From Xanthomonas sp. GPE 39 (GTDB taxonomy: Bacteria; Pseudomonadota; Gammaproteobacteria; Xanthomonadales; Xanthomonadaceae), in assembly GCF_000963005.1 (NCBI RefSeq), contig NZ_JZHZ01000007.1:2836621-2900620 (forward strand): DNA of 64,000 bases, given 5' to 3'. The position numbers and the translations under genes were made by a program. This document shows, piece after piece, positions 1-64,000 of this stretch. Under the pieces are notes generated by a model, which searched no databases, was not told where the DNA came from, and saw only the letters and a list, made by a program, of their open reading frames with translations. The first letter of the stretch is position 1, and the number at the start of each line of letters is the position of its first letter.

Positions 1-412
1 CGCCATGTGCACCTTGCTGCCCTTCTTGCGCTTGTAGCCGTCGTAGCCAGCACGTGGTCCGCTTTCGCATGTCGACTGTAGCGTTCGACCATCCAGGATC
101 ACGGCGCTGGGTTTGCCCCTGCTTGCCTTGCGCTACCCGCAAGATCGAACGCAAATCGTTGACCATGGCCTCAAAGCAGCCAGCCTGTAACCACCGTTGG
201 GTTTGCTGGTAGACCGCCTCCCACGGTGGAAACTCGTGGGGAATCAAGCGCCAGGGCGCCCCGGCTCGCGCCATCCAGCGCAATGCGTTGAACATCAAGC
301 GCAGGTCATACTTGCTCTGCCGTGCCTGCGGATCCATCAGTGTCAAGTAGGGTGCAGCGAAGGCCCATTCTTCATCGGATACGTCGGTCGGATAGGAGCG
401 TGCTGGCTTCAT
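1..412 (-). pseudogene. IS5-family transposase, N-terminal part, frameshifted
   Basis: Reading the minus strand from an ATG at 412 gives an N-terminus of the IS5 transposase type (MKPARSYPTDVSDEEWAF, then RWMARAGAPWRLIP and PPWEAVYQQTQRW). The frame holds to about position 115. The expected catalytic segment ([20 protein letters not shown], followed by [14 protein letters not shown]) then continues in a different frame, so there is a frameshift at about 101-115. This copy is probably inactive unless the shift is programmed. The C-terminal half lies off the left edge. Confidence 0.75.
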
Positions 413-455
413 CCGCTTACGATAGCCGCGAAAGCCTCAAGTTCATAACACGCTC
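1..455 (-). mobile_element. IS5-family insertion sequence, one end and 5' part of transposase (runs off left edge)
   Basis: The element end lies at about 455: the minus strand starts with a GAGCGTGTTATGAAC-type terminal repeat (441-455), 29 bp upstream of the transposase start codon. This terminal motif is typical of the IS427-like group of the IS5 family. The rest of the element lies outside the window, so the far end, target duplication and full size cannot be seen. The end stops only about 5 bp before the ribosome binding site of the bacteriocin gene at 472, so the IS probably replaced or displaced that gene's original promoter. Confidence 0.75.
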
Positions 456-471
456 TAACAAGGATATTACA

Positions 472-708
472 ATGCGTGAATTGACTGCTGTGGAAATGAT
501 GGACGTGAGCGGCGGATTCAATCCCGTCGATGCTGCAGCAGGCGCCGCCTGTTCATCATTGGGTCAAAGTGCTGCAACAGCTATAATTGGCGGTTTTCTT
601 GAAGGACTTGAAGTCGGAAGCGTTGCCGGTCCAATCGCAATGATTGGTGGCGCAGCAGTGGGAGCTGCCGTCGGAGTAATCTGGTATTATACTACACCGG
701 CATCTTAA
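472..708 (+). CDS. Double-glycine leader bacteriocin/microcin precursor
   Basis: This 78-residue protein begins with a classic double-glycine leader (MRELTAVEMMDVSGG, residues 1-15), close to the colicin V/microcin leader pattern with Glu, hydrophobic residues and GG at -2/-1. The predicted mature peptide is about 63 residues, starts FNPVDAAAG, is rich in Gly and Ala with GxxxG-like spacing, contains one Cys, and ends in an aromatic hydrophobic stretch. That composition fits a class II membrane-active bacteriocin. The start at 472 is set by AAGGA at 460-464. A C39-type exporter, the enzyme class that cuts after GG, is encoded at 2795. The killing target is unknown. The nearby IS end leaves no room for a native promoter. 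Confidence 0.85.
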   Translation: MRELTAVEMMDVSGGFNPVDAAAGAACSSLGQSAATAIIGGFLEGLEVGSVAGPIAMIGGAAVGAAVGVIWYYTTPAS

Positions 709-716
709 CCAGTAGC

Positions 717-742
717 AGTGGCCCTCCAATGCGAGGGCCACT
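717..742 (+). terminator. Perfect hairpin between bacteriocin and next gene (attenuator or mRNA stabiliser)
   Basis: A 10-bp perfect stem AGTGGCCCTC/GAGGGCCACT encloses a 6-nt loop (727-732), starting 8 bp after the bacteriocin stop codon. There is no U-tract after it, so it is not a standard intrinsic terminator. In bacteriocin operons such a hairpin often lowers read-through, so that the structural peptide is made in excess of downstream genes. That role is inferred here. Confidence 0.6.
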
Positions 743-759
743 TAAAAATGGAGGGAATA

Positions 760-1227
760 ATGGCTCCAATTAAAGACTTCCGCTGGGAATTAAGCCTTAA
801 AAGAAGAGTTATCCCCTTTCAGTCGATCAGTCAAGTAGTAAGCTTTTTTTTCTACCTTTTTCTGGCTGAAATACTTGTTTTTGCCCTAATAGAAATCCTC
901 CCTGGAGATATTGAGGACAAGATATTCATAATGGCCCCATCCATTTTCCTATCTTTTTTCCCAGTTTACGAAGTCATCCCCCAAAGCTTTATTGTCGAAG
1001 GAATGAGCGCCAATGAACTCCACCATAAAGTTCAAGGGAAATTGGATAAGCTTGGATACAAAAGGTGCGAGGAACAGGCTGGATTTGTATACTTCAGCAA
1101 ACTCCCCAAGATTATATCCTGGAAAGAAAATTCAGTGAAATTAATCGACGTAAAAGATGGCTGCAAAGTTATCGCACCAAAATTAATTTCCAAGAAAGTC
1201 CATGATTTTTGCGCAGGATTAGCTTGA
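760..1227 (+). CDS. Small membrane protein, candidate bacteriocin immunity protein
   Basis: The protein has 155 residues with a basic N-terminus, two hydrophobic stretches at about residues 25-45 and 55-75, and a soluble C-terminal half rich in Lys, Val and Ile. The start at 760 is chosen because GGAGGG (750-755) sits just upstream. An in-frame ATG at 748 overlaps that ribosome binding site, and one at 718 lies inside the hairpin. The base composition is clearly lower in G+C than the core genes. No family was recognised. Its position 50 bp after a bacteriocin gene and its membrane topology make an immunity role plausible, but this is inference from context only. Confidence 0.7.
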   Translation: MAPIKDFRWELSLKRRVIPFQSISQVVSFFFYLFLAEILVFALIEILPGDIEDKIFIMAPSIFLSFFPVYEVIPQSFIVEGMSANELHHKVQGKLDKLGYKRCEEQAGFVYFSKLPKIISWKENSVKLIDVKDGCKVIAPKLISKKVHDFCAGLA

Positions 1228-1358
1228 ATTTTAATGTATGAATTTCAATTTCGCAAATTAAACTTTGAGAACATAAATTTCAGGCATGTTGCCATCCAAG
1301 GTACGCACATATGGCTAGACTTGGCTGACATCGCAATGGCAATTTATCAGGAAATTCC

Positions 1359-1565
1359 ATGCGCCACTTCAGCAATCAAAAAATGAATAATAATCTTCCG
1401 CTCTTAGCTGCACTATTCGTATACTTACTGACGACGGCAATTTCCACACTCCTTCATGAACACCTCATCATTCGCTGCCCTGTCATCTTTACTGGCGTTA
1501 TAATTTCATTATTTATATATAAAAATTTCTGGAAGCCCGCACTCGTAGTAAAAATTAAAATTTAA
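1359..1565 (+). CDS. Small two-helix membrane protein in bacteriocin locus
   Basis: A 68-residue hydrophobic protein with two predicted membrane helices (about residues 13-30 and 40-55) and a basic tail (KPALVVKIKI). AGGAA at 1350-1354 supports the ATG at 1359; a second ATG at 1383 is possible. It is A+T-rich, like the 760-1227 gene. It has the size and shape of bacteriocin immunity or accessory peptides, but no family was recognised. It is the second immunity candidate in the locus. Confidence 0.5.
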   Translation: MRHFSNQKMNNNLPLLAALFVYLLTTAISTLLHEHLIIRCPVIFTGVIISLFIYKNFWKPALVVKIKI

Positions 1566-1939
1566 TTATTATAGAACGCAATGTATGATTTTATTTTTCA
1601 TCTCAACCCCGTCGGCACACGATCCTCGTCGGATATCACCTGGATGCCTTACAGAGCCAGGCCAAATCGAATAGTTCGGTTTTTTCTTAATCAGATCAAT
1701 TGACTACCTGTACAGTAGCGCAGTACCACGCATTGGGAATATGCATCATGCATTGGAACTCAGACGAGAGCTTTCCCCTTGCACCAGACAGATGGTCAGC
1801 ATGGCGACCACCTTGGGGACGTCGATTAGAGGGTGAATCCGCAGTACGACGCGCGACCTGGCAATGGCATCCATTCGACCCGATCATCGTGTCGATCCCG
1901 GGCGAAAAGTCGATGCTACCCCCTGTTTGCTTTGCACGC
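1566..1939 (+). other. Intergenic stretch before the rhomboid gene, no confident gene
   Basis: The plus-strand frame of the rhomboid gene is open back to 1700, but the added residues are Trp/Arg/Pro-rich, unlike a signal or membrane segment, and have no convincing ribosome binding site. The G+C content rises sharply at about 1750-1930 compared with both sides, which suggests an old insertion or rearranged piece. No repeat ends or known IS motif were seen. Confidence 0.4.
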
Positions 1940-2791
1940 ATGGCACCTCAAATTCAAAAAAGAATGCTCTCCCAATTCCTTGTATTATTTTCCCTGATGT
2001 CATGCATGGCAATAGGTTTCGCCATTGCAAGCTTCAAAACCGATGGAAATTATTTCATCAAAGCAAGCACAGTAATCACGTTATTCGCAATATTTTTAAT
2101 CTCTCAATATCTACTTATTTTCCGAAAATTATCGAGTCTGCGCGAATACTCTCGATTCTCTGCATGGTGTTATTTACAGACGAGCAAGCAACCACTTTCA
2201 ATCGCCGTCATGATGATAGCGATCGGCGGAATTCAGCTCTACCTACAGACACGCGCCGGTAGCCTTTTCAATCTGATCGAGCAGTATGGACTTGTTTTCC
2301 AAGATGCGCCGCACCAACCATGGCGCTATCTCAGCGGGCCTTTCCTGCATTCCGGTGTTGCACACTGGGCCGCTAACTTTTCTTTACTCATGGTTGCAGC
2401 CGGGCTTTCTTTCTCGCTTGGCCGGGCGCTGGTTATCTGGATACTTTTCTTATCCGGAGTATTATTGCCCGCATTTTTGTTGACATTCCTCCCACATTGG
2501 GTCGGCTCGGATGCGTTCCTTGGCATCTCCGGCGGAGTATTTGCATTATATGGATGGATTGTCGGCATCTCGCTACGCAATCGCCAGATATTTCCGCCTG
2601 CTCTCTGGTGGATGTTTGCATATTTCGCATTGGCAACGATGCTGGCTTCCTCCTTGCTTTCTCCTCGCACGAGTTGGTTTGCGCATGCATCGGGTTGGCT
2701 GTTGGGGCTTACGATTGGCTTATTGGAGATAGGATTGAAGCATGAGCTTAAAAAACCAATATTGGCATCTTCAGGAACTGGAGCGATCTGA
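1940..2791 (+). CDS. Rhomboid-family intramembrane serine protease
   Basis: The protein has 283 residues from the ATG at 1940. The start is uncertain: 1964 is an alternative and the frame is open to 1700. Rhomboid signatures are present: an HxxxxHxxxN cluster (H137, H142, N146) in the second rhomboid helix, the catalytic GxSG motif GISGG with Ser197, and the partner His249 in HASGWLLG of the last helix. Two extra hydrophobic helices precede the core. It sits 3 bp before the exporter gene, so the two are co-transcribed. Rhomboids cut membrane proteins within or near the bilayer. Here it might process the exporter, an immunity protein or the peptide itself; the substrate is unknown. An accessory membrane-fusion protein gene, usual for Gram-negative export, is not seen in the locus. 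Confidence 0.8.
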   Translation: MAPQIQKRMLSQFLVLFSLMSCMAIGFAIASFKTDGNYFIKASTVITLFAIFLISQYLLIFRKLSSLREYSRFSAWCYLQTSKQPLSIAVMMIAIGGIQLYLQTRAGSLFNLIEQYGLVFQDAPHQPWRYLSGPFLHSGVAHWAANFSLLMVAAGLSFSLGRALVIWILFLSGVLLPAFLLTFLPHWVGSDAFLGISGGVFALYGWIVGISLRNRQIFPPALWWMFAYFALATMLASSLLSPRTSWFAHASGWLLGLTIGLLEIGLKHELKKPILASSGTGAI

Positions 2792-2794
2792 GCG

Positions 2795-4909
2795 ATGAAG
2801 GCGATTGTGCAAGCAGAAGCAAGCGAATGCGGGCTGGCTTCATTGGCGATGGTGGCTTCAGCGCACGGCATGCAATTGGGCCTGCCCGAGTTACGCCGAC
2901 GTTTCCATTTATCGCTCAAAGGCATCCGACTCAACCAATTGATCGAGATTGCCCAGACGCTGGGTTTCTCCACCCGCCCGCTGCGGCTAGAGATGGAACA
3001 ACTGGATCAACTCGCCCTGCCTTGCGTCCTGCACTGGGATCTCAACCACTTCGTGGTACTTGCTAAGGTTGGAAAAACCAAAGCGACGATCCTCGACCCG
3101 GCCATCGGTGAGCGTAGGTTATCGCTCCAAGAGGTGTCCCAGCACTTTACCGGCGTGGCGCTGGAACTGACGCCAACTGCCGAGTTCAAGCAGCACAAGG
3201 CAGCCCCTTCCATTTCCGCGCGCCAACTCACCGGCCCCATCCGTGGGCTGTGGAGTGCGCTGTCGCAGATCGCGCTGTTGTCGATGGCGTTGCAGGTCTT
3301 CGTCATCCTGGCGCCGTTCTACACGCAATGGGTGGTGGACCAAGTGCTGGTGTCGGCGGACCGCGATTTACTCGTGGTGCTGGGGCTGGGTTTCGGATTG
3401 GCGCTGCTGCTGCAAGTCGGCATTGGCCTGTTGCGTGGTTGGTCGGTGGTGTATCTCTCCTCCAGACTCGGATTGCAGTGGATGGGCAACGTGTTCGCGC
3501 ACCTGCTCAAGTTACCGTTGGATTTTTTCGAAAAACGGCACCTGGGCGATGTCACCTCGCGCATGTCCTCGGTGCAGACCATTCAACACACGCTCACCAC
3601 CAGCTTCGTCGAGGCAATAATCGATGGGGTGATGGCGATGGTCACGTTGGTTCTGATGCTGATCTATAGCTGGAAGCTGGCATTGGTGACACTGCTGGCG
3701 GTCGCGCTCTATCTTGGCATCCGCGCCATTGCCTATCGGCCCATGCGCGACCGCACCGAACAACAATTGGTGGCCGCGGCCAAGCAACAGACACATCTGC
3801 TGGAATCGCTGCGTGGCATGCAAAGCTTGAAAGTGGCCGGTGAAGAATCGGTGCGTCGTTCCACTTACGAGAACTTGCTCAACGACACGGTCAATCAGGA
3901 CGTGAAACTGGCACGGATGTCGCTGGGCTTCAACACGGCCAGCCAGTTGGTATTCGGTCTGGAGCGCATCGCGGTGATCTGGATCGGCGCCAGGTTAGCG
4001 CTGGACAACGTATTTTCGGTCGGCATGTTGGTTGCCTACCTGGCCTACAAGGACCAGTTCGCCACGCGCGTGAGTGGATTGATCGATAAATGGATCGAGT
4101 TCCGTATGCTGCGTCTGCATGGCGAGCGGCTGGCCGATATCGTTTTGACTCCTCCGGAGGAGCATCACGCACACCCCCACGCACTACCACCCGCCGAGCC
4201 ACGCATCGAGGTGGAAGGATTGTCGTTTCGCTACGCCGACGGCGAGCCGTGGGTGGTCAAGGACTGCTGTTTCACGATTACGCCGGGAGAATCGGTGGCC
4301 ATCATTGGCGGGTCTGGTTGCGGCAAGACAACGTTGGTGAAGCTGTTACTGGGGTTACTCACGCCCAGCACGGGGACGATCCGCATTGGTGGGCACGACC
4401 TGCACAAGCTCGGCCCACGCACAGTCCGCAGCATGGTCGGCGCGGTGATGCAGGACGACCAATTGTTCGCGGGCAGCATCGCCGACAATATCCGTTTCTT
4501 CCAACCGGATTCGGATCAGGACAGGATCGAGGCGGCGGCGCGCCTAGCCGCTGTGCATGAGGACATCGTGGCGATGCCGATGGGCTATCACAGTCTGATA
4601 GGCGACATGGGAAGCTCATTGTCGGGCGGTCAGAAGCAGCGGTTGATCCTGGCGCGCGCACTGTATCGGCAGCCGAAGCTGCTGTTCCTCGACGAGGCCA
4701 CCAGCCATCTGGATGTCACCCGCGAGCGCTTGGTGAACGAGGCGGTGAAGCAATTGCAACTGACCAAGGTGATCGTGGCGCACCGCCCTGAAACCATTGC
4801 CAGTGCTGACCGCGTCCTGGTGATGGAGCATGGACGGATCATGCAAGAATTAAGGCCGCAGCAATCACTTGAGATGTCACGTTTTGAAGATCAGGCCTTC
4901 AGTGCTTGA
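2795..4909 (+). CDS. Bacteriocin-processing peptidase C39/ABC exporter (PCAT)
   Basis: A 704-residue protein with three modules. An N-terminal C39 cysteine protease domain has Cys12 (in EASECGLASL), His85 (NHFVVL) and Asp101 (ILDPA). Six transmembrane helices span about residues 155-440. A nucleotide-binding domain carries Walker A GGSGCGKTT, signature LSGGQKQR, Walker B LLFLDEATSHLD and the switch His in IVAHR. Proteins of this class cut double-glycine leaders and export the mature peptide with ATP. The full catalytic set and normal length suggest it is functional. It starts 3 bp after the rhomboid stop and is the natural exporter for the peptide at 472. No HlyD-type partner gene is next to it. 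Confidence 0.93.
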   Translation: MKAIVQAEASECGLASLAMVASAHGMQLGLPELRRRFHLSLKGIRLNQLIEIAQTLGFSTRPLRLEMEQLDQLALPCVLHWDLNHFVVLAKVGKTKATILDPAIGERRLSLQEVSQHFTGVALELTPTAEFKQHKAAPSISARQLTGPIRGLWSALSQIALLSMALQVFVILAPFYTQWVVDQVLVSADRDLLVVLGLGFGLALLLQVGIGLLRGWSVVYLSSRLGLQWMGNVFAHLLKLPLDFFEKRHLGDVTSRMSSVQTIQHTLTTSFVEAIIDGVMAMVTLVLMLIYSWKLALVTLLAVALYLGIRAIAYRPMRDRTEQQLVAAAKQQTHLLESLRGMQSLKVAGEESVRRSTYENLLNDTVNQDVKLARMSLGFNTASQLVFGLERIAVIWIGARLALDNVFSVGMLVAYLAYKDQFATRVSGLIDKWIEFRMLRLHGERLADIVLTPPEEHHAHPHALPPAEPRIEVEGLSFRYADGEPWVVKDCCFTITPGESVAIIGGSGCGKTTLVKLLLGLLTPSTGTIRIGGHDLHKLGPRTVRSMVGAVMQDDQLFAGSIADNIRFFQPDSDQDRIEAAARLAAVHEDIVAMPMGYHSLIGDMGSSLSGGQKQRLILARALYRQPKLLFLDEATSHLDVTRERLVNEAVKQLQLTKVIVAHRPETIASADRVLVMEHGRIMQELRPQQSLEMSRFEDQAFSA

Positions 4910-4990
4910 GTAAAGGTAGCAATAGTGGATGTTCGATTTCCGAGCGCATCCACTGCAGTGTTTTGGATTTCCTTGAAACATGTAATTGAC

Positions 4991-5161
4991 ATGTATAAAT
5001 TGAATAATACTCAATACATCCTTTGCTTGGTCAGCTTAACCTTTTTAATTACTTCCACGAAATCGAGTGGCTGGTGTGAATTTTACGCAATATCAGCATT
5101 GCCAGTAACAATATGGTTTTTATGCTCGAAGTTTTCCAAAAAAATTAAATGGAAGAACTAG
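4991..5161 (+). CDS. Small membrane peptide downstream of exporter
   Basis: A 56-residue peptide (MYKLNNTQYILCLVSL start) with two hydrophobic segments and a Lys-rich C-terminus (SKKIKWKN). It begins 81 bp after the exporter and is A+T-rich like the other small genes here. An upstream ATG at 4925 would add 22 residues. No ribosome binding site is strong at either start. It has the size of a bacteriocin immunity peptide but no family was recognised, and it may be a chance reading frame. Confidence 0.35.
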   Translation: MYKLNNTQYILCLVSLTFLITSTKSSGWCEFYAISALPVTIWFLCSKFSKKIKWKN

Positions 5162-5247
5162 GCCGCCATGAAAAACCACGCATCCCCACCAGTAGCAAGC
5201 GTTTTGTGCAGCACAAGGCATGTCTGACTTGCCAGTTTCTGTTAGGG

Positions 5248-5342
5248 AAGGTCTGAACTTGCCCACCCTCCCCGTTTTTTAGCTGACCAACACATTGAAT
5301 TTTAAGCTTGCTGATATCGGAGGTCTGACTTGTTCAGACCTT
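5248..5342. repeat. 11-bp inverted repeats and related direct repeats at island border
   Basis: AAGGTCTGAAC (5248-5258) is matched by its exact reverse complement GTTCAGACCTT (5332-5342). Shorter related words (TCTGACTTG) occur at 5223 and 5323. The block lies exactly where the A+T-rich bacteriocin island meets normal chromosome, so it may be a relic of a small mobile element. No gene is present in 5162-5373. Confidence 0.45.
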
Positions 5343-5373
5343 GGCAGTCTCAAGGATCAAGTGCGTCGTCGCT

Positions 5374-6018
5374 TCAATACGCTCCATGCGATGGAGCACA
5401 CGCCGCATCCTGCCACCACGCCAGCAGCGCAGCACAATCAGTGAAATGCAGGTCAGCTAGCGCAGGCCATGGGTTATCCGCACGCAGCAAAACCGTGGTG
5501 GCCCCTGCATTGCGACCGCATTGCAGGTCGTACTCGTGATCGCCCACCATCGCCATCGCCTGCGGCGCCACGCCCCACTGTTCTGCCAGATGCAGCAGGC
5601 CACCCGGATGCGGCTTGGGCGGAGCGTCATCGCGGCCGAGGATGGTCACCGTGTCGAACAGATCATCGAGTTCGATCTCTTCCAGGGTCAGTTGCGCCAG
5701 TTCGCGCGCATTGCGGGTCAGTACGGCCAACCGGCAATCGGCGGCATGCAACGTGCGCAGTAGTAACGAGGCACCATTGGCCGCGATCGCTTCATGCGCC
5801 AATGCGCGTTCGTGTTCGAGCAACCAAGCATGCTTGGAGGCGCGCTGCGCCTCCGGCAACGCCGCCAGGTGCTGCAGGATGTCGGCATGCAGCGGAATCT
5901 GCAGGGCGTCGCGAATCACGCTGAAATCGTGCACGGCGCGGGTCAAGGTGCCATCCATGTCGAACACCCAATGCCGCACCTGGCGCAACGTCCGTGCCTG
6001 TGACGTGGTGAAATCCAT
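5374..6018 (-). CDS. HAD-superfamily phosphatase
   Basis: A 214-residue protein with the HAD motif I DMDGT (in HWVFDMDGTLTR, Asp nucleophile near residue 20), motif II Thr in AVLTRNA, the conserved Lys in PPKPHPGGL and motif IV VGDHEYDLQCG. The helical cap after motif I is of the phosphoglycolate phosphatase/Gph-like type. Substrates of this subgroup are small phosphate esters; the exact one cannot be read from sequence. It lies 5 bp downstream of the lipoprotein gene, in the same minus-strand operon as the genes up to 8113. Confidence 0.85.
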   Translation of the reverse strand: MDFTTSQARTLRQVRHWVFDMDGTLTRAVHDFSVIRDALQIPLHADILQHLAALPEAQRASKHAWLLEHERALAHEAIAANGASLLLRTLHAADCRLAVLTRNARELAQLTLEEIELDDLFDTVTILGRDDAPPKPHPGGLLHLAEQWGVAPQAMAMVGDHEYDLQCGRNAGATTVLLRADNPWPALADLHFTDCAALLAWWQDAACAPSHGAY

Positions 6019-6023
6019 GCGAC

Positions 6024-6743
6024 TCAATCCCACCCCGGCATCTGCGCGCCATCCAGCCCGCCGGTCTCGAACACTGCCGTGCGCGTCCCACCCGCCTTCA
6101 CGGGAAACGTGATCTGCAGGACCGTGGTCTTGCGCGCCAGCTTCCACAGCGCTTTGTTGTCGGTGATGAACATGGCGATGGCTTCGTCGGTCTTCGGGCG
6201 GCTCGCCGCAGCAGTCCGCGGCGCACCGGCATCGGCCTTCAATTCCACCTTGCAGCCGCTGGCGCAACGGAAATCGCCGGACTGCAGCACCAGGTACGCG
6301 CTGCGCTTCCACTCGGGATGATCGCGGAACACCAGTTGCACCGGCTTGGGTCCACTGCCGTCCACGTCCACCTTGTCGCGGCTGTACAGCATCGCCGCGC
6401 GCTGCACACCCTTGCCCACTGGCACCTGCGAATACTGCCAGGCGGCCTGCATGCGCCGCAGTTCGCGCGCGGCCTCGCCCTTGGCCTTGACCTCGGCATA
6501 GCCGGGCCGAATGCGTTCGGCGGCAGCAGAGCCGGGATATTGCTCCAGCAATGCGGCGCCGTGAATCCGCGCCAAGTCCCAGTTGGCGGATGCGACGGCG
6601 GCAGCGTATTGCTTGGCCAGGTCCTCGGCGGCCTGCGCCTTGGCCTGTGCTTGCGCGGCGGCTTGCGCCTTGCGTTCGGCTTCGTGGTCGCCGCAACCGG
6701 CCAGAACAACGGCACACAGCGCGCCGAGCAGGAAACGTTTCAT
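6024..6743 (-). CDS. Predicted lipoprotein, uncharacterised
   Basis: A 239-residue protein starting MKRFLLGALCAVVLAGC, with the lipobox LAGC and acylated Cys at residue 17. An Ala/Gln/Lys-rich, probably helical, region follows (about residues 20-60), then a mixed domain with two Cys pairs (FRCASGCK) and a C-terminus that looks beta-rich. No family name was recognised. Its start overlaps the stop of the hydrolase at 6740 (ATGA), so the two are translationally coupled. It is probably anchored in the envelope. Confidence 0.75.
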   Translation of the reverse strand: MKRFLLGALCAVVLAGCGDHEAERKAQAAAQAQAKAQAAEDLAKQYAAAVASANWDLARIHGAALLEQYPGSAAAERIRPGYAEVKAKGEAARELRRMQAAWQYSQVPVGKGVQRAAMLYSRDKVDVDGSGPKPVQLVFRDHPEWKRSAYLVLQSGDFRCASGCKVELKADAGAPRTAAASRPKTDEAIAMFITDNKALWKLARKTTVLQITFPVKAGGTRTAVFETGGLDGAQMPGWD

Positions 6744-7753
6744 CGTGGGGTTCCTCGTTGGATCAGGGTCGCGATCGCCTGCGCGACGTCGTTGGGTTTT
6801 TCGACAATGGACATGTGGCCGCTGCCCTCGAGCATCACTTGGATCGCCTGCGGCAGGCGCTGCGCGTACAACGCCAACGCACTGACATCGATCACCGCAT
6901 CCTGCACGCAGTACAGCAGCAAGACCGGCTGACGGATCGACGCGGCCTCCTCGAACGGCAGAAACGCCTCTTCGCCGCGACCGATCCGCGCCAGTACCTG
7001 CTGCTCGAAATCGGCCTCTTGGCGGCGCCAGGCAACCACCACCGGCACCGCCCATGCCGGGATGCGCGGCTTGCTACGCTCAAGCACGAATGCGGTCTGG
7101 ATGTAACGGCGCAACGAAGCGGCATCGTGCACTGCGAACGGGTTATGACCTTCCAACACCGTCTGGCCGAACGCGTTGTCGGCAAAACGCACGCCGGCCG
7201 CATTGAGCAAACCGACGCGGTCAAATCGTGCGGGATGACGCGCGGCGGCCAAGGCGGCGATGCCGCCGCCCATCGAATGCCCAATCAGCACGCACTGGCT
7301 GCCGGCACGGCGCACGCAATGCGCGGCGAATGCAGCGACGCGTTCGGCCTGCGCGAGGAAACCATAATCTTCGCCGGCAATGCGCTGGCTCTCCGCCCAG
7401 CCGGGCAGATCGGGGATGATCAGGTGATAACGCGTCCCCAGCACGCGCGCCAGCGCTAGCCAGTTTTCCTTGCTACCCGTGAATCCGTGCAGCAGCAGCA
7501 GCGTCGGTGCGGTGGGATCGGACGCGGCGCGTTGCAGATACGTCCAGCGGTGCCCGGCAACCTGCGCCTGACACCGTTGCAAGCCAGTGCCGCAACACTG
7601 ACGCCGGCCTTCCAAGCGCAGCAGCAGGAATGGCTTGTGCCACAACAGCAACGCAACACCTGGCAACAGCAGCAACACAACGGCCAGCACGGTGAACAGC
7701 ACCCACGGCCACATCATCATCGACGCCATGAAAGAACCAGGAAGCAACAGCAT
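6740..7753 (-). CDS. Membrane-anchored alpha/beta hydrolase (lipase/esterase type)
   Basis: A 337-residue protein with a strong N-terminal membrane helix (about residues 12-38), followed by an alpha/beta-hydrolase fold. Visible parts are the oxyanion segment LLLHGFTGSKENW, the nucleophile elbow GHSMGGG (Ser), a later acidic residue in VQDAVID, and the catalytic His in GSGHMS. It resembles the lipase/esterase group that acts on acyl esters; the substrate is not known. An in-frame ATG at 7729 is an alternative start. It ends in an ATGA overlap with the lipoprotein gene. Confidence 0.85.
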   Translation of the reverse strand: MLLLPGSFMASMMMWPWVLFTVLAVVLLLLPGVALLLWHKPFLLLRLEGRRQCCGTGLQRCQAQVAGHRWTYLQRAASDPTAPTLLLLHGFTGSKENWLALARVLGTRYHLIIPDLPGWAESQRIAGEDYGFLAQAERVAAFAAHCVRRAGSQCVLIGHSMGGGIAALAAARHPARFDRVGLLNAAGVRFADNAFGQTVLEGHNPFAVHDAASLRRYIQTAFVLERSKPRIPAWAVPVVVAWRRQEADFEQQVLARIGRGEEAFLPFEEAASIRQPVLLLYCVQDAVIDVSALALYAQRLPQAIQVMLEGSGHMSIVEKPNDVAQAIATLIQRGTPR

Positions 7754-7762
7754 GCCATGCGC

Positions 7763-8113
7763 TCAGGCCGCCGCGTCGGCTTCGCCAAGATGGATCGCCA
7801 GCCAAACGGTGGCGCGGTCGAGGTCGGTGAAGGTCACCCAGTGCGGCGTATCGGCGGGGATCAACACATAGTCGCCTGGCGCAAGCGAGATTTCCTGGTC
7901 GTGCACGAGCACCCGCGCGCGGCCACTCAGTACCATCACCCATTCATCGTGCGCTTGCAGATAGGGCGCGTCCTTGGGAGTGGTTTGCCCATGCGAGACG
8001 ATGCGTTCGATGCGACAGCCGGAGCGCTTGAGCAGTTCGGTGAAGACTTCACCGCCAGTGGCATCCGGCAGCGGCGTCAGCAGCTTCCCGAACGTGGTAG
8101 AGAGATCGGTCAT
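7763..8113 (-). CDS. Cupin-domain protein
   Basis: A 116-residue single-domain cupin. It has the metal-binding pattern of motif 1 (HDEWVMVLSGRARV) and motif 2 (PGDYVLIPADTPHWV), a typical small beta-barrel length. Proteins of this type often serve as sugar-nucleotide, quercetin- or phosphate-related enzymes, or as sensors, and sequence alone does not tell which. It starts the operon that runs on through the hydrolase, lipoprotein and HAD genes. The 230 bp upstream (8114-8343) contain no gene. Confidence 0.8.
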   Translation of the reverse strand: MTDLSTTFGKLLTPLPDATGGEVFTELLKRSGCRIERIVSHGQTTPKDAPYLQAHDEWVMVLSGRARVLVHDQEISLAPGDYVLIPADTPHWVTFTDLDRATVWLAIHLGEADAAA

Positions 8114-8343
8114 GTCAGGGCATTCTGCTCGGCAGATGGCAGCCGGTCCAGCCAGGCTGAACCTGGGAGCGGAGGACCAAGACGACGGCAAATGCCGGAG
8201 CGTCGGGTCGGCAGGCGGACGAAGGTCAAGCACGCATGGACGATGAGGCCATCGGGATTTGCCGAGGATAGCGCGAATGCCCAGCGCCGGGATCACCCCG
8301 GCGCCGCGCACGCCCACCGACACCGTCTGTGGGCGCTATCAGT

Positions 8344-10272
8344 TCAATGCGCGACTGCGCCGGCCTTGGCCTTGTCCAGCATGTCCTGCACCGACACCGC
8401 GGTGATCGGATGGTATCCAGGCTTGGCCTGGGCGAAGACCTGCTCGGCGAACGCCAGGCCGTCCGGGGTCTTCACCAGCTCCGCGTAGATCGGCAGGATC
8501 AGCCGACGGCGACCGATGCGGGCGATGAATTGCCCAGCCGCCGGGCGCGCATCGAGGTCGCCGCTGCGGATGGCCAGCGGGTACCAGCGCATCGCGATCT
8601 CGCCGTTCGGCGTACCGGTGAAATGGTAGGCCGCGTCGAGCTGCTTGATCTGTTCCAGACTGAGTACAGGCGGCAGGCCACTGAGGAAACGCACCCATTC
8701 CTGCGTGCTCCAGGCATCGGTGATCTGCTTGCCCGGCAACGTGCCACTACCATTCCAGGCGATGCGTGCGGTGTCGACCATCGTGAAATTGCGCGAGCGC
8801 GCCTTCTGTGCGAAAGCGGGAATACCCGGCTCGTCCAGCCACGCATGCAACTCCTTCTCACTCACCACGCCCGGCTTCTTGGCCAGCAAATGGGTTTTCA
8901 GATAATCGACGAATTGGTCGGTGTTGGCACTCTGGAAAGCGTGGTCATCGAACCAACCGCGCAGGAACGCATCGAACGTGTCGCGACCGAAACGTTGCTC
9001 CAGAAATTGCAGGAACCAAGCACCTTTGACATAGGCAATCTGACTCAGAGCATCGTCTGGATCGCGCTCGGTCAGCGCTGGCAGCGCCAGCAGTTGGTCG
9101 GCCGGACGGATGCCCTGCAGATCGGCCAGTAAATCGGTTTGGTCGATCTGGCGCTCCATCTCGGCCGCTTCGGCACCGTACAGCGCTTCGGTGATGCGTG
9201 CCTGTACATAGGTGGTGAATCCTTCGTTGAGCCAGATATCTTTCCAACTGGCATTGGTCACCAGGTTGCCGGACCAGCTATGTGCCAGTTCGTGCGCGAT
9301 CAGCGACACCAGCGACTTGTCGCCGACAATCACGGTCGGCGTGGCGAAAGTCAGACGCGGATTCTCCATGCCACCGAACGGGAACGACGGCGGCAACACC
9401 AGCATGTCGTAGCGGCCCCAGCGATACGGGCCGTACAGCGTCTCGGCGGTGACGATCATTTTTTCGGTGTCTTCAAATTCCTTGGCCGCCTTGTCGGCCA
9501 TCGCCGGTTCGGCCCACACGCCAGAACGTGCGGAGATCGGCTTGAACACCAAGTCACCAGCGGCGATGGCGAGTAAATAAGACGGGATCGGCTGCGGCAT
9601 CTTGAACGTGTAGTCGCCGTCGCGCACCGCGTTCGGATCGTTGTCGGCGCTCATCAACACCATCACGTCCGGACGCGAGACCACATGCGCGCTGTAGGTG
9701 AAGCGCACGCTCGGCGTGTCCTGCAACGGCACCCACGAGCGTGCGTGGATGGCTTGCGACTGGCTGAACATAAAGGGCAGCTTTTTGCCCTCGGTCATCG
9801 CCGGCTCCAGCCACTGCAAGCCGGAGGCAGTGGCGGAGGTGTGGTAGGCGATGGTGATCTTCTGTGGCCGGTTCGGCGCATCGATCGTCAGCTTGCTGCC
9901 GTAGATCGGGTTGGCCGGCGCCAGCGCGTACTGCAGCGGCGCCAGATCGCCCTTGCCATCGTCGGCCTGCACCTTCTCGATGGTCAGCTCGCGGGTATCC
10001 AGGACCAGTTGTTTGGCGTTGCGATCCTTCCAGTCCAAGGTGTAGGTCGCGGTGCCGCCGATCTGCTTGTGGTCGAAATCCAGCTTGAGATCCAGCGCCA
10101 GATCCTTGATGACGACCTTGGAGGGCTCGGCATACGAGGTCTCGTCGTGGCTGCGATCCACGCGCGGCGCGGCGGCAGGGGTTGCGGGAGCGGCGGCGGC
10201 AGGAGTCTGGTCGTTGGAACAGCCCGCCACGCCGATCGCGACAGTCAAGGTCAACAGCAAGGGAGATCGCAT
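8344..10272 (-). CDS. M1-family zinc aminopeptidase, lipoprotein
   Basis: A 642-residue peptidase. The start at 10272 gives MRSPLLLTLTVAIGVAGC, a signal peptide with lipobox VAGC; an Ala/Pro-rich linker follows. The catalytic domain has the exopeptidase motif PFGGMENP and the zinc site HELAHSWSGNLVTNASW with NEGFTTY (HExxH-x18-E). The C-terminal helical domain is of the leukotriene A4 hydrolase/cold-active aminopeptidase type. It would trim N-terminal residues of peptides in the periplasm or at the outer membrane. It is a single gene, separate from its neighbours. Confidence 0.92.
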   Translation of the reverse strand: MRSPLLLTLTVAIGVAGCSNDQTPAAAAPATPAAAPRVDRSHDETSYAEPSKVVIKDLALDLKLDFDHKQIGGTATYTLDWKDRNAKQLVLDTRELTIEKVQADDGKGDLAPLQYALAPANPIYGSKLTIDAPNRPQKITIAYHTSATASGLQWLEPAMTEGKKLPFMFSQSQAIHARSWVPLQDTPSVRFTYSAHVVSRPDVMVLMSADNDPNAVRDGDYTFKMPQPIPSYLLAIAAGDLVFKPISARSGVWAEPAMADKAAKEFEDTEKMIVTAETLYGPYRWGRYDMLVLPPSFPFGGMENPRLTFATPTVIVGDKSLVSLIAHELAHSWSGNLVTNASWKDIWLNEGFTTYVQARITEALYGAEAAEMERQIDQTDLLADLQGIRPADQLLALPALTERDPDDALSQIAYVKGAWFLQFLEQRFGRDTFDAFLRGWFDDHAFQSANTDQFVDYLKTHLLAKKPGVVSEKELHAWLDEPGIPAFAQKARSRNFTMVDTARIAWNGSGTLPGKQITDAWSTQEWVRFLSGLPPVLSLEQIKQLDAAYHFTGTPNGEIAMRWYPLAIRSGDLDARPAAGQFIARIGRRRLILPIYAELVKTPDGLAFAEQVFAQAKPGYHPITAVSVQDMLDKAKAGAVAH

Positions 10273-10357
10273 ACAGGCCACCGCATCGGGCAAAACCGGA
10301 TTCTAACGCAGCCCGCCCGCATGCCGTGCGGCACCCAATTGGGCGCATGCCACCCCG

Positions 10358-11077
10358 TTAGGTCGATAACTCCTGTGCGTGCCAGCTTGTCGGCAACGCC
10401 AGGAAATCGCGCTCCTGCCATTGCGCATGTTCAAGGTATTCCTCGGCAATGCCACGAATCAGTTGCTGTTTCATCTCATCTCCCATGGACAGCAGCTCGG
10501 CGACCGGCAAATTCCGGCGTCGCGCGAAACGGATCGCATACCGATATCCGTCGACATCCTCAAGGATCGGGCGCAGCGCAGGATCGGGCCATAGCGCCAC
10601 CAGTTCTTCCAGCAACGAGGAGCCCTCCTCCTGCCGCGTGCGCAGCATCTGCTCGACGCGGCGCAGCGCCCTGCCGAGGAACGCGGCAGGATCGCCCATG
10701 CGCAATCTGCGCGAATGCCACTGCCAACCGCTCGCCCAGTGCGGATCGATGATCATGCGATTGATCAGCGAAATCGACCCTCCCTCCAGGATCACGCCGC
10801 CAGCAGCGCTGTGCCGGTCAACCATATCCTTGAGTAAGGCGTGCGCCTCATCCGCTGCGATGATGCCCTCGCGCACCGCGCGCGAGGCGAGATAGATCCT
10901 GCGAGTGCCGCGCAGCTCTGACGACAACGGACGCCCGCTGCCGGTCGCCAGTTCGGGATAGCACTGAATGCGATCCAGCGCGATGACCGGCCATCCGGTC
11001 TGCTCAGCCAACGCCACGGCGAGCGCAGTCTTGCCGCTGCAAGTCGGCCCCCAGATCAAATGCAACGTCCCGCTCAT
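10358..11077 (-). CDS. tzs: Adenylate dimethylallyltransferase (cytokinin synthase, Tzs/Ipt type)
   Basis: A 239-residue enzyme that closely follows Agrobacterium Tzs/Tmr from end to end. It has P-loop GPTCSGKT (residues 10-17), ALDRIQCYPELATGSGRP with Asp35, TRRIYL, LEGGSISL, ILEDVDGYRYAIRFAR and EEYLEHAQWQERDF. These enzymes join a C5 prenyl diphosphate to AMP, the first step of bacterial cytokinin synthesis. By eye, Asp176 and His217 correspond to residues reported to set Tzs prenyl-donor choice. It is far from tRNA prenyltransferase MiaA in motif pattern and is shorter. The start at 11077 overlaps the upstream gene stop (ATGA). No LOG-type phosphoribohydrolase is in the window. Confidence 0.9.
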   Translation of the reverse strand: MSGTLHLIWGPTCSGKTALAVALAEQTGWPVIALDRIQCYPELATGSGRPLSSELRGTRRIYLASRAVREGIIAADEAHALLKDMVDRHSAAGGVILEGGSISLINRMIIDPHWASGWQWHSRRLRMGDPAAFLGRALRRVEQMLRTRQEEGSSLLEELVALWPDPALRPILEDVDGYRYAIRFARRRNLPVAELLSMGDEMKQQLIRGIAEEYLEHAQWQERDFLALPTSWHAQELST

Positions 11078-11661
11078 CGCTCGCCGGTCTCTTCCAGGCA
11101 TGGCCTGTGCGTAAGCGCATCGCCCGACCGGGCACAGGTATGCATGTAGTTGGCAATCAAGTTGACCGCATGCTCACGGATTCCCTCCCTCCAGCCCGAG
11201 GACAGGATCAGACCACTGCGCTGCTCCTCGGCGTGCATATAAGGTGTTTCCCATTCGATCCGGACAGCAGCGTCGGTGCATTCCTCAAGCTCTCGACCCA
11301 ACGCTTGCCCTTCGCATCGATATAGAAGACACGTTCGCACGCCTTGCCGGACTAGTGCATTGAAGTGCTCTGCTCGTGCGATTAATACGTCCCCCGCCAC
11401 CAACGGCATGGACGAATAGAAGCAAGCGATATCGGAGGAGCGGAAGCACGGATCGGATTGTGCATCGCCATCGCCTATCAAAAAAAACCGATTGCCGCTC
11501 GCAAGGCTGAATTTCAGCAGGCCAGTCTGCGGCAGACCCAACATTAACGGTGTTAACTGGCCGCAAAGAGCGGTGAATTCGAAGTCCTCGAAACCAAGGA
11601 CATCCATCAGTGCCAGCCATTCAAAGGTATCGCGGCTACCGCATTCAGGAGAAATCGCCAT
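11074..11661 (-). CDS. Unknown protein coupled to the cytokinin synthase gene
   Basis: A 195-residue soluble protein with no signal peptide or membrane helix and no recognised family. It contains eight Cys and several acidic/aromatic patches (TPYMHAEEQRSG, SGWREGIREHAVNL). Its stop overlaps the start of the isopentenyltransferase in an ATGA, so the two proteins are made together. Nothing in the sequence identifies an enzyme. Because it is upstream and coupled, it may supply, modify or control the cytokinin product. That is inference from position only. Confidence 0.7.
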   Translation of the reverse strand: MAISPECGSRDTFEWLALMDVLGFEDFEFTALCGQLTPLMLGLPQTGLLKFSLASGNRFFLIGDGDAQSDPCFRSSDIACFYSSMPLVAGDVLIARAEHFNALVRQGVRTCLLYRCEGQALGRELEECTDAAVRIEWETPYMHAEEQRSGLILSSGWREGIREHAVNLIANYMHTCARSGDALTHRPCLEETGER

Positions 11662-12215
11662 TCGCCACCAACCATCCCGATAAATCTAGACAGAAGAAAC
11701 GTATTGCGAAACGCATCGACTACAACAGCTTGCACACCATGCCGAGGGAACTATTCTTCAAAGAAATGCGTTTCAAAATCATGAAATCGACTCACCATCT
11801 TACAGCAGCCTCTATATTGCTTAGAGTGGTTAACAAAACCTCGCCCGTCGCTGTCGGGTAGGTGCGCACAGCGCGCAGAAAGGTTGTGTAAAGAGGGACA
11901 TAAGATTGCGCGTTGCCCGCGCAACGTCCATCTACGGCACAGTCGTTTTGTTAACGACTCTTAATGTATTTATTGATGACGCGTGAATTATTCGATCATT
12001 ATACCACTGATCGATCCGATGCAAATTCAGTAATATTAAGCTTCACATGGCGATGCGAGGCACGGCATGCCGTAAACCAACGCATCCGCCAAGACTCAAT
12101 CAGTCAGGCCAATGTTGGGCGGTCTGGCCACTACCTTGAACGCCTTCTGGATGCACAACTGCGCAGGCAGACGCCACAGCGACGCGACGCATTCGCCACC
12201 AGCAAAATGATAGGC
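11662..12215. other. 554-bp intergenic region with one MITE-like repeat
   Basis: This region is A+T-richer than its surroundings and holds no convincing gene. It should contain the promoter of the two-gene cytokinin unit (near 11662-11760) and carries repeat copy A at 11821-11963. The remainder up to ubiE shows no recognised motif. Confidence 0.6.
11821..11963 (+). repeat. MITE-like 140-bp repeat, copy A
   Basis: Terminal inverted repeats GAGTGGTTAACAAAAC (11824-11839) and GTTTTGTTAACGACTC (11945-11960) differ at one position and are flanked on both sides by TTA, a possible 3-bp target duplication. The interior shares the word pattern GTCGCTGTCGGG-TAGGTGCGCACAG with copies B and C. It has no coding capacity. 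Size and ends fit a non-autonomous element mobilised by an IS5-type transposase. Confidence 0.75.
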
Positions 12216-12977
12216 TCAGATCTTATAGCCGGAATGGATCGCCACGATTCCACCCGTCATATTCTTGTAGTGACTGCGGGCAAAGCCGGCCTCTTCCATC
12301 ATCGCTTTCAACGGCTCCTGCGGCGGATGCTTGCGGATACTTTCAGCCAGGTACTGGTAGCTCTCGGCATCCTTGGCGAACAATTTACCCAGCCGCGGCA
12401 GCACCTTGAACGAGTGGAAGTCGTAAAGCGGCTTGAACCAATCGACGGTGACCTCTGAGAACTCCAACACCCGCACTTGTCCGCCAACCTTGAGGACACG
12501 GTACATCTCGCGCAATGCCGCGTCCTTGTCGGTCACGTTGCGCAGACCGAAGGCGATGGTGACCAGATCGAAGCACTGGTCCGGGAACGGCAGCGCCTCG
12601 GCATTGCATTGCACATACTCCAGGCCAGCCACCAAGCCACGATTGGTCAGCCGGTCGCGCCCCACCGACAACATGCCGGCGTTGATGTCGCCAAGCACCA
12701 CCGCGCCGTCGCTGCCGACGCGCTCCTTGAGCAGCGCGGCGATATCGCCAGTGCCGCCCGCCAGATCGAGGACGCGGTCGCCCGGTTTGACCTGGGCTGT
12801 GGCCACGAAATAACGCTTCCACACCCGATGAATGCCCAGACTCATCAGATCGTTCATCAGATCGTAATTGCCCGCGACCGAGGTGAACACCTCGCCGACC
12901 AGCTTTTGCTTGTCCTTGGCGGCAACGTCGCGGAAACCGAAATGGGTCGTACCAGTGGTGTAAGGAGATTCGCTCAT
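12216..12977 (-). CDS. ubiE: Demethylmenaquinone/2-octaprenyl-benzoquinol methyltransferase UbiE
   Basis: A 253-residue SAM-dependent C-methyltransferase. It has an N-terminal [12 protein letters not shown] segment, the UbiE signature [21 protein letters not shown] motif [13 protein letters not shown], the motif around [27 protein letters not shown], and the C-terminal signature [15 protein letters not shown]. It methylates the ring of ubiquinone (and menaquinone) precursors at the inner membrane. Length and motifs are normal for the family. It stands alone on the minus strand. Confidence 0.96.
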
Positions 12978-13342
12978 GCCCGGGATTATCGCACTGCCAG
13001 CCGTTCTATGGTGGTCGTGGCGTTGGCAAGATCGGCACCTTGGCAATCCGGCCGATGTGACACGGATCCCCCCACGCAGTTGCCGACACGCCCCCTGAGC
13101 ACTCTGGACCTGATGTGACGCAAACCACAGCCTGATGCGCGTCATGGACCACCCCTCCTGCAAGCAATGGCTCTCATGCCGGGACAATCGCTACGCGCCG
13201 TACCGCGGCACATCCATCCCAACGCATCTTTCACTTTGCAACGCCAGAGCGCGGCAGACACCACCCCAGACACAGCAGATTCATCCGCAAGCAATCCCTG
13301 CATGATCGAATGAATTTCCTTGTCCAGGCTTGGAGATCCAAG
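12978..13342. other. 365-bp intergenic region between divergent genes
   Basis: This gap lies between the divergent ubiE and DUF2252 genes and should hold both promoters. No gene, repeat or RNA structure was recognised. Confidence 0.5.
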
Positions 13343-14707
13343 ATGTCCGCCCGCAGACCACTTTGGTTATTGATCGGCATGACCCTCGCCACAAGCAGTT
13401 GCGATGCGCTGGAAGCCAGCAAACGCGACGCATGGGTGGTGCAGCAGATCTACAACGACAACCATCCCTATGCCGCGCAACACGGCGAACTGGATACCAA
13501 GATGGCAAAGATGGCCGCAAGCGCCTACGCCTTCTATCGCGGCACCGACACCATCTTCTATCACGACATGAAGCGCTTGCCGTGTTCGCCGTGGACATCT
13601 CCGCAGACCAGCTACACCTGGCTCAACGGCGACGCGCACATCAACAACTTCGATGCGGCACGTAACAGCAACGGCGTGGCCGCCTTCAAAGTCTCCGACT
13701 TCGACGAAGGCCATCTCGGCCAGTACATCTGGGACCTGCGCCGGCTGGCGGCGAGCATGGTGCTGGCCGGACGCGACAACGGCCTGTCCGACAGCGACAT
13801 CGGCAATGCGATTGACACCATGGTCGGCGCCTACATGGACAAGATCCGCCAGTTCAGTGGCAGCGATGCGGAAAAGAGCTTCCAGTTGACCAAGGACAAC
13901 ACCAGCGGCGCCGTTGCCAAGATCATCGACAAGGCCGATGGCAAGAGTCGCGACAAGTTACTGTCCAAGTACACCGAGGTCAGCGATGGCAAGCGCACGT
14001 TCCAGACGCTGAAAGATCTGGTCGCCGTGGACAATGCCACTACCACGGCAGTCGCAGCGGCAATGCCTGGCTACATCGACTCGATCTCCACCTCCGAACG
14101 TTATCCATCCAGCTACTACACGATCAAAGACGTGCGTCAGAAGCTGGGCTCTGGCGTCGGCAGCCTCGGTCGGCTGCGTCTGTATGTGCTGATCGAAGGC
14201 CCCACAACCTCCACCGACGATGATGTCATCCTGGAATGGAAGCAGGAAGCCAGCAGTGCGGTGGCAATCGCCGCGCCATGGCAGATGCCCGCTTTCACCT
14301 ATGACAACAACGAAGGCGCGCGTGTAGCGCGCACCGCCAAAGCGCAGACCATCGCCGCCGACGTGCTGATCGGCTACACCTGGCTCAACGGCACGTCGTT
14401 CTACGTGCACGAAAAATCGCCGTTCCAGGAAGACTTCGATCCGAGCATGCTCAACAGCACCGACACGTTCGCCACCGCAGCGATTTATGCAGGGCAAGCA
14501 CTGGCCTCGGCACATGCGTTGGCCGACCGGGACAACAACCCCAAGATGGTGCCTTACAACATCGACAAGCAAATCGACAAAGCCGTCACCAGCACAAGCG
14601 GGCTGAAGTGGGAGCTGCGCCGGTTCGCATTCGATTATGCCGCGCAGGTGCAATTGGATTGGCAATCCTTCGTGGCCGCGTACAAGGCAGGGACACCGCT
14701 GTACTAG
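13343..14707 (+). CDS. DUF2252 family protein, exported
   Basis: A 454-residue protein with an N-terminal hydrophobic segment (RPLWLLIGMTLATSSC) that looks like a signal peptide, then a DUF2252 domain. Visible family landmarks are DMKRLPCSPW, WLNGDAHINNFDA and FKVSDFDEGHLGQYIWDLRRLA, a kinase-like nucleotide-binding pattern with conserved Asp residues. The start at 13343 is preferred over the ATG at 13310 because GGAG lies just upstream. The biochemical role of the family is unsettled. The stop codon at 14705 directly abuts repeat copy C. Confidence 0.85.
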   Translation: MSARRPLWLLIGMTLATSSCDALEASKRDAWVVQQIYNDNHPYAAQHGELDTKMAKMAASAYAFYRGTDTIFYHDMKRLPCSPWTSPQTSYTWLNGDAHINNFDAARNSNGVAAFKVSDFDEGHLGQYIWDLRRLAASMVLAGRDNGLSDSDIGNAIDTMVGAYMDKIRQFSGSDAEKSFQLTKDNTSGAVAKIIDKADGKSRDKLLSKYTEVSDGKRTFQTLKDLVAVDNATTTAVAAAMPGYIDSISTSERYPSSYYTIKDVRQKLGSGVGSLGRLRLYVLIEGPTTSTDDDVILEWKQEASSAVAIAAPWQMPAFTYDNNEGARVARTAKAQTIAADVLIGYTWLNGTSFYVHEKSPFQEDFDPSMLNSTDTFATAAIYAGQALASAHALADRDNNPKMVPYNIDKQIDKAVTSTSGLKWELRRFAFDYAAQVQLDWQSFVAAYKAGTPLY

Positions 14708-14846
14708 GAATCGCTAACAAGACGACTGCCTCGCCGCCAGACGGACGCGGGCAGTGCGCGGAATCCTCATGCACCCTGCACACTGCGATTGCTGAGCACT
14801 GTCCGCACCCACCCGGCAGTGACTGGCGAGGTGTTGTTAGCCACGC
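14708..14846 (-). repeat. MITE-like 140-bp repeat, copy C (inverted)
   Basis: The ends are GAATCGCTAACAAGAC (14708-14723) and GTGTTGTTAGCCACGC (14831-14846), and the interior matches copies A and B when reverse-complemented. It begins at the base after the DUF2252 stop codon, so insertion may have set or preserved the gene's 3' end. The remaining bases up to 15005 hold no gene. Confidence 0.72.
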
Positions 14847-15005
14847 TAATACCGCGCACACAGCGGTGTCGCGCCGCAAATGCCAGGGAGCGGCAAGATG
14901 CACACCATCGGACCTGCCCGCACTGCGAGACAGCGGGCAGCAGCGCACGCCGTCGTGCAACAGGCGTTCTTGCGAACGCTTGCAGCGGCTTGCGCCGCGA
15001 CACGA

Positions 15006-16382
15006 TTACAAGATGTAGCGACTCAGATCCGGATCTTGTACCAGTTCGCCCAGGTGTGCATCGACATAGCCGGCGTCCACGGTGACACTCTCGCCCTCGC
15101 GGTCGGGTGCTTCGTAGCTCAGCCTGTCGAGCAGGCGCTCAAGCACGGTATGCAAGCGCCGCGCGCCGATGTTCTCCTGACGCTCATTGACCAGGAACGC
15201 GATTTCGGCGAGACGGGCGATTGCATCGTCGGTGAAGCGCAGGCTCACGCCCTCGGTCAGCAACAATGCTTCGTATTGCTTGATCAGCGCGGCCTTTGGC
15301 TCGGTGAGGATGCGAATGAAATCGTCCTTTGACAGCGCCGACAACTCCACCCGGATCGGAAAGCGCCCCTGCAACTCCGGGATCAAATCGCTGGGTTTGG
15401 CCAGATGGAACGCGCCCGAAGCGATGAACAGGATGTGGTCGGTCTTGACCGTGCCGTACTTGGTGCTGACGTTGGAACCTTCCACCAGCGGCAACAGATC
15501 GCGCTGCACTCCCTCACGCGAGACGTCACCGCCGGACACGCCGGCTTCGCCGCGCTTGGCGACCTTGTCGATTTCGTCGATGAACACGATGCCATGCTGC
15601 TCGCAGGCATCGATCGCCGCGTCACGCACATCGTCCTCGTTGACCAGCTTGCCGGCTTCTTCCTCGATCAACAGCGGCCGCGCCGCTTTGATGGTGAGCC
15701 GGCGCGACTGCGACTTGCCGCCGCCGAGGTTGGAAAACATGTGCCGCAACTGCTGCCCCATCTCCTCCATGCCTGGCGGGGTCATGATGTCCATGCTGAC
15801 GTTGACCGGCACGTCCAGTTCGATCTCACGCTCATCCAGCTCGCCGGCACGCAACATGCGCCGGAACTTGCTGCGCGTGTCGCCGTCCTGTGCCGATGGT
15901 TCTTGCCGCGCGAGGTCCGGATCAAAACCGATGCCGGCGCTGCGCCGCGGCAGCAGTGCATCCAAGATACGCTCCTCGGCACATTCCTCCGCCTGGGTCC
16001 GCACGCGGGCCTTGGCCTGTTCGCGATACAGTTTGACGGCGGTATCGGCCAGATCGCGCACGATCTGCTCCACGTCCTTGCCGACGTAGCCGACTTCGGT
16101 GAAGCGGGTGGCCTCGACCTTGACGAACGGCGCATTGGCCAACGTCGCCAGACGTCGCGCAATCTCGGTCTTGCCGACGCCGGTCGGACCAATCATCAAG
16201 ATGTTCTTCGGCATCACTTCGTTGCGTAGCGCATCGGGTAACTGCATGCGTCGCCAACGGTTACGCAGGGCGATTGCCACCGCGCGCTTGGCGTCGTGCT
16301 GACCGACGATGTGGCGATCCAACTCCTGCACGATCTCGCGCGGAGTCATGGCGGCGGCGGCGGATTCGATCTTGTGCGACAT
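15006..16382 (-). CDS. hslU: HslU, ATPase subunit of the HslUV protease
   Basis: A 458-residue AAA+ unfoldase. Features: [17 protein letters not shown] near the N-terminus, Walker A GPTGVGKT, pore-loop segment [12 protein letters not shown], an I-domain insertion at about residues 110-240, Walker [10 protein letters not shown], and the C-terminal tail DLSRYIL that docks on HslV. It unfolds substrates and feeds them to HslV in the cytoplasm. The start at 16382 is one of three possible; 16403 would add seven residues. It follows hslV after 172 bp. Confidence 0.96.
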
Positions 16383-16554
16383 GGATGTACTCACGAATGA
16401 CATTGGGAGATCGGCACACGCGACGCTGCACCTGGCTCACCACGCCCTGCGCACGGCGTGTAGCCGACCGATGTGAAAAGAAGCTGCGCAAGAATGCCGC
16501 ACACGCCACAGCACGAATCCGATGGCATCGAGGCAAACCAATGGCGCATGCCGA

Positions 16555-17106
16555 TCACAGCTCTTCGACCACCACGTTGCGGTTGGTATAGATGCAGATG
16601 TCCCCGGCAATGTTCAACGCTTCCACCGCGATGGTTCTGGCGTCAAGGCTGGTATGACCGAGCAGCGCGCGCGCGGCCGACAAGGCATAGGAACCGCCTG
16701 AGCCAATGGCAATGATGCCGTCCTCCGGCTCGATCACATCGCCGGTGCCGCCGATGATTAGCGAGGTTTCCCGGTCGGCCACCGCCAGCAATGCTTCGAG
16801 CTTGCCCAGGCGGCGCTCGGTGCGCCAGTCCTTCGCCAACTCCACTGCCGCGCGGGTCAGTTGGCCGTGCTTTTCCAGCTTGGCCTCGAACAGTTCGAAC
16901 AAGGTGAAGGCATCGGCGGCGGCACCGGCGAAACCAGCCAGCACCTGGCCGTCGCGACCGAGCCGGCGCACCTTGCGGGCATTACCTTTCATCACAGTAT
17001 GGCCCAACGTCACTTGGCCGTCGCCGGCGACGGCGACACGGCCATCGCGGCGCACCGACAAAATCGTAGTGGCGTGGAACACGTTGGGGTTCTGACTGGG
17101 ATCCAT
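16555..17106 (-). CDS. hslV: HslV, peptidase subunit of the HslUV protease
   Basis: A 183-residue threonine peptidase. The precursor begins [20 protein letters not shown], so the catalytic Thr is exposed after removal of about 12 residues, an extension of the kind seen in Xanthomonas. Conserved pieces are [25 protein letters not shown] (in part), [30 protein letters not shown] and the C-terminal NRNVVVEEL. It forms two stacked hexamers capped by HslU. GGAGG lies 4 bp before the ATG. It is upstream of hslU on the same strand. Confidence 0.97.
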
Positions 17107-17595
17107 ACGGCCTCCGAAGCGGTGAATGAGTTGTGGGGGCGGGCGACACCGGGTTCAAGCGCTGCCGCTGCCGTCCGCGTCCCCGCACCACGGCAATCCA
17201 CCGACACGACAATACCCACGCCGACAATCATGCCCAGCCCTGAGCCACACCTGCGCGTACAACGCATCGTGCCCCTGACTCGCACTCACTCGCGATAGCG
17301 AGGCCACCGCCGCGCACCCACACGACGAAAGGAATCGACAACATCCCCACTCGCACAATGGCATCGCTGCCTCACTGCTGCTGAGAGCGGCTAACAACAC
17401 CTTGCGAGTCGCTGTCGGCTGGGCGCGGACAGCACGCAGGAACCGCGGTGTCCACGTGGGGACATGAGAATTCCGAGCACTACCGCTCCCGTCCAACGGC
17501 AACGCAGTGGTTTTGTTAGCCGCTCTTAACTACCGCAGCATGCTTGATCGCATGCTTGCGCCACACCAGCGGTAGCGCCGCCAGACATGCAGCGC
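17107..17595. other. 489-bp intergenic region with one MITE-like repeat
   Basis: The promoter region of hslVU is expected near 17107-17250. No coding frame is convincing. Repeat copy B occupies 17385-17525, and nothing else was recognised. Confidence 0.6.
17385..17525 (+). repeat. MITE-like 140-bp repeat, copy B
   Basis: Terminal repeats GAGCGGCTAACAACAC (17385-17400) and GTTTTGTTAGCCGCTC (17510-17525) are inverted copies with two mismatches. The interior words GTCGCTGTCGG, GCGGACAG and CATGAGAATTCCG are shared with copies A and/or C. It is in the same orientation as copy A and has no coding capacity. Confidence 0.75.
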
Positions 17596-18570
17596 TCAGG
17601 ATTTGCGTTTGGCGCGCGGATGCGCGGCATCGTAGACCTTGGCCAGGTGCTGGAAATCCAGATGGGTGTAGATCTGCGTGGTGGCAATATCGGCATGGCC
17701 GAGCAGTTCCTGCACTCCACGCAAGTCACCGGAAGATTCGAGAATATGGCTGGCAAAGCTGTGTCGCAGCATGTGCGGATGCACGTGCTTGAACAGCCCC
17801 TGGCGAGCGGCCAACTGTTTGATCCGGATCTGCACCGCGCGCGCGCCGATCGGTGCCCCGCCACGACCAGGAAATACCGGTGCGGCGGCATCGGCGCCGC
17901 GCTCTGCGCGCCACTGCGACAGCGCCTTGCGCGCATGCGAGCCAATCGGCACCAAGCGTTGTTTACCGCCCTTGCCATGCACGCTGACCAGACCACTGGC
18001 GGCATCCAGATCGCGCCAACGCAACGCGCACAGTTCGCTCAGGCGCAAGCCGCAGGAGTAGAACAATTCCAGCAAGGCCCGATCGCGCATGCCCAGTGGC
18101 ACGTCGGTGGGAACTTCGACCAGGCGCACTGCCTCGTCCGCATCGAGTACCTGCGGCAACTTGCGCGGGGCCTTCGGTGCACGCAACGCTGCGGCCGGAC
18201 TGGCCTGGAGATGACCATGCTTGAGCAGCCAGACATAGAAACTGCGACAGGCCGACAGACGCCGCTGCAAGCTCTTCGGCGACAAGCCGCGGCGATGCTC
18301 GGCGGCGATGAACTGACGCAGTTGTTCGGCAGCGAGCAACGTCGGATCGCCCAACATGTGATCGGCCGCCCACGTGGTCAGCGCTGCCAGATCGCGGCGA
18401 TAGGCATCCACCGTATGCGCGGACATCCGGCGCTCGACCTGGAGATAGGCAAGAAACTCGACGACGCGACATGTCGCGGAAGAGTCGGCATGAGCAACAG
18501 CCGCATCGGCTACCGCGCCAGGGCGACTCGCGCGCGTTCTGCGTTTGGCCTTTGTCGCCTCCACCTTCAT
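17596..18570 (-). CDS. xerC: Tyrosine recombinase XerC
   Basis: A 324-residue site-specific recombinase. It has an N-terminal SAM-like DNA-binding domain (VEFLAYLQVERRMSAHTVDAYRRDL) and a catalytic domain with the Arg of CGLRLSELC, Lys in HGKGGKQR, the HxxR box HMLRHSFASH, the second His in LLGHADI, and nucleophile Tyr in TTQIYTHLD. With XerD it resolves chromosome dimers at dif. The basic N-terminal tail of about 30 residues is longer than in E. coli. It starts in an ATGA overlap with the DUF484 gene. In xerC operons this linkage is common. Confidence 0.94.
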   Translation of the reverse strand: MKVEATKAKRRTRASRPGAVADAAVAHADSSATCRVVEFLAYLQVERRMSAHTVDAYRRDLAALTTWAADHMLGDPTLLAAEQLRQFIAAEHRRGLSPKSLQRRLSACRSFYVWLLKHGHLQASPAAALRAPKAPRKLPQVLDADEAVRLVEVPTDVPLGMRDRALLELFYSCGLRLSELCALRWRDLDAASGLVSVHGKGGKQRLVPIGSHARKALSQWRAERGADAAAPVFPGRGGAPIGARAVQIRIKQLAARQGLFKHVHPHMLRHSFASHILESSGDLRGVQELLGHADIATTQIYTHLDFQHLAKVYDAAHPRAKRKS

Positions 18571-19232
18571 CGTTGCAGCGCCACCACCAGCGCCTCACCC
18601 ATCATGCGCAAGAACAATGTCCCCATGCCGGGATAGAAGCGATTGAGATCGCGGCTACCGACCGCGATCAAGCCCAGACCAGGCAGCGGCAGCAATGCGG
18701 TGGATTGCACGCTATCGATCCGCTCGGCGTACAGCAACGCCTGTTTTTCCGGTTGCAGGCGTCCGCAGATCGGCTCGCCATCCTTCAGGCAATCGTGGAA
18801 CGGCGCCAGACGCGGATCGTCCTGCGCCACGATCTGCAACCACGGCGCCTGCTCCAGGCCGGGTAACGGTTGCAGCAACACGATGCTGACCAGATCGCCG
18901 TGAAAATCTTCCTGCAACGACGCCGCCATCGCGCGCACGCTGTCGGCGGCGCTGGCTTGTCGCATCAGCGCCAGGGTCAACTGATGGGTACGCACCGCCA
19001 GACGTTCGTTGACCTGCGCGTTGGCGGCCAGTTCGGTCAAGCGTCGCGACAACTCGCGATTTTTGTCGCGCAGCACTTCCAACTGGTAACTCGCCAACGA
19101 CGCGGTCGGGCCATCATCGCGCGGCACCACCAGGGTCAGCGCCAGATCCGGAAATTGCTTCAGAAAGCTCGGATGACGGCGCAACCATGCCGCGACTTCG
19201 TGTGCACCGATCTTGTCCAGACTCTCGCTCAT
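18567..19232 (-). CDS. DUF484 family protein (GAF-like)
   Basis: A 221-residue cytoplasmic protein of the DUF484/YigA type. It has an N-terminal helical part ([21 protein letters not shown]), a coiled-coil-like stretch ([19 protein letters not shown]) and a GAF-like C-terminal domain. The family is regularly encoded between dapF and xerC in gammaproteobacteria, and its function is not established. Here it overlaps both neighbours by about 4 bp, so the set is translationally coupled. Confidence 0.9.
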
Positions 19233-20089
19233 TGAATCCACTCTCCATCGAAAACGAACGCGGCAGGCCCCGACATCACCAGCGGCGCGGTAGCGTGCGG
19301 CCATTGCACACGCAACTCGCCGCCGGGCAAGGCCACACGCACATCGCGATCCACACGACCACGCTGCATCAACACCGCCGCCGCCGCGCAAGCGCCGCTG
19401 CCGCAGGCCAGCGTTTCACCGACACCGCGCTCGTACACACGCAGGCGCAGCCGAGCGCGATCGATCACTTGCACGAAACCAACATTGACCGAATCCGGAA
19501 ACGAGGCATGCTGCTGCAATCGCGGCCCCAGCCGTTCGACTGGCGCGGCATCGACCAAACTCACTTCCACTACCGCATGCGGATTCCCCATCGACACCGC
19601 GCCGAAACGCACGCTCTCGTCTTGGATCGGCAGCAGATATTCGTCCTGCGCATGCGCAAAACCGATCAGCGGCACGTCTTCCGGTGCAAAGCGTGGCACG
19701 CCCATCGCCACGGCGAACTGGCCATCGTCGCAGCGTTCAATGTGGTGGATTCCAGCGGGACTCTCGATGACGAAGCCATCAGCGCCGGCGCTGCCGTCGC
19801 GCACCAACCATGCGGCCACGCAACGCGCACCATTGCCGCACTGCCCAGCGGCGCTGCCATCGGTGTTCCAGATACGATAACTGGCCAGCGCCGCCGCGTT
19901 GCGCGCGGGCTCGATGGTCAGGATCTGATCGCAGCCGATACCGAAGTGGCGATCGGCCAGACGCACCGCCAACGCAGCATCCGGCGGGGAACTGCCATCG
20001 CGCAAATCGAGCACCACGAAATCATTGCCCGCACCCTGCATCTTGGTGAAGCGCAGGCGCCCACCGCGACTGGCCTCAGCCTTTTCCAT
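19229..20089 (-). CDS. dapF: Diaminopimelate epimerase
   Basis: A 286-residue enzyme. The N-terminal motif is [15 protein letters not shown]. The two catalytic Cys lie in GQCGNGARC and LACGSGACA. Other family pieces are NTDGSAAG and [10 protein letters not shown]. It converts LL- to meso-diaminopimelate for lysine and peptidoglycan synthesis, without cofactor. The start at 20089 overlaps the upstream lipoprotein gene by 14 bp. The length and both active-site Cys suggest it is functional. Confidence 0.97.
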
Positions 20090-20327
20090 CGACGGAGGGG
20101 CCGCTGAGGTTGGTCGGTTGCGAGGAGTGACCGTCGGCCGGGGTGGACGGAGCGGCGGGGTCGGCGCTTGCTGGCGGCGTGGCCTCGGGCGCGGCGGCTG
20201 GCGTGACCTCCACCGGCACCGGCTTCTGCGGCATCACCAGCGGCCCCTTGTTGCCGCATCCGGCCAGCGCGAGTAGCACGGCAGCGGCCAGGACAATACG
20301 GATCGAATGAGAAAACAATGTGCTCAT
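20076..20327 (-). CDS. lptM: Small lipoprotein of the LptM (YifL) type
   Basis: An 83-residue lipoprotein. The signal peptide ends at lipobox LAGC, followed by the LptM hallmark [10 protein letters not shown], and then a Pro/Ala/Glu-rich low-complexity tail of about 45 residues. LptM assists oxidative maturation of the LptD lipopolysaccharide translocon in E. coli. The tail is not part of the known motif. The start at 20327 was chosen for the signal peptide. The position directly upstream of dapF is the usual one for this gene. Confidence 0.8.
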
Positions 20328-20540
20328 CTGCCGAGTATAGCCACACCGGCATGAATCTGGCTGCGTCGCCTTGCCGCGTCGCCTTCGCGCGCGCAAGCGC
20401 GATCACGCCACAGCCCATCGTGCGACGACTGCCGATGCCACAGCAGTCACCGCACGCACAGCACCCTCGTCAGCGCCGCCATCCAGATGTGACGACATCC
20501 GCGCCTCCAAGCCCTATCGGCTCACAGCACCGCGCACGCC

Positions 20541-22661
20541 TCACTTCGCAACGTGCTCCACGCCCAACTGATCGAGCACGAACGCGTAGGATTCGGCCAA
20601 TTCACGATAGCGGCGGAACCGTCCGGACTTGCCGCCGTGGCCGGCCTCCATATTGACCCGGAATAGGATCGGCCGCGTGCTGGTATCGTCCTGGCGCAGC
20701 TTGGCCACCCACTTGGCTGGCTCCCAGTACTGCACTTGCGAATCCCACAAGCCGGTGCCGACATACATCGCCGGATACGCCTGGCGCTTGACGTTGTCGT
20801 AGGGCGAGTAGCTGAGCATGTAGTCGTAATAGGTCTTGTGCTCGGGATTGCCCCACTCGTCGTATTCGTTGGTGGTCAGCGGGATACTCGGATCGAGCAT
20901 GGTGGTGACCACATCGACGAACGGCACCTGCGCCACCAGCACGCGGTACTCCTGCGGTGCCATATTCGCCACCGCGCCCATCAACAGACCGCCGGCACTG
21001 CCGCCGCCGGCAGCGACACGGTCCGGCGCCGCATAGCCTTGCTTTACCAGCGCGCGAGTCACGTCGATGAAATCGTTGAAGGTGTTTTTCTTGTGCAACA
21101 ACTTGCCTTGATCGTACCAGGCGCGTCCCATTTCCTGGCCACCACGGATGTGAGCAATGGCATAGACCACACCACGGTCGAGCAAGCTGACCGCAGGCAG
21201 ATTGAAGCCGGGGTCGGTGGATATGCCGTAGCTGCCGTAGGCGTACTGGTACAGCGCCGCGCGACCGTCCTTCTTGAAGCCCTTCTTGTAGACCAACGAC
21301 ACCGGCACCTTGACCCCGTCGCGCGCGGTGACCCACAGGCGTTCGGTCTGATATTTGCTGGCGTCGTAACCGATCACTGGCTGCTGCTTGAGCAGTTTGC
21401 GTTCGCCGGTGCGGGTATTGAGTTCATAGACCGTGACAGGCGTGGTCAACGAGGTGTAGCTGTAACGCAGCAGCGGCGTGTCGGGTTCGGAGTTGACCGA
21501 CAACCCCATCGAATACGCCGGCTCGTCGGCCTTGACGTATTCCTCCTTGCCGTCGGCGAAATGCAGGCGAATCCGCTCCAGGCCGTCGGAGCGCTCGGCA
21601 ATGGCAGTAAAGCCATCGAACAACACAAATTCTTCGATGAACACGTTTTCGTCGTAAGGCAGCCAGGGCTGCCACTGCGTGCGCGCAGTCGCACCGTCGG
21701 GCGCACTCATCAGCGCGTAGTTCTTGGCCTTCCAGTTGGTGCGGATCACCCAGCGTCCATGGAAATGATCGGCGTGGTATTGGACATCGCGCTCGCGCGG
21801 CGCCAGCACCACGAAGTGTTGCGGATCGGCAGCGGACGCATAGCGCTGCTCGGACGACACAGTGCTTTCCATAGTGATGACGATGTACTTGTCATCGCGG
21901 GTACGTCCCAAACTCAGGTAGAAACTATCGTCCTTTTCCTCGTAGACAAGTGCATCTTGGGTCGTCGGCGTGCCCAGCACATGCTTCTTGACCCGCACAC
22001 TGAGCAAGGTTTCCGGATCGTTCTCGATGTAGAACAGGGTCTTGTTGTCGTCGGCCCAGACCACATCCGGCGATACACTCGGAATGCGGTCGGCATACAC
22101 CTCACCCGTGTCCAGGTTCTTGAAGCGCACGACGTACTGGCGACGGCCGACCTCGTCTTCGGTCCAGGCCAGCAGACGGTTGTCATGGCTCACCTGAGTA
22201 TCGCCCACGTTGAAATATCCCTTGCCCGCGGCCATCGCATTGACGTCGAGCAGAATTTGCTCGGGCGCATCCATGCCGCCCTTGCGCCGCGCATAAATCA
22301 TATAGTCCTTACCGCTCTCGTAGCGGCCGTAATACCAGTAGCCGCGCTCGCGATACGGGACGGTACTGTCGTCCTGCTTAATGCGACCGACGATCTCAGT
22401 GTATAGCGTGTCCTCCAGCGGCTTGAGCGGCTTGAGCACATGATCGGCGTAGGCGTTCTCGGCATTGAGATAGGCCAGCATCTTCGGGTTTTCGCGGGTG
22501 TCGTCGCGCAGCCAGTAATAGGGATCCTGACGCACCGCGCCGAACGGCGCCTTGACCGCATGCGGGTGCTTGGCCGGATGGGGAGGGGTGACATCGGAGG
22601 CAGAGGCGAGAGAAGTCGTCATGAAGATGAGGAAGCACGCTAGCAAAGGACGATGGGACAT
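20541..22661 (-). CDS. Exported S9 family peptidase, oligopeptidase B type
   Basis: A 706-residue serine peptidase with a signal peptide (MSHRPLLACFLIFMTTSLASA). A seven-bladed beta-propeller spans about residues 80-430. The hydrolase domain has nucleophile GGGSAGG, the family strand AIAHIRGGQEMGRAWYD and catalytic His in GHGGKSGR. Oligopeptidase B enzymes cut short peptides after basic residues. A signal peptide places this one in the periplasm, unlike E. coli PtrB. The start at 22661 is chosen for the signal; an upstream extension to 22799 is unlikely. Confidence 0.88.
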   Translation of the reverse strand: MSHRPLLACFLIFMTTSLASASDVTPPHPAKHPHAVKAPFGAVRQDPYYWLRDDTRENPKMLAYLNAENAYADHVLKPLKPLEDTLYTEIVGRIKQDDSTVPYRERGYWYYGRYESGKDYMIYARRKGGMDAPEQILLDVNAMAAGKGYFNVGDTQVSHDNRLLAWTEDEVGRRQYVVRFKNLDTGEVYADRIPSVSPDVVWADDNKTLFYIENDPETLLSVRVKKHVLGTPTTQDALVYEEKDDSFYLSLGRTRDDKYIVITMESTVSSEQRYASAADPQHFVVLAPRERDVQYHADHFHGRWVIRTNWKAKNYALMSAPDGATARTQWQPWLPYDENVFIEEFVLFDGFTAIAERSDGLERIRLHFADGKEEYVKADEPAYSMGLSVNSEPDTPLLRYSYTSLTTPVTVYELNTRTGERKLLKQQPVIGYDASKYQTERLWVTARDGVKVPVSLVYKKGFKKDGRAALYQYAYGSYGISTDPGFNLPAVSLLDRGVVYAIAHIRGGQEMGRAWYDQGKLLHKKNTFNDFIDVTRALVKQGYAAPDRVAAGGGSAGGLLMGAVANMAPQEYRVLVAQVPFVDVVTTMLDPSIPLTTNEYDEWGNPEHKTYYDYMLSYSPYDNVKRQAYPAMYVGTGLWDSQVQYWEPAKWVAKLRQDDTSTRPILFRVNMEAGHGGKSGRFRRYRELAESYAFVLDQLGVEHVAK

Positions 22662-22816
22662 GTAATTGGGCTCAGACGACGGAAACGCAATGGCAGTTCG
22701 CCCGACCGGAGCAGGCGGCATGGTGCGATAGCAGCCGAGTCTCTCCATAACGCCGCATCCTGGCAAGCCCACGACAATCGCTTCAGACACCCTGGCCATC
22801 AGCTACCATCGCGAGC

Positions 22817-24028
22817 ATGACTCCCCTGCCCGGCGACACCCCTGCATCGCCACCGACTGGACCGCAGTACAGCCAGCGCAGCCGCGAGATCGCACCGTTC
22901 CACGTGATGGCACTGCTGGCGCGGGCCAACGAACTGGAACACGCCGGCCACGATGTGATTCATCTGGAAATCGGCGAGCCGGACTTCACCACCGCCGCGC
23001 CAATCGTCGCCGCCGGTCAGGCTGCGCTCGCCGCCGGCCACACCCGTTACACCGCCGCACGGGGATTGCCAGCTTTACGCCAGGCTCTGGCGAATTTCTA
23101 CCAACAACGCCACAACATCGACCTGGACCCGGCGCGGATCCTGATCACCCCCGGCGGCTCCGGTGCGCTCCTGCTGACCAGCGCGCTGCTGGTCGATCCT
23201 GGCAGACACTGGCTGATGGCCGACCCGAGCTACCCCTGCAACCGGAACTTTTTGCGTCTAGTGGAAGGCAACGCGCAGTTGGTCCCGACCGGACCGGACA
23301 GCGGCTACCAGCTAACGCCGGCATTACTGGAACAGCACTGGACCCCTGCCTGCATCGGCGCGCTGACGGCCTCACCGGCCAACCCGACTGGCACGCTATT
23401 GTCGCGCGCCGAGTTGGCCGCGCTGGCACAGGCACTGCGCGCACGTGGCGGCCACTTTGTCGTGGACGAGATCTACCACGGCCTGAGTTACGGCATCGAC
23501 GCGCCCAGCGTGCTGGAGGTCGACGACGACGCCTACATCCTCAACAGTTTCTCCAAGTATTTCGGCATGACCGGCTGGCGTCTTGGCTGGCTGGTGGCAC
23601 CGCGCGCAGCGGTACCGTCACTGGAGAAACTGGCGCAGCACTTGTACATCAGCGCATCCAGCATTGCACAACAGGCGGCGCTGGCATGCTTCCATCCCGA
23701 GACGTTGCAGATCCTGGAAGCACGTCGCGCCGAATTCGCACGGCGCCGCGATTACCTGTTACCGGCGTTACGCACACTCGGCTTCCGCATCGACGTCGAG
23801 CCGCAGGGCGCGTTCTATCTGTATGCCGACGTCGGCGCGTTCACCGACGACGCACAAGCGCTCTGTACGCACTTACTGGAAACCGAGCATGTGGCGTTCA
23901 CCCCCGGGGTGGATTTTGGCCACCACCGCGCCCACCAGCACGTGCGCATCGCCTACACGCAAAGCCTGCCGCGACTGCAGGAGGCAGTTGCGCGAATGAC
24001 GCGCGGACTGGCGCAATGGCAGCGCTAA
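22817..24028 (+). CDS. PLP-dependent class I aminotransferase
   Basis: A 403-residue fold-type I aminotransferase. It has IHLEIGEPDF, the TRYTAARGLPALR substrate-loop region, GGSGALLLT, NPTGTLL, VVDEIYHGLSYG with the PLP-ring Asp, the Schiff-base Lys in SFSKYFGMTGWRLGW, and the carboxylate-binding Arg in VRIAYTQ. It belongs to the aspartate/alanine-type aminotransferase group; the amino acid used cannot be assigned. It is divergent from the upstream S9 peptidase with a 155-bp gap. Confidence 0.88.
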   Translation: MTPLPGDTPASPPTGPQYSQRSREIAPFHVMALLARANELEHAGHDVIHLEIGEPDFTTAAPIVAAGQAALAAGHTRYTAARGLPALRQALANFYQQRHNIDLDPARILITPGGSGALLLTSALLVDPGRHWLMADPSYPCNRNFLRLVEGNAQLVPTGPDSGYQLTPALLEQHWTPACIGALTASPANPTGTLLSRAELAALAQALRARGGHFVVDEIYHGLSYGIDAPSVLEVDDDAYILNSFSKYFGMTGWRLGWLVAPRAAVPSLEKLAQHLYISASSIAQQAALACFHPETLQILEARRAEFARRRDYLLPALRTLGFRIDVEPQGAFYLYADVGAFTDDAQALCTHLLETEHVAFTPGVDFGHHRAHQHVRIAYTQSLPRLQEAVARMTRGLAQWQR

Positions 24029-24170
24029 GCCACCGGTACGCCGTCGGTGCCTGCGACACGAACGCAGCACTCCGGCATGCTGCGTTCGTGCGGCTGCGTC
24101 CGCATGATTCTCACCACTGAGAGAGAAACACACAGGTCCGCCACCTGCTAGGCAGCGGACCACGACGCTC

Positions 24171-26282
24171 TCACTTGGCAAGATGCTCCCATAGGAAACT
24201 GTAAGCCAGCGCCTGCATGTGCGCTTGCTGCGCGTTATTGGCCGCGCCGCCGTGGCCGCCTTCGATGTTCTCGTAGAAGGTCACGTCCTTGCCGGCATCG
24301 AGCATCTTCGCCGCCATCTTGCGCGCGTGCCCCGGATGCACCCGGTCGTCGCGGGTGGAGGTAAGGAAAATCACTGGAGGATAGGCCTTCTTGGGATCGA
24401 ACAGGTGATAAGGCGAGAAGGTCCGAATGAATTTCCAATCGTCGGTGTCCGGATTGCCGTACTCGGCCATCCACGAAGCGCCAGCCAGCAGGTGGCTATA
24501 GCGCTTCATGTCCAGCAACGGCACCTGCACAACCACCGCGCCGAACAACTGCGGGTACTGCACCAGCATGTTGCCAGCCATCAGCCCGCCGTTGCTGCCG
24601 CCTTCCACCCCCAAGTGCTTGGCCGAGGTGATCTTGCGCGCGATCAGATCCTGCGCGACCGCCGCCATATCTTCATAAGCCTTATGCCGGTTCTGCTTCA
24701 AGGCGGCCTGATGCCAGCCCGGGCCATATTCGCCCCCCCCACGGATGTTGGCCAAGGCATACACGCCGCCCTGATCGAGCCAGGCGCGGCCCAAGCTGCC
24801 CGAGTAGCCCGGCGTCATCGAGATCTCGAAGCCACCATAGCCATACAACAGGGTCGGATGACTGCCATCGCGCTTGAACTGCTTCGGCCGGATCAGGAAA
24901 TACGGCACCTTGGTACCATCCTTGGACACCGCGAAATACTGCTCGACTTCGTCCTTGGACGCATCGAAGAAGCTCGGCGTTGCTTTGAGCTTCTCGATGC
25001 TCTGCGGACCGCGCTGCACATCGGCCAGCATCAGCGTGGTCGGGGTGAGGAAGTCGGTGACAGTCAGCCAGACCTGATCGTTTTCGTCAGCATCGACCGT
25101 TTCGGCAAAAATGCTGCCGAACGCCATATTGCTCACCGGAAACGGCGCCCGCGCCCACTCGCCCTCGCCCGGGGTCAGCACCCACAACCGGCTCTTGACG
25201 TCGTCGAGAACATTCAGCACCAGCCGCGACTTGGTCCAGGCGAAGGACTCCAGCGACGTCGTCTTGGTCGGCGCGAACAACACCTGGAACGCACGCTTAC
25301 CCGCCATGAAGTCGTCGAATTTGGTCACCAGCAAGGCGCCGGCGGGATACGTGGTGCCATCCACGGTCCACGGATCGCGCAATTGCACGGTCAACCATTG
25401 CCGGTACACATTTTTGGCCGCCGAATTGGGCACATCGATCCTGCGCAACCCACCGTCGGCATGGGGATCACGCAGATACAACTCGTCATTGTAAAAAGCC
25501 AACGCGCGGGAAACGACATCACGCTCGTAACCGGGCGTGTCGTCGTGCTTCGCACTGACTGACATGTCCTGCGGCTTGCCCTCGTACACCAGCGTCGCGC
25601 TGCGCATCGGAGTGCCGCGCTTCCATTGTTTGAGGAGGCGCGGATAGCCGGACGAGCTCATCGACCCGGGACCGAAGTCGGTGTAGACGTAGACCGTGTC
25701 GACATCGATCCAGCTCATGCCGCCCTTGGCCTCGGGTCGGAAGAAGCCGTCCTTGACCCACTGTTTGGTGCCCAGGTCGAACTCACGGGTGACGGCCGCA
25801 TCGGCGCCACCGCGCGACAGCGCGATCAGGCAGCGGCGGTACTGCGGGCGCAAACAATCGACACCATGCCACACCCAGTTCTCGCCTTCGGCTTTGTTCA
25901 ACGCGTCCAGGTCCAGCACCGTCTCCCACTTCGGCTCGGGCTTGCGGTACTCCTCCAAGGTAGTACGACGCCACAGGCCACGCTCGTGCTCACGGTCCTG
26001 CCACAGGTTGTAGTAGTAAGGGCCCATCTTCTCCACCCACGGGATCTTGGCATCGGAATCCATCACCTGGCGGATACTGGCTTCTGTCGCCTTGAACGCC
26101 GGCGTGTCAGCCAGCCGCGCCTCGGTCTTGGCGTTCTGCGTCTTGACCCAGTCCAGGGCCTTGGCACCGGTGACATCTTCAAGCCAGACATAGGGATCTT
26201 GGGGCATTGCGGGTTCCTTGGCGGCAACGGAGCCGGCCGTAAGCAAAGCGACGAGCAAGCAAGCCTGCGCGAGAGGCGACAT
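24171..26282 (-). CDS. Exported prolyl oligopeptidase (S9A)
   Basis: A 703-residue enzyme with a signal peptide (MSPLAQACLLVALLTAGSVAA) followed by the POP N-terminal signature DPYVWLEDV. The beta-propeller covers about residues 90-430. The catalytic Ser lies in GVEGGSNGGLMAG, the Asp in TSTRDDRVHPGHA and the His in EGGHGGAANN. It would cut proline-containing peptides in the periplasm. It is the second exported S9 peptidase within 4 kb, convergent with the aminotransferase, and not in an operon. Confidence 0.92.
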   Translation of the reverse strand: MSPLAQACLLVALLTAGSVAAKEPAMPQDPYVWLEDVTGAKALDWVKTQNAKTEARLADTPAFKATEASIRQVMDSDAKIPWVEKMGPYYYNLWQDREHERGLWRRTTLEEYRKPEPKWETVLDLDALNKAEGENWVWHGVDCLRPQYRRCLIALSRGGADAAVTREFDLGTKQWVKDGFFRPEAKGGMSWIDVDTVYVYTDFGPGSMSSSGYPRLLKQWKRGTPMRSATLVYEGKPQDMSVSAKHDDTPGYERDVVSRALAFYNDELYLRDPHADGGLRRIDVPNSAAKNVYRQWLTVQLRDPWTVDGTTYPAGALLVTKFDDFMAGKRAFQVLFAPTKTTSLESFAWTKSRLVLNVLDDVKSRLWVLTPGEGEWARAPFPVSNMAFGSIFAETVDADENDQVWLTVTDFLTPTTLMLADVQRGPQSIEKLKATPSFFDASKDEVEQYFAVSKDGTKVPYFLIRPKQFKRDGSHPTLLYGYGGFEISMTPGYSGSLGRAWLDQGGVYALANIRGGGEYGPGWHQAALKQNRHKAYEDMAAVAQDLIARKITSAKHLGVEGGSNGGLMAGNMLVQYPQLFGAVVVQVPLLDMKRYSHLLAGASWMAEYGNPDTDDWKFIRTFSPYHLFDPKKAYPPVIFLTSTRDDRVHPGHARKMAAKMLDAGKDVTFYENIEGGHGGAANNAQQAHMQALAYSFLWEHLAK

Positions 26283-26369
26283 GGGCGATGGGATCCTGGA
26301 AAAGGGCAGCGCACCGTAGCACGCGCCACCGCGACCTCCCCCTGCCGAAGGTCAGGCCGCGCCGGGAGG

Positions 26370-26648
26370 CTAGCGCACCGGCACACGCCGCCGCGCCTGC
26401 ACACGCGGCCGGGCCCGCATCCAGGCTAACAGCGGCCGCAGCGGCATCGGGAAGCGGTGCAACGCCCACCAGGCGCTCAGTGGCATGCCCAACAACCACA
26501 GCGGTCGCCAGCCCAGCCATGCGCTATCCCCGCGCGCGGCGGGCCACATCGCGACCATGGCGAGCCCGACCAGCATCAGCTGTTGCAGCAGGCGACACAG
26601 GCCCGGATGCGGGACATGGACCCGACCTGAAACGGCGATATTCTGCAT
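26370..26648 (-). CDS. Small predicted membrane protein
   Basis: A 92-residue protein, starting MQNIAVSG at 26648 after a GGAG ribosome binding site about 9 bp upstream. It has two hydrophobic stretches (about residues 18-36 and 43-60) and a strongly basic C-terminus (MRARPRVQARRRVPVR). No family was recognised. The frame is open 30 codons further upstream, but that part has no coding character. Confidence 0.5.
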   Translation of the reverse strand: MQNIAVSGRVHVPHPGLCRLLQQLMLVGLAMVAMWPAARGDSAWLGWRPLWLLGMPLSAWWALHRFPMPLRPLLAWMRARPRVQARRRVPVR

Positions 26649-26776
26649 GACGGTGACTCCTGTAATGACCAAGGCACACAAGGTGCCGCGGTCACATCTC
26701 AAGGACTGCGACGCACTATTGACACGCCGGAAGCGCACAATCCGTTACGCTCGACCCTACCTCTCGGAACTCCCCC

Positions 26777-27367
26777 ATGCGCCTGATTGCTCTGTTTGCC
26801 TCCGTGTTGCTGCTCGGCATCCTCGCCCCTGCGTCGACAGTGCGGGCAAAGTCACAAAGCCCGCAGGAGCAGGAAACAGCGCAACCGCCGATCGATCTGC
26901 AGCGCTTCATGGGCCGTTGGTACGTGATCGCACATATCCCGTACTTCGCTGAACGCGGCCATGTCGCCAGCAGCGACGAGTACACGCTCAAGGACAATGG
27001 CAAGATCGCCGTGCGCTACCAGTACCGCAAAGGCTTCGACGAGCCAATCAAGGAAATCACCTCTCACGCCACGATCAACGAAGGAACCGGCAACCATCGC
27101 TGGACCACCTGGTTCTTCGCCGTGCTGCCCACCAAGTACCGCATCCTGGAAGTGGCGCCGGACTATTCCTGGGCGCTGATCGACTATCCCGGACGCGATC
27201 TGGCCTGGGTATTCGCGCGTGATCCAGACATGAGCCAAAAGCAATACCGCGAATTGGTGGACAAAATGGATCATAAATACGGGATCAACACCGACAAGCT
27301 CCTGCGCGTGGCGCAACGCCGCGAGCAGGTCGGACGGCTTGGCTTCGAGGTCCCGCAAAAGCCCTGA
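26777..27367 (+). CDS. blc: Bacterial lipocalin (Blc type)
   Basis: A 196-residue protein with an N-terminal signal peptide (MRLIALFASVLLLGILAPAS). The lipocalin SCR1 motif is FMGRWYVIAHIPYF, followed by YTLKDNGKIAVRYQYRKGF and the SCR2/3 segments PDYSWALIDYPGRDLAWVFAR. It has no lipobox Cys at the cleavage site, so unlike E. coli Blc it appears to be periplasmic rather than lipid-anchored. Lipocalins of this group bind fatty acids or lysophospholipids. It is a single gene. Confidence 0.9.
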   Translation: MRLIALFASVLLLGILAPASTVRAKSQSPQEQETAQPPIDLQRFMGRWYVIAHIPYFAERGHVASSDEYTLKDNGKIAVRYQYRKGFDEPIKEITSHATINEGTGNHRWTTWFFAVLPTKYRILEVAPDYSWALIDYPGRDLAWVFARDPDMSQKQYRELVDKMDHKYGINTDKLLRVAQRREQVGRLGFEVPQKP

Positions 27368-27423
27368 GCGTCCCGGCACGCAACGATCACCTGCCGCTCA
27401 GCGAAGCCGACGGCGCTGCTCGT

Positions 27424-27885
27424 ATGATCGGGAAACCTTCCCCCACAGACAGGTGCATCCCCTTGGCCAGCGTACTTCCCGAATCCACTCACAACCCAGC
27501 CTGCTCCTCCGCCAACCCGGCGATGCTACGCGGACAGGTGTTCGCGCAGAACTGCCCCTCCCGCGCGATCCTGAGCCACGTGACCAGCCGCTGGGGCGTG
27601 CTGGTGTTGGTAGCGCTGAGCAAGGGCACGCACCGCTTCGGCGACCTTCGCCGCAGCCTGGAGGGAGTCAGCGAGAAGATGCTGTCGCAGACGTTGCACG
27701 CGCTGGAAGCGGACGGATTCGTGCAGCGCACCGCCTACCCAGTGGTACCGCCGCATGTGGAGTACACCCTGACTCCGCTCGGCGAAGAGATGGCCGTGCA
27801 TGTGCACGCACTGGTCGACTGCATCGAGCGCAACATCGGCACCATCCTCAGCAACAGCGCCGTCGCACAGGCCCTTCCGGAATAG
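27424..27885 (+). CDS. HxlR-family winged-helix transcriptional regulator
   Basis: A 153-residue DNA-binding protein with the HxlR domain at about residues 38-130. Landmarks: the conserved Cys in QNCPSRAIL, the helix SRWGVLVLVALSKGTHRFGDLRRSLEGVS (in part), KMLSQTLHALEADGFVQR, and the wing PHVEYTLTPLG. Many members respond to thiol or quinone electrophiles through this Cys. The N-terminal 37 residues are outside the family and the true start may be later. Its target gene is not evident. Confidence 0.88.
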   Translation: MIGKPSPTDRCIPLASVLPESTHNPACSSANPAMLRGQVFAQNCPSRAILSHVTSRWGVLVLVALSKGTHRFGDLRRSLEGVSEKMLSQTLHALEADGFVQRTAYPVVPPHVEYTLTPLGEEMAVHVHALVDCIERNIGTILSNSAVAQALPE

Positions 27886-27920
27886 CCCAACAGGGCGCGG
27901 CCACCGCGATGCTGGCCGGC

Positions 27921-28892
27921 TCAATCGTCGCTGTAATTGCTCAATGCCAGCGCGAGCAGCGCCTTGGCCTGCTCGCGCAACGAGCGCGGCTCGACGATCT
28001 CGGCATCGGAACCATAGTGCAACACATCCATCAGCAACTCACGCGAGACGCTGTAGGGTACTTTCAGTTCGTAGCGACCATCGGGCAAAAATCGCCCCTG
28101 TTGCTTGGAGTGCCAGTGCTCGTCGGCCACCCAGCGCGCCGCCTTGGGGCTGAACACGATCGTGGCCCACCCCTTGGGCGCACCGGAGAAAATCCCATAG
28201 CTGGATGAAAGCTGGGAATCCAGCTCGGCGTCGGCGACGTCCTGTGCCGGCTGATCGAGCAACCGCGCATGATTGATCCGGTCCACCGCGAAACTACGTA
28301 CCGCATCGCGGCCATGGTCCCAGGCATCCAGGTACCAGTTGTCGCGGTAGTGGGTGATGCGCTGCGGCGAAACGGTACGCTTGGTCGATTCGTCGGTGGA
28401 ACGTGCGCGGTAGTCGAACGAGAGCCGCTTACGCTCCAGCACCGCCGAGGCAACGGTGCGGAAGCTGGCCTCGTCGAGTTTGCGACCGCGATGTGGAATC
28501 ACCCGCACCCGCTCCACCGGCCATTGGGTCACTCCGGCCTGCGCGGCGAGCAGACTTTCGATCCGTTGCTGCAGCGGCGCCAGCACAGAGGACAATACTC
28601 CGCCACCCGTGCGCGCCAGCAACTGTTGCGAGGCCAGCAGCGCATGCAATTCCTCGGAACTCAGCCAAAGTCCCGGCAGTTCGAAACGGTCGCTTTCGGC
28701 GGATTCGTAGCGGAAACCCGCTTCACCATCGCCCTCGACCGGCGCCATCAACGCATCGCGCAGAAACGCCAGATCGCGGTAAACCGTGGCGCGGGAACAG
28801 CCCAGTTCGTCCTGCAGCCGCGCCACCGTCACCGGATAGCGCGCGGACTTGAGCTGGCGGTGCAGTGCATTGATGCGTTCGTAGCGGTCCAT
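27921..28892 (-). CDS. YafY-type WYL-domain transcriptional regulator
   Basis: A 323-residue protein. It has an N-terminal HTH of the HTH_11 type (RYPVTVARLQDELGCSRATVYRDL), a middle WYL domain with NWYLDAWDHGRDAVRSFAVDRI, and a WCX-type C-terminal extension ending LALALSNYSDD. WYL regulators bind small ligands or nucleotides and often control stress or defence genes. No defence genes are next to it. The spacing to both neighbours argues for independent transcription. Confidence 0.88.
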   Translation of the reverse strand: MDRYERINALHRQLKSARYPVTVARLQDELGCSRATVYRDLAFLRDALMAPVEGDGEAGFRYESAESDRFELPGLWLSSEELHALLASQQLLARTGGGVLSSVLAPLQQRIESLLAAQAGVTQWPVERVRVIPHRGRKLDEASFRTVASAVLERKRLSFDYRARSTDESTKRTVSPQRITHYRDNWYLDAWDHGRDAVRSFAVDRINHARLLDQPAQDVADAELDSQLSSSYGIFSGAPKGWATIVFSPKAARWVADEHWHSKQQGRFLPDGRYELKVPYSVSRELLMDVLHYGSDAEIVEPRSLREQAKALLALALSNYSDD

Positions 28893-29073
28893 GCCCCAAT
28901 TATGTCTGAGTCCGAGGCTGAAAACGCCCGCTGCAGCGCAGACCGGCAGCGCCAGCGCCCAAATCGATCATGCAGTCCGTGACCAGGATGGGATGTGGAT
29001 CCGGTATGATGAAATCGTTTCCAACTCGTTAGCCGAAGGCTGCGTCCCGCCCCCCACCTGCTGAGAGAAGCTC

Positions 29074-29847
29074 ATGTCCCGCCGTGCCCCCATCGCATCC
29101 ACCATCGCCTCATTGCTGCTGAGCACGTCTTCGGCATGGGCCGCTGACACGGATCCGGCCAGCTCGCCTTGGAGCGGATCGGGTGAACTGGGCATCGCGT
29201 CCTCGCACGGCAACAGCTCAAACGAGAGCATCAACGGCAGGTTCAAGGGCCAATACGTGGACGGCGACTGGATCCACAGCCTGGACTTGTTCGCGCTACG
29301 CGCCAGCGCCGAGTACACCAACACCAACACGGACGGCACAATCACACGCTTGCGCCAGACCACCTCCAACCGCTACACCGGCAGCGCCGGCAGCGCGTTG
29401 CAACTCGGCGAGCACCGTCAACTGACCGCCTCCCTGCGCTACGAACGCGACGACTTCGCCACCTACGACCGGCTGGGCACGATTGGTATCGGCTACGGCA
29501 CGCGGATCATGGATGGCGACCACAGAAGCATCGACGTACAGATCGGCCCCGGTGTGCGCCGCGCCCACGACGCGGCGCAGGACCGCACCGAAACCGGGCT
29601 GATCGGCCGCGGCCTGGTCGATTTCAAATATCGACTCACCCATAACACCGAACTGGACAATACCCTGCTGGTCGAATCGGGCGCCTACGACACCTTTGCC
29701 CAGAACGACCTGGGCATCTCGGTGAACATGAACGAGCGTCTGGCGCTCAAAGCCGCTTGGCAAGCACGCTACAACAGCGTCGTCAGCGTCGGAAAGGAAA
29801 AAACCGACACGCTGACGACGGTGAACGTGGTCTACAAGTTCAAATAA
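29074..29847 (+). CDS. DUF481 family outer-membrane beta-barrel protein
   Basis: A 257-residue protein with a clear signal peptide (ending SSAWAADT) and alternating-residue beta strands throughout. The family start GELGIASSHGNSSNESINGR and a terminal aromatic-basic strand (TTVNVVYKFK) ending in Lys are typical of YdiY/DUF481 barrels. It is expected in the outer membrane; its role is unknown. It is a single gene, with a promoter region in the 180-bp gap after the divergent regulator. Confidence 0.85.
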   Translation: MSRRAPIASTIASLLLSTSSAWAADTDPASSPWSGSGELGIASSHGNSSNESINGRFKGQYVDGDWIHSLDLFALRASAEYTNTNTDGTITRLRQTTSNRYTGSAGSALQLGEHRQLTASLRYERDDFATYDRLGTIGIGYGTRIMDGDHRSIDVQIGPGVRRAHDAAQDRTETGLIGRGLVDFKYRLTHNTELDNTLLVESGAYDTFAQNDLGISVNMNERLALKAAWQARYNSVVSVGKEKTDTLTTVNVVYKFK

Positions 29848-29931
29848 AACTCGCGATTGGGCACTCACTGCGTCGCAGGCGGCATCAGGCGACAGCGGAT
29901 GGATGCCTGCTCGTGCGGCAATAGCACACGT

Positions 29932-30855
29932 TCAAGTGGCTCGGTCGATGTCGAGCAATGCGCCAGCGCCAGCACTGAGCAGGGCATCAGCCACAGCCTG
30001 ACCCAGTGCCTGAGGATCCTGTGCGCTGCCCTGTAACTGCGCGCGTACCAGGCGTCCGTCGGCAGCATCACCGACCAGCCCCTGCAACAACAGATCCTCG
30101 CCCCGCCACTGGGCGAAGGCAGCGACCGGAACGTGACAACTGCCGTGCAGCGCGCGATTCATCGCCCGCTCGGCCTCCACGCAGGCACGCGTCGCGGCAT
30201 CGTCCAGCACGGCGAACAACGCCCGTGCCGCGGTCGCGTCCTGGCGGCATTCCAGCGCAATCGCCCCCTGCGCCGGAGCCGGCAGCCAGTCCGGCGCCTG
30301 CAACCGCTGAGTGATGCGAGGCTCCAGACCCAGCCGCTGCAGGCCGGCACAGGCCAGTATGATCGCGTCGTAATCCGCATTGTCCAGCTTGGCCAGACGC
30401 GTGTTGACGTTGCCGCGCAGGTCCAGCAGTTGCAGGTCCGGACGCCGCGCGCGCAGTTGCGCCTGCCGGCGCAACGACGAGGTTCCCACGCGGGCACCAA
30501 GCGGCAGCGCATCCAATGCCGCGTACAGATTGGAAATCAGTGCATCGGCCGAATCGGCACGCGGCAGGATCGCCGGCAGCACGAACGGCGGCTCCAATTC
30601 CATCGGCACATCCTTGAGCGAATGCACCGCGCAATCGGCTTCGCCGCGCAACATCGCCAGCTCCAATTCCTTCAGAAACAGCCCTTTGCCGCCGATTGCC
30701 GCCAACGAGCGGTCCAGCACTTCGTCGCCGCGTGTGCTCATCGGCACAAGCACCACCTCAAGTTGCGGGTGCGCGCGCCGCAGACAGGCGGCGACATATT
30801 CGCTCTGCCACAAGGCGAGCGGACTCTTGCGAGTGGCGATACGCAGGATCTTCAT
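29932..30855 (-). CDS. hemC: Porphobilinogen deaminase (hydroxymethylbilane synthase)
   Basis: A 307-residue enzyme. The N-terminus is [15 protein letters not shown]. Family pieces: [53 protein letters not shown] and the dipyrromethane-cofactor Cys in [13 protein letters not shown]. It joins four porphobilinogen units for heme and siroheme synthesis in the cytoplasm. It lies 58 bp downstream of the AlgR-type regulator, the same adjacency as algR-hemC in Pseudomonas. Confidence 0.97.
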
Positions 30856-30913
30856 CCGCGCATTATCGCGGAAAGCCGGCATGTGACGCTGCCGCAATGG
30901 GAATGCAGCACCT

Positions 30914-31639
30914 TCAGCGCTGACGGATCCCCTGCCGCAACTGCGCCAAGCAACGACGGCTCACTTCCAACGGCTGCTTGCCATGGCGCAATACCGCCTG
31001 CACCTGGCCATCGCCAAGGCGACGCAGTTCGACCAGTTCCTGGCGCGCGACCAGACAGTTGCGATGGATGCGAACGAAGCGCTCGGCGAACTCCTCCTCC
31101 AGCGAGCGCAGCGATTCCTCGATCAAATCTTCGCCCGCGGCATGGTGGACCACCACGTACTTTTCCTCGGCCTGCAGATAGTGGATGGTATCGAGCGGAA
31201 TCAAGCGCAGACTACCGCGCAAACGTGCGCACAACTGGGTACGGCGTTGCATCGGCACAGCGGCGCTGTCGGCACGCCCGGCCACGAACATGCGCGCACG
31301 CTGCAATGCCGCCGCCAGACGCTCGGCACGCACCGGCTTCATCAGATAGTCGATCGCCGCCGCTTCGAACGCGGACAAGGCATGCGCGTCGTAAGCCGTG
31401 CAAAACACCACCGCCGGCCGGGGCTCGAACGCAGCGAGGTAGCGGGCGGCCTCCAGGCCATCGAGACCGGGCATCGCAATATCCAGCAACACCAGATCCG
31501 GACGCCACTGATCGCAGGCATCCAAGGCCTCCAAGCCACTGCTGGCCTCGGCCACCACCTCGACACCGGAATGCTCGGCCAACAAGACACGCAGACGCTC
31601 GCGGGCCAGGGGTTCGTCGTCGGCGATCAGCACTTTCAC
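30914..31639 (-). CDS. algR: LytTR-family response regulator (AlgR type)
   Basis: A 241-residue protein with a receiver domain ([11 protein letters not shown], phospho-acceptor Asp in [13 protein letters not shown], Lys in [11 protein letters not shown]) and a LytTR DNA-binding domain ([42 protein letters not shown]). The start is a GTG at 31639 with AGGAG upstream, matching the usual VKVLIADDE beginning. AlgR proteins control exopolysaccharide, pili and virulence genes in relatives. No histidine kinase gene adjoins it. It precedes hemC. Confidence 0.92.
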
Positions 31640-31741
31640 CTGCGTCTCCTCGGTCGGCTGGCGTGCGCTCTGGAGCATAGTAGCGGGCACCCTTGCCACC
31701 TGCCATCGGGGCACGCAATCCCGCCAGCAGCAAACCCGGAC

Positions 31742-32407
31742 TCAGACGGCAGCGAAACGCGCCGCCATCCAATCGCCAAGATCGGCGATTTCCTCGGCAC
31801 ACACCTGATGCGCCATCGGATAACGCTGCCATTGCACCGGCATGCCTAGCGCCTGCAGCGCCTGCGCGGTCTGCTCGGCATAGACCTGCGGGATCACCGG
31901 ATCGCTCTGACCATGGGCCATGAACAGCGGCTGCGACAGCGCCGCTGGAGCATGCCAGCGGGCCACCTCGGCCAATTCAGGCAAATACGTCGACAGACCA
32001 ATCAGACCTGCCAACGGCTGTTCCCGGCGCAACCCAGCCGCCAGGGTGATGGCCCCACCCTGGGAGAAACCGGCCAATAGTAGGCACTCAGCTGGAACAC
32101 CACGCGCATGCTCGCGCGCAATCAGCTCCTCGACCTGGCCGACCGAGGCAGCGACTCCGCTGCTATCGGCGCGGTGTGCAAAGTCCATGCTGACAATGTC
32201 GTACCAGGCACGCATACGCACGCCGTTGTTGATGGTCACCGCGCGCATCGGCGCGTGCGGGAACACGAAGCGCAACGGCGGCCAGCCCGGCCGGACCAAC
32301 TGCGGCACCAATGGCGCGAAGTCGTGACCATCCGCCCCCAGCCCATGCAGCCAAAGAACGCTCCAGCGCGGCGCGGCGCCGGTTTCGTGCTCCACGGTTT
32401 CCAGCAT
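31742..32407 (-). CDS. Carboxylesterase/phospholipase family hydrolase
   Basis: A 221-residue alpha/beta hydrolase of the carboxylesterase-2 (EstB/lysophospholipase) type. It has LWLHGLGADGHDF, PHAPMRAVTINNGVRMRAWYD, the nucleophile elbow AGFSQGGA, the acid in HGQSDPVIP and the catalytic His in YPMAHQVC. It has no signal peptide and is probably cytoplasmic. Family members hydrolyse short acyl esters; the natural substrate is unknown. It sits upstream of algR with a 102-bp gap. Confidence 0.92.
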   Translation of the reverse strand: MLETVEHETGAAPRWSVLWLHGLGADGHDFAPLVPQLVRPGWPPLRFVFPHAPMRAVTINNGVRMRAWYDIVSMDFAHRADSSGVAASVGQVEELIAREHARGVPAECLLLAGFSQGGAITLAAGLRREQPLAGLIGLSTYLPELAEVARWHAPAALSQPLFMAHGQSDPVIPQVYAEQTAQALQALGMPVQWQRYPMAHQVCAEEIADLGDWMAARFAAV

Positions 32408-32448
32408 GTCAGACCCCTATCGTGATGCCCGACATTATGCCCGGTGCC

Positions 32449-34380
32449 TCACGCTTCGGCGCGCCGAGCGGCGGCCTCGCGGCGTAACTCTGCCGCGCGC
32501 AACAACACCGCCGGCGGCTGCGATTCCTCGGGGATGGCGAGAATACGCAGCTTGCGCAACCAAAGGCCCACCGCGCGCGAGGAGCTGATCGCCACCACCG
32601 GCACGGCCAACGCCATTCCGATCACGACTGGCGCCATCCACGCAGCCAGCGATGGCGAAACCGCATAGGCCATGCTCCCCATCAACAAGCCAAACACACT
32701 CAACCCGCCATAGCTGCGCAACAGCGCCCGCCACGACAGACGACCGTCGTCGCGCTGCTGCGCATCCCAACCCGAATCCTTGCCGGCCAGCACCTCGGCA
32801 ACACCGCGCGACTGCACGTACATCACCACCGGCGCCATCAACGCAGCCAACAGCGTCTCCAGCAACATGCTCAACAGCGCGCGCAATGCACCGCCGCAAG
32901 CGCGTCGTTTCTCAGGCGCGAATACCATCGCCAGATAACCCAGCATCTTGGGTGCCAACAGCACGAACATGGTCACCGCGAACACCCAGAACATCCGGCT
33001 GGAATCCTGCTGGTGCCAGTAGCGCGCAGGCGAAAACGGCGCCAACACCGAGGCAACCAGATCAATGCCGCCGTTCTGTAACGGGACGGCGATGCCGATC
33101 AACATCAACATGCCCCACATCGGCGCGGTGAAGTAATGGCCGATACCGACCAGCATGTGCATGCGACTGACCCAGTGCAGGCCGCGCGCAGTCACTACCT
33201 TGGAATGCTGCAAATTGCCCTGGCACCAGCGACGGTCGCGCACCAGCAAATCGGTCAGCGTCGGCGGGCCTTCTTCGTAGCTGCCCTGCAGATACGGCAC
33301 CATGTGCATTGCCCAACCGCCACGACGCATCAACGCGGCCTCGACGAAATCGTGGCTGAGCACATGACCGCAGAACGGCTTGCGTCCTGGCAGCGCCGGC
33401 AGGCCAGCATGCGCGGCAAAGGCCTCGGTACGAATCATCGCGTTGTGGCCCCAATAATTGCTTTCCGCACCGTGCCACCAGGCCACGCCGAAGGCGATCA
33501 CCGGGCCGTAAACGCGGCCACCGAACTGCTGCATGCGAGCAAACAGGGTATTGCCATTGACCACTTCCGGCAGCGTCTGGATCAGGCCGACATCCGGATT
33601 GGCTTCCATCCCCGCTGCCAGGCGCACGATGCTGTCGCCGGTCATCAAACTATCCGCGTCCAGGATCAACATCTGCGGATAGGCGCCACCGAAGCGGCGG
33701 ACCCAATCGGCGATATTGCCGGCCTTGCGCCCGGTGTTGCTGGCACGACGACGGTAGAACAACCGGCCATGGCCGCCGACACGCGCCACCAGGTCGGCAT
33801 AGACCACTTCTTCCTCTGCGCCGATGGCCGGACGCGTGGTATCGCTGAGGATGAAGAAATCGAAGCGATCGAGCTGACCAGTGGCCTGCACCGACTCGTA
33901 GATCGCCTGCAAACCGGCCATCAGCCTATGCGGATCTTCGTTGTAAGTGGGCATCAACAAGGCGGTGCGGCAATGCACGCTGGGCAGCGGCGCATCCGGA
34001 TCGATGCCCAGCTTGCGGCCATGGCCGAACACCAGGGTGAAGAATCCGGCCAGCGCACTGACAAAGGACAGCGTGATCCAGGCGAACATCGGGACGAACA
34101 ACACCATCAGACAGCCTTCGAGCACGCTGACTCCGCCGATCAGCAAGACCTTGCCGATCAGCATGCTGGCATAGGCGGTCATCGCTGCGGTGGTGCCGAA
34201 GACATACAAACGCCGCCAACCGATACCGACTGGCGTACTGGGCAGACGCTCATTGCGCAACTTACCCTCGCCCAGCGACTGCAGCGGCATCGCCAGCGGT
34301 GACTCCGGCGGCAACACCGCATGACCGGCATCCAGGGACACTACAGCGGGCATGGGCATGGGTGGGGCGATGGTACTCAT
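32449..34380 (-). CDS. opgH: Osmoregulated periplasmic glucan glucosyltransferase OpgH
   Basis: A 643-residue multi-pass inner-membrane GT2 enzyme. Two helices at about residues 60-120 precede the catalytic domain. It has LLMPTYNED, the Asp in LSDTTRP, the DxD-type [28 protein letters not shown] and the Q/RxxRW-type box RDRRWCQGN. Four or more helices follow. It builds the linear or cyclic glucan backbone from UDP-glucose. OpgG, its usual partner, is not adjacent. Length is normal; the start at 34380 is chosen over an upstream frame rich in Arg. Confidence 0.94.
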
Positions 34381-34708
34381 GCGATCCGCCGACCGCTTCG
34401 GACAGCGCCACGCCAGCATTGGACCTGTGCGCGCACAGACATCGCGACGTTTAACGTCGCGACCGCGCGAGCCTTGTTGTGTTCGCCACTCGATACCACG
34501 TTCGCTCCTGTGCGCAGGCACGCACCACTGCCACTGTAAAGCCTAGATAGTAAGCCTTCACGAAGGCTGTCACAGACGTGACGGCGGTCCCAGCGTCAGA
34601 TCCGTTCAGGCATGCCAGCCTTCACCGCCACCCAGGATCCGGAGCCCACCCAGACTCGGGCCAGAAACGACGGCAACCGCCACCGGCACGGGCGAACACC
34701 TGAGCGCG
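34381..34708. other. 328-bp intergenic region upstream of opgH
   Basis: This gap lies between the histidine kinase stop and opgH. It should contain the opgH promoter. No gene or clear regulatory motif was recognised. Confidence 0.5.
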
Positions 34709-36025
34709 CTAGGAAACGATGGAATCGGCGCTATCGCCAAGCGGCCGTGGCACCAGCGGAAAGGCCAGCGTGATCGTGGTGCCGCGACCCAATTCGGAAT
34801 CGACATCGACGAATCCACCAGCCTGACGCACCAAACCATAGACCTGAGCCAACCCCAGCCCGGTCCCCTTTCCCTCCGGCTTGGTGGTGAAATACGCCTC
34901 GAACAGACGCGACTTGGTCTCTTCCGACATCCCCTCGCCGTGATCGCTCACCGTCAGGGTGACGTATGTACCGGGTTGGCGCATCGCCGCCGCGCGCAAA
35001 GGCGGCACTTCCAGCGTCCCGCAACGAATCCAGACCACGTCGCCCGGGCGGCAGGCATCGCGCGCGTTCAGGGCCAGATTCATCACCGCCTGTTCGACCG
35101 AATTGCGGTCGGCATAGGTCGTTGCGGGGCTGGCGGATGTCTCCAACTGCAGCCGCATCTCGCTTCCCAGTGCCTGCGCCAGCAGCGGCTGCATCTGCAC
35201 GACCAAGTCGCACAGGTCCAACCACTCTGGTTTGACTGGATGCGCCCGCGCGAAGCCGAGCAGGCGCCGGGTCATCCGCGCACCATGCTGTAGCGCATCG
35301 CCGGCGATGCTCAGCAACCTGAGCTGGTCCGGCTGCAGACGCTGCGGCTGGTCGGCGACCATACTCACCGAGGTCATCGCGGTCTGCAGCATGTTGTTGA
35401 AGTCATGAACGACGCCGGCGAGCATCTGTCCGACTGCCTCGCCCTTCTGCGCCTGAGCCATGGCGCGCTCGGCGACGCGCTGCGCCGCCAGAGCGATATC
35501 CAGTTGCCCACGCAACTGCGAGTGCTGCACCTGCCAATGCCGACCAAGCGCGGCAGCCTCGGCCTGCACCATGGCCTCAGCCTCGGCATGCCTCTGTGCG
35601 CGCCCGAGCGTCAGATCGCCCAGGGTACGCAGTGCCTGCTCGATCTGGCGTTGCGGAGTGACGTCGCGACTGATCACCAACACGCTTTCGACCAGTGCCG
35701 ACGCATTGGCCAGCGGACTGACCATCACATGCCACCACCGTTGCCGCCCATCCTGGGAGGGACGCTGCGCCCAGAATTCGTTCTGCTCGTTGCGCAAGGC
35801 CGCAGCGAACGCGGCATCGGCAAGCGGCTGCATATCCTCCGGCCACAGCTCCACCCAGGGCCGCCCGACGATGCTCTTGGGCTCGGCCACCCCAAGCAAG
35901 GTCAGCCCGTGGGTATTGATCGAACGCACGACGCCATCGCAACCGACTTCTTTGATGCAATCGTGCGAGAGTTCGACGATCTGCCGATAGCGGGCGTGAG
36001 TGGACAAGCTGCTTCTCGCAGTCAT
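34709..36025 (-). CDS. PAS-domain sensor histidine kinase
   Basis: A 438-residue cytoplasmic kinase with no membrane helix. A PAS domain lies at about residues 10-125 (RYRQIVELSHDCIKEVGCDG). A helical linker follows. The phospho-acceptor helix has His in AGVVHDFNNMLQTAM. The HATPase domain has N box SVEQAVMNLALNARDA, G1 VSDHGEGMS and G2 GKGTGLGLAQVYGL. It probably senses an internal or redox signal through PAS. A lone receiver protein is encoded divergently 96 bp away and is its likely partner. Confidence 0.9.
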   Translation of the reverse strand: MTARSSLSTHARYRQIVELSHDCIKEVGCDGVVRSINTHGLTLLGVAEPKSIVGRPWVELWPEDMQPLADAAFAAALRNEQNEFWAQRPSQDGRQRWWHVMVSPLANASALVESVLVISRDVTPQRQIEQALRTLGDLTLGRAQRHAEAEAMVQAEAAALGRHWQVQHSQLRGQLDIALAAQRVAERAMAQAQKGEAVGQMLAGVVHDFNNMLQTAMTSVSMVADQPQRLQPDQLRLLSIAGDALQHGARMTRRLLGFARAHPVKPEWLDLCDLVVQMQPLLAQALGSEMRLQLETSASPATTYADRNSVEQAVMNLALNARDACRPGDVVWIRCGTLEVPPLRAAAMRQPGTYVTLTVSDHGEGMSEETKSRLFEAYFTTKPEGKGTGLGLAQVYGLVRQAGGFVDVDSELGRGTTITLAFPLVPRPLGDSADSIVS

Positions 36026-36121
36026 AATGAAGTCGAGAGTATCGGGATTGCCCCAGCATCACCAGCGCTTCACTGGAAAACCGCGAAGCTGCGTACCTCA
36101 GCATTCTGCGGTGACAGCGTT

Positions 36122-36499
36122 ATGCGCGCAACACGCGCCCTGGCCACCATTCTTTTGGTGGAAGACGATCAAACCATACGCGAGCTCGCCGCCGACATGC
36201 TCGCCGCCGATGGCTACCGCGTGCTGGCGGCAAGTACAGCGCACGAAGCCATGGAGAAGCTGGCGCGGCATCCGGACGTGGATCTGATCTTCAGCGATGT
36301 GCAGATGCCCCGTTGCGACGGCCTCGGCATGGTCCGCCAACTGCGGCGCAAAGGGATCGAGCTCCCAGTCCTGCTGACCTCGGGCCTGCACACCCCAGAG
36401 GCAGACCATCTGCCCGCGCAAACCGACTTTCTGCCCAAACCATACCGCCGCAGCGAACTGCTCGCCGCACTGCATCGCTTGCAAAGTGGAAGCGTCTAG
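36122..36499 (+). CDS. Single-domain response regulator
   Basis: A 125-residue receiver domain only: ILLVEDDQTIRELAADML, the phospho-acceptor Asp in LIFSDVQMPRCDGLGM, Thr/Ser in LLTSGLH and Lys in FLPKPYRRSEL. No output domain is attached, so it acts by protein contact or as a phosphate shuttle, as in hybrid or CheY-like systems. It is divergent from the PAS kinase at 34709. Confidence 0.88.
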   Translation: MRATRALATILLVEDDQTIRELAADMLAADGYRVLAASTAHEAMEKLARHPDVDLIFSDVQMPRCDGLGMVRQLRRKGIELPVLLTSGLHTPEADHLPAQTDFLPKPYRRSELLAALHRLQSGSV

Positions 36500-37003
36500 C
36501 ATCGGCGACCGACGCCAGCGCGCCATCGAACCGCACGCTGAATGTGCCCACAAAAATAAAACCGTTCAATTCCCGTTCAATTCCAGTGGCGAACGCACCG
36601 CAACTCGCATCATCTCGCCACTGCATACCAGCACCGCAGAAATGACAGCGCACACCACAGTCATTGCACAGTGTCTGCGCATCATCCACGCACAGTAAAA
36701 CTAAACGATTCATTGACGCACATGTTTTGCTGCATCTGCATGACAACGGTTTTGCGTTCTAACGCCACCTGCTGACCAGCTTAGACAAGGCGGCATTTCA
36801 TGCACCGTTTATTGCGTGAATCAGCGCCTGATTGAACAGCGCAAAATTGCTTCGATACTCGCAAGCACATCGCTTTTTCTTATTCCACCTCGCGCGCCCT
36901 CGAAGACGCGCTATTGCATCGCGCTGAGGCGGATGGCTCAAGATCGTCCGAAGCCGTACCCACGAGCGGTTCGCAATGACGCACGCAGCGTTGTATTGCC
37001 GAC
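36500..37003. other. 504-bp intergenic region between convergent genes
   Basis: The region between the receiver gene and cobA is A+T-richer and holds a short direct repeat (GTTCAATTCC twice near 36568-36590). No gene or RNA was recognised. Confidence 0.5.
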
Positions 37004-37783
37004 TCACACCATCGCACACATCGATTGCAGCGGCGCCTCCTGCACGCGCGCCTCGGCGACCGCCTCGCCGACCAGGATCACTCCTGGCGCGCCCGGGACG
37101 AGCATCGCGACATCGGCCGCCAAACGCGCCAGCGTGGTCAAAAGTTGCACCTGCCGCGGCAGGCTCACCGACTGCACCACTGCCGCCGGCGTATCGGCGG
37201 GCAGATGCCGCAATAGGCTGTCGGCCAGCGTCGCGACGCGGGCCATGCCCATGTAGATCGCCAACGTGGTGCGGGTGGCGCACAGCGCGGCCCAGTCCGG
37301 CTCGCCATGGTCGCGGGTGTGTGCGGTCACGAAGGTGATGCCATGGCAATGCGTGCGGTGGGTCAGCGACATGCCGAGTCCGGCCGCTGCGGCGATGCCG
37401 GCACTGACGCCATTGACGATGCGCACCGGCACGCCGGCTGCGCGCAAGAACGCGATCTCCTCGCCGGCACGCCCGAACAACAACGCCTCGCCCCCCTTGG
37501 CACGCACCACCGTCGCCCCCTGCAACGCGTAGCGACGCATCAATCGGCAGATGAACGCCTGCGGCGTGGAACGACAACCGCCGCGCTTGCCGACGCGAAT
37601 CACCCGTGCCTGCGGCGCGAATTGCACGATCTGCGGATTGACCAGATCGTCGAGCAGCAACACCTGCGCACTGCGTAGCGCATTCACCGCCTGGAGCGTC
37701 AACAGTTGCAGATCGCCCGGACCAGCCGACAACAACACCACCTCGCCGTCGCCACGCGCGGCGGACACACTGACATGCTTCAT
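37004..37783 (-). CDS. cobA: Uroporphyrinogen-III C-methyltransferase (SUMT)
   Basis: A 259-residue SAM-dependent methyltransferase. It has LLSAGPGDLQLLTLQAVNAL, a VLLLDDLVNPQIV stretch, RVGKRGG, VVRAKGGEALLFGRAGEEI, the VNGVSAGIAAAAGLGMSLTHR pocket and IYMGMA. It makes precorrin-2 from uroporphyrinogen III, the first step of siroheme for the nitrite reductase. The SUMT part of the CysG-like protein at 48387 is truncated, so this gene likely supplies that activity. It is last in the narK-nirB-nirD-nasA-cobA series, after a 238-bp gap. Confidence 0.92.
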   Translation of the reverse strand: MKHVSVSAARGDGEVVLLSAGPGDLQLLTLQAVNALRSAQVLLLDDLVNPQIVQFAPQARVIRVGKRGGCRSTPQAFICRLMRRYALQGATVVRAKGGEALLFGRAGEEIAFLRAAGVPVRIVNGVSAGIAAAAGLGMSLTHRTHCHGITFVTAHTRDHGEPDWAALCATRTTLAIYMGMARVATLADSLLRHLPADTPAAVVQSVSLPRQVQLLTTLARLAADVAMLVPGAPGVILVGEAVAEARVQEAPLQSMCAMV

Positions 37784-38021
37784 CGCTCACTCCCCATCGA
37801 AGGAACACACACCACCCCTGGATCCGCGCGCAACCATCCACCCCCACAAAAACGGCTGGCAACGACGCCAGCGGATTGGCGGCCAGCAGATCGATACACC
37901 CTCGCCGATACCAAGATCGATCGCGGCAAACGACGCCGAAAACGCAATGGCATTCCGCCACGCTCCTCGGCACCACCTCGCACGCAGCGTGCGCTGAGGC
38001 TGGCCAGACGCGCAGGCCCGC

Positions 38022-40817
38022 TCATGCGACCACCACCTCGGCGCACAGCCGCTGCACCTGCGGCATGCACGACCCGCAGACGCTGCCACACCCCAGGCGT
38101 GCACGGACCTGCGCCGGCGTCGCGCCACGCGCGGCCTCGGCACAGATCGCCGAGGCGCGCACCTGCACGCACTGGCACACCAGCGGATCACGCACCCCGC
38201 CAGCGGCCTGGGCGAACACCGCCAAACGCGGCCCATCCCAGACCGTGCCGGTGAGCGCACGCTCAAGCAGGGCATCGCCGCCAGAATCGGGCTGACTGCC
38301 GGCCAGCAGCAGACCATCCAGATAGCCAGCACCAGCATCGCCGCGCCAGACCACACGCTTGAGCAGGCCACGGCGCGCGTCGCGGTATTCGAGGGTGTCG
38401 GTGCCACCTGCAAGATCCAGCGCCACCGCCAATGCCTCCAATGTCGCCTGTGCCGGCGGCTGTTCAGCGGCGGCGCGCAGCACCAGCCATGCAGGCGCAT
38501 CCGCGTTCGGATCTGCGCCCTGCCGCGCCTCTGGCTGCAAACTCAGCGACGCATAGGCGAAGCTGCGCAACCACGGTTGCGCGACCGCCTGTAGCGCCAG
38601 CGCATCCCCCCGCCGCGCCAACAGCAGATGCCAGCCGAACTCGGCCTTCTCCACGCGCACCGCGGCATGCTTGAGTTCCGGCTGCTGTGAGCGCGCGTCC
38701 ACCGCCGCCAGACTGACTTCGTTGATCCCGCCACTGGCGAGAAATTGTCCATTCCAGTGCATCGCCGCGAATACGTCGCCCGAACGCATCTCCTCGCAAA
38801 GCTGCAACGGCAACACCAGCGTGCCGCGCTTGCTGGCGATACGCAGCAGTTCGCCTTCGCGCAGACCGCGCCGCACCGCGTCCTGTGGATGCATGCGCAG
38901 ACACGGTTGCGGACTGTGCGCGAACAACGCCGGCACCCGGCCAGTACGCGACATGCCATGCCATTGATCGCGCAGGCGCCCGCTCAGCAGGCGCAGCGGG
39001 AAGCGCGCGGAGGTCGGCTCGGCAACGGGCTTGTAGGGCGTGGGATGAAAACGCGCGCGACCATCGGCGGTGGCGAACACGCCATCGGCATAGCGCCGCG
39101 CCTGCCCCTGCGCAGCGCCGACCGGCAGCGGCCACTGTTGCGGTCCCTGCGTCTCCAGCCGCGCGTAATCGAGACCGCCGATATCCAGGTCGCGACCAAC
39201 CGTCAGCATGCGATGCTCGGCGAATACCGACGCCGGATCGGCAAAGCCGAACCGCGTCAGCGGAGCATGCGCGCCCAGGCGTGCTTCCAGACGCCGCGCC
39301 ACCTCGTTGGCGATCCACCAATCCGGTCGCGCCGCGCCCGGCGCCGGCAGCGCCTGACGCACGCGCGAGATGCGCCGCTCGGAGTTGGTGACGGTGCCAT
39401 CTTTCTCGCCCCAGCTCGCCGCTGGCAACAGCACGTCGGCGAACGGCACTGTGTCGGTATGGACAAAGGCCTCCTGCACGATCACCAGTTCCGCCTGACG
39501 CAATGCCTCGCGTACCTGCGCGATATCCGGCATCGAATGCACGGGGTTGGTGCAGGCGATCCACACCGCCTTGACCTGACCGCGACGCAGCGCGTCGAAC
39601 AGCGCCACCGCCGGCAGTCCAGGCTGCGCGGAGAGGTGATGCTCCGGCAAGCCCCACAGCCGCTCCAATTCAGCGCGGTCGCCGGCGTCAGCGATCTCGC
39701 GATGCGCCGCGAGCATGGTCGCCATGCCGCCGACCTCGCGCCCGCCCATCGCATTGGGTTGACCGGTCAACGAAAACGGACCAGCGCCGGGCTTGCCGAT
39801 CTGCGCGGTGGCCAGATGCAGATGGATCAGCGCAAGGTTTTTGTCGGTGCCGTGCGCGGACTGATTCAAGCCCATGCAGTACAGCGACAGCGCCGGCAGA
39901 TCGCGCGCGAACCACTCCGCCGCCTGCACCAGATCGGCTGCCGGCACGCCACATAAATCTGCGGTCATCGTGGGCGTGTAATCGCGCAGGGTCTGCCGCA
40001 GTTCGGCGAAACCGGCGGTGTGCGCGGCGATGAATGCACGGTCGATGCGATCTTCCCAGATCAGGTGATGCAACATGCCGTTGAACAACGCCACGTCGGT
40101 GCCGGGCTGGATCGCCAGGTGCAGATCGGCCAGCGAGGCGGTGTCGGTCCGGCGCGGATCGACCACGATCCAGCGCACGTCCGGATCGCGTGCGCGTGCC
40201 TCTTCCAAACGGCGCAACAGTACCGGATGCGCATAGGCCAGGTTGCTGCCGGCCAGCAGCACGGTCTTGGCCAGTTCCAGATCCTCGTAGCAGGTCGGCG
40301 GACCGTCGGCGCCCAGGGCAAGCTTGTAGCCGCTGACCGCGCTGGACATGCACAAGCGCGAGTTGGTGTCGATGTTGTTGGTACCAATCAACCCCTTGGC
40401 CAACTTGTTGAAGACGTAGTAATCCTCGGTCAGCAATTGCCCGGACAGATAAAACGCCACCGCGTCCGGGCCGTGCCGCTCGATGATGCTGGTCAGCCGC
40501 TCGGCCACGCTGTCCAGCGCCACCGCCCAATCCACCGCGCGCCGTGGCGCATCGCGGTGCGCGCGCAGCTCCGGCTGCAACGCGCGACCGTGCAGACTGT
40601 GCGTGGTCTGCGGCAGCGTGCGGCCCTTGCTGCACAAGCGGCCATAGTTGGCAGGATGCGCCGGATCGCCATCGATGCCGACGATCCGCGCGGTGCCGTC
40701 GGCGGCGTGTTCGGTCTCGATACGCACGCCGCAGCCCACACCGCAATAGCAACAGGTGGAGTGGGTCACGCGACGCGGCGCGCTGACGGACGAGGTCGGC
40801 ATCGACGCGTTCTCCAT
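38022..40817 (-). CDS. nasA: Assimilatory nitrate reductase, catalytic subunit
   Basis: A 931-residue molybdopterin enzyme. The N-terminus binds 4Fe-4S through Cys22, Cys25, Cys29 and about Cys62 (GRLCSKGRTL). It has the MGD-binding oxidoreductase domains and a dinucleotide-binding C-terminal domain. A BFD-like 2Fe-2S domain forms the last 60 residues (VCQCVQVRAS, then GCGSVCGSCMPQV). It reduces nitrate to nitrite in the cytoplasm. The C-terminal BFD domain marks the NasA/NasC-fused type in which electrons enter through the extra cluster. It overlaps nirD by 1 bp. Confidence 0.95.
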   Translation of the reverse strand: MENASMPTSSVSAPRRVTHSTCCYCGVGCGVRIETEHAADGTARIVGIDGDPAHPANYGRLCSKGRTLPQTTHSLHGRALQPELRAHRDAPRRAVDWAVALDSVAERLTSIIERHGPDAVAFYLSGQLLTEDYYVFNKLAKGLIGTNNIDTNSRLCMSSAVSGYKLALGADGPPTCYEDLELAKTVLLAGSNLAYAHPVLLRRLEEARARDPDVRWIVVDPRRTDTASLADLHLAIQPGTDVALFNGMLHHLIWEDRIDRAFIAAHTAGFAELRQTLRDYTPTMTADLCGVPAADLVQAAEWFARDLPALSLYCMGLNQSAHGTDKNLALIHLHLATAQIGKPGAGPFSLTGQPNAMGGREVGGMATMLAAHREIADAGDRAELERLWGLPEHHLSAQPGLPAVALFDALRRGQVKAVWIACTNPVHSMPDIAQVREALRQAELVIVQEAFVHTDTVPFADVLLPAASWGEKDGTVTNSERRISRVRQALPAPGAARPDWWIANEVARRLEARLGAHAPLTRFGFADPASVFAEHRMLTVGRDLDIGGLDYARLETQGPQQWPLPVGAAQGQARRYADGVFATADGRARFHPTPYKPVAEPTSARFPLRLLSGRLRDQWHGMSRTGRVPALFAHSPQPCLRMHPQDAVRRGLREGELLRIASKRGTLVLPLQLCEEMRSGDVFAAMHWNGQFLASGGINEVSLAAVDARSQQPELKHAAVRVEKAEFGWHLLLARRGDALALQAVAQPWLRSFAYASLSLQPEARQGADPNADAPAWLVLRAAAEQPPAQATLEALAVALDLAGGTDTLEYRDARRGLLKRVVWRGDAGAGYLDGLLLAGSQPDSGGDALLERALTGTVWDGPRLAVFAQAAGGVRDPLVCQCVQVRASAICAEAARGATPAQVRARLGCGSVCGSCMPQVQRLCAEVVVA

Positions 40818-41197
40818 CAGCCGGGATCCTGCAATGACAACCAGACCTCGCCGGCCTGCACACGCACCGGGAAACGCCGTGCGCAGCCCACGTCCGGCGC
40901 GCAGGCCTGGCCGCTGTTCAGATCGATCTGCCAGGCATGCAGTGGACAGGTCACGCTATCGCCAGCGACCAGGCCCTGCGACAGCGGGCCGCCCTTGTGC
41001 GGGCAGCGATCGAGCAGCGCGAACACACGCTCGCCCTCGCTACGGAACAACGCAATCGGCTCCACTCCTGGCATCTGCAATACGCGCGCGCCGAGCACGG
41101 GAATGTCGTCGAGGTGGCAGATGCGAATCCACTGACGCATGCCATCGCCGATGCTGCCGACAGCCACGCTGACACTCGGGTCGGAAACGCTCGCCAT
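40817..41197 (-). CDS. nirD: Nitrite reductase small subunit (Rieske-type)
   Basis: A 126-residue protein with a Rieske fold of the NirD type. It has both cluster-binding motifs, CPHKGGPLS and CPLHAWQIDL, so it can bind a 2Fe-2S cluster, unlike E. coli NirD. It pairs with NirB in the NADH-dependent nitrite reductase. The start is 126 codons back from the stop; a shorter form beginning MRQWIRICHLDDIP is possible. It is 3 bp after nirB and overlaps nasA. Confidence 0.93.
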   Translation of the reverse strand: MASVSDPSVSVAVGSIGDGMRQWIRICHLDDIPVLGARVLQMPGVEPIALFRSEGERVFALLDRCPHKGGPLSQGLVAGDSVTCPLHAWQIDLNSGQACAPDVGCARRFPVRVQAGEVWLSLQDPG

Positions 41198-41200
41198 GGT

Positions 41201-43660
41201 TCAGTCCTCCACCAGCGCCAGCGGCGGCGCCACGCGTAGCGGCTGATACTCGCGTTGTTTGGCCCCGGCGATGCGCTCGGCCCACGGATCAGGCAAACCT
41301 TCCAACGCGTACAGCAGGCGCTCGTACAACGCGCGGCGGTTATCCGCATCCTCGACCACGCGTTGGCGCACGTATTCCATGCCCACCCGCTCGATGTAGT
41401 GCACGGTGCGGTCCAGGTAGTACGCCTCCTCGCGGTACAACTGCAGGAACGCGCCGGTGTATTCCTTGACCTCCTCGGCGCTGCGCACTTTGACCAAAAA
41501 CTTGGCGACCTCGGTCTTCATGCCGCCGTTGCCGCCGATGTGGATCTCCCAACCCGATTCCACCGCGATGATGCCCACGTCCTTGATTCCGGACTCGGCA
41601 CAATTGCGCGGGCAGCCGGACACCGCCAGTTTCACTTTGTGCGGGCTCCACATATTGGCCAGCATCGTCTCCAGGTCGATGCCCATCTGCGTGCTGTTCT
41701 GCGTGCCGAAGCGGCAGAAATCGGTGCCCACGCAGGTCTTCACCGTGCGGATCGACTTGCCGTAGGCATGCCCGGAGTTCATTCCCAGGTCCTTCCACAC
41801 GTCGATCAAGTCTTCCTTCTTCACCCCGAGCAAATCGATGCGCTGGCCGCCGGTGACCTTGACCATCGGCACCGCGTACTTGTCGGCCACATCGGCGATG
41901 CGGCGCAACTCCGAGGCGTTGGTCACTCCGCCCTTCATCTGTGGAATCACCGAGAACGTGCCGTCTTTCTGGATGTTGGCGTGCGCACGCTCGTTGATGA
42001 AACGCGACTGCGGATCGTCCACCGCCTCGCGCGGCCAGGTCGAAAGCAAGTAGTAATTGATCGCCGGGCGGCAGATCGCACATCCATTGGGGCTGCGCCA
42101 CTCCAGTTGCGTATACACCGCCGCGTGGGTGAGCAACTTGCCCTGACGGATCGCCTTGCGCACATCGCCATGGCTCAGATCGGTACAACCGCACACCGCC
42201 TTGGTCTTGGACGTCTGCTGGAAATTGGAGCCCAGGCAATTCATCAGAATCTGCTCGACCAAGCCGGTGCACGAACCGCAGGAACTGGCGGCCTTGGTGT
42301 GCTTCTTGACCTCGTCCACGGTGAACAGGCCCTGCGCATTGATCGCCTTGACGATGGTGCCCTTGCACACACCGTTGCAGCCGCACACCTCGTCGCTGTC
42401 GCGCATCGCGCTGGCACGATCCTGACCGGCGGTGCCAGCATCGCCCAGCGCGCTCTCGCCAAACATCAGCCGCTCGCGACGCTCGCCGATCGGGCTGGCG
42501 TCCTTGAGCAACTGAAAATACCAGGCACCATCGTTGGTATCGCCATACAAGCAGGCACCGACCAGCTTGTCGTCCTTCAGCACCAATTTCTTGTAAACGC
42601 CGCCGGCCGGATCGGACAACACGATCTCCTCGCTGCCCTCCCCTCCCATGAAATCGCCCGCGGAAAACAGATCGATGCCGGTGACCTTGAGCTTGGTCGA
42701 GGCCACCGAGCCGCGATAAATGCCGATCCCGTAACCGGCCAAGTGATTGGCGCAGATCTTGGCCTGCTCGAACAACGGCGCCACCAAGCCATACGCGATG
42801 CCGCGATGGCTGGCGCACTCGCCCACCGCGTACACCCGCGGATCGAAGGTTTGCAGCGTATCGTTGACCACGATACCGCGCGTGCAATGGATGCCAGCAG
42901 CCTGCGCCAACGCGATGTTGGGACGGATGCCGGCTGCCATCACCACCAGATCCGCCGGCACCTGGCTGCCGTCGGAGAAGCGCACCGCTGTCACCTCACC
43001 GGCGACATTGCCGACCAACTCGGTGGTGGAGGTGTTGAGACGGAACTCCAACCCGCGTTCAACCAGCGAACGCTGCAACATGGCTCCGGCCACCGGATCG
43101 AGCTGGCGCTCCATCAACCAACCGGCCAAATGCACCACCGTCACCTGCATGCCGCGCAGCTTCAATCCGTTGGCCGCCTCCAACCCCAGCAGACCACCAC
43201 CGATCACCACCGCGTGACGCTTGCACGCGGCGGTGTCGATCATCGTCTGGGTGTCGTGCATGTCGCGGTAACTGATGACGCCCTTGAGATCCTTGCCCGG
43301 CACCGGCAACACGATGGGCAGCGAACCGGTCGCCAGCAACAGCCTGTCGTAGGGCGCTTCGGTACCATCGACGGCGATCACCTTGCGCTTGACCCGGTCG
43401 ATCCGCGCCACCTCCTTGCCCAGATGCAAACGGATGCCGTACTCGGCGTACCACTCCAGCGAATTGAGCACGATCTCGTCGAACTGCTGCTCACCGGCCA
43501 ACACCGGCGAGAGCAGGATGCGGTTGTAGTTCGGATGCGGCTCTGCTCCGAATACGGTGATGTCGTACATACCTGGCATCAGCTTGAGCAGTTCTTCCAC
43601 GGTGCGGATGCCGGCCATGCCGTTGCCCACCACCACCAGTCTTGGCTTGTTCATTCGCAT
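41201..43660 (-). CDS. nirB: NADH-dependent nitrite reductase large subunit
   Basis: An 819-residue enzyme. The FAD domain (VVVGNGMAGIRTVEEL) and NAD domain (VVIGGGLLGLEAANGLKL) come first. Two BFD-like 2Fe-2S segments follow (VCGCNGVCKGTI and VCGCTDLSHGDV). The siroheme/4Fe-4S half has TCVGTDFCRFGTQ and SGCPRNCAESG. It reduces nitrite to ammonium with six electrons. The start at 43660 has GGGAG upstream; 43654 is an alternative. It is 16 bp after narK and 3 bp before nirD. Confidence 0.96.
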   Translation of the reverse strand: MRMNKPRLVVVGNGMAGIRTVEELLKLMPGMYDITVFGAEPHPNYNRILLSPVLAGEQQFDEIVLNSLEWYAEYGIRLHLGKEVARIDRVKRKVIAVDGTEAPYDRLLLATGSLPIVLPVPGKDLKGVISYRDMHDTQTMIDTAACKRHAVVIGGGLLGLEAANGLKLRGMQVTVVHLAGWLMERQLDPVAGAMLQRSLVERGLEFRLNTSTTELVGNVAGEVTAVRFSDGSQVPADLVVMAAGIRPNIALAQAAGIHCTRGIVVNDTLQTFDPRVYAVGECASHRGIAYGLVAPLFEQAKICANHLAGYGIGIYRGSVASTKLKVTGIDLFSAGDFMGGEGSEEIVLSDPAGGVYKKLVLKDDKLVGACLYGDTNDGAWYFQLLKDASPIGERRERLMFGESALGDAGTAGQDRASAMRDSDEVCGCNGVCKGTIVKAINAQGLFTVDEVKKHTKAASSCGSCTGLVEQILMNCLGSNFQQTSKTKAVCGCTDLSHGDVRKAIRQGKLLTHAAVYTQLEWRSPNGCAICRPAINYYLLSTWPREAVDDPQSRFINERAHANIQKDGTFSVIPQMKGGVTNASELRRIADVADKYAVPMVKVTGGQRIDLLGVKKEDLIDVWKDLGMNSGHAYGKSIRTVKTCVGTDFCRFGTQNSTQMGIDLETMLANMWSPHKVKLAVSGCPRNCAESGIKDVGIIAVESGWEIHIGGNGGMKTEVAKFLVKVRSAEEVKEYTGAFLQLYREEAYYLDRTVHYIERVGMEYVRQRVVEDADNRRALYERLLYALEGLPDPWAERIAGAKQREYQPLRVAPPLALVED

Positions 43661-43676
43661 TTGGCTCCCGTGGCAA

Positions 43677-44885
43677 TCAGACACGCACCGCACCGGCGGC
43701 CGACCATTGCTGGCGCCAATGCTGCTTGACGTTGGACAGCAACCCCCAGGCGAGCAGCGCGCAACCAGCGAATAACCACAACCCAAGCGCATAGCTCCCG
43801 GTGTGCTGCTTGACCACGCCCAACCCCGCAGCGAGTACGAACCCACCGATGCCACCGGCCATGCCGATCAATCCGGTCATCAATCCGATATCGCCGCCGA
43901 AGCGCTGCGGCACCAGTTGGAACACCGCACCATTGCCAGTGCCCAGGCTGAGCAGAGTGAGTACGAACAGCGCCACCGTCGCCGCCGACCCGCCGACACC
44001 GACCGCCGCCGCCGACACCAGCAACGCCACCAACAGATAGATCGCCAACAACGTGCGGGTACCACCGATGCGGTCAGCAATCGCCCCGCCCAACGGCCGC
44101 ATCACCGAACCGGCCAGCACGCAAGCCGCAGTGGCCCAGCCAGCCTGCTTGGGCGAAAAATCGAACTGATCATGGAAATAGCCAGGCAACGCACTGGCGA
44201 ATCCGGCAAAACCGCCGAACGTGATCGCGTAAAACAGCATGAACCACCACGCATCGCGATTACCGACCAGCACCCGTGCGTAATCGCCCAGGTGCTTGCG
44301 TCCCACCACCACCGGCGCATCCTTGGCGCACAGCGCGAACACCAGCAACGTCAACAACAACGGGATGCAGGCAAACCCGAACACCGCCTGATAACCGAAC
44401 GCGGCCGCCAACACTGGCGCAAACAGCGCTGCGAACACCGTGCCGGAATTGCCCGCCCCGGCGATGCCCATCGCCGTGCCCTGATGCTGCGGCGGATACC
44501 AGCGCGAGGCCAGCGGCAACGCCACCGCGAACGAAGCCCCGGCCACACCCAGCATCAGCCCCAGCAACAGCACCTGCGCAAAACTGTGCACGCCCACCTG
44601 CCATGCCACCGCCAGCGTCGCGATCACCACCCCCTGCGCCAGCAACCCCGCCCGTCTGGCTCCGATCGTGTCGGCCAACATGCCCAGGAACAATCGCAAC
44701 ACCGCCCCGCACAAAATCGGTACCGCCACCATCAGCGCGCGCTGCTGCGTCTGCAGTTCTAGCGCGGCCGCAATCTGCACCTGCAACGGACCGAGCAGAT
44801 ACCAGACCATGAAACTCAGATCGAAATACAGGAACGCCGCCAAGAGCGTGGGCGTATGCCCGGCTTGCCAGAACGATCGATTCAT
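43677..44885 (-). CDS. narK: NarK/NasA-type nitrate/nitrite transporter (MFS)
   Basis: A 402-residue, 12-helix major facilitator of the nitrate/nitrite porter family. It has the nitrate-signature segments GAGNSGTVFAALF and GNGAVFQLVP, plus RLFLGMLADTIGARR for the MFS motif. It imports nitrate for the reductases downstream. The start at 44885 is chosen because GGAG lies 9 bp upstream. The frame is open to 44951, but that part covers the terminator of the leader RNA. It is first in the assimilation operon. Confidence 0.92.
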   Translation of the reverse strand: MNRSFWQAGHTPTLLAAFLYFDLSFMVWYLLGPLQVQIAAALELQTQQRALMVAVPILCGAVLRLFLGMLADTIGARRAGLLAQGVVIATLAVAWQVGVHSFAQVLLLGLMLGVAGASFAVALPLASRWYPPQHQGTAMGIAGAGNSGTVFAALFAPVLAAAFGYQAVFGFACIPLLLTLLVFALCAKDAPVVVGRKHLGDYARVLVGNRDAWWFMLFYAITFGGFAGFASALPGYFHDQFDFSPKQAGWATAACVLAGSVMRPLGGAIADRIGGTRTLLAIYLLVALLVSAAAVGVGGSAATVALFVLTLLSLGTGNGAVFQLVPQRFGGDIGLMTGLIGMAGGIGGFVLAAGLGVVKQHTGSYALGLWLFAGCALLAWGLLSNVKQHWRQQWSAAGAVRV

Positions 44886-44956
44886 CCGCGCCATCTCCGA
44901 GAAACGTGGGGCCGCAGCGCTGCACACCACCCGCAGCGCGCGGAAAGTCATAGGGA

Positions 44957-45002
44957 GAAAAACGAAAACGGCGCCGTCCGGTTCGCACCGGAAGACGCCG
45001 TT
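44957..45002 (-). terminator. Intrinsic terminator in the leader of narK (attenuator)
   Basis: Minus strand: an AACGGCG/CGCCGTT outer stem (45002-44996 with 44973-44967) and a CCGG inner stem with TGCGAA loop, followed by a T-rich run (TTTTCGTTTTT) at about 44968-44958. It lies downstream of the sigma-54 promoter and the two hexaloop hairpins and ahead of narK, so transcription would stop here unless it is antiterminated. Confidence 0.8.
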
Positions 45003-45009
45003 GTCGGAG

Positions 45010-45073
45010 CAGGAGGACCGCCGTTGGCCCGCCTGCCGGATCAGATTGATGCGGACGCGCCGTTGCGTCCGCA
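45010..45073 (-). ncRNA. ANTAR-target leader RNA with two identical hexaloop hairpins
   Basis: In transcript order, hairpin 1 (45073-45050) pairs UGCGGACGC with GCGUCCGCA around the loop AACGGC. After a 14-nt linker, hairpin 2 (45035-45010) pairs CAGG-C-GGGCC with GGUCC-U-CCUG around the same loop AACGGC. Both hexaloops have A at position 1 and G at position 4, the pattern known for ANTAR-protein binding. Hairpin 2 is followed within 8 nt by the terminator. The encoded ANTAR protein is NasT at 47720. Confidence 0.82.
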
Positions 45074-45085
45074 GGTGGAACTATC

Positions 45086-45100
45086 GCAAGGGGTGTGCCA
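45086..45100 (-). promoter_or_regulatory. Sigma-54 (-24/-12) promoter of the nitrate-assimilation operon
   Basis: Minus strand TGGCACACCCCTTGC matches the -24/-12 consensus TGGCAC-N5-TTGC exactly. The predicted start, about 12 bp further on, falls at about 45075, directly before hexaloop hairpin 1. An NtrC-type activator is therefore expected to act upstream. The inverted repeat CTGTCC-GCA-GGACAG at 45102-45116 just above it might be part of an activator or other protein site. Confidence 0.8.
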
Positions 45101-45317
45101 ACTGTCCGCAGGACAGGGATTGAGATTTTATTTACTTTAAATTTAATGACTTATAGACGCCATCTGCGCACTGCGGCCGCGTTCCGCGGCCGCCGCGTCA
45201 GGCATCAACGAACAGAAATGGTGCGCGACGCACCTTTATTGTGCTCTGCGGCAATTTCAACGATGCTGGCTTTTCGCTTGATCGCTGCTGCAATGGCACC
45301 CTCCGCTGGAGTTGGGC

Positions 45318-46022
45318 CTACGCCTCTCTTCCATGACATTCATCTTCAATTGGATTATTGACAAACTTAGAATACTGCTCGAACGCCTCGAAAGCGGGCC
45401 GTACCACTGCATCGATCTGGACGTTATCCAAAGGGGAAAGTGACATAACAACAGCCATAGCAACCATAACGTAAACCAAGACCGTATCGATGCTTCCCGC
45501 AAGCTTAGCCCCATCGGCATCGCTGCTGCCCCATTCTTTATTCTTGGTATAGATCAACAGGATTTCCTTACCACCATGGACGATAGTGGAAAGTTGTCTT
45601 TGATGAGCCCTCACTGAGGCAAGAAAATTTTCCTTGTCCTCCCACCCCAGGTGGTCAATTGCTTCTTCAGCCATACGCCCTAGGTGGATTTTGGATTCCC
45701 CTCTGTTAGGCATCTTTCCTTTCGCACGGAAGCGCCTAAGCTCATTCTCACTCGCGGCCTTGGCGAAGAACGCAGCACGAAGCACGTATTCCATCTGGGT
45801 ACGCTGCAACACCAAACTAGACAACCAGAAACGATAAGGTAGATCACACAGAAGAACTAGGATCGTGTCTGCATGATCCATGGATGCCAGTACGAGTGGT
45901 AGAGAAGTGGCAACGCGCTCGTCAGCCTTCAAGCCCAGATCTGCCACTGCTTTACGAGCCAGGTGAAGAATCTCCTGCGCTTGCTGAGCACGCCCCTTCA
46001 ATTCTGTTATCGCCACCATCAC
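45318..46022 (-). CDS. Uncharacterised protein, probable insertion between nasS and narK
   Basis: A 234-residue protein with a mainly helical character. It has a hydrophobic segment at about residues 195-212 (VLVYVMVAMAVVMSL) and one patch, WLSSLVLQRTQMEYVLRAAF, of a kind seen in DUF5677/DUF6988-type proteins; I am not sure of that link. It lies in A+T-rich sequence unlike the nas genes around it, with another 570 bp of A+T-rich DNA upstream. It is not a known nitrate gene. The setting suggests horizontal gain. Confidence 0.65.
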   Translation of the reverse strand: MMVAITELKGRAQQAQEILHLARKAVADLGLKADERVATSLPLVLASMDHADTILVLLCDLPYRFWLSSLVLQRTQMEYVLRAAFFAKAASENELRRFRAKGKMPNRGESKIHLGRMAEEAIDHLGWEDKENFLASVRAHQRQLSTIVHGGKEILLIYTKNKEWGSSDADGAKLAGSIDTVLVYVMVAMAVVMSLSPLDNVQIDAVVRPAFEAFEQYSKFVNNPIEDECHGREA

Positions 46023-46596
46023 TCCCCCTATAATTTTTTAAATTCCGATAGAAATAATTCACTAGAGCTCTTCCCCATAGGCACTTACCTACGACCGACA
46101 AGAAACGTAAATTTACCAACTTCAATGCGCGAATATTAACTACATTACCCAAACCCAGCGCGCATTTCGCGGCGGACAGATCATTCTGACGTCGCTATTC
46201 CAGCGACCATTCCGCCAGCTCCGACACTGCACACGAAGTCATACAGCCAATGCAATCGTCAATCGATCTGAAGGTATTAAGCTGCAAAATCCCCACAAAG
46301 AACCCGTCCTCTAAACATGCAACGGATCACCGAACCACTCTTCAGGTGCGCATCGAATAACGCACCTCCCTTTTCCAAATTATCCATACATGCCTATAAA
46401 AGCACTCCTGCACAGCCACTACTATATATACGATGTAACCACAACACGACGTTTATCCAACGCAGCCAGCAGCATACATACGGCACTCATCACGGCACCA
46501 CATTGATTTAATTTCATATAGTTCACGCCCATCTGAAAAACCGCATGAACTATGCCGATGAATGCCGATATTGCGTAACTCCGGCACACCCAGGTG
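46023..46596. other. 574-bp A+T-rich region without a gene
   Basis: No coding frame longer than about 60 codons is convincing. An inverted repeat ATAGTTCA/TGAACTAT (46518-46525 with 46546-46553) lies about 45 bp beyond the nasS stop and may end its transcript, but the T-run is in the loop. The G+C content is much lower than in nasS. Together with the gene at 45318 this forms an inserted block. Confidence 0.55.
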
Positions 46597-47712
46597 CTAA
46601 TCAGACAAACGCTGGGCATGCCGATCCAGCAAGCCATACACCCTCTCGTCGCACCGTGGCACCTCCACCCCCACCAACGCCGCCGCCGCGCGATACGTCT
46701 GCAACCGATGCACGCGCGCCACGAGGTCCGCATCATGGGCCGCATCCTGCTCACTCCCCGGGCCGCTGCCCGGTAGCCAGCCGCAGCGACGGAACTGCTG
46801 CAGGAACCAACGTCCGTCCGACAGCCACGGGAAGTTCGTCAGGCCGCCCGCGTGGAAGCGCAAGCCGTGCGGGTCGGCGCCGTGGTCGGCCAGGCCACCC
46901 GGCAGCAGGCAGGCGGCGATGCGCTCGGCGGGCAGATCGATCACGCTCGGGTCGGCGAGCCAGGCCACGGCCTCACGACGGTGTGCGGCATCGTCGAGCC
47001 AGCGGCAGGCATCAAGCACCGTGGCGGTCAGCGCGATGGCGAGCTCGGGTTGCAACGCGGCGAAGGCGCGGCGACAGGCCAGCACCTTTTCCGGATGGCC
47101 GGGCCACAGTTCACCGCTACGGATGATGCGCCGGCCAACGCCGACGCTCTCGGCCTGGGCGGCCCAGGGTTCGCCAGCGCAGTAGCCATCCAGTTCGCCG
47201 CGCGCCAAGGCGTCGGGCATATGCGCTGGCGGCAGCGTCACCGCACGAATGTCGCGCAGTGGGTCCACGCCCTGCGCTGCCAGCCAGGCGTACAACCACA
47301 TGGCGTGGGTGCCGGTGGGAAAGGTCTGCGCGAACACCGGCACACGACCCAGCGCGGCGAACGCTGCGGGCAACGGCGTGCCTTGCGTCAGCGCGGCGGC
47401 AAGTGTCGGTGCCAACACGATGGCCTGACCGTTCTGGTTGAGGGTGAGCAGGATCGCCAGTTCCGCCTGCGGGCCGCCGATGCCGCATTCCACGCCATAG
47501 ACCAAGCCGGCCAGTGCATGCGCGGCGTCGAGCTCGCCAGATAGCAGCTTGTCGCGCACCGCTGCCCACGACGCTTGGCGCTGCAAGTCCAAGCGCAGGC
47601 CATAGCGTAAATCCAGGCCCAGGCGCGCGGCCACGATCAGCGGCGCGCAATCGATCAGCGGCAGGTAGCCCAGGCGCAGCGTGGGCGGGATGGGGTGCAA
47701 TGGTGCGTTCAT
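46597..47712 (-). CDS. nasS: Nitrate sensor NasS (NrtA-like binding protein without signal peptide)
   Basis: A 371-residue soluble protein of the NrtA/CmpA periplasmic-binding type but with no signal peptide. Landmarks: LRLGYLPLIDCAPLIVAARLGLD, DAAHALAGLVYGVECG, TLNQNGQAIVL, FPTGTHAMWLYAWLAAQGVDP and GYCAGEPWAAQAE. In relatives NasS binds nitrate and holds NasT inactive in its absence. It follows nasT by 7 bp, so the two are made together. Confidence 0.92.
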   Translation of the reverse strand: MNAPLHPIPPTLRLGYLPLIDCAPLIVAARLGLDLRYGLRLDLQRQASWAAVRDKLLSGELDAAHALAGLVYGVECGIGGPQAELAILLTLNQNGQAIVLAPTLAAALTQGTPLPAAFAALGRVPVFAQTFPTGTHAMWLYAWLAAQGVDPLRDIRAVTLPPAHMPDALARGELDGYCAGEPWAAQAESVGVGRRIIRSGELWPGHPEKVLACRRAFAALQPELAIALTATVLDACRWLDDAAHRREAVAWLADPSVIDLPAERIAACLLPGGLADHGADPHGLRFHAGGLTNFPWLSDGRWFLQQFRRCGWLPGSGPGSEQDAAHDADLVARVHRLQTYRAAAALVGVEVPRCDERVYGLLDRHAQRLSD

Positions 47713-47719
47713 CGGTGCC

Positions 47720-48295
47720 TCATCCCAGCAAATCGGCCATGGCGAGGATGCGCTCGGCGACCTCGGCCAGTTTCAGTCCTTGCTTCATCGCCTGTTGCCG
47801 CAGCGCGGCGTAGGCATCGTTCTCGCTCATGCCGCGCTTGTCCATCAGCAGGCGCTTGGCACGGTCGATGCGTTCGCGTTCGCGCAGTTTGCGCTGCACT
47901 TCGTCCAGTTGCCGGCGCATGCCCGCTTCCTGTTCAAAACGCGCCAACGCAACCTGCACGATCGGCGCCAGCCGCGCCGGCGCCAGACCATCGACCACGT
48001 AGGTAGTGACGCCGGCGCCGACTGCGGCACGGATCAACTGGTCGTCGCCATCGGCGGAGAACATCACCACCGGGCGCGGTGCTTGACGATGGATCAGCGC
48101 CAGTTGTTCCAGCGTATCGCGCGAAGGCGAATCGACATCGAGAATGACCACGTCCGGCTGCTGGGTGGACACCGCCTTGAGCAACGCCGGTGCCGCGGCG
48201 ACTTCGTCCAACACCGCGTAGCCGGCATCGAGCAGCGCCTGGCGCAGTTGCCCGATCGGCTTTTCGGTATCGTTGACCAGCAGGACACGCAGCAT
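47720..48295 (-). CDS. nasT: ANTAR-domain antiterminator NasT
   Basis: A 191-residue protein with an N-terminal pseudo-receiver domain (LRVLLVNDTEKPIGQLRQAL, VVILDVDSPSRDTLEQL) and a C-terminal ANTAR domain (AKRLLMDKRGMSENDAYAALRQQAM). ANTAR proteins bind paired hexaloop hairpins and prevent termination. The target is very probably the leader RNA at 45010-45073. The start at 48295 was chosen over 48325 to give the usual N-terminus. It is divergent from the cysG-like gene, 91 bp apart. Confidence 0.93.
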   Translation of the reverse strand: MLRVLLVNDTEKPIGQLRQALLDAGYAVLDEVAAAPALLKAVSTQQPDVVILDVDSPSRDTLEQLALIHRQAPRPVVMFSADGDDQLIRAAVGAGVTTYVVDGLAPARLAPIVQVALARFEQEAGMRRQLDEVQRKLRERERIDRAKRLLMDKRGMSENDAYAALRQQAMKQGLKLAEVAERILAMADLLG

Positions 48296-48386
48296 TCGGT
48301 CATGGCGAACGGTGGTTGGCTTCACCGCATGGTGCCATGCGACATGCCCTGCCGCGAGCCGTCCCCCTCAGCTTCCAGGAGTCCGC

Positions 48387-49370
48387 ATGCCGTTGTATCC
48401 CTTGTTTGCCGATCTGCTCGGGCGCCGCGTGTTGGTGGTCGGCGGGGGCGAGGTGGCGATGCGCAAGATCGAAGCGCTACTGCATGCTGGTGCGGACCTG
48501 CTGGTCTACGCGCATGCGCTCAACGACACCGTGGCGCAGTGGCTGGCACAGGGCCGGCTGCGGCGTGTCGATGGCGATTTCGATCCGCAGTGGCTGGATG
48601 CCGCCTGGCTGGTGGTGGCGGCCACGGACGACGAGGCCTTCAATCGACATCTGGCCGAACAAGCCGGGCTGCGCCGCAAGTGGGTCAACGTGGTCGACGA
48701 CGCGGCGCTCTCCACCTTCCAGGTGCCGGCGATCATCGACCGTGATCCGCTCTTGGTGGCGATCTCTTCCAGCGGCGCGGCGCCGATGCTGGCGCGGCGT
48801 CTGCGCGAACGCTGGGAAACCGAATTGGATCACTCCTACGCCGCACTGGCGCAATTGTTCGCGCGCCACCGCGAGGCGATCCGCACACGCCTGCCGCAGT
48901 TGCCACAGCGCCGGCGCTGGTTCGAGCAAGTGCTGGAAGGGCCGGTGCAGACGCTGCTGCAGAGCGGCCAGCACGACGCGGCCGAACAGGCGTTCGCCGA
49001 CAGCCTGCAGCGCAACGACGCAGTACCGCGACAAGGCAGCGCCTGCTTGGTCGGCACCGGCACCGGTGACCCAGGTGCGCTGACGCTGAAAGCACTGCGC
49101 GCACTCAATCAGGCCGATCTGCTGCTGTGCGGTACCGACGTCAGCGCCGCGGTGCTGAGCCTGGCGCGCCGCGACGCCACCCGCCAGCCACTGCCTGGCG
49201 ATCCAGCCGCACACCTGACGCTGCTGTGCGAACAGGCCCGCGCGGGACAGCGCGTGGTCAGTCTGTTGCCCGGCGATGCATTCCGACAGCCCCCACACGC
49301 CACGCTGGCCGCCGAGCTCACTGCCGCCGGCATTGCCTGCGATGTGATCCCCGGCGTCGCATTGCATTAA
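48387..49370 (+). CDS. cysG: Siroheme synthase (CysG-like) with truncated methyltransferase domain
   Basis: A 327-residue protein. The N-terminal precorrin-2 dehydrogenase/ferrochelatase domain is complete: LFADLLGRRVLVVGGGEVAMRKI, VAATDDEAFNRHLA, NVVDDAALSTFQVPAII and SSSGAAPMLARRLRER, with a helical dimer part to about residue 215. The C-terminal SUMT domain keeps only its first 110 residues (LVGTGTGDPGALTLKALRAL) and stops at IPGVALH, before the rest of the SAM site. The separate cobA gene likely covers the methylation. AGGAG at about 48377 supports the start. Confidence 0.9.
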   Translation: MPLYPLFADLLGRRVLVVGGGEVAMRKIEALLHAGADLLVYAHALNDTVAQWLAQGRLRRVDGDFDPQWLDAAWLVVAATDDEAFNRHLAEQAGLRRKWVNVVDDAALSTFQVPAIIDRDPLLVAISSSGAAPMLARRLRERWETELDHSYAALAQLFARHREAIRTRLPQLPQRRRWFEQVLEGPVQTLLQSGQHDAAEQAFADSLQRNDAVPRQGSACLVGTGTGDPGALTLKALRALNQADLLLCGTDVSAAVLSLARRDATRQPLPGDPAAHLTLLCEQARAGQRVVSLLPGDAFRQPPHATLAAELTAAGIACDVIPGVALH

Positions 49371-49768
49371 GGCAAGCGCAGCGCGCGTGCGCTATCCGTA
49401 CAGATGCGTGCGAAGCAGCGGAGCGCACCGACAAAACGTGCGCTTGGCCTTGACCATCCGCCTCTGCGCACGATTGATCGTCAACGCAGCTCGGCTCAAG
49501 AATACAAACCCGCTCCAGGCAAGCAACTGCGGCAGCGATGACGATGCGCATACCGTCAGGACCGGGTCATCGCCCATCACCCCGATTGTGGCGAGGCATG
49601 CACGTCGGTGCCATCGTCCACCAGCAGGCCATCGACATCGGCTTTGTATCGAAGGGAATGCGAAGAGCGTGCCGCAGGTTGCGGGGCGCACATCGGGATC
49701 GACCCAATGTATTGCATGCTCCAAGCATGCTCAAAAAATAAAACGCAGGCGTCAGGCAAACGAACGTG
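49371..49768. other. 398-bp intergenic region between convergent genes
   Basis: No gene was recognised in this stretch between the cysG-like stop and the exported protein's terminator. Short frames on both strands lack ribosome binding sites. Confidence 0.5.
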
Positions 49769-49792
49769 CCCGCCGCATACGGCGGGCACGAT
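49769..49792 (-). terminator. Hairpin terminator after the exported duplicated-domain protein
   Basis: A perfect 10-bp stem GTGCCCGCCG/CGGCGGGCAC with a 4-nt loop starts 18 bp beyond the stop codon of the minus-strand gene at 49811. The following T-run is interrupted (GTTCGTTTGCC), so termination strength is uncertain. Confidence 0.6.
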
Positions 49793-49810
49793 GTCGCAAG
49801 GGGCAACCGA

Positions 49811-50560
49811 TCAACGCGAAGGCGGCGGCACCACCGGAACGCCAGGTTGTCCCGGCACAGCCGGCGGCGGCGGCGGGGCCGGCTGCGCAAACACCGCTTG
49901 TTGCGAGGCACGGTCACGACCCACTTGAGTCGCTTCCACCGCACGCCCCACATTGGTGATCACACCAAAGCCGCTCACGCTCAGGCGTGCGCCGGGACGC
50001 AACAACTCGCTGTATTGCAGCGCGGCCGGGGGCGGCATCCGCACCACCGTGCCGTCGCTGAGCAACGCACCAGCGGTTTCGCCACGCGGCCCGTAGATCA
50101 ACCGTTCGATACGGCCATCGGTCTGCAGCGGGGTGAGCGACGGCGGCGACGGCGGGGCGGGCGGCGGCGTCATCGGGTTCGGCGGGCGGTCCACCACCTG
50201 CTTGCCACTGCGGCGCGCGGTGATCGTACTGGCCTGCAATACCGGCAGGCTGCCCAGGCGATAGCCCTGCACCGACACCGCATCACCACGGCGCACCGCC
50301 GCTTGCAGATCGCCCGATAGATGTGGCGGGAAGTTGACCTGGGTACCGTCCACCAACCACATCCCATCGACATCGCCATTCGGGTTGATCATGAAACGTT
50401 CGACGGTGCCGTCCACCTGCACCGGCGCGGCAGCCACTGGCGCGTCGGCTCCCAGCGGTGCGGGCGGGACAGGCGGCGGAGCGGGCTGCGCATACACCTG
50501 TGCGCCGGCAGTGGTGGCAACAAAGACCAAGGACAGAGCGAGTGCGTGACGACGGATCAT
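49811..50560 (-). CDS. Exported Pro-rich protein with two repeated domains
   Basis: A 249-residue protein with a signal peptide (MIRRHALALSLVFVATTAGA) and three Pro/Ala-rich linkers. Two similar domains of about 55 residues follow: VDGTVERFMINPNGDVDGMW in the first half and TDGRIERLIYGPRGETAGAL in the second, each ending with a GDAVSVQGY/GARLSVSGF-like strand. They look like small beta-barrel (OB-like) folds. The C-terminus is poly-Pro. GGAG lies 8 bp before the ATG. The role is unknown; it is probably periplasmic. Confidence 0.75.
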   Translation of the reverse strand: MIRRHALALSLVFVATTAGAQVYAQPAPPPVPPAPLGADAPVAAAPVQVDGTVERFMINPNGDVDGMWLVDGTQVNFPPHLSGDLQAAVRRGDAVSVQGYRLGSLPVLQASTITARRSGKQVVDRPPNPMTPPPAPPSPPSLTPLQTDGRIERLIYGPRGETAGALLSDGTVVRMPPPAALQYSELLRPGARLSVSGFGVITNVGRAVEATQVGRDRASQQAVFAQPAPPPPPAVPGQPGVPVVPPPSR

Positions 50561-50745
50561 GAGATGTTCTCCAAAGCGGCAAGGAGGGCCGCTTGCATAG
50601 AGATAAAGCAGGCACCGTGCCAACCTTCAAATCATTGATATATAAAGAAATAGAAGGGAACTCTCAGCATCGCGACGTCCTCATTGCATCCACATCCGTC
50701 CGTTTTTCGGACACCTTCCCGGCCTACGCCGCCCGCGACGGACAC

Positions 50746-52083
50746 TCACTGCAAACCGTATTCGTCGAGCTTGCGGTACAGCAATTGGCGATGGATACCG
50801 AGCCGACGCGCTGCCTCGGCGCGATTACCATGGGTGTGCGCCAACGCCGCCTGGATCATGCGTCGCTCCAGTTGCGCAATCGCCTGCGGCAGGGTCATCG
50901 CATCGGTGTCGACAACCGTCGCATCGCTCGGCTCGGCCAGTAGTTCGTCAAGATCGTGCGCTTCGATCACTGGCGCGCGCACCAGCACCTGGCAACGCTG
51001 CATGGCGTTACGCAATTCGCGCACGTTGCCCGGCCAGGGATAGGCGCGCAGTCGTGCCTGCGCCGTGGGCGATAACGTCTGCGCGCTGCTCGCGCCGGCC
51101 TGTAGAAAGTGTTGCGCCAACAGCAGGATGTCGTCGCCGCGCTCGCGTAGCGGCGGCAGTTCGATCGGCACGACGTTGAGCCGGTAGCGCAGATCGCTAC
51201 GGAAGCTTCCCGCCTCCACCGCCTGAGCCAGATCGCGGTGCGTTGCGGCGATCACCCGCACGTCCACTTTTTGCGCGCCGCGCCCGCCCAGCGGCGACAC
51301 TTCGCCTTCCTGTAGGAAGCGCAGCAGTTTGGCCTGCATCGGCAATGGCATGTCGCCGATTTCGTCGAGGAACAACGTGCCACCGTCGGCATCGCGAATC
51401 AGGCCACTGCGGTCGGCAACCGCGCCGGAGAACGCCCCCTTGCGGTAACCGAACAACTCGCTCTCCATCAGCTCGGTGGGAATGGCCGCGCAATTGACCG
51501 CAACGAAGGGCTGCCCGGCGCGAGCGCTGGCACGGTGCAAGGCACGCGCGGCCAATTCCTTGCCGGTGCCGGTTTCGCCGCAGATCAACACCGGCAGATC
51601 GGAAGCAGCAGCCAGACCGATACGCTTGTGCACGGTGCGCATCGCCGCACTGTGTCCAAGCAGTGCATCGTCGTCCTCGACCAGTGCCGCCGACGTTGAC
51701 GCTGGCGCCTGTTCGGCACTATTGAGCAGTGCGCGTTCGACCACCGCGGCGATATCGGCACGGCCCACCGGCTTGACCAGATGATCGAACGCGCCAAGTT
51801 TCATCGCTTCGATGGTATTGCTGCTGGAAGCATGGGCGGTGAGCATCACCAACGGCACGCGCGCGGCCTGCACATCGTCCTGGCGTGCGCGCATCAGTGC
51901 GATGCCATCCATCCCTGGCATGCGGAAATCCACGAAGGCCAGGTCGATGTCGCCCTCGCCCAATCGCGCCAGCCCAGCGTGCGGATCGGCCAGCGCGATC
52001 ACCTCGTGGCCGAAAGAGCGCAATGTCGCCTGCAACGTCGCAAGGAACGCCTGGTCGTCGTCGATGATCAGGATGCGCGCCAT
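50746..52083 (-). CDS. Sigma-54-dependent response regulator (NtrC family)
   Basis: A 445-residue activator. The receiver domain has IIDDDQAFLATL and the phospho-acceptor Asp in FVDFRMPGMDG. The AAA+ domain has Walker A GETGTGKE, the sigma-54 contact loop GAFSGA (a variant of GAFTGA), Walker B GGTLFLDEIGDM and RYRLNVVPI. The C-terminal Fis-type HTH is NRAEAARRLGIHRQLLYRKL. It overlaps the kinase gene upstream by 16 bp, so the two form one operon. The target promoters are unknown; the nitrate promoter at 45086 is one possibility, but NtrC itself is also expected elsewhere. Confidence 0.94.
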   Translation of the reverse strand: MARILIIDDDQAFLATLQATLRSFGHEVIALADPHAGLARLGEGDIDLAFVDFRMPGMDGIALMRARQDDVQAARVPLVMLTAHASSSNTIEAMKLGAFDHLVKPVGRADIAAVVERALLNSAEQAPASTSAALVEDDDALLGHSAAMRTVHKRIGLAAASDLPVLICGETGTGKELAARALHRASARAGQPFVAVNCAAIPTELMESELFGYRKGAFSGAVADRSGLIRDADGGTLFLDEIGDMPLPMQAKLLRFLQEGEVSPLGGRGAQKVDVRVIAATHRDLAQAVEAGSFRSDLRYRLNVVPIELPPLRERGDDILLLAQHFLQAGASSAQTLSPTAQARLRAYPWPGNVRELRNAMQRCQVLVRAPVIEAHDLDELLAEPSDATVVDTDAMTLPQAIAQLERRMIQAALAHTHGNRAEAARRLGIHRQLLYRKLDEYGLQ

Positions 52084-53504
52084 GGCAGCTCCAAAGTGAA
52101 CGTGGTGATGCCATCGTGGTGCGCGTAACGCACCTCGCCGCCATGTGCGCGGGCGATCTCACGCACCAATGCCAGACCCAGCCCATTGCCATCGCTGCGA
52201 CCACTGGCGAATGGCTCGAACAAGTGCGCGGCGACTGGCGCGACGACCGGTTCGCCGCGATTGCACACACTTAGCCGCAGCAGATCCGCATCGACGTGCA
52301 CGACCAGCATCACCTCGCTCCCTGCCTCGGCGTGCTGCAGCGCGTTGCGCAACAGGTTGTGTAAGGCACGCGCGCTCTGCTGCGGATCCAGCCGCCACTG
52401 CACCTGCGCCGCGTCCATGTGCAGCGCGATCGGCGGTGCCTGCCCATTCCATTCGGCTGGCTCCAGCAACGCCTGCAACCACGGCCGCAACTGCACGGTT
52501 TGCTGTTGCAGGCGGATCGGCTGGACCATGCCGAGTAGGCTCTCGACCACTCCATCCAAGCGCTGGATCTGCGTCAGCATCAATTGCGCTTGCGCATCGT
52601 CGAACCCATCTCCACCGGCTGCGATTTGATTCTCCAACGCCAGACGCAGAGTTGCGATCGGATTGCGGATTTCATGCGCCACGGTGGCGGTCATGCGCCC
52701 GAGCGCGACCAGCCGTTCGTGTCGCGACAGTTCCTCACCAAGCTGACGCGTCTGCGCCAACGCCTGCGCACTGCGCTGGGCGTAATCGGTGACCGCCGCA
52801 CCGAGGCGGTCCAATTCCGGTGCGCCGGTCGCGGGAATGGCGGGTATTTCGGCCTGCGTCGCCAGCGCCTGCTGGATACGCTGCAAGCGCTGGCTCCAGC
52901 GCCGCACGACCCATCCCAGCGCCAGTGCCGACCCCACCACCAAGACCAGAATCAGCGCCATGCCCAGCGCCAGCGGCAGACTGGCCGCAGCATCGCTGGA
53001 AGCGACTCGGGTCATGGTCCAGGCGGCGGCATGGCGATCCAGTGGACACGCCGCGATCAGCAAGGTCTCGCGCTGCCCGTCGCGCCGGTAGCTCACCGCC
53101 TGGCGCGCATCGACGCCGCGCTGCGCCGTGGCGACGATCATCGCGCGTTCGGCCGCGGGCACGTCGGTTTTGTGTTCGCTGCCATCGTAGGTCGGGTAGG
53201 CATAAGCCAGGAAGCCGCGCTGGCGATCCCAGATGCCACCTTCCACGCCAGCGGCATCGGCCAGAACCAATTGCGTCACCACCGCCGCCAGGCCGGTGCC
53301 ATCGCTGCCGTGCGCGGCGACACTGGCGCCGTTGTAGCGCTGCACCATGTGTGCACACACCTCCTGCAACTGCGCTTGCGCCCGCTGCGCACGCACGCCC
53401 TCGCTGTGCCGATACAGCCCGACCAGCACCACCGCCATGCCGACACAGGCGGCGACGATGACGATCCAGATCAGCAGGAGTTGGCGCAGCAGCGAACGGG
53501 GCAT
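52068..53504 (-). CDS. Membrane sensor histidine kinase (partner of sigma-54 regulator)
   Basis: A 478-residue kinase. The first membrane helix is at about residues 9-31, then a periplasmic sensor of about 150 residues, a second helix at about 180-205 and a HAMP-like linker. The HisKA domain has VAHEIRNPIATLRLALE. The HATPase domain has N box LHNLLRNALQHAE and GNGLGLALVREIARAHGG. The start at 53504 gives the membrane N-terminus; frames further upstream are Arg-rich and not credible. It overlaps the regulator gene by 16 bp. Confidence 0.92.
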   Translation of the reverse strand: MPRSLLRQLLLIWIVIVAACVGMAVVLVGLYRHSEGVRAQRAQAQLQEVCAHMVQRYNGASVAAHGSDGTGLAAVVTQLVLADAAGVEGGIWDRQRGFLAYAYPTYDGSEHKTDVPAAERAMIVATAQRGVDARQAVSYRRDGQRETLLIAACPLDRHAAAWTMTRVASSDAAASLPLALGMALILVLVVGSALALGWVVRRWSQRLQRIQQALATQAEIPAIPATGAPELDRLGAAVTDYAQRSAQALAQTRQLGEELSRHERLVALGRMTATVAHEIRNPIATLRLALENQIAAGGDGFDDAQAQLMLTQIQRLDGVVESLLGMVQPIRLQQQTVQLRPWLQALLEPAEWNGQAPPIALHMDAAQVQWRLDPQQSARALHNLLRNALQHAEAGSEVMLVVHVDADLLRLSVCNRGEPVVAPVAAHLFEPFASGRSDGNGLGLALVREIARAHGGEVRYAHHDGITTFTLELPWRAS

Positions 53505-53870
53505 GGCTGACCTTTGCACGAAACGAAACGACGAAGCCGATCGTACCTGCGGGGCGAAGCCACGGCCATGCGCGGGACGCAGCGCACCGTATGACGCGTC
53601 GTTCTCAATGCTCGGACCAACCTGCTTCGGCGACACGCGCACGCATCTGTGCGATACGCGCAGGCAGTACATGCAGCGCCATTGCGACGGGACAACCGCC
53701 ATGAGGTTGATCGGTTACGTTACGGTGCGGCGTTTTTCGCCACGATCAGCGCCGCATTTGCGGTCACGATCTGAGGGCAGCCATGAGAATGCGCTGGGCA
53801 TACGCACAAGCTCATGACTGCTGCGTCACTGACGGGCCAAGGCGCGTTATTGCAGCGCCGTGCCGTTTAC
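53505..53870. other. 366-bp intergenic region upstream of the two-component pair
   Basis: The promoter of the kinase/regulator operon should lie here (minus strand, just above 53504), as should the end of the desaturase transcript. No gene was recognised. Confidence 0.5.
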
Positions 53871-54995
53871 TCAACCTGCTTGTTGTGCCGCCGCCCGCAA
53901 GGCACGCACCGGCCGGGGCCGACTGGGGAAAGCATGGCGCACGATCCGCCACATCACCTGGCCGAACTGACGCGGCAGCGACCCGGTGTTGTAGTGCTGA
54001 CCGTAACGCGCGCAGATCTTGCGCACCTCCAGCGCTAGCCCCGCATAGCGGTTGGCCGGCACATCGGGATAGAAATGGTGTTCGATCTGATGGCTCAGAT
54101 TGCCCGAGAGCAGATTCAGCAGCTTGCCGCCGGCCAGATTGGACGAGCCGCGCAACTGGCGCAGATACCAGTGACCGCGCGACTCGTTCTTGATCGACTC
54201 CTTGGGGAACGTCTCGACTTCTGCGGTGAAGTGGCCGCAGAAAATAATCACGAACGTCCAGATGCTGCGCAACACGTTGGCGACCAGGTTTCCCAGCAAC
54301 ACCGGCAGGAAGAACGGGCCAGCCAGCGCCGGAAACACCACGTAGTCCTTGATGATCTGCCGGCGCATCTTGCGCCCGACCGGAGCGAACGCACGGCGCA
54401 ACTGGCCAGGCTTCATCTTGCCCGCGAACCAGCGGCCCAGGCGCAGATCCTGGATCGCCACGCCCCATTCGAATAACACCGCGAACACCACCGCGATGAA
54501 CGGCTGCGCCAGGTAGAACGGACGCCAGCGCTGCTCGGGGAAGATGCGCAACAGGCCATAGCCGATGTCGTCGTCCATGCCGCGCACGTTGGTATAGGTG
54601 TGGTGCTTGAAGTTGTGCGTCTTGCGCCAGTTATCGCCAGTGGCGACGATGTCCCATTCGTAGGTATTGCCATTCAACTGCGCATCGCCCATCCAGTCGT
54701 ACTGGCCGTGCATGACGTTGTGGCCCAACTCCATGTTCTCCAGGATCTTGGACAACGTGAGCAGCAACACGCCCGCGATCCACGCCGGCAGCAACACGCT
54801 ATGCACGAACGCGCCGAGGAACAACAACGCGCGCCCCGCCAGACCGGTGTAGCGCACCGCCGCGACGATACGACGGATGTAGCGCGCATCGCGTGCGCCC
54901 AAATCGGCGAGTGTGCGCGTGCGCAGCGCGTCCAGTTCATCGCCAAAGGCTTGCAATTCGGCCGGAGTCAGTGCGCGGTTACGGGGAGCCGCCAT
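53871..54995 (-). CDS. Fatty-acid desaturase (DesB/DesA type)
   Basis: A 374-residue membrane enzyme with the three His boxes of acyl-lipid/acyl-CoA desaturases: GHNVMHGQYD, HNFKHHTYTN and HQIEHHFYPDVP. There are about four hydrophobic segments, two at residues 55-95 and two at about 160-260. It introduces a double bond into fatty acids at the inner membrane with electrons from a ferredoxin-type partner. The start at 54995 has AAGGA 7 bp upstream. It follows the reductase gene by 11 bp, and both are controlled together. Confidence 0.92.
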   Translation of the reverse strand: MAAPRNRALTPAELQAFGDELDALRTRTLADLGARDARYIRRIVAAVRYTGLAGRALLFLGAFVHSVLLPAWIAGVLLLTLSKILENMELGHNVMHGQYDWMGDAQLNGNTYEWDIVATGDNWRKTHNFKHHTYTNVRGMDDDIGYGLLRIFPEQRWRPFYLAQPFIAVVFAVLFEWGVAIQDLRLGRWFAGKMKPGQLRRAFAPVGRKMRRQIIKDYVVFPALAGPFFLPVLLGNLVANVLRSIWTFVIIFCGHFTAEVETFPKESIKNESRGHWYLRQLRGSSNLAGGKLLNLLSGNLSHQIEHHFYPDVPANRYAGLALEVRKICARYGQHYNTGSLPRQFGQVMWRIVRHAFPSRPRPVRALRAAAQQAG

Positions 54996-55006
54996 GGGAA
55001 AATCCT

Positions 55007-56083
55007 TCAAAGGTCCAGGGTCAGGTCACTACTGGCGCTGTTGATACACAGCTTCAGCGAACCGGGTTCGGTGGTGTGGGCACCGCTGAGCATGTCGCGG
55101 GTCGCACCGGACTGCTTGCCGCAGGCGCAGCTATTACAGATGCCCATGCGGCACCCATGCTTGGGCCGCAGGCCCTCGGCTTCCAGCGCGGTGAGCAGCG
55201 ATTGTCCGCGCGGCAATTGCAGCACACGGCCGCTGCGCGCCAGAGTCACCGCGACCGTGCCCTGCTCGATATCGTCCAGCGCCGGCGGCGGGCTGAACGC
55301 CTCGGCCTGGAAGCGCGCGACATGCGGCTGCAGACGCGCACGCGCAGCCTGCACGAAACCGCCCGGGCCGCAGGCAAGCACCTGCGCCTGCTCCAGGCCG
55401 TGCAGATGCTCCAGCGGCAACGTGTCCACACGCGGCGCGGGAGAATCGCCCTCGCCGGTGATCGCCAATTGCAGATGGAAGCGCGGATGCGCTGCAGCCA
55501 GCGCCTGCAGTTCGTCGCGGAAGCACACTTGCTCGTGGCGGCGCGCCCAATAGATCAGATCGACATCGGCAGGCATCCCTTCCGCCGCCAACTGCCGCAG
55601 CAACGCACGCATCGGCGTGATGCCACTGCCAGCAGCCAGCAACAACCAGCGACCACGCGAGGCCGCCGGCAGCACCATCTCGCCGAACGCCTGGCCCAGC
55701 TCGAACACTTCGCCGATCCGCGCCGTATTGGCCAGATATTGGCTGACCCGGCCACCGTCGACCACCTTGACCGTGATCGCCAGACGCCCGTCCGGCAATA
55801 GCGTGGGGCTGTAACTGCGCAACAAACGACGGCCTTCGATCTCCACGCCCAGTTCCACATGCTGACCGGCGCGCAACCCGCGCCAGTGGCGATTGGGCTG
55901 CAAGACCAGGGTCACCGCATCGCTGCTGGCGGCCTCGCGCTGCAGCAACCGCGCACGCGGGCGTTGCCAGGTCCACAGCGGATGCAGGCGTGTGGACCAG
56001 AAATCGAAAACATCCGGCCGCACCCAAGCATGCAACGCACGCATGGCGGGACGGAGCTTGGCGGGGCGGCGGGCGGCATTCAT
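55007..56083 (-). CDS. Ferredoxin reductase partner of the desaturase (DesC type)
   Basis: A 358-residue flavoprotein. The FAD domain has LLRSYSPT (RxYS), the NAD(P) domain has LLLAAGSGITPMRALLR and CGPGGFVQAA, and a C-terminal 2Fe-2S ferredoxin domain binds the cluster by Cys in GCRMGICNSCACGKQ and a later LCINS. This arrangement supplies electrons to the desaturase. The N-terminal 50 residues are not catalytic. The start at 56083 has no clear ribosome binding site. The gene pair matches the desBC pair of Pseudomonas. Confidence 0.9.
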   Translation of the reverse strand: MNAARRPAKLRPAMRALHAWVRPDVFDFWSTRLHPLWTWQRPRARLLQREAASSDAVTLVLQPNRHWRGLRAGQHVELGVEIEGRRLLRSYSPTLLPDGRLAITVKVVDGGRVSQYLANTARIGEVFELGQAFGEMVLPAASRGRWLLLAAGSGITPMRALLRQLAAEGMPADVDLIYWARRHEQVCFRDELQALAAAHPRFHLQLAITGEGDSPAPRVDTLPLEHLHGLEQAQVLACGPGGFVQAARARLQPHVARFQAEAFSPPPALDDIEQGTVAVTLARSGRVLQLPRGQSLLTALEAEGLRPKHGCRMGICNSCACGKQSGATRDMLSGAHTTEPGSLKLCINSASSDLTLDL

Positions 56084-56090
56084 GGCACAC

Positions 56091-56130
56091 ACTATACAGA
56101 CACAGATACGAATGTCTATACAGTTGTATA
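56091..56130. promoter_or_regulatory. Putative DesT/FabR-type operator between divergent genes
   Basis: The palindrome TATACA-GT-TGTATA lies at 56117-56130. A related pair, TATACAGACA and TGTCTATA, spans 56093-56120. These repeated TATACA half-sites sit 8-47 bp before the reductase start and inside the promoter of the TetR-type gene, where a self-regulating repressor would bind. Confidence 0.5.
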
Positions 56131-56177
56131 TTCAGCAAAAGCGCTATGATCCGTCATTGCCTGCTCCGGCCCAGTCC

Positions 56178-56822
56178 ATGACGTCGATCCACCTGCCCCA
56201 GCCCGAGGATGCGCTTCCCGCGCGCAAGGGTGCGATCTCGCGTGAAGACCTGCTGGCGGCGGCGCTGAAGCTGATCGGACCGCACCGCAGCGTCTCAACG
56301 CTGAGCCTGCGCGAGGTCACCCGCGAGGCCGGCATCGCGCCGAACAGCTTCTACCGCCAATTCCGCGACATGGACGAGCTCGCGGTGGCGCTGATCGACC
56401 TGGCCGGCAGCTCGCTGCGCACTATCATCGGCCAGGCCCGGCAGCGCGCCGCCGGCAACCGCCGCAGCATCATCCTCAGCTCCGTGGAGACGTTCATGGA
56501 GCAGTTACGTGCTGACGACAAGTTACTGCACGTCCTCTTGCGCGAGGGTACGGTCGGCTCGGACGCCTTCAAGCGTGCGGTGGACCGTGAGTTGAATTAT
56601 TTCGAAGACGAACTCCGCGTGGACTTGATCCGCCTGGCTGCGCAGGAGGGCGCACCGCTGCACGAGCCGGCGCTGGTGTCCAAAGCGATCACCCGGCTAG
56701 TCTTCGCGATGGGCGCGACAGCGATGGATTTGCCACCGGAAAAAGATCCGCAACTGATCCGCCAGATCACCGCGATGCTGCGCATGATCATCCTCGGCTC
56801 GCGGGCATTGGCGATTGGCTGA
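56178..56822 (+). CDS. TetR-family regulator (FabR/DesT type)
   Basis: A 214-residue repressor. The N-terminal HTH has SREDLLAAALKLIGPHRSV and LREVTREAGIAPNSFYRQFRDMDEL. The C-terminal ligand domain has VDRELNYFEDELRVDLIRLA. FabR/DesT proteins sense the acyl-CoA pool and control unsaturated fatty acid genes. The ATG at 56178 gives the usual length; an in-frame ATG at 56112 would place the operator inside the gene. It is divergent from the desaturation operon. Confidence 0.88.
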   Translation: MTSIHLPQPEDALPARKGAISREDLLAAALKLIGPHRSVSTLSLREVTREAGIAPNSFYRQFRDMDELAVALIDLAGSSLRTIIGQARQRAAGNRRSIILSSVETFMEQLRADDKLLHVLLREGTVGSDAFKRAVDRELNYFEDELRVDLIRLAAQEGAPLHEPALVSKAITRLVFAMGATAMDLPPEKDPQLIRQITAMLRMIILGSRALAIG

Positions 56823-56873
56823 GGTGTGTTGGTGTTGGGTGCCAGGCTATAAAGCGATTACGCAGGCACTAGC

Positions 56874-57068
56874 TCAACCACCTAGGATTGCGCTTACCAA
56901 GGCGAACCACTCAGCTAGCATGAAGAGAGAGAGCACATCTGACTCATCAACTCCAACGGCAATGGCCCGGCTCAATGGCATGAGTAACAATGGCGGCAAG
57001 GTCACAGCAGCACTGGGCCACACCTTATAGCCAGTCAAACAGGCCGCGAAGATAATTCGCAGCGGTAG
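56874..57068 (-). pseudogene. 3' remnant of a membrane-protein gene cut by an IS
   Basis: Reading the minus strand from the IS boundary at 57068 gives 64 codons with two hydrophobic stretches (SAAVTLPPLLLMPLSRAIAV and SLFMLAEWFALVSAIL) and ends at a stop at 56874. The 5' part is missing. The family was not recognised. The IS3 element at 57069 presumably removed the rest. Confidence 0.45.
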
Positions 57069-57137
57069 GGTAATCCCCCCGCAGGTTAGCTGACGCCAGA
57101 AGTGGAATTTTCTCTTACCCTTTTCCGAGTAGGTTCC

Positions 57138-57548
57138 ATGAAGACATCCCGCTTCACCGACAGCCAGATCATCGCCGTGCTCAAACAGGCCGAGGCCGGC
57201 ACGCCAGTGCCGCAGTTGTGCCGCGAACACGGCATCAGCTCGGCAACGTTCTATAAGTGGCGCAGCAAGTTCGGCGGCATGGATGCGTCGTTGATATCCC
57301 AGCTCAAGGAGCTGCAGGACGAAAATCGGCGGCTGAAGAAGATGTACGCCGATGCCCAACTCAGCGCTGACCTGCTGAAGGAGGCGATGGCAAAAAATGG
57401 TGAGGCCATCTCAACGCCGGGAGATGGCCCGATGGGCGGTGGAAGAAGGCCGCACGAACATCCGGCATGTTTGCCAGAGCTTTGCTCTGAGCGAGACCTG
57501 CTTTCGTTATCAGCCCAAGGCCAGCGAGCAGAACACCCAGATTGCTGA
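57138..57548 (+). CDS. IS3-family transposase OrfA (HTH, extended)
   Basis: A 136-codon frame. The first 90 residues are a normal Orf[39 protein letters not shown] and a leucine-zipper helix [20 protein letters not shown]. After KEAMAK the frame reads on in an unrelated sequence to 57548 instead of stopping. This suggests a one-base loss in the A-run at 57391-57396, or a natural frameshift site for an OrfAB fusion. The overlap with orfB at 57397 is usual. Confidence 0.8.
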
Positions 57549-58223
57549 TTGGCTTGTGAGACTGACCGCGACCTATCGCGATTGGGGGTTCGGCCTGTGC
57601 TTCCTGCATCTACGCAACGTGAAGGGCTTTGGCTGGAACCACAAGTGGGTGTACCGCATCTACCGGGAGCTGGAATTGAACCTGCGGATCAAGCCGAAGA
57701 AGCGGCTGGTGCGCGAGCGGCCAGAGCCGTTGGCGGTGCCGGAGACGATCAACCAAGTCTGGTCGATGGACTTCATGCACGACCAGTTGGCCGATGGTCG
57801 CAGCTTCCGGTTGTTCAACGTGCTCGACGACTTCAATCGCCAGGGTCTGGGGATCGAGGTCGACCTGTCGTTGCCATCGGCCCGGGTGATCCGCTCGTTG
57901 GATCAGATCATCGAGTGGCGTGGCAAGCCGCGCGTGATTCGCTGCGACAACGGCCCGGAGTACATCAGTGCCGCGATGCTAGCCTGGGCACAGCAGCGCG
58001 GCATTCGGATCGAACACATCCAGCCGGGCAAACCGCATCAGAATCCTACGTCGAACGCTACAACCATACCGTCCGCTATGCCTGGCTGGCCACAACGTTG
58101 TTCGACACCATCGAGCAGGTTCAGGACAAGGCCACACGCTGGCTATGGACGTACAACCACGAGCTCCCCAACATGGCGCTCGGCGGCATCACGCCAGCGA
58201 TGAAATTGGCGATGACCGCGTAG
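57397..58223 (+). pseudogene. IS3-family transposase OrfB, frameshifted
   Basis: The reading frame starts [20 protein letters not shown] and keeps the DDE integrase landmarks [14 protein letters not shown] (first Asp) and [10 protein letters not shown] (second Asp). At about 58040 one base is missing. The expected [14 protein letters not shown], with the catalytic Glu, follows in another frame, ending AMKLAMTA at 58223. The protein is therefore broken and the element should not move by itself. Confidence 0.85.
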
Positions 58224-58261
58224 CTCCACTTTGGGTGACCGCTATAAGCGGGGGGATTACC

Positions 58262-58651
58262 GATCTATTTGACCAGCGCGTGGTGGGGTGGTCGATGCAC
58301 GATCGCTAGGACCGTCAGATGATGATCCGCGCCGTACAGATGGCGACCTGGCAACAGCAAGATCACCATGCCGTGATCCTGCATTCTGATCGCGGCAGCC
58401 AGTTCCACAGCGGTGACTATCAGCACTATCTGTCGGACAACAGCATGATCTGCTCTATGAGCGTAGTAGGCCATTGCGGTGACAACGCTGCGTGCGAAGT
58501 TTTCTTCGTGCTGCTCAAGCGTGAGCGAATCTATCGAACCAGCTATGCCACACTGGATGCCGCACGCACAGATGTGTTGACTACATCGAGCGACGCCAGG
58601 CAAGATCAGAAATTTGCAACTCTTTTACAACCGTCCGTGATATCGGGGTAA
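58262..58651 (+). pseudogene. Fragment of a second IS3-family transposase (OrfB C-terminus)
   Basis: The plus strand encodes DLFDQRVVGWSMHDR, a TAG stop, then IRAVQMATWQQQDHHAVILH, SDRGSQFHSGDY and AACEVFFVLLKRERIYRT, which is the DDE region of a different IS3 element. A further frameshift follows at about 58565. It begins abruptly at the right end of the first IS, and its N-terminal part is absent from the window, so it is a decayed remnant. The region to 58724 holds no other gene. Confidence 0.8.
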
Positions 58652-58724
58652 AACCCGAAAAAGAACCCTCGACCCAAGCAAGAACGGATCAGCCGGAATA
58701 TTCATGATTGGGCTATAACGCCTC

Positions 58725-59972
58725 CTACACGGATCTCATCGTGACCACAGGCGCAGTCTTTGCTGCTTTACGAGCGGGGAGCCAAGCGGCAAGCTGACCC
58801 AGCGCGCAAACCAACACAAAGCCAGCAATGAGAAATGCGCCAGGCACCTTCGGGGCACCGTAGTGAGCGGAGAGCCACATGCTCAATGCCGCTGCCAGAC
58901 CGCTCCCAATCACAGCGCCAGCCCCAGTCAGAAACATGTTCTCCGTCATGAAATACAGACTGATGTCTATGGAGCGTGCGCCCAGCGATCGACGAATGCC
59001 GATGTATCGATAGCGCTGACGAACCCAAAAGCTCACCAAGCCGTAGACCCCGATCCCAGTGACCACCAACAATGAGGCGCCAGCTGCCAAAAAGAGGTAA
59101 GCCATCATTCGATCACGCCGGAAGTAGCCATGGCGAAGCGCCTCGTAGCTCATGACTCGAGGGATCATTCGATTTCGATCCAGGGCTCGGATCCCTGCCT
59201 CTGCATCGCTCAGCACACTGTTCAATCGATCTGGGTCAGTTCGGATAGCATAGATGACACGATTAGCATCCGGAACTAACGGCAAGAGCATCGACACATC
59301 GTTGCCTTGACCGCTTCCCAGAAGCGGGCGGGACAAATGATCAGCAACGCCTACGATGTGAACCGGATGCTCGCCATCGACGAAAATTGCCTTACCAAGC
59401 GCACTCTCTCCTGGAAACAGCGCCTGCGCTAAATCCTTTGAGATGATGACCTCACCCGCGTCATGAAGCCCAGAGTAGTCATTGCTGGCCGCCATGGGGA
59501 CATAGGCATCTGGCGAGAAATCACGTCCAGCCGAAAGCGCTATGCCAAGGGTTTGAAGTGCGCCGGGTGAAACGCTGTAAACCGACGGTTCTGCTTCAAT
59601 CACACCACGAAGATCGTTTCGGTCCAGCAACTTGTTGGTGATGCCAACGGTCCAGTTGTTTTGACTCAATGGTAGCGCTTCAACGGCGGCGACACTTTGA
59701 ACTCCTGGCACCTCACGAAGGCGCTGCAAATCAGCAAGCACTTTGGATCGTGCATTATCGCTTCCTTCACCCAGGAACTGAGTCTCGACAATGCCAAGCC
59801 CCTCTTCACCCAGTCCTGTCTGATAGGTCAGAAGTTCAACCCGATCAGCCAGCAATGAGGAAACATTGCTAATGACCGCCGTGGTGATGATGATCTGCAA
59901 GAGAAAAATAGCAGAAATCAAACGATGCCGTTTCAGGCTGCGCGCAATGACCGGGATCTCCGAGATGCTCAT
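58725..59972 (-). CDS. MacB/FtsX-type ABC transporter permease
   Basis: A 415-residue permease with the MacB layout: one N-terminal helix (about residues 18-38), a periplasmic domain of about 230 residues with ALPLSQNNWTVG and ALGKAIFVDGE, then three C-terminal helices with the FtsX segment IGIRRSLGARSIDIS. Such proteins move peptides or lipoproteins with a separate ATPase and fusion protein. Neither is seen here. It overlaps the next permease by 4 bp (ATGA). Its 3' end faces the IS scar, so partner genes may have been lost on that side. Confidence 0.88.
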   Translation of the reverse strand: MSISEIPVIARSLKRHRLISAIFLLQIIITTAVISNVSSLLADRVELLTYQTGLGEEGLGIVETQFLGEGSDNARSKVLADLQRLREVPGVQSVAAVEALPLSQNNWTVGITNKLLDRNDLRGVIEAEPSVYSVSPGALQTLGIALSAGRDFSPDAYVPMAASNDYSGLHDAGEVIISKDLAQALFPGESALGKAIFVDGEHPVHIVGVADHLSRPLLGSGQGNDVSMLLPLVPDANRVIYAIRTDPDRLNSVLSDAEAGIRALDRNRMIPRVMSYEALRHGYFRRDRMMAYLFLAAGASLLVVTGIGVYGLVSFWVRQRYRYIGIRRSLGARSIDISLYFMTENMFLTGAGAVIGSGLAAALSMWLSAHYGAPKVPGAFLIAGFVLVCALGQLAAWLPARKAAKTAPVVTMRSV

Positions 59973-61288
59973 TCTGCCACCTTTATTTGCATGGCCGTTC
60001 GACCAGAAGCGGTTCGGAAGGCCGGTAGCGCGGCAGTGGCGAGGCTAGATAGGCAGGCGAAGGCCAAGGTTGCTGCCACCATGGTCAGATCCATGTGCGC
60101 TAACGCCGCGTAGTCTTCTGGCTGCGCCCTAACAACCGATAGCCCAACTTGACAGACGATCAGTGCGCCTAGCCCACCTAGCGCCCCGATCAGTAGCGCT
60201 TCGGTGCAAAGCTGCGCAAAGATATCAATCCTGCGAGCCCCCAGCGCCCGTCGCACCGCCACTTCATGGGTTCGCCGGATGAAGCGGGAAAAGAGCAGCG
60301 CGCAGATGTTGACCATGCAGACGATCAAGAAGCCAACGGCCAACGCCAATTGGAGCTTCACATCATCCGGCACCACCTGACGGCGGATCAGAAAATCTTT
60401 AAGCCCTTCCAAGCAAGCCGGGCTACGCCGCTCAAAACGACCACCAGCTGCTTGCTGCTCCACATAGCTTTGGAGCTGCTCCGCATAGCGCTGTTGCGCA
60501 GCCTGATCTTCAAGATAGACCCAAAGTTGCAGCCAAGCAGTTGAGGGGCTTTCCATCTTGTTGAATTTCTCGCCCTGCGCCCACGAAAACATGCTCGAAC
60601 TGACACTGAGCTTGTCGTCAATCGCTGTGTGGAGGGGAATGAAAAAGTCGTCTTGGCCCTTGAAGGTGTCCTTTTGCAGATCAGTATGAAAGCGCGGCAT
60701 CGGTGCCCAGTCACGTGAAATGCCCACGATGCGAAACGCTTTTGAGCCAAGTTGAAGGCTTTTTCCGACTTCTCCGGCCTGACCGAGGCGCTTTCTAAAC
60801 GACTCACTGATCACCACCAGCGCTGCTCGTGATTGCTCCTCGTCTTTGGTCCAAGATCTACCCTGACTCAGGTCAATCCCAAACATGCGAAAGATGTCGG
60901 GTGTTGCATACTGGCCATCAACAAAAAACGGCGAATCCACACCACTCTGGGCCGAGACAAGCAAGTGACCTGTGGCCATTGCAGCACTTGACGGTGCTGG
61001 AAGTCTGTGCATGATCTCTTTGGCATCGACCCAAGTCACTGAGTTGCGAGGATCGAACAAGGCTTTATCTTCATAAGAGCGAGGCAAAGGATCGAAGTAT
61101 GGATGAAACAGGTGAGCGCTGCGACCTGGCATGGGATCCCATGACAGCGCACGAACCAGCGTGAGCATTGTCATGCTTGCGCCAACGCCCAAAGCAAGTG
61201 CAACGACCAGCGCCAAGGTCATCGCCTTTGACGCCAACAGGCTTTGCTTTGCCAAATTCAGGTAGTAGCTAAACATTGCACCCTGCAT
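59969..61288 (-). CDS. MacB/FtsX-type ABC transporter permease, second copy
   Basis: A 439-residue permease with the same plan as its neighbour: an N-terminal helix (SKAMTLALVVALALGVGASM), a large periplasmic domain, the FtsX motif HEVAVRRALGARRIDIFAQL, and the last helices followed by TAALPAFRTASG. The sequence differs enough from the 58725 gene to be a distinct partner, so the pair probably forms a heterodimer. It directly follows the split methyltransferase gene and is in the same transcript. Confidence 0.88.
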   Translation of the reverse strand: MQGAMFSYYLNLAKQSLLASKAMTLALVVALALGVGASMTMLTLVRALSWDPMPGRSAHLFHPYFDPLPRSYEDKALFDPRNSVTWVDAKEIMHRLPAPSSAAMATGHLLVSAQSGVDSPFFVDGQYATPDIFRMFGIDLSQGRSWTKDEEQSRAALVVISESFRKRLGQAGEVGKSLQLGSKAFRIVGISRDWAPMPRFHTDLQKDTFKGQDDFFIPLHTAIDDKLSVSSSMFSWAQGEKFNKMESPSTAWLQLWVYLEDQAAQQRYAEQLQSYVEQQAAGGRFERRSPACLEGLKDFLIRRQVVPDDVKLQLALAVGFLIVCMVNICALLFSRFIRRTHEVAVRRALGARRIDIFAQLCTEALLIGALGGLGALIVCQVGLSVVRAQPEDYAALAHMDLTMVAATLAFACLSSLATAALPAFRTASGRTAMQIKVAE

Positions 61289-62089
61289 TTAGTGGGAAAA
61301 AGTCACACCCGCTGCCTTAATATCGATGGGTTCGATCCTCAGCCATGCAGTGCTGTTTTGCGCGCGATCGCTCGTTTCGATGAGGTGCATGAGGCGAAAC
61401 GACGAGCGCCTCACCCTCGTTTCAAGGCGCTGGACTTCAAGCTCATCCAGCCCTTTGGTGAGCCCTACGGGCAATCGCCCATGGTTAAGATGCTCCACAA
61501 TCCTTTCAAGTGCAAGGTAGCTCAGCCGATGTGTTGAAGCGCTATCGATGAAGATGGACGAGCTCTCCCGCATGACCGGAAGAAAAGCGCCAAGCAACGC
61601 CTGGATGCTATCAGGCGAATGATTGAAGTCCGAGAAAATCATGTCGACCCCCGATTGGAACGCATCATCCGATGCCATTTGATCCATAGCGATATCGCCT
61701 CGGTGAACAACCACATGCTACTCCGCCCCCACCCACGACAGCAGACTTCCGATGAAAGCATTGAAGCCATCCAAGCCTTCTTGCAGGTTTGCAAACGATT
61801 TCAGGGGTTCAGAAAGACCACTGAGGAACTTCTTTGAGCGCTCACTGATGTAATGGGAGCCGTTGTCATAGGTGTGCAAAACACCTCTTCCGGCCTCCTT
61901 CATCGCTACCGCTATCCAGGCGGTAGAAACACCGAGCCCTGTTCCAAGTTCGATGGCTATGGCGGGCTTTTCTCGCTTGACCAGGCTGTAAAGTAACACG
62001 CAAAGATCTTCGCTTCCGTATAGCCAACCCATCTCCTCCCGAATTCGAAGAAGCTGTTCAATGGATGATCCGAGGCGCAGCATCGGCAA
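61289..62089 (-). pseudogene. SAM-dependent methyltransferase interrupted by an in-frame amber codon
   Basis: One 266-codon frame is interrupted only by TAG at 61718-61720. The first part (61718-62089, 123 residues) holds SAM motif I AIELGTGLGVSTAWIAVA. The second part (61289-61714) holds the motif IV region VDMIFSDFNHSPDSIQALL and the C-terminus. The frame is the same before and after the stop. A GTG at 61714, with GGGGGCGGAG 6 bp before it, could restart translation and yield two chains. Either this is a nonsense mutation or two coupled polypeptides are made. It overlaps the 62058 gene by 32 bp. Confidence 0.75.
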
Positions 62090-62939
62090 GGCTCCTTACA
62101 GCGTCAAAATGAGTGGGCGCCAGCCAATTGCCCAGCATCGCTTGAAATGCGGGCTCTTCTGCCACAGAGAGCATATGCGGTGAAAACGCATAAAAGCGCA
62201 GGGATTGGTCTTCTGCATAGAGCAGCACTTCACCGGTCTCAGCACAGAAAACGCGCCTGGCAGCGTTAACCAGTTCCTTGACTTGCCCAAGATCCACATC
62301 CACGCGCTCTCGGGGCCAAAACACCTCCAAAGTATCCCCCACAAAGTAAGCGATAAATGGCACCCCATTTGGGGCCTCCACGAAGAATTGATGTCGCTTG
62401 GCCTCATCAGGACTCAGATGTCGTTCCACTTTCCAATCAAAGAGCGACCACACCGATTTTTGCAACGGAGACGCCAAAGCTGAGATGTCAGGATGCTCGT
62501 AGGCAAAGCCATACTCGAAAGCGGGAGTTAGCAGATCAGGCAAAGAGCGCTTCATCTCAAACCATTGTGCGTTCAGCGGGAGAAGCGAGCGCGACACCCC
62601 CCTTACTCCGGTGTCATACGACACGCTCATTCCAAGCTTCAATAGACCCTGTAAGCGGATATGAAACCAGCGCTCATCGACGCCCCAGGCAGACAAGCAA
62701 GATGAAAGCTCAGTGCCAGATAGGGTGAAGGCACGATTGATGATTTTGGCGCCCGAAAACACCGCTTCGATGTCTGCTGTTGTCGTCATGTCGAGCACTT
62801 TTGGCCAATCTTGGCGAGCAAAGAGCGGAATCAACTGGTCAACATGGATGCAAGCAATCTCTGAGCTCGCCTCGCCCATTGCCTTCAACGCAATCGGATC
62901 GTTCCGGTCTGAGTAGAGCACGACGGCTTTTACGTTCAT
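62058..62939 (-). CDS. Uncharacterised protein, possibly ATP-grasp-like (peptide-modification context)
   Basis: A 293-residue protein (MNVKAVVLYSDRNDPIALKA start). The order of elements is like that of ATP-grasp peptide ligases: a Rossmann-like N-terminal part, an INRAFTLSGTELSSCL segment and a C-terminal part with IAYFVGDTLEVFWP, VDVDLGQVKEL and GEVLLYAEDQ. The usual metal-binding Asn and Glu residues are not clear, so it may be degenerate or another fold. It overlaps the gene upstream by 4 bp (ATGA) and the methyltransferase downstream by 32 bp, so all are co-translated. Confidence 0.55.
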   Translation of the reverse strand: MNVKAVVLYSDRNDPIALKAMGEASSEIACIHVDQLIPLFARQDWPKVLDMTTTADIEAVFSGAKIINRAFTLSGTELSSCLSAWGVDERWFHIRLQGLLKLGMSVSYDTGVRGVSRSLLPLNAQWFEMKRSLPDLLTPAFEYGFAYEHPDISALASPLQKSVWSLFDWKVERHLSPDEAKRHQFFVEAPNGVPFIAYFVGDTLEVFWPRERVDVDLGQVKELVNAARRVFCAETGEVLLYAEDQSLRFYAFSPHMLSVAEEPAFQAMLGNWLAPTHFDAVRSLADAAPRIIH

Positions 62940-64000
62940 ACTACTGCCTCGTATCCGTATTGGCGCTGCATTTCTGACTGCATCATGTCGATCATGCTGC
63001 CGATGTCCTCGTTGAGCGGTGCTGTGGACATCAGGCGCTGGCTCAGTGGCTGCTGAATGAGAAATCCCGATGCACAAACTGCTAATCGCTTGTGGACATG
63101 TGCAACCGCACTTTCGGCAAGGTTCTTTGAGTTTACCAGATGACCTCTCAGAAGACGGTGGCAGATGTAGTAAACAAAGACCGCGTGAATGAACGAGGAG
63201 TTCGGGATCTGGTTCCCAGACCAAGGGGACACTACGCGATGCTTGTAGTCGTTGGCAACAAAAAAACCGTGAGCAAGCTCCCACGCAGCGAGGAAGTTAT
63301 GCGTGCTCTCGTGCATCAAACTCTCCATGCACGCTTCAACGCTGAGTTCATCCCGATGGATGTTGAGCAATCTGAGCGAACCGGGCTGACGTGGCACATG
63401 CTCTGACCCATAGTGCTTAGGTCCTTGGTCAGATCGTTCTTGCGACTTGCGCACAACGATGCGCCTGACGAAGTTTCGGATAATCAAGCCATAAAGCGGC
63501 TCCGCTTCGTCAATCAAACGCAGACTTTCAGCGATCTTTGTGCACACCGCGTGACGTTCGAAATCGTCGAGCGGCAAGCAGGCCTGACTCAACACGCCTG
63601 AGCGCGGCTCATAGTGCCTGGCAACGGGACTGTCAAAGTCAACCGCAATGCACTCGCCTACACTCTGAGCCTTTTCAAGGTTCCAGCTGCCCGCACTTGA
63701 TCGATTGGCATAAGTGTCGCCAAGGGGACTGTAAACCTGCCACTGGCGCGACTCAGCCAGATACTTACTCACACGCCCCTTGCTCAGCTCGTCAATGGCA
63801 TGTTCGCGACAAACCAGGTCGTGAAGAAGCGCAAAATTTCGAGCCAATTCGCAGGCATCTTCTTGATCGGACCTTACGGTGCTGATCTTGCGTTGTGCAG
63901 ATTCGATGGCCATGTAGCATTCGCAAAATTCCGAGCTTAAAAGCAGACGCGCCTGGCGATTGGGGGGCATCGAGATGTAAAGCTGATAGATCGCCTCAAG
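62936..64000 (-). CDS. HExxH-motif peptide-modification-type protein (5' end off window)
   Basis: At least 354 codons are in view. The frame is open through an ATG at 63970 to the window edge (LEAIYQLYIS precedes it), so the true start lies outside. The C-terminal half has HESTHNFLAAWELAHGF, an HExxH site at about residue 220 from that ATG (63299-63313), followed by VVSPWSGNQIPNSSFIHAVF. This resembles the HExxH-containing proteins found in RiPP clusters, where some act as alpha-ketoglutarate-dependent peptide beta-hydroxylases. The substrate peptide is not in the window. It overlaps the next gene by 4 bp. Confidence 0.7.
   Translation of the reverse strand, partial: LEAIYQLYISMPPNRQARLLLSSEFCECYMAIESAQRKISTVRSDQEDACELARNFALLHDLVCREHAIDELSKGRVSKYLAESRQWQVYSPLGDTYANRSSAGSWNLEKAQSVGECIAVDFDSPVARHYEPRSGVLSQACLPLDDFERHAVCTKIAESLRLIDEAEPLYGLIIRNFVRRIVVRKSQERSDQGPKHYGSEHVPRQPGSLRLLNIHRDELSVEACMESLMHESTHNFLAAWELAHGFFVANDYKHRVVSPWSGNQIPNSSFIHAVFVYYICHRLLRGHLVNSKNLAESAVAHVHKRLAVCASGFLIQQPLSQRLMSTAPLNEDIGSMIDMMQSEMQRQYGYEAVV

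What the first reader, a model, noticed from the sequence alone, without database searches (positions are those of the whole stretch)
10358..11661. Cytokinin synthase (Tzs/Ipt type) in a xanthomonad-like chromosome, coupled to an unknown gene
The 239-residue protein carries the full Tzs motif set, and its gene overlaps an unknown 195-residue gene in an ATGA. Ipt/Tzs is best known from Agrobacterium, Rhodococcus, Pseudomonas and Ralstonia plant pathogens or gall formers. In this background it suggests hormone manipulation of a host. The coupled gene may be a new accessory factor.
Basis: partly seen in the sequence, partly recalled or inferred. Interest (0 to 1): 0.75.

Follow-up and report, generated by a model that had tools for sequence, protein, structure and literature searches.

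The report
Cytokinin gene pair in a xanthomonad
A close relative of the sugarcane leaf-scald bacterium carries a plant-hormone (cytokinin) gene of a known kind, and the unknown gene joined to it belongs to a small, overlooked family whose known copies all sit just in front of such hormone genes.

Summary
Window 10358-11077(-) encodes a 239-residue adenylate isopentenyltransferase (IPT) of the Tzs type: Pfam IPT 321.6 bits, 58.7% identity to Agrobacterium Tzs, 16 of 16 inspected Tzs positions unchanged, clear separation from MiaA. Its start overlaps, as ATGA, the stop of a 195-residue gene, 11074-11661(-).

That gene is not private to this locus. Clear homologs sit directly before ptz in Pseudomonas savastanoi and before IPT+LOG in a Bradyrhizobium plasmid; pre-etz of Pantoea, of unknown function, looks like a distant relative (likely, not proven). 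The 6 clear copies and 4 Pantoea copies all lie directly before an IPT gene. The gene is under purifying selection but is absent from 10 other IPT loci examined, so it is accessory.

In the genus, 4 of 20 genomes carry the pair, each time between ubiE and an M1 peptidase gene. They do not form a clade, and between two carriers the cassette is far more diverged than its flanks: repeated gain or replacement at one site is likely.

An IPT gene in X. albilineans was noted in print in 2011. What is new here is the family joining the upstream genes. The role of the 195-aa protein, probably tuning IPT output, is inferred; no fold could be predicted.

The parts
10358..11077 (-). ipt: Tzs-type adenylate isopentenyltransferase, 239 aa
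   Evidence: Pfam IPT 321.6 bits; Tzs 2ZE5 E 3.5e-81; 16 of 16 inspected Tzs positions identical; tree
11074..11661 (-). upstream coupled gene, 195 aa, family of the gene before ptz (and probably pre-etz); function unknown
   Evidence: homologs; alignments; selection
11074..11077 (-). ATGA overlap of stop and start codons (translational coupling, inferred)
   Evidence: junction sequences; the same ATGA in X. albilineans and both Pantoea pairs examined
11662..12215 (.). low-G+C interval (0.49) before the cassette, probably holding its promoter (inferred)
   Evidence: only one sigma-70-like site in 10200-12300 on both strands, no more than chance
12216..12980 (-). ubiE, conserved neighbour on one side of the insertion site
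   Evidence: Pfam 306.7 bits
8344..10293 (-). M1 peptidase gene, conserved neighbour on the other side
   Evidence: Pfam; found in 20 of 20 genomes of the genus

Best explanation
The locus is a two-gene, translationally coupled cytokinin cassette. The second gene makes a Tzs-type adenylate isopentenyltransferase that joins AMP to DMAPP or HMBPP, giving isopentenyladenine- or trans-zeatin-ribotide (inferred from homology and active-site residues). A LOG-family protein encoded elsewhere in the genome could release the free base (gene present, role inferred). The first gene makes a small protein of a family found so far only directly upstream of such IPT genes. It most likely raises or tunes IPT output, as a partner protein or regulator, rather than supplying a step that IPT cannot do without (inferred). 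The cassette sits at a fixed site (ubiE - M1 peptidase), where it was probably gained or replaced more than once.
For: IPT identity. LOG family elsewhere in the genome: 179.2 bits. Coupling: ATGA in the window, X. albilineans and two Pantoea pairs, TAATG in G004, TAA-ATG in Bradyrhizobium, 6-base gap in G019. Linkage: in the genus, IPT and the upstream gene are in the same 4 of 20 genomes; 6 clear copies and 4 Pantoea copies all lie before IPT. Purifying selection on both genes (dN/dS 0.16-0.35). Not needed for synthesis as such: ptz alone directs cytokinin synthesis in E. coli (PMC5478681, passages), and 10 other IPT loci lack the gene. Site; cassette dS 0.90 and 1.01 against flank dS 0.21 and 0.13 between G019 and G004.
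Against: No activity, expression or interaction data. In P. savastanoi the two genes are 112 bases apart and ptz is said to have its own promoter, so coupling is not universal. The window's upstream gene has faster divergence (dS 0.48 to X. albilineans) than ipt (0.29). The Pantoea link is weak by profile comparison. A single old insertion with losses is not excluded.
Confidence: 0.7

Rival explanations
1. The 195-aa protein is itself an enzyme of the pathway, acting on the IPT product or on a prenyl donor, so that the pair makes a modified cytokinin.
For: Strict neighbourhood with IPT; conserved residues such as D77, R109, S149, W157 and G160 invariant in 7 aligned rows.
Against: No match to any enzyme family in Pfam or NCBIfam and none in PDB sequences (one of 7 rows matched DUF2380 at 0.0027); a LOG gene accompanies the pair in Bradyrhizobium, so the protein does not replace LOG there.
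Confidence: 0.2
2. The upstream frame acts only in cis: its translation opens the ipt start, and the protein product itself does nothing.
For: Overlapping or near-touching junctions in seven of eight pairs examined.
Against: Purifying selection on the amino-acid sequence and residues conserved between genera need a working protein.
Confidence: 0.08
3. The pair is a type III effector with its chaperone.
For: In the genus, 3 of 4 carriers but 1 of 16 non-carriers have an hrcV over cut-off (Fisher p 0.013, kinship ignored).
Against: The window genome itself has no hrcV match over cut-off; no chaperone family match in Pfam; the IPT begins directly with its P-loop and has no extra N-terminal stretch.
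Confidence: 0.02
4. The 239-aa protein is a MiaA-like tRNA enzyme.
For: Shared P-loop and weak similarity over about 100 residues.
Against: The genome has a separate MiaA; miaA model 29.8 bits against cut-off 148.65; the five MiaA rows split off at 100/100.
Confidence: 0.01

Closest known systems
Tzs of Agrobacterium (PF01745; PDB 2ZE5-2ZE8)
   Same: 58.7% identity over 94% of the query; 16 of 16 inspected positions identical
   Different: no upstream partner gene at the pTi-SAKURA tzs locus; plasmid-borne beside virA
ptz locus of Pseudomonas savastanoi pPsv48A
   Same: IPT 49% and a homologous upstream protein, 32.2%, E 3e-16
   Different: 112-base gap between the genes; on a plasmid among transposase genes
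Bradyrhizobium sp. BWA-3-5 plasmid IPT locus
   Same: upstream protein 30.0%, E 3e-13, directly before IPT, 56%
   Different: followed by a LOG gene; root-nodule isolate
pre-etz/etz operon of Pantoea agglomerans pPATH
   Same: same order and the same ATGA overlap; distant similarity of pre-Etz
   Different: pre-Etz is 168 aa and only about 26% identical; IPT 38%; next to auxin genes (iaaM/iaaH named in PMC10425158, passages)

Membership tests
Adenylate isopentenyltransferase (Tzs/Ipt, PF01745) | match to the family model over its cut-off, and not to MiaA over its own | tested here: met
   321.6 bits against 20; miaA 29.8 against 148.65
Adenylate isopentenyltransferase (Tzs/Ipt, PF01745) | catalytic Thr10, Asp33 and Arg138 and AMP-binding Arg34 of Tzs | tested here: met
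   all four present; roles from PMC8234997 passages
Adenylate isopentenyltransferase (Tzs/Ipt, PF01745) | Asp173 and His214, tied to use of HMBPP (direct zeatin route) | tested here: met
   both present, as D176 and H217; role
Adenylate isopentenyltransferase (Tzs/Ipt, PF01745) | falls with Ipt/Tzs and apart from MiaA in a tree | tested here: met
   25-row tree, MiaA split 100/100
Adenylate isopentenyltransferase (Tzs/Ipt, PF01745) | makes cytokinin ribotides from AMP | not testable with these tools
   no assay
Gene before ptz (P. savastanoi) / Bradyrhizobium counterpart | sequence homology | tested here: met
   tblastn E 3e-16 and 3e-13 over 84% and 87% of the query
Gene before ptz (P. savastanoi) / Bradyrhizobium counterpart | directly upstream of IPT on the same strand | tested here: met
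pre-Etz of Pantoea | sequence homology | tested here: inconclusive
   18.5 and 13.5 bits for the two Pantoea proteins against 6.1 for the best of 2000 shuffles; reverse test: 3 of 6 proteins above the best of 1200 shuffles; hhalign E 3.6e-4 at 37% and 1e-3 at 21% probability
pre-Etz of Pantoea | directly before IPT with overlapping stop and start | tested here: met
   ATGA in both

The most novel reading that the evidence does not exclude
The 195-aa gene, the gene before ptz and pre-etz are one protein family dedicated to bacterial cytokinin synthases: a partner that sets how much, or which, cytokinin the IPT delivers, and that travels with IPT as a two-gene cassette between plant pathogens and symbionts, landing repeatedly at the same chromosomal site in xanthomonads.
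Probability: 0.4. Interest if true: 0.6.

Novelty: new member of a known kind. Interest (0 to 1): 0.4.

Why it matters
Bacterial IPT genes have been studied since the 1980s, yet the gene before ptz and pre-etz has stayed without a function, and pre-Etz was reported to have no putative homologs in 2023 (PMC10425158, passages). Joining these genes with copies in xanthomonads and a Bradyrhizobium gives an alignment, a set of conserved residues and a non-pathogen representative in which the role can be tested. It also shows that the cassette is kept in a carrier with no detectable type III secretion system, where hormone supply could matter more than injected proteins.

Tried and rejected
MiaA reading: rejected on model scores and tree. 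Type III effector with chaperone: disfavoured, since the window genome has no hrcV over cut-off. The 195-aa protein as a degenerate IPT: profile comparison E 0.49. Phage origin: no match in phage records at E 0.1 or viral contigs; PHROGs only at E 0.042 or worse over the seven aligned proteins. PIP-box: none in the window (consensus recalled). Promoter scan: no more sites than chance. Single ancestral insertion with losses: disfavoured, not excluded. Whole-cassette DNA relative on plasmids: no record covers 80% of the query. Wider draws added no carriers: IPT at E 1e-20 or better in 1 of 398 genomes (phylum) and 1 of 369 (class), both times the window's own genome; the upstream profile 1 of 398, again its own. 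Bradyrhizobium upstream protein against plasmids: two further weak matches in Rhizobium phaseoli at E 0.9, not counted.

Full report
1. What is there. Two genes on the - strand: a 195-aa frame (11661-11074) and a 239-aa frame (11077-10358) whose ATG overlaps the upstream TGA as ATGA. The flanks, on the same strand, are ubiE (12980-12216) and an M1 peptidase gene (10293-8344). The window lies at C1:2836621-2900620 of a 3.53-Mb genome. The one named relative that the scan of genome contigs returned for the 195-aa protein is X. albilineans CFBP2523. The peptidase gene and the miaA-region DNA are 92.8% and 91.6% identical to G001, whose contig has the same length as that X. albilineans record; the window organism is therefore probably a sister species. 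A review says that X. pseudoalbilineans lacks any type III secretion system (PMC8042644, passages). The window genome likewise has only an hrcV match of 610 bits, below the cut-off of 692, of the size (605-611 bits) seen in all 20 genomes, presumably the flagellar homolog. The species name is a guess; the taxonomy copy holds no name beginning 'Xanthomonas pseud'.

2. The 239-aa protein is a Tzs-type adenylate IPT. Pfam IPT 321.6 bits; miaA model 29.8 bits against a cut-off of 148.65. The best plasmid match is 61.5% (pTiQ15/94); Agrobacterium tzs is 58.7%. Of 16 inspected Tzs positions, 16 are identical in the window protein; the roles of Thr10, Asp33, Arg34, Arg138, Asp171, Asp173, His214 and Asp221 are from PMC8234997 (passages). 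In a 25-row tree the 5 MiaA rows separate at 100/100. In that tree 10 rows (window, X. albilineans, G019, G004, G538, G631, P. savastanoi, two Pantoea, Bradyrhizobium) form one group apart from the 7 Agrobacterium/Rhizobium rows (88/90, suggestive only); 8 of these 10 have the upstream gene. A LOG-family gene lies elsewhere in the genome (179.2 bits). Cytokinin synthesis is thus inferred, not shown.

3. The 195-aa protein. No Pfam or NCBIfam family for it, and no PDB sequence at E 10 with the seven-row profile; one of seven aligned rows matched DUF2380 at 0.0027. It does have homologs: three further genomes of the genus at 83, 54 and 44%, P. savastanoi pPsv48A directly before ptz (32.2%, E 3e-16), and Bradyrhizobium sp. 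BWA-3-5 directly before IPT and LOG (30.0%, E 3e-13). Pre-Etz of Pantoea, of unknown function and reported without homologs in 2023 (PMC10425158, passages), can be aligned with the family. A profile of the other six scores the two Pantoea proteins 18.5 and 13.5 bits, against 6.1 for the best of 2000 shuffles. The reverse test is weaker: 3 of 6 proteins lie above the best of 1200 shuffles, 3 do not. hhalign gives E 3.6e-4 at 37% probability over 30 columns, or 1e-3 at 21% with both Pantoea rows. I hold this link likely but not proven.

4. Association with IPT. In the genus, IPT over 300 bits is in 4 of 20 genomes, and the upstream gene is in the same 4 of 20. It is in none of the 80 other genomes, and among 398 genomes of the phylum draw only in the window's own. 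Of 72,556 plasmid records, 168 have an IPT match; the upstream gene was found in 2 with the window protein and in 4 Pantoea records with pre-Etz. All 6 clear and 4 Pantoea copies lie before an IPT gene; in one Pantoea record (C410P1) both genes are interrupted, and one (pPATHpag) was judged by its listed annotation alone. Against an obligate link: in the family draw 6 of 395 genomes have an IPT over 300 bits, and the two outside the genus, G538 and G631, lack the upstream gene, with no trace beside their IPT (the G631 contig ends about 160 bases beyond the IPT start). In their genus 2 of 35 have IPT and 0 of 35 the upstream gene. A seventh hit, G568, is a distant FasD-like IPT. In all, 10 IPT loci scanned (L034-L040, L071-L073) lack the gene.

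5. Evolution. The pair sits between ubiE and the peptidase gene in all 4 carriers (ubiE side of X. albilineans read from L003). In 15 of 16 non-carriers ubiE lies 104-1007 bases from the peptidase gene with no cassette; G002 is at a contig end and cannot be judged. The carriers are not a clade in the peptidase, miaA-region or combined trees, though some forks are weak. Between the window and X. albilineans, ipt dS (0.29) is like flank dS (0.28, 0.25), so the pair predates their split; dS of the upstream gene is higher (0.48). Between G019 and G004, ipt and upstream-gene dS (0.90, 1.01) are four to eight times flank dS (0.21, 0.13). Repeated gain or replacement at one site is the better reading; no mobility gene was seen between ubiE and the peptidase gene in the window. 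The upstream gene has lower GC3 (0.61) than ipt (0.75) and the flanks (0.78-0.80). Both cassette genes are under purifying selection (dN/dS 0.16-0.35).

6. Mechanism. Shown by sequence: gene identity, coupling, conservation, linkage. Inferred: IPT makes iP- or zeatin-ribotides; the upstream protein modulates IPT output. [quoted passage not shown] coli (PMC5478681, passages). Lichter et al. 1995 on pre-etz was not held and was not read.

7. Prior knowledge. Bardaji et al. 2011 already name X. albilineans and Ralstonia solanacearum among pathogens with a ptz-like gene (PMC3191145, passages). Three X. albilineans papers contain neither 'cytokinin' nor 'isopentenyl' in the main text (PMC4408752, PMC2810307, PMC3542200; term counts and some passages). 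I saw no paper on the upstream genes as one family in the listings of searches, in an open-licence library that lacks most subscription papers.

8. Verdict. Observation right; IPT identification right.

Noticed in passing
L049, L050, L051, L053, L055, L059, between ubiE and the peptidase gene: Six of the seven genomes G006, G007, G009-G013 (all but G010) carry one or two further, about 80% identical copies of the last 120 bases of ubiE between ubiE and the peptidase gene, perhaps scars of past insertion at this site.
   Followed up: partly
ubiE - peptidase interval of L047, L052, L054, L057, L060, L061, L062: Short cassette-free intervals (104-141 bases) hold an imperfect inverted repeat built of GGGATT/AATCCC units.
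   Followed up: no
own genome and genus (hrcV model): hrcV over cut-off in G001, G004, G005 and G019 only, 4 of 20; the window genome has none. 3 of 4 cassette carriers against 1 of 16 others; Fisher p 0.013, kinship ignored.
   Followed up: partly
L073 4221-5027 (-) and 611-1642 (-): G568, another genus of the family, has a FasD-like IPT (Pfam 110.8 bits; grouped with Rhodococcus FasD, long branches) about 2.6 kb from a LOG-like gene (Pfam Lysine_decarbox 113.8 bits).
   Followed up: partly
L043 3204-4414 (+): Pantoea stewartii DC283 has an intact pre-etz/etz-like pair on the 13-kb plasmid pDSJ03, next to an H-NS-family gene.
   Followed up: no
L044 3001-4696 (+): In P. agglomerans C410P1 both the pre-etz-like gene and the IPT gene are interrupted (found in separate frames).
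   Followed up: no
L071 303-1049 (-), L072 2979-3872 (-): The IPT of G538 and G631 reads TCSGRP where the window protein has TGSGRP, lacks the upstream gene, and lies among short repeats shared by the two genomes.
   Followed up: partly
window 13310-14707 (+): A 465-aa DUF2252 protein (Pfam 300.9 bits) on the opposite strand beyond ubiE.
   Followed up: no
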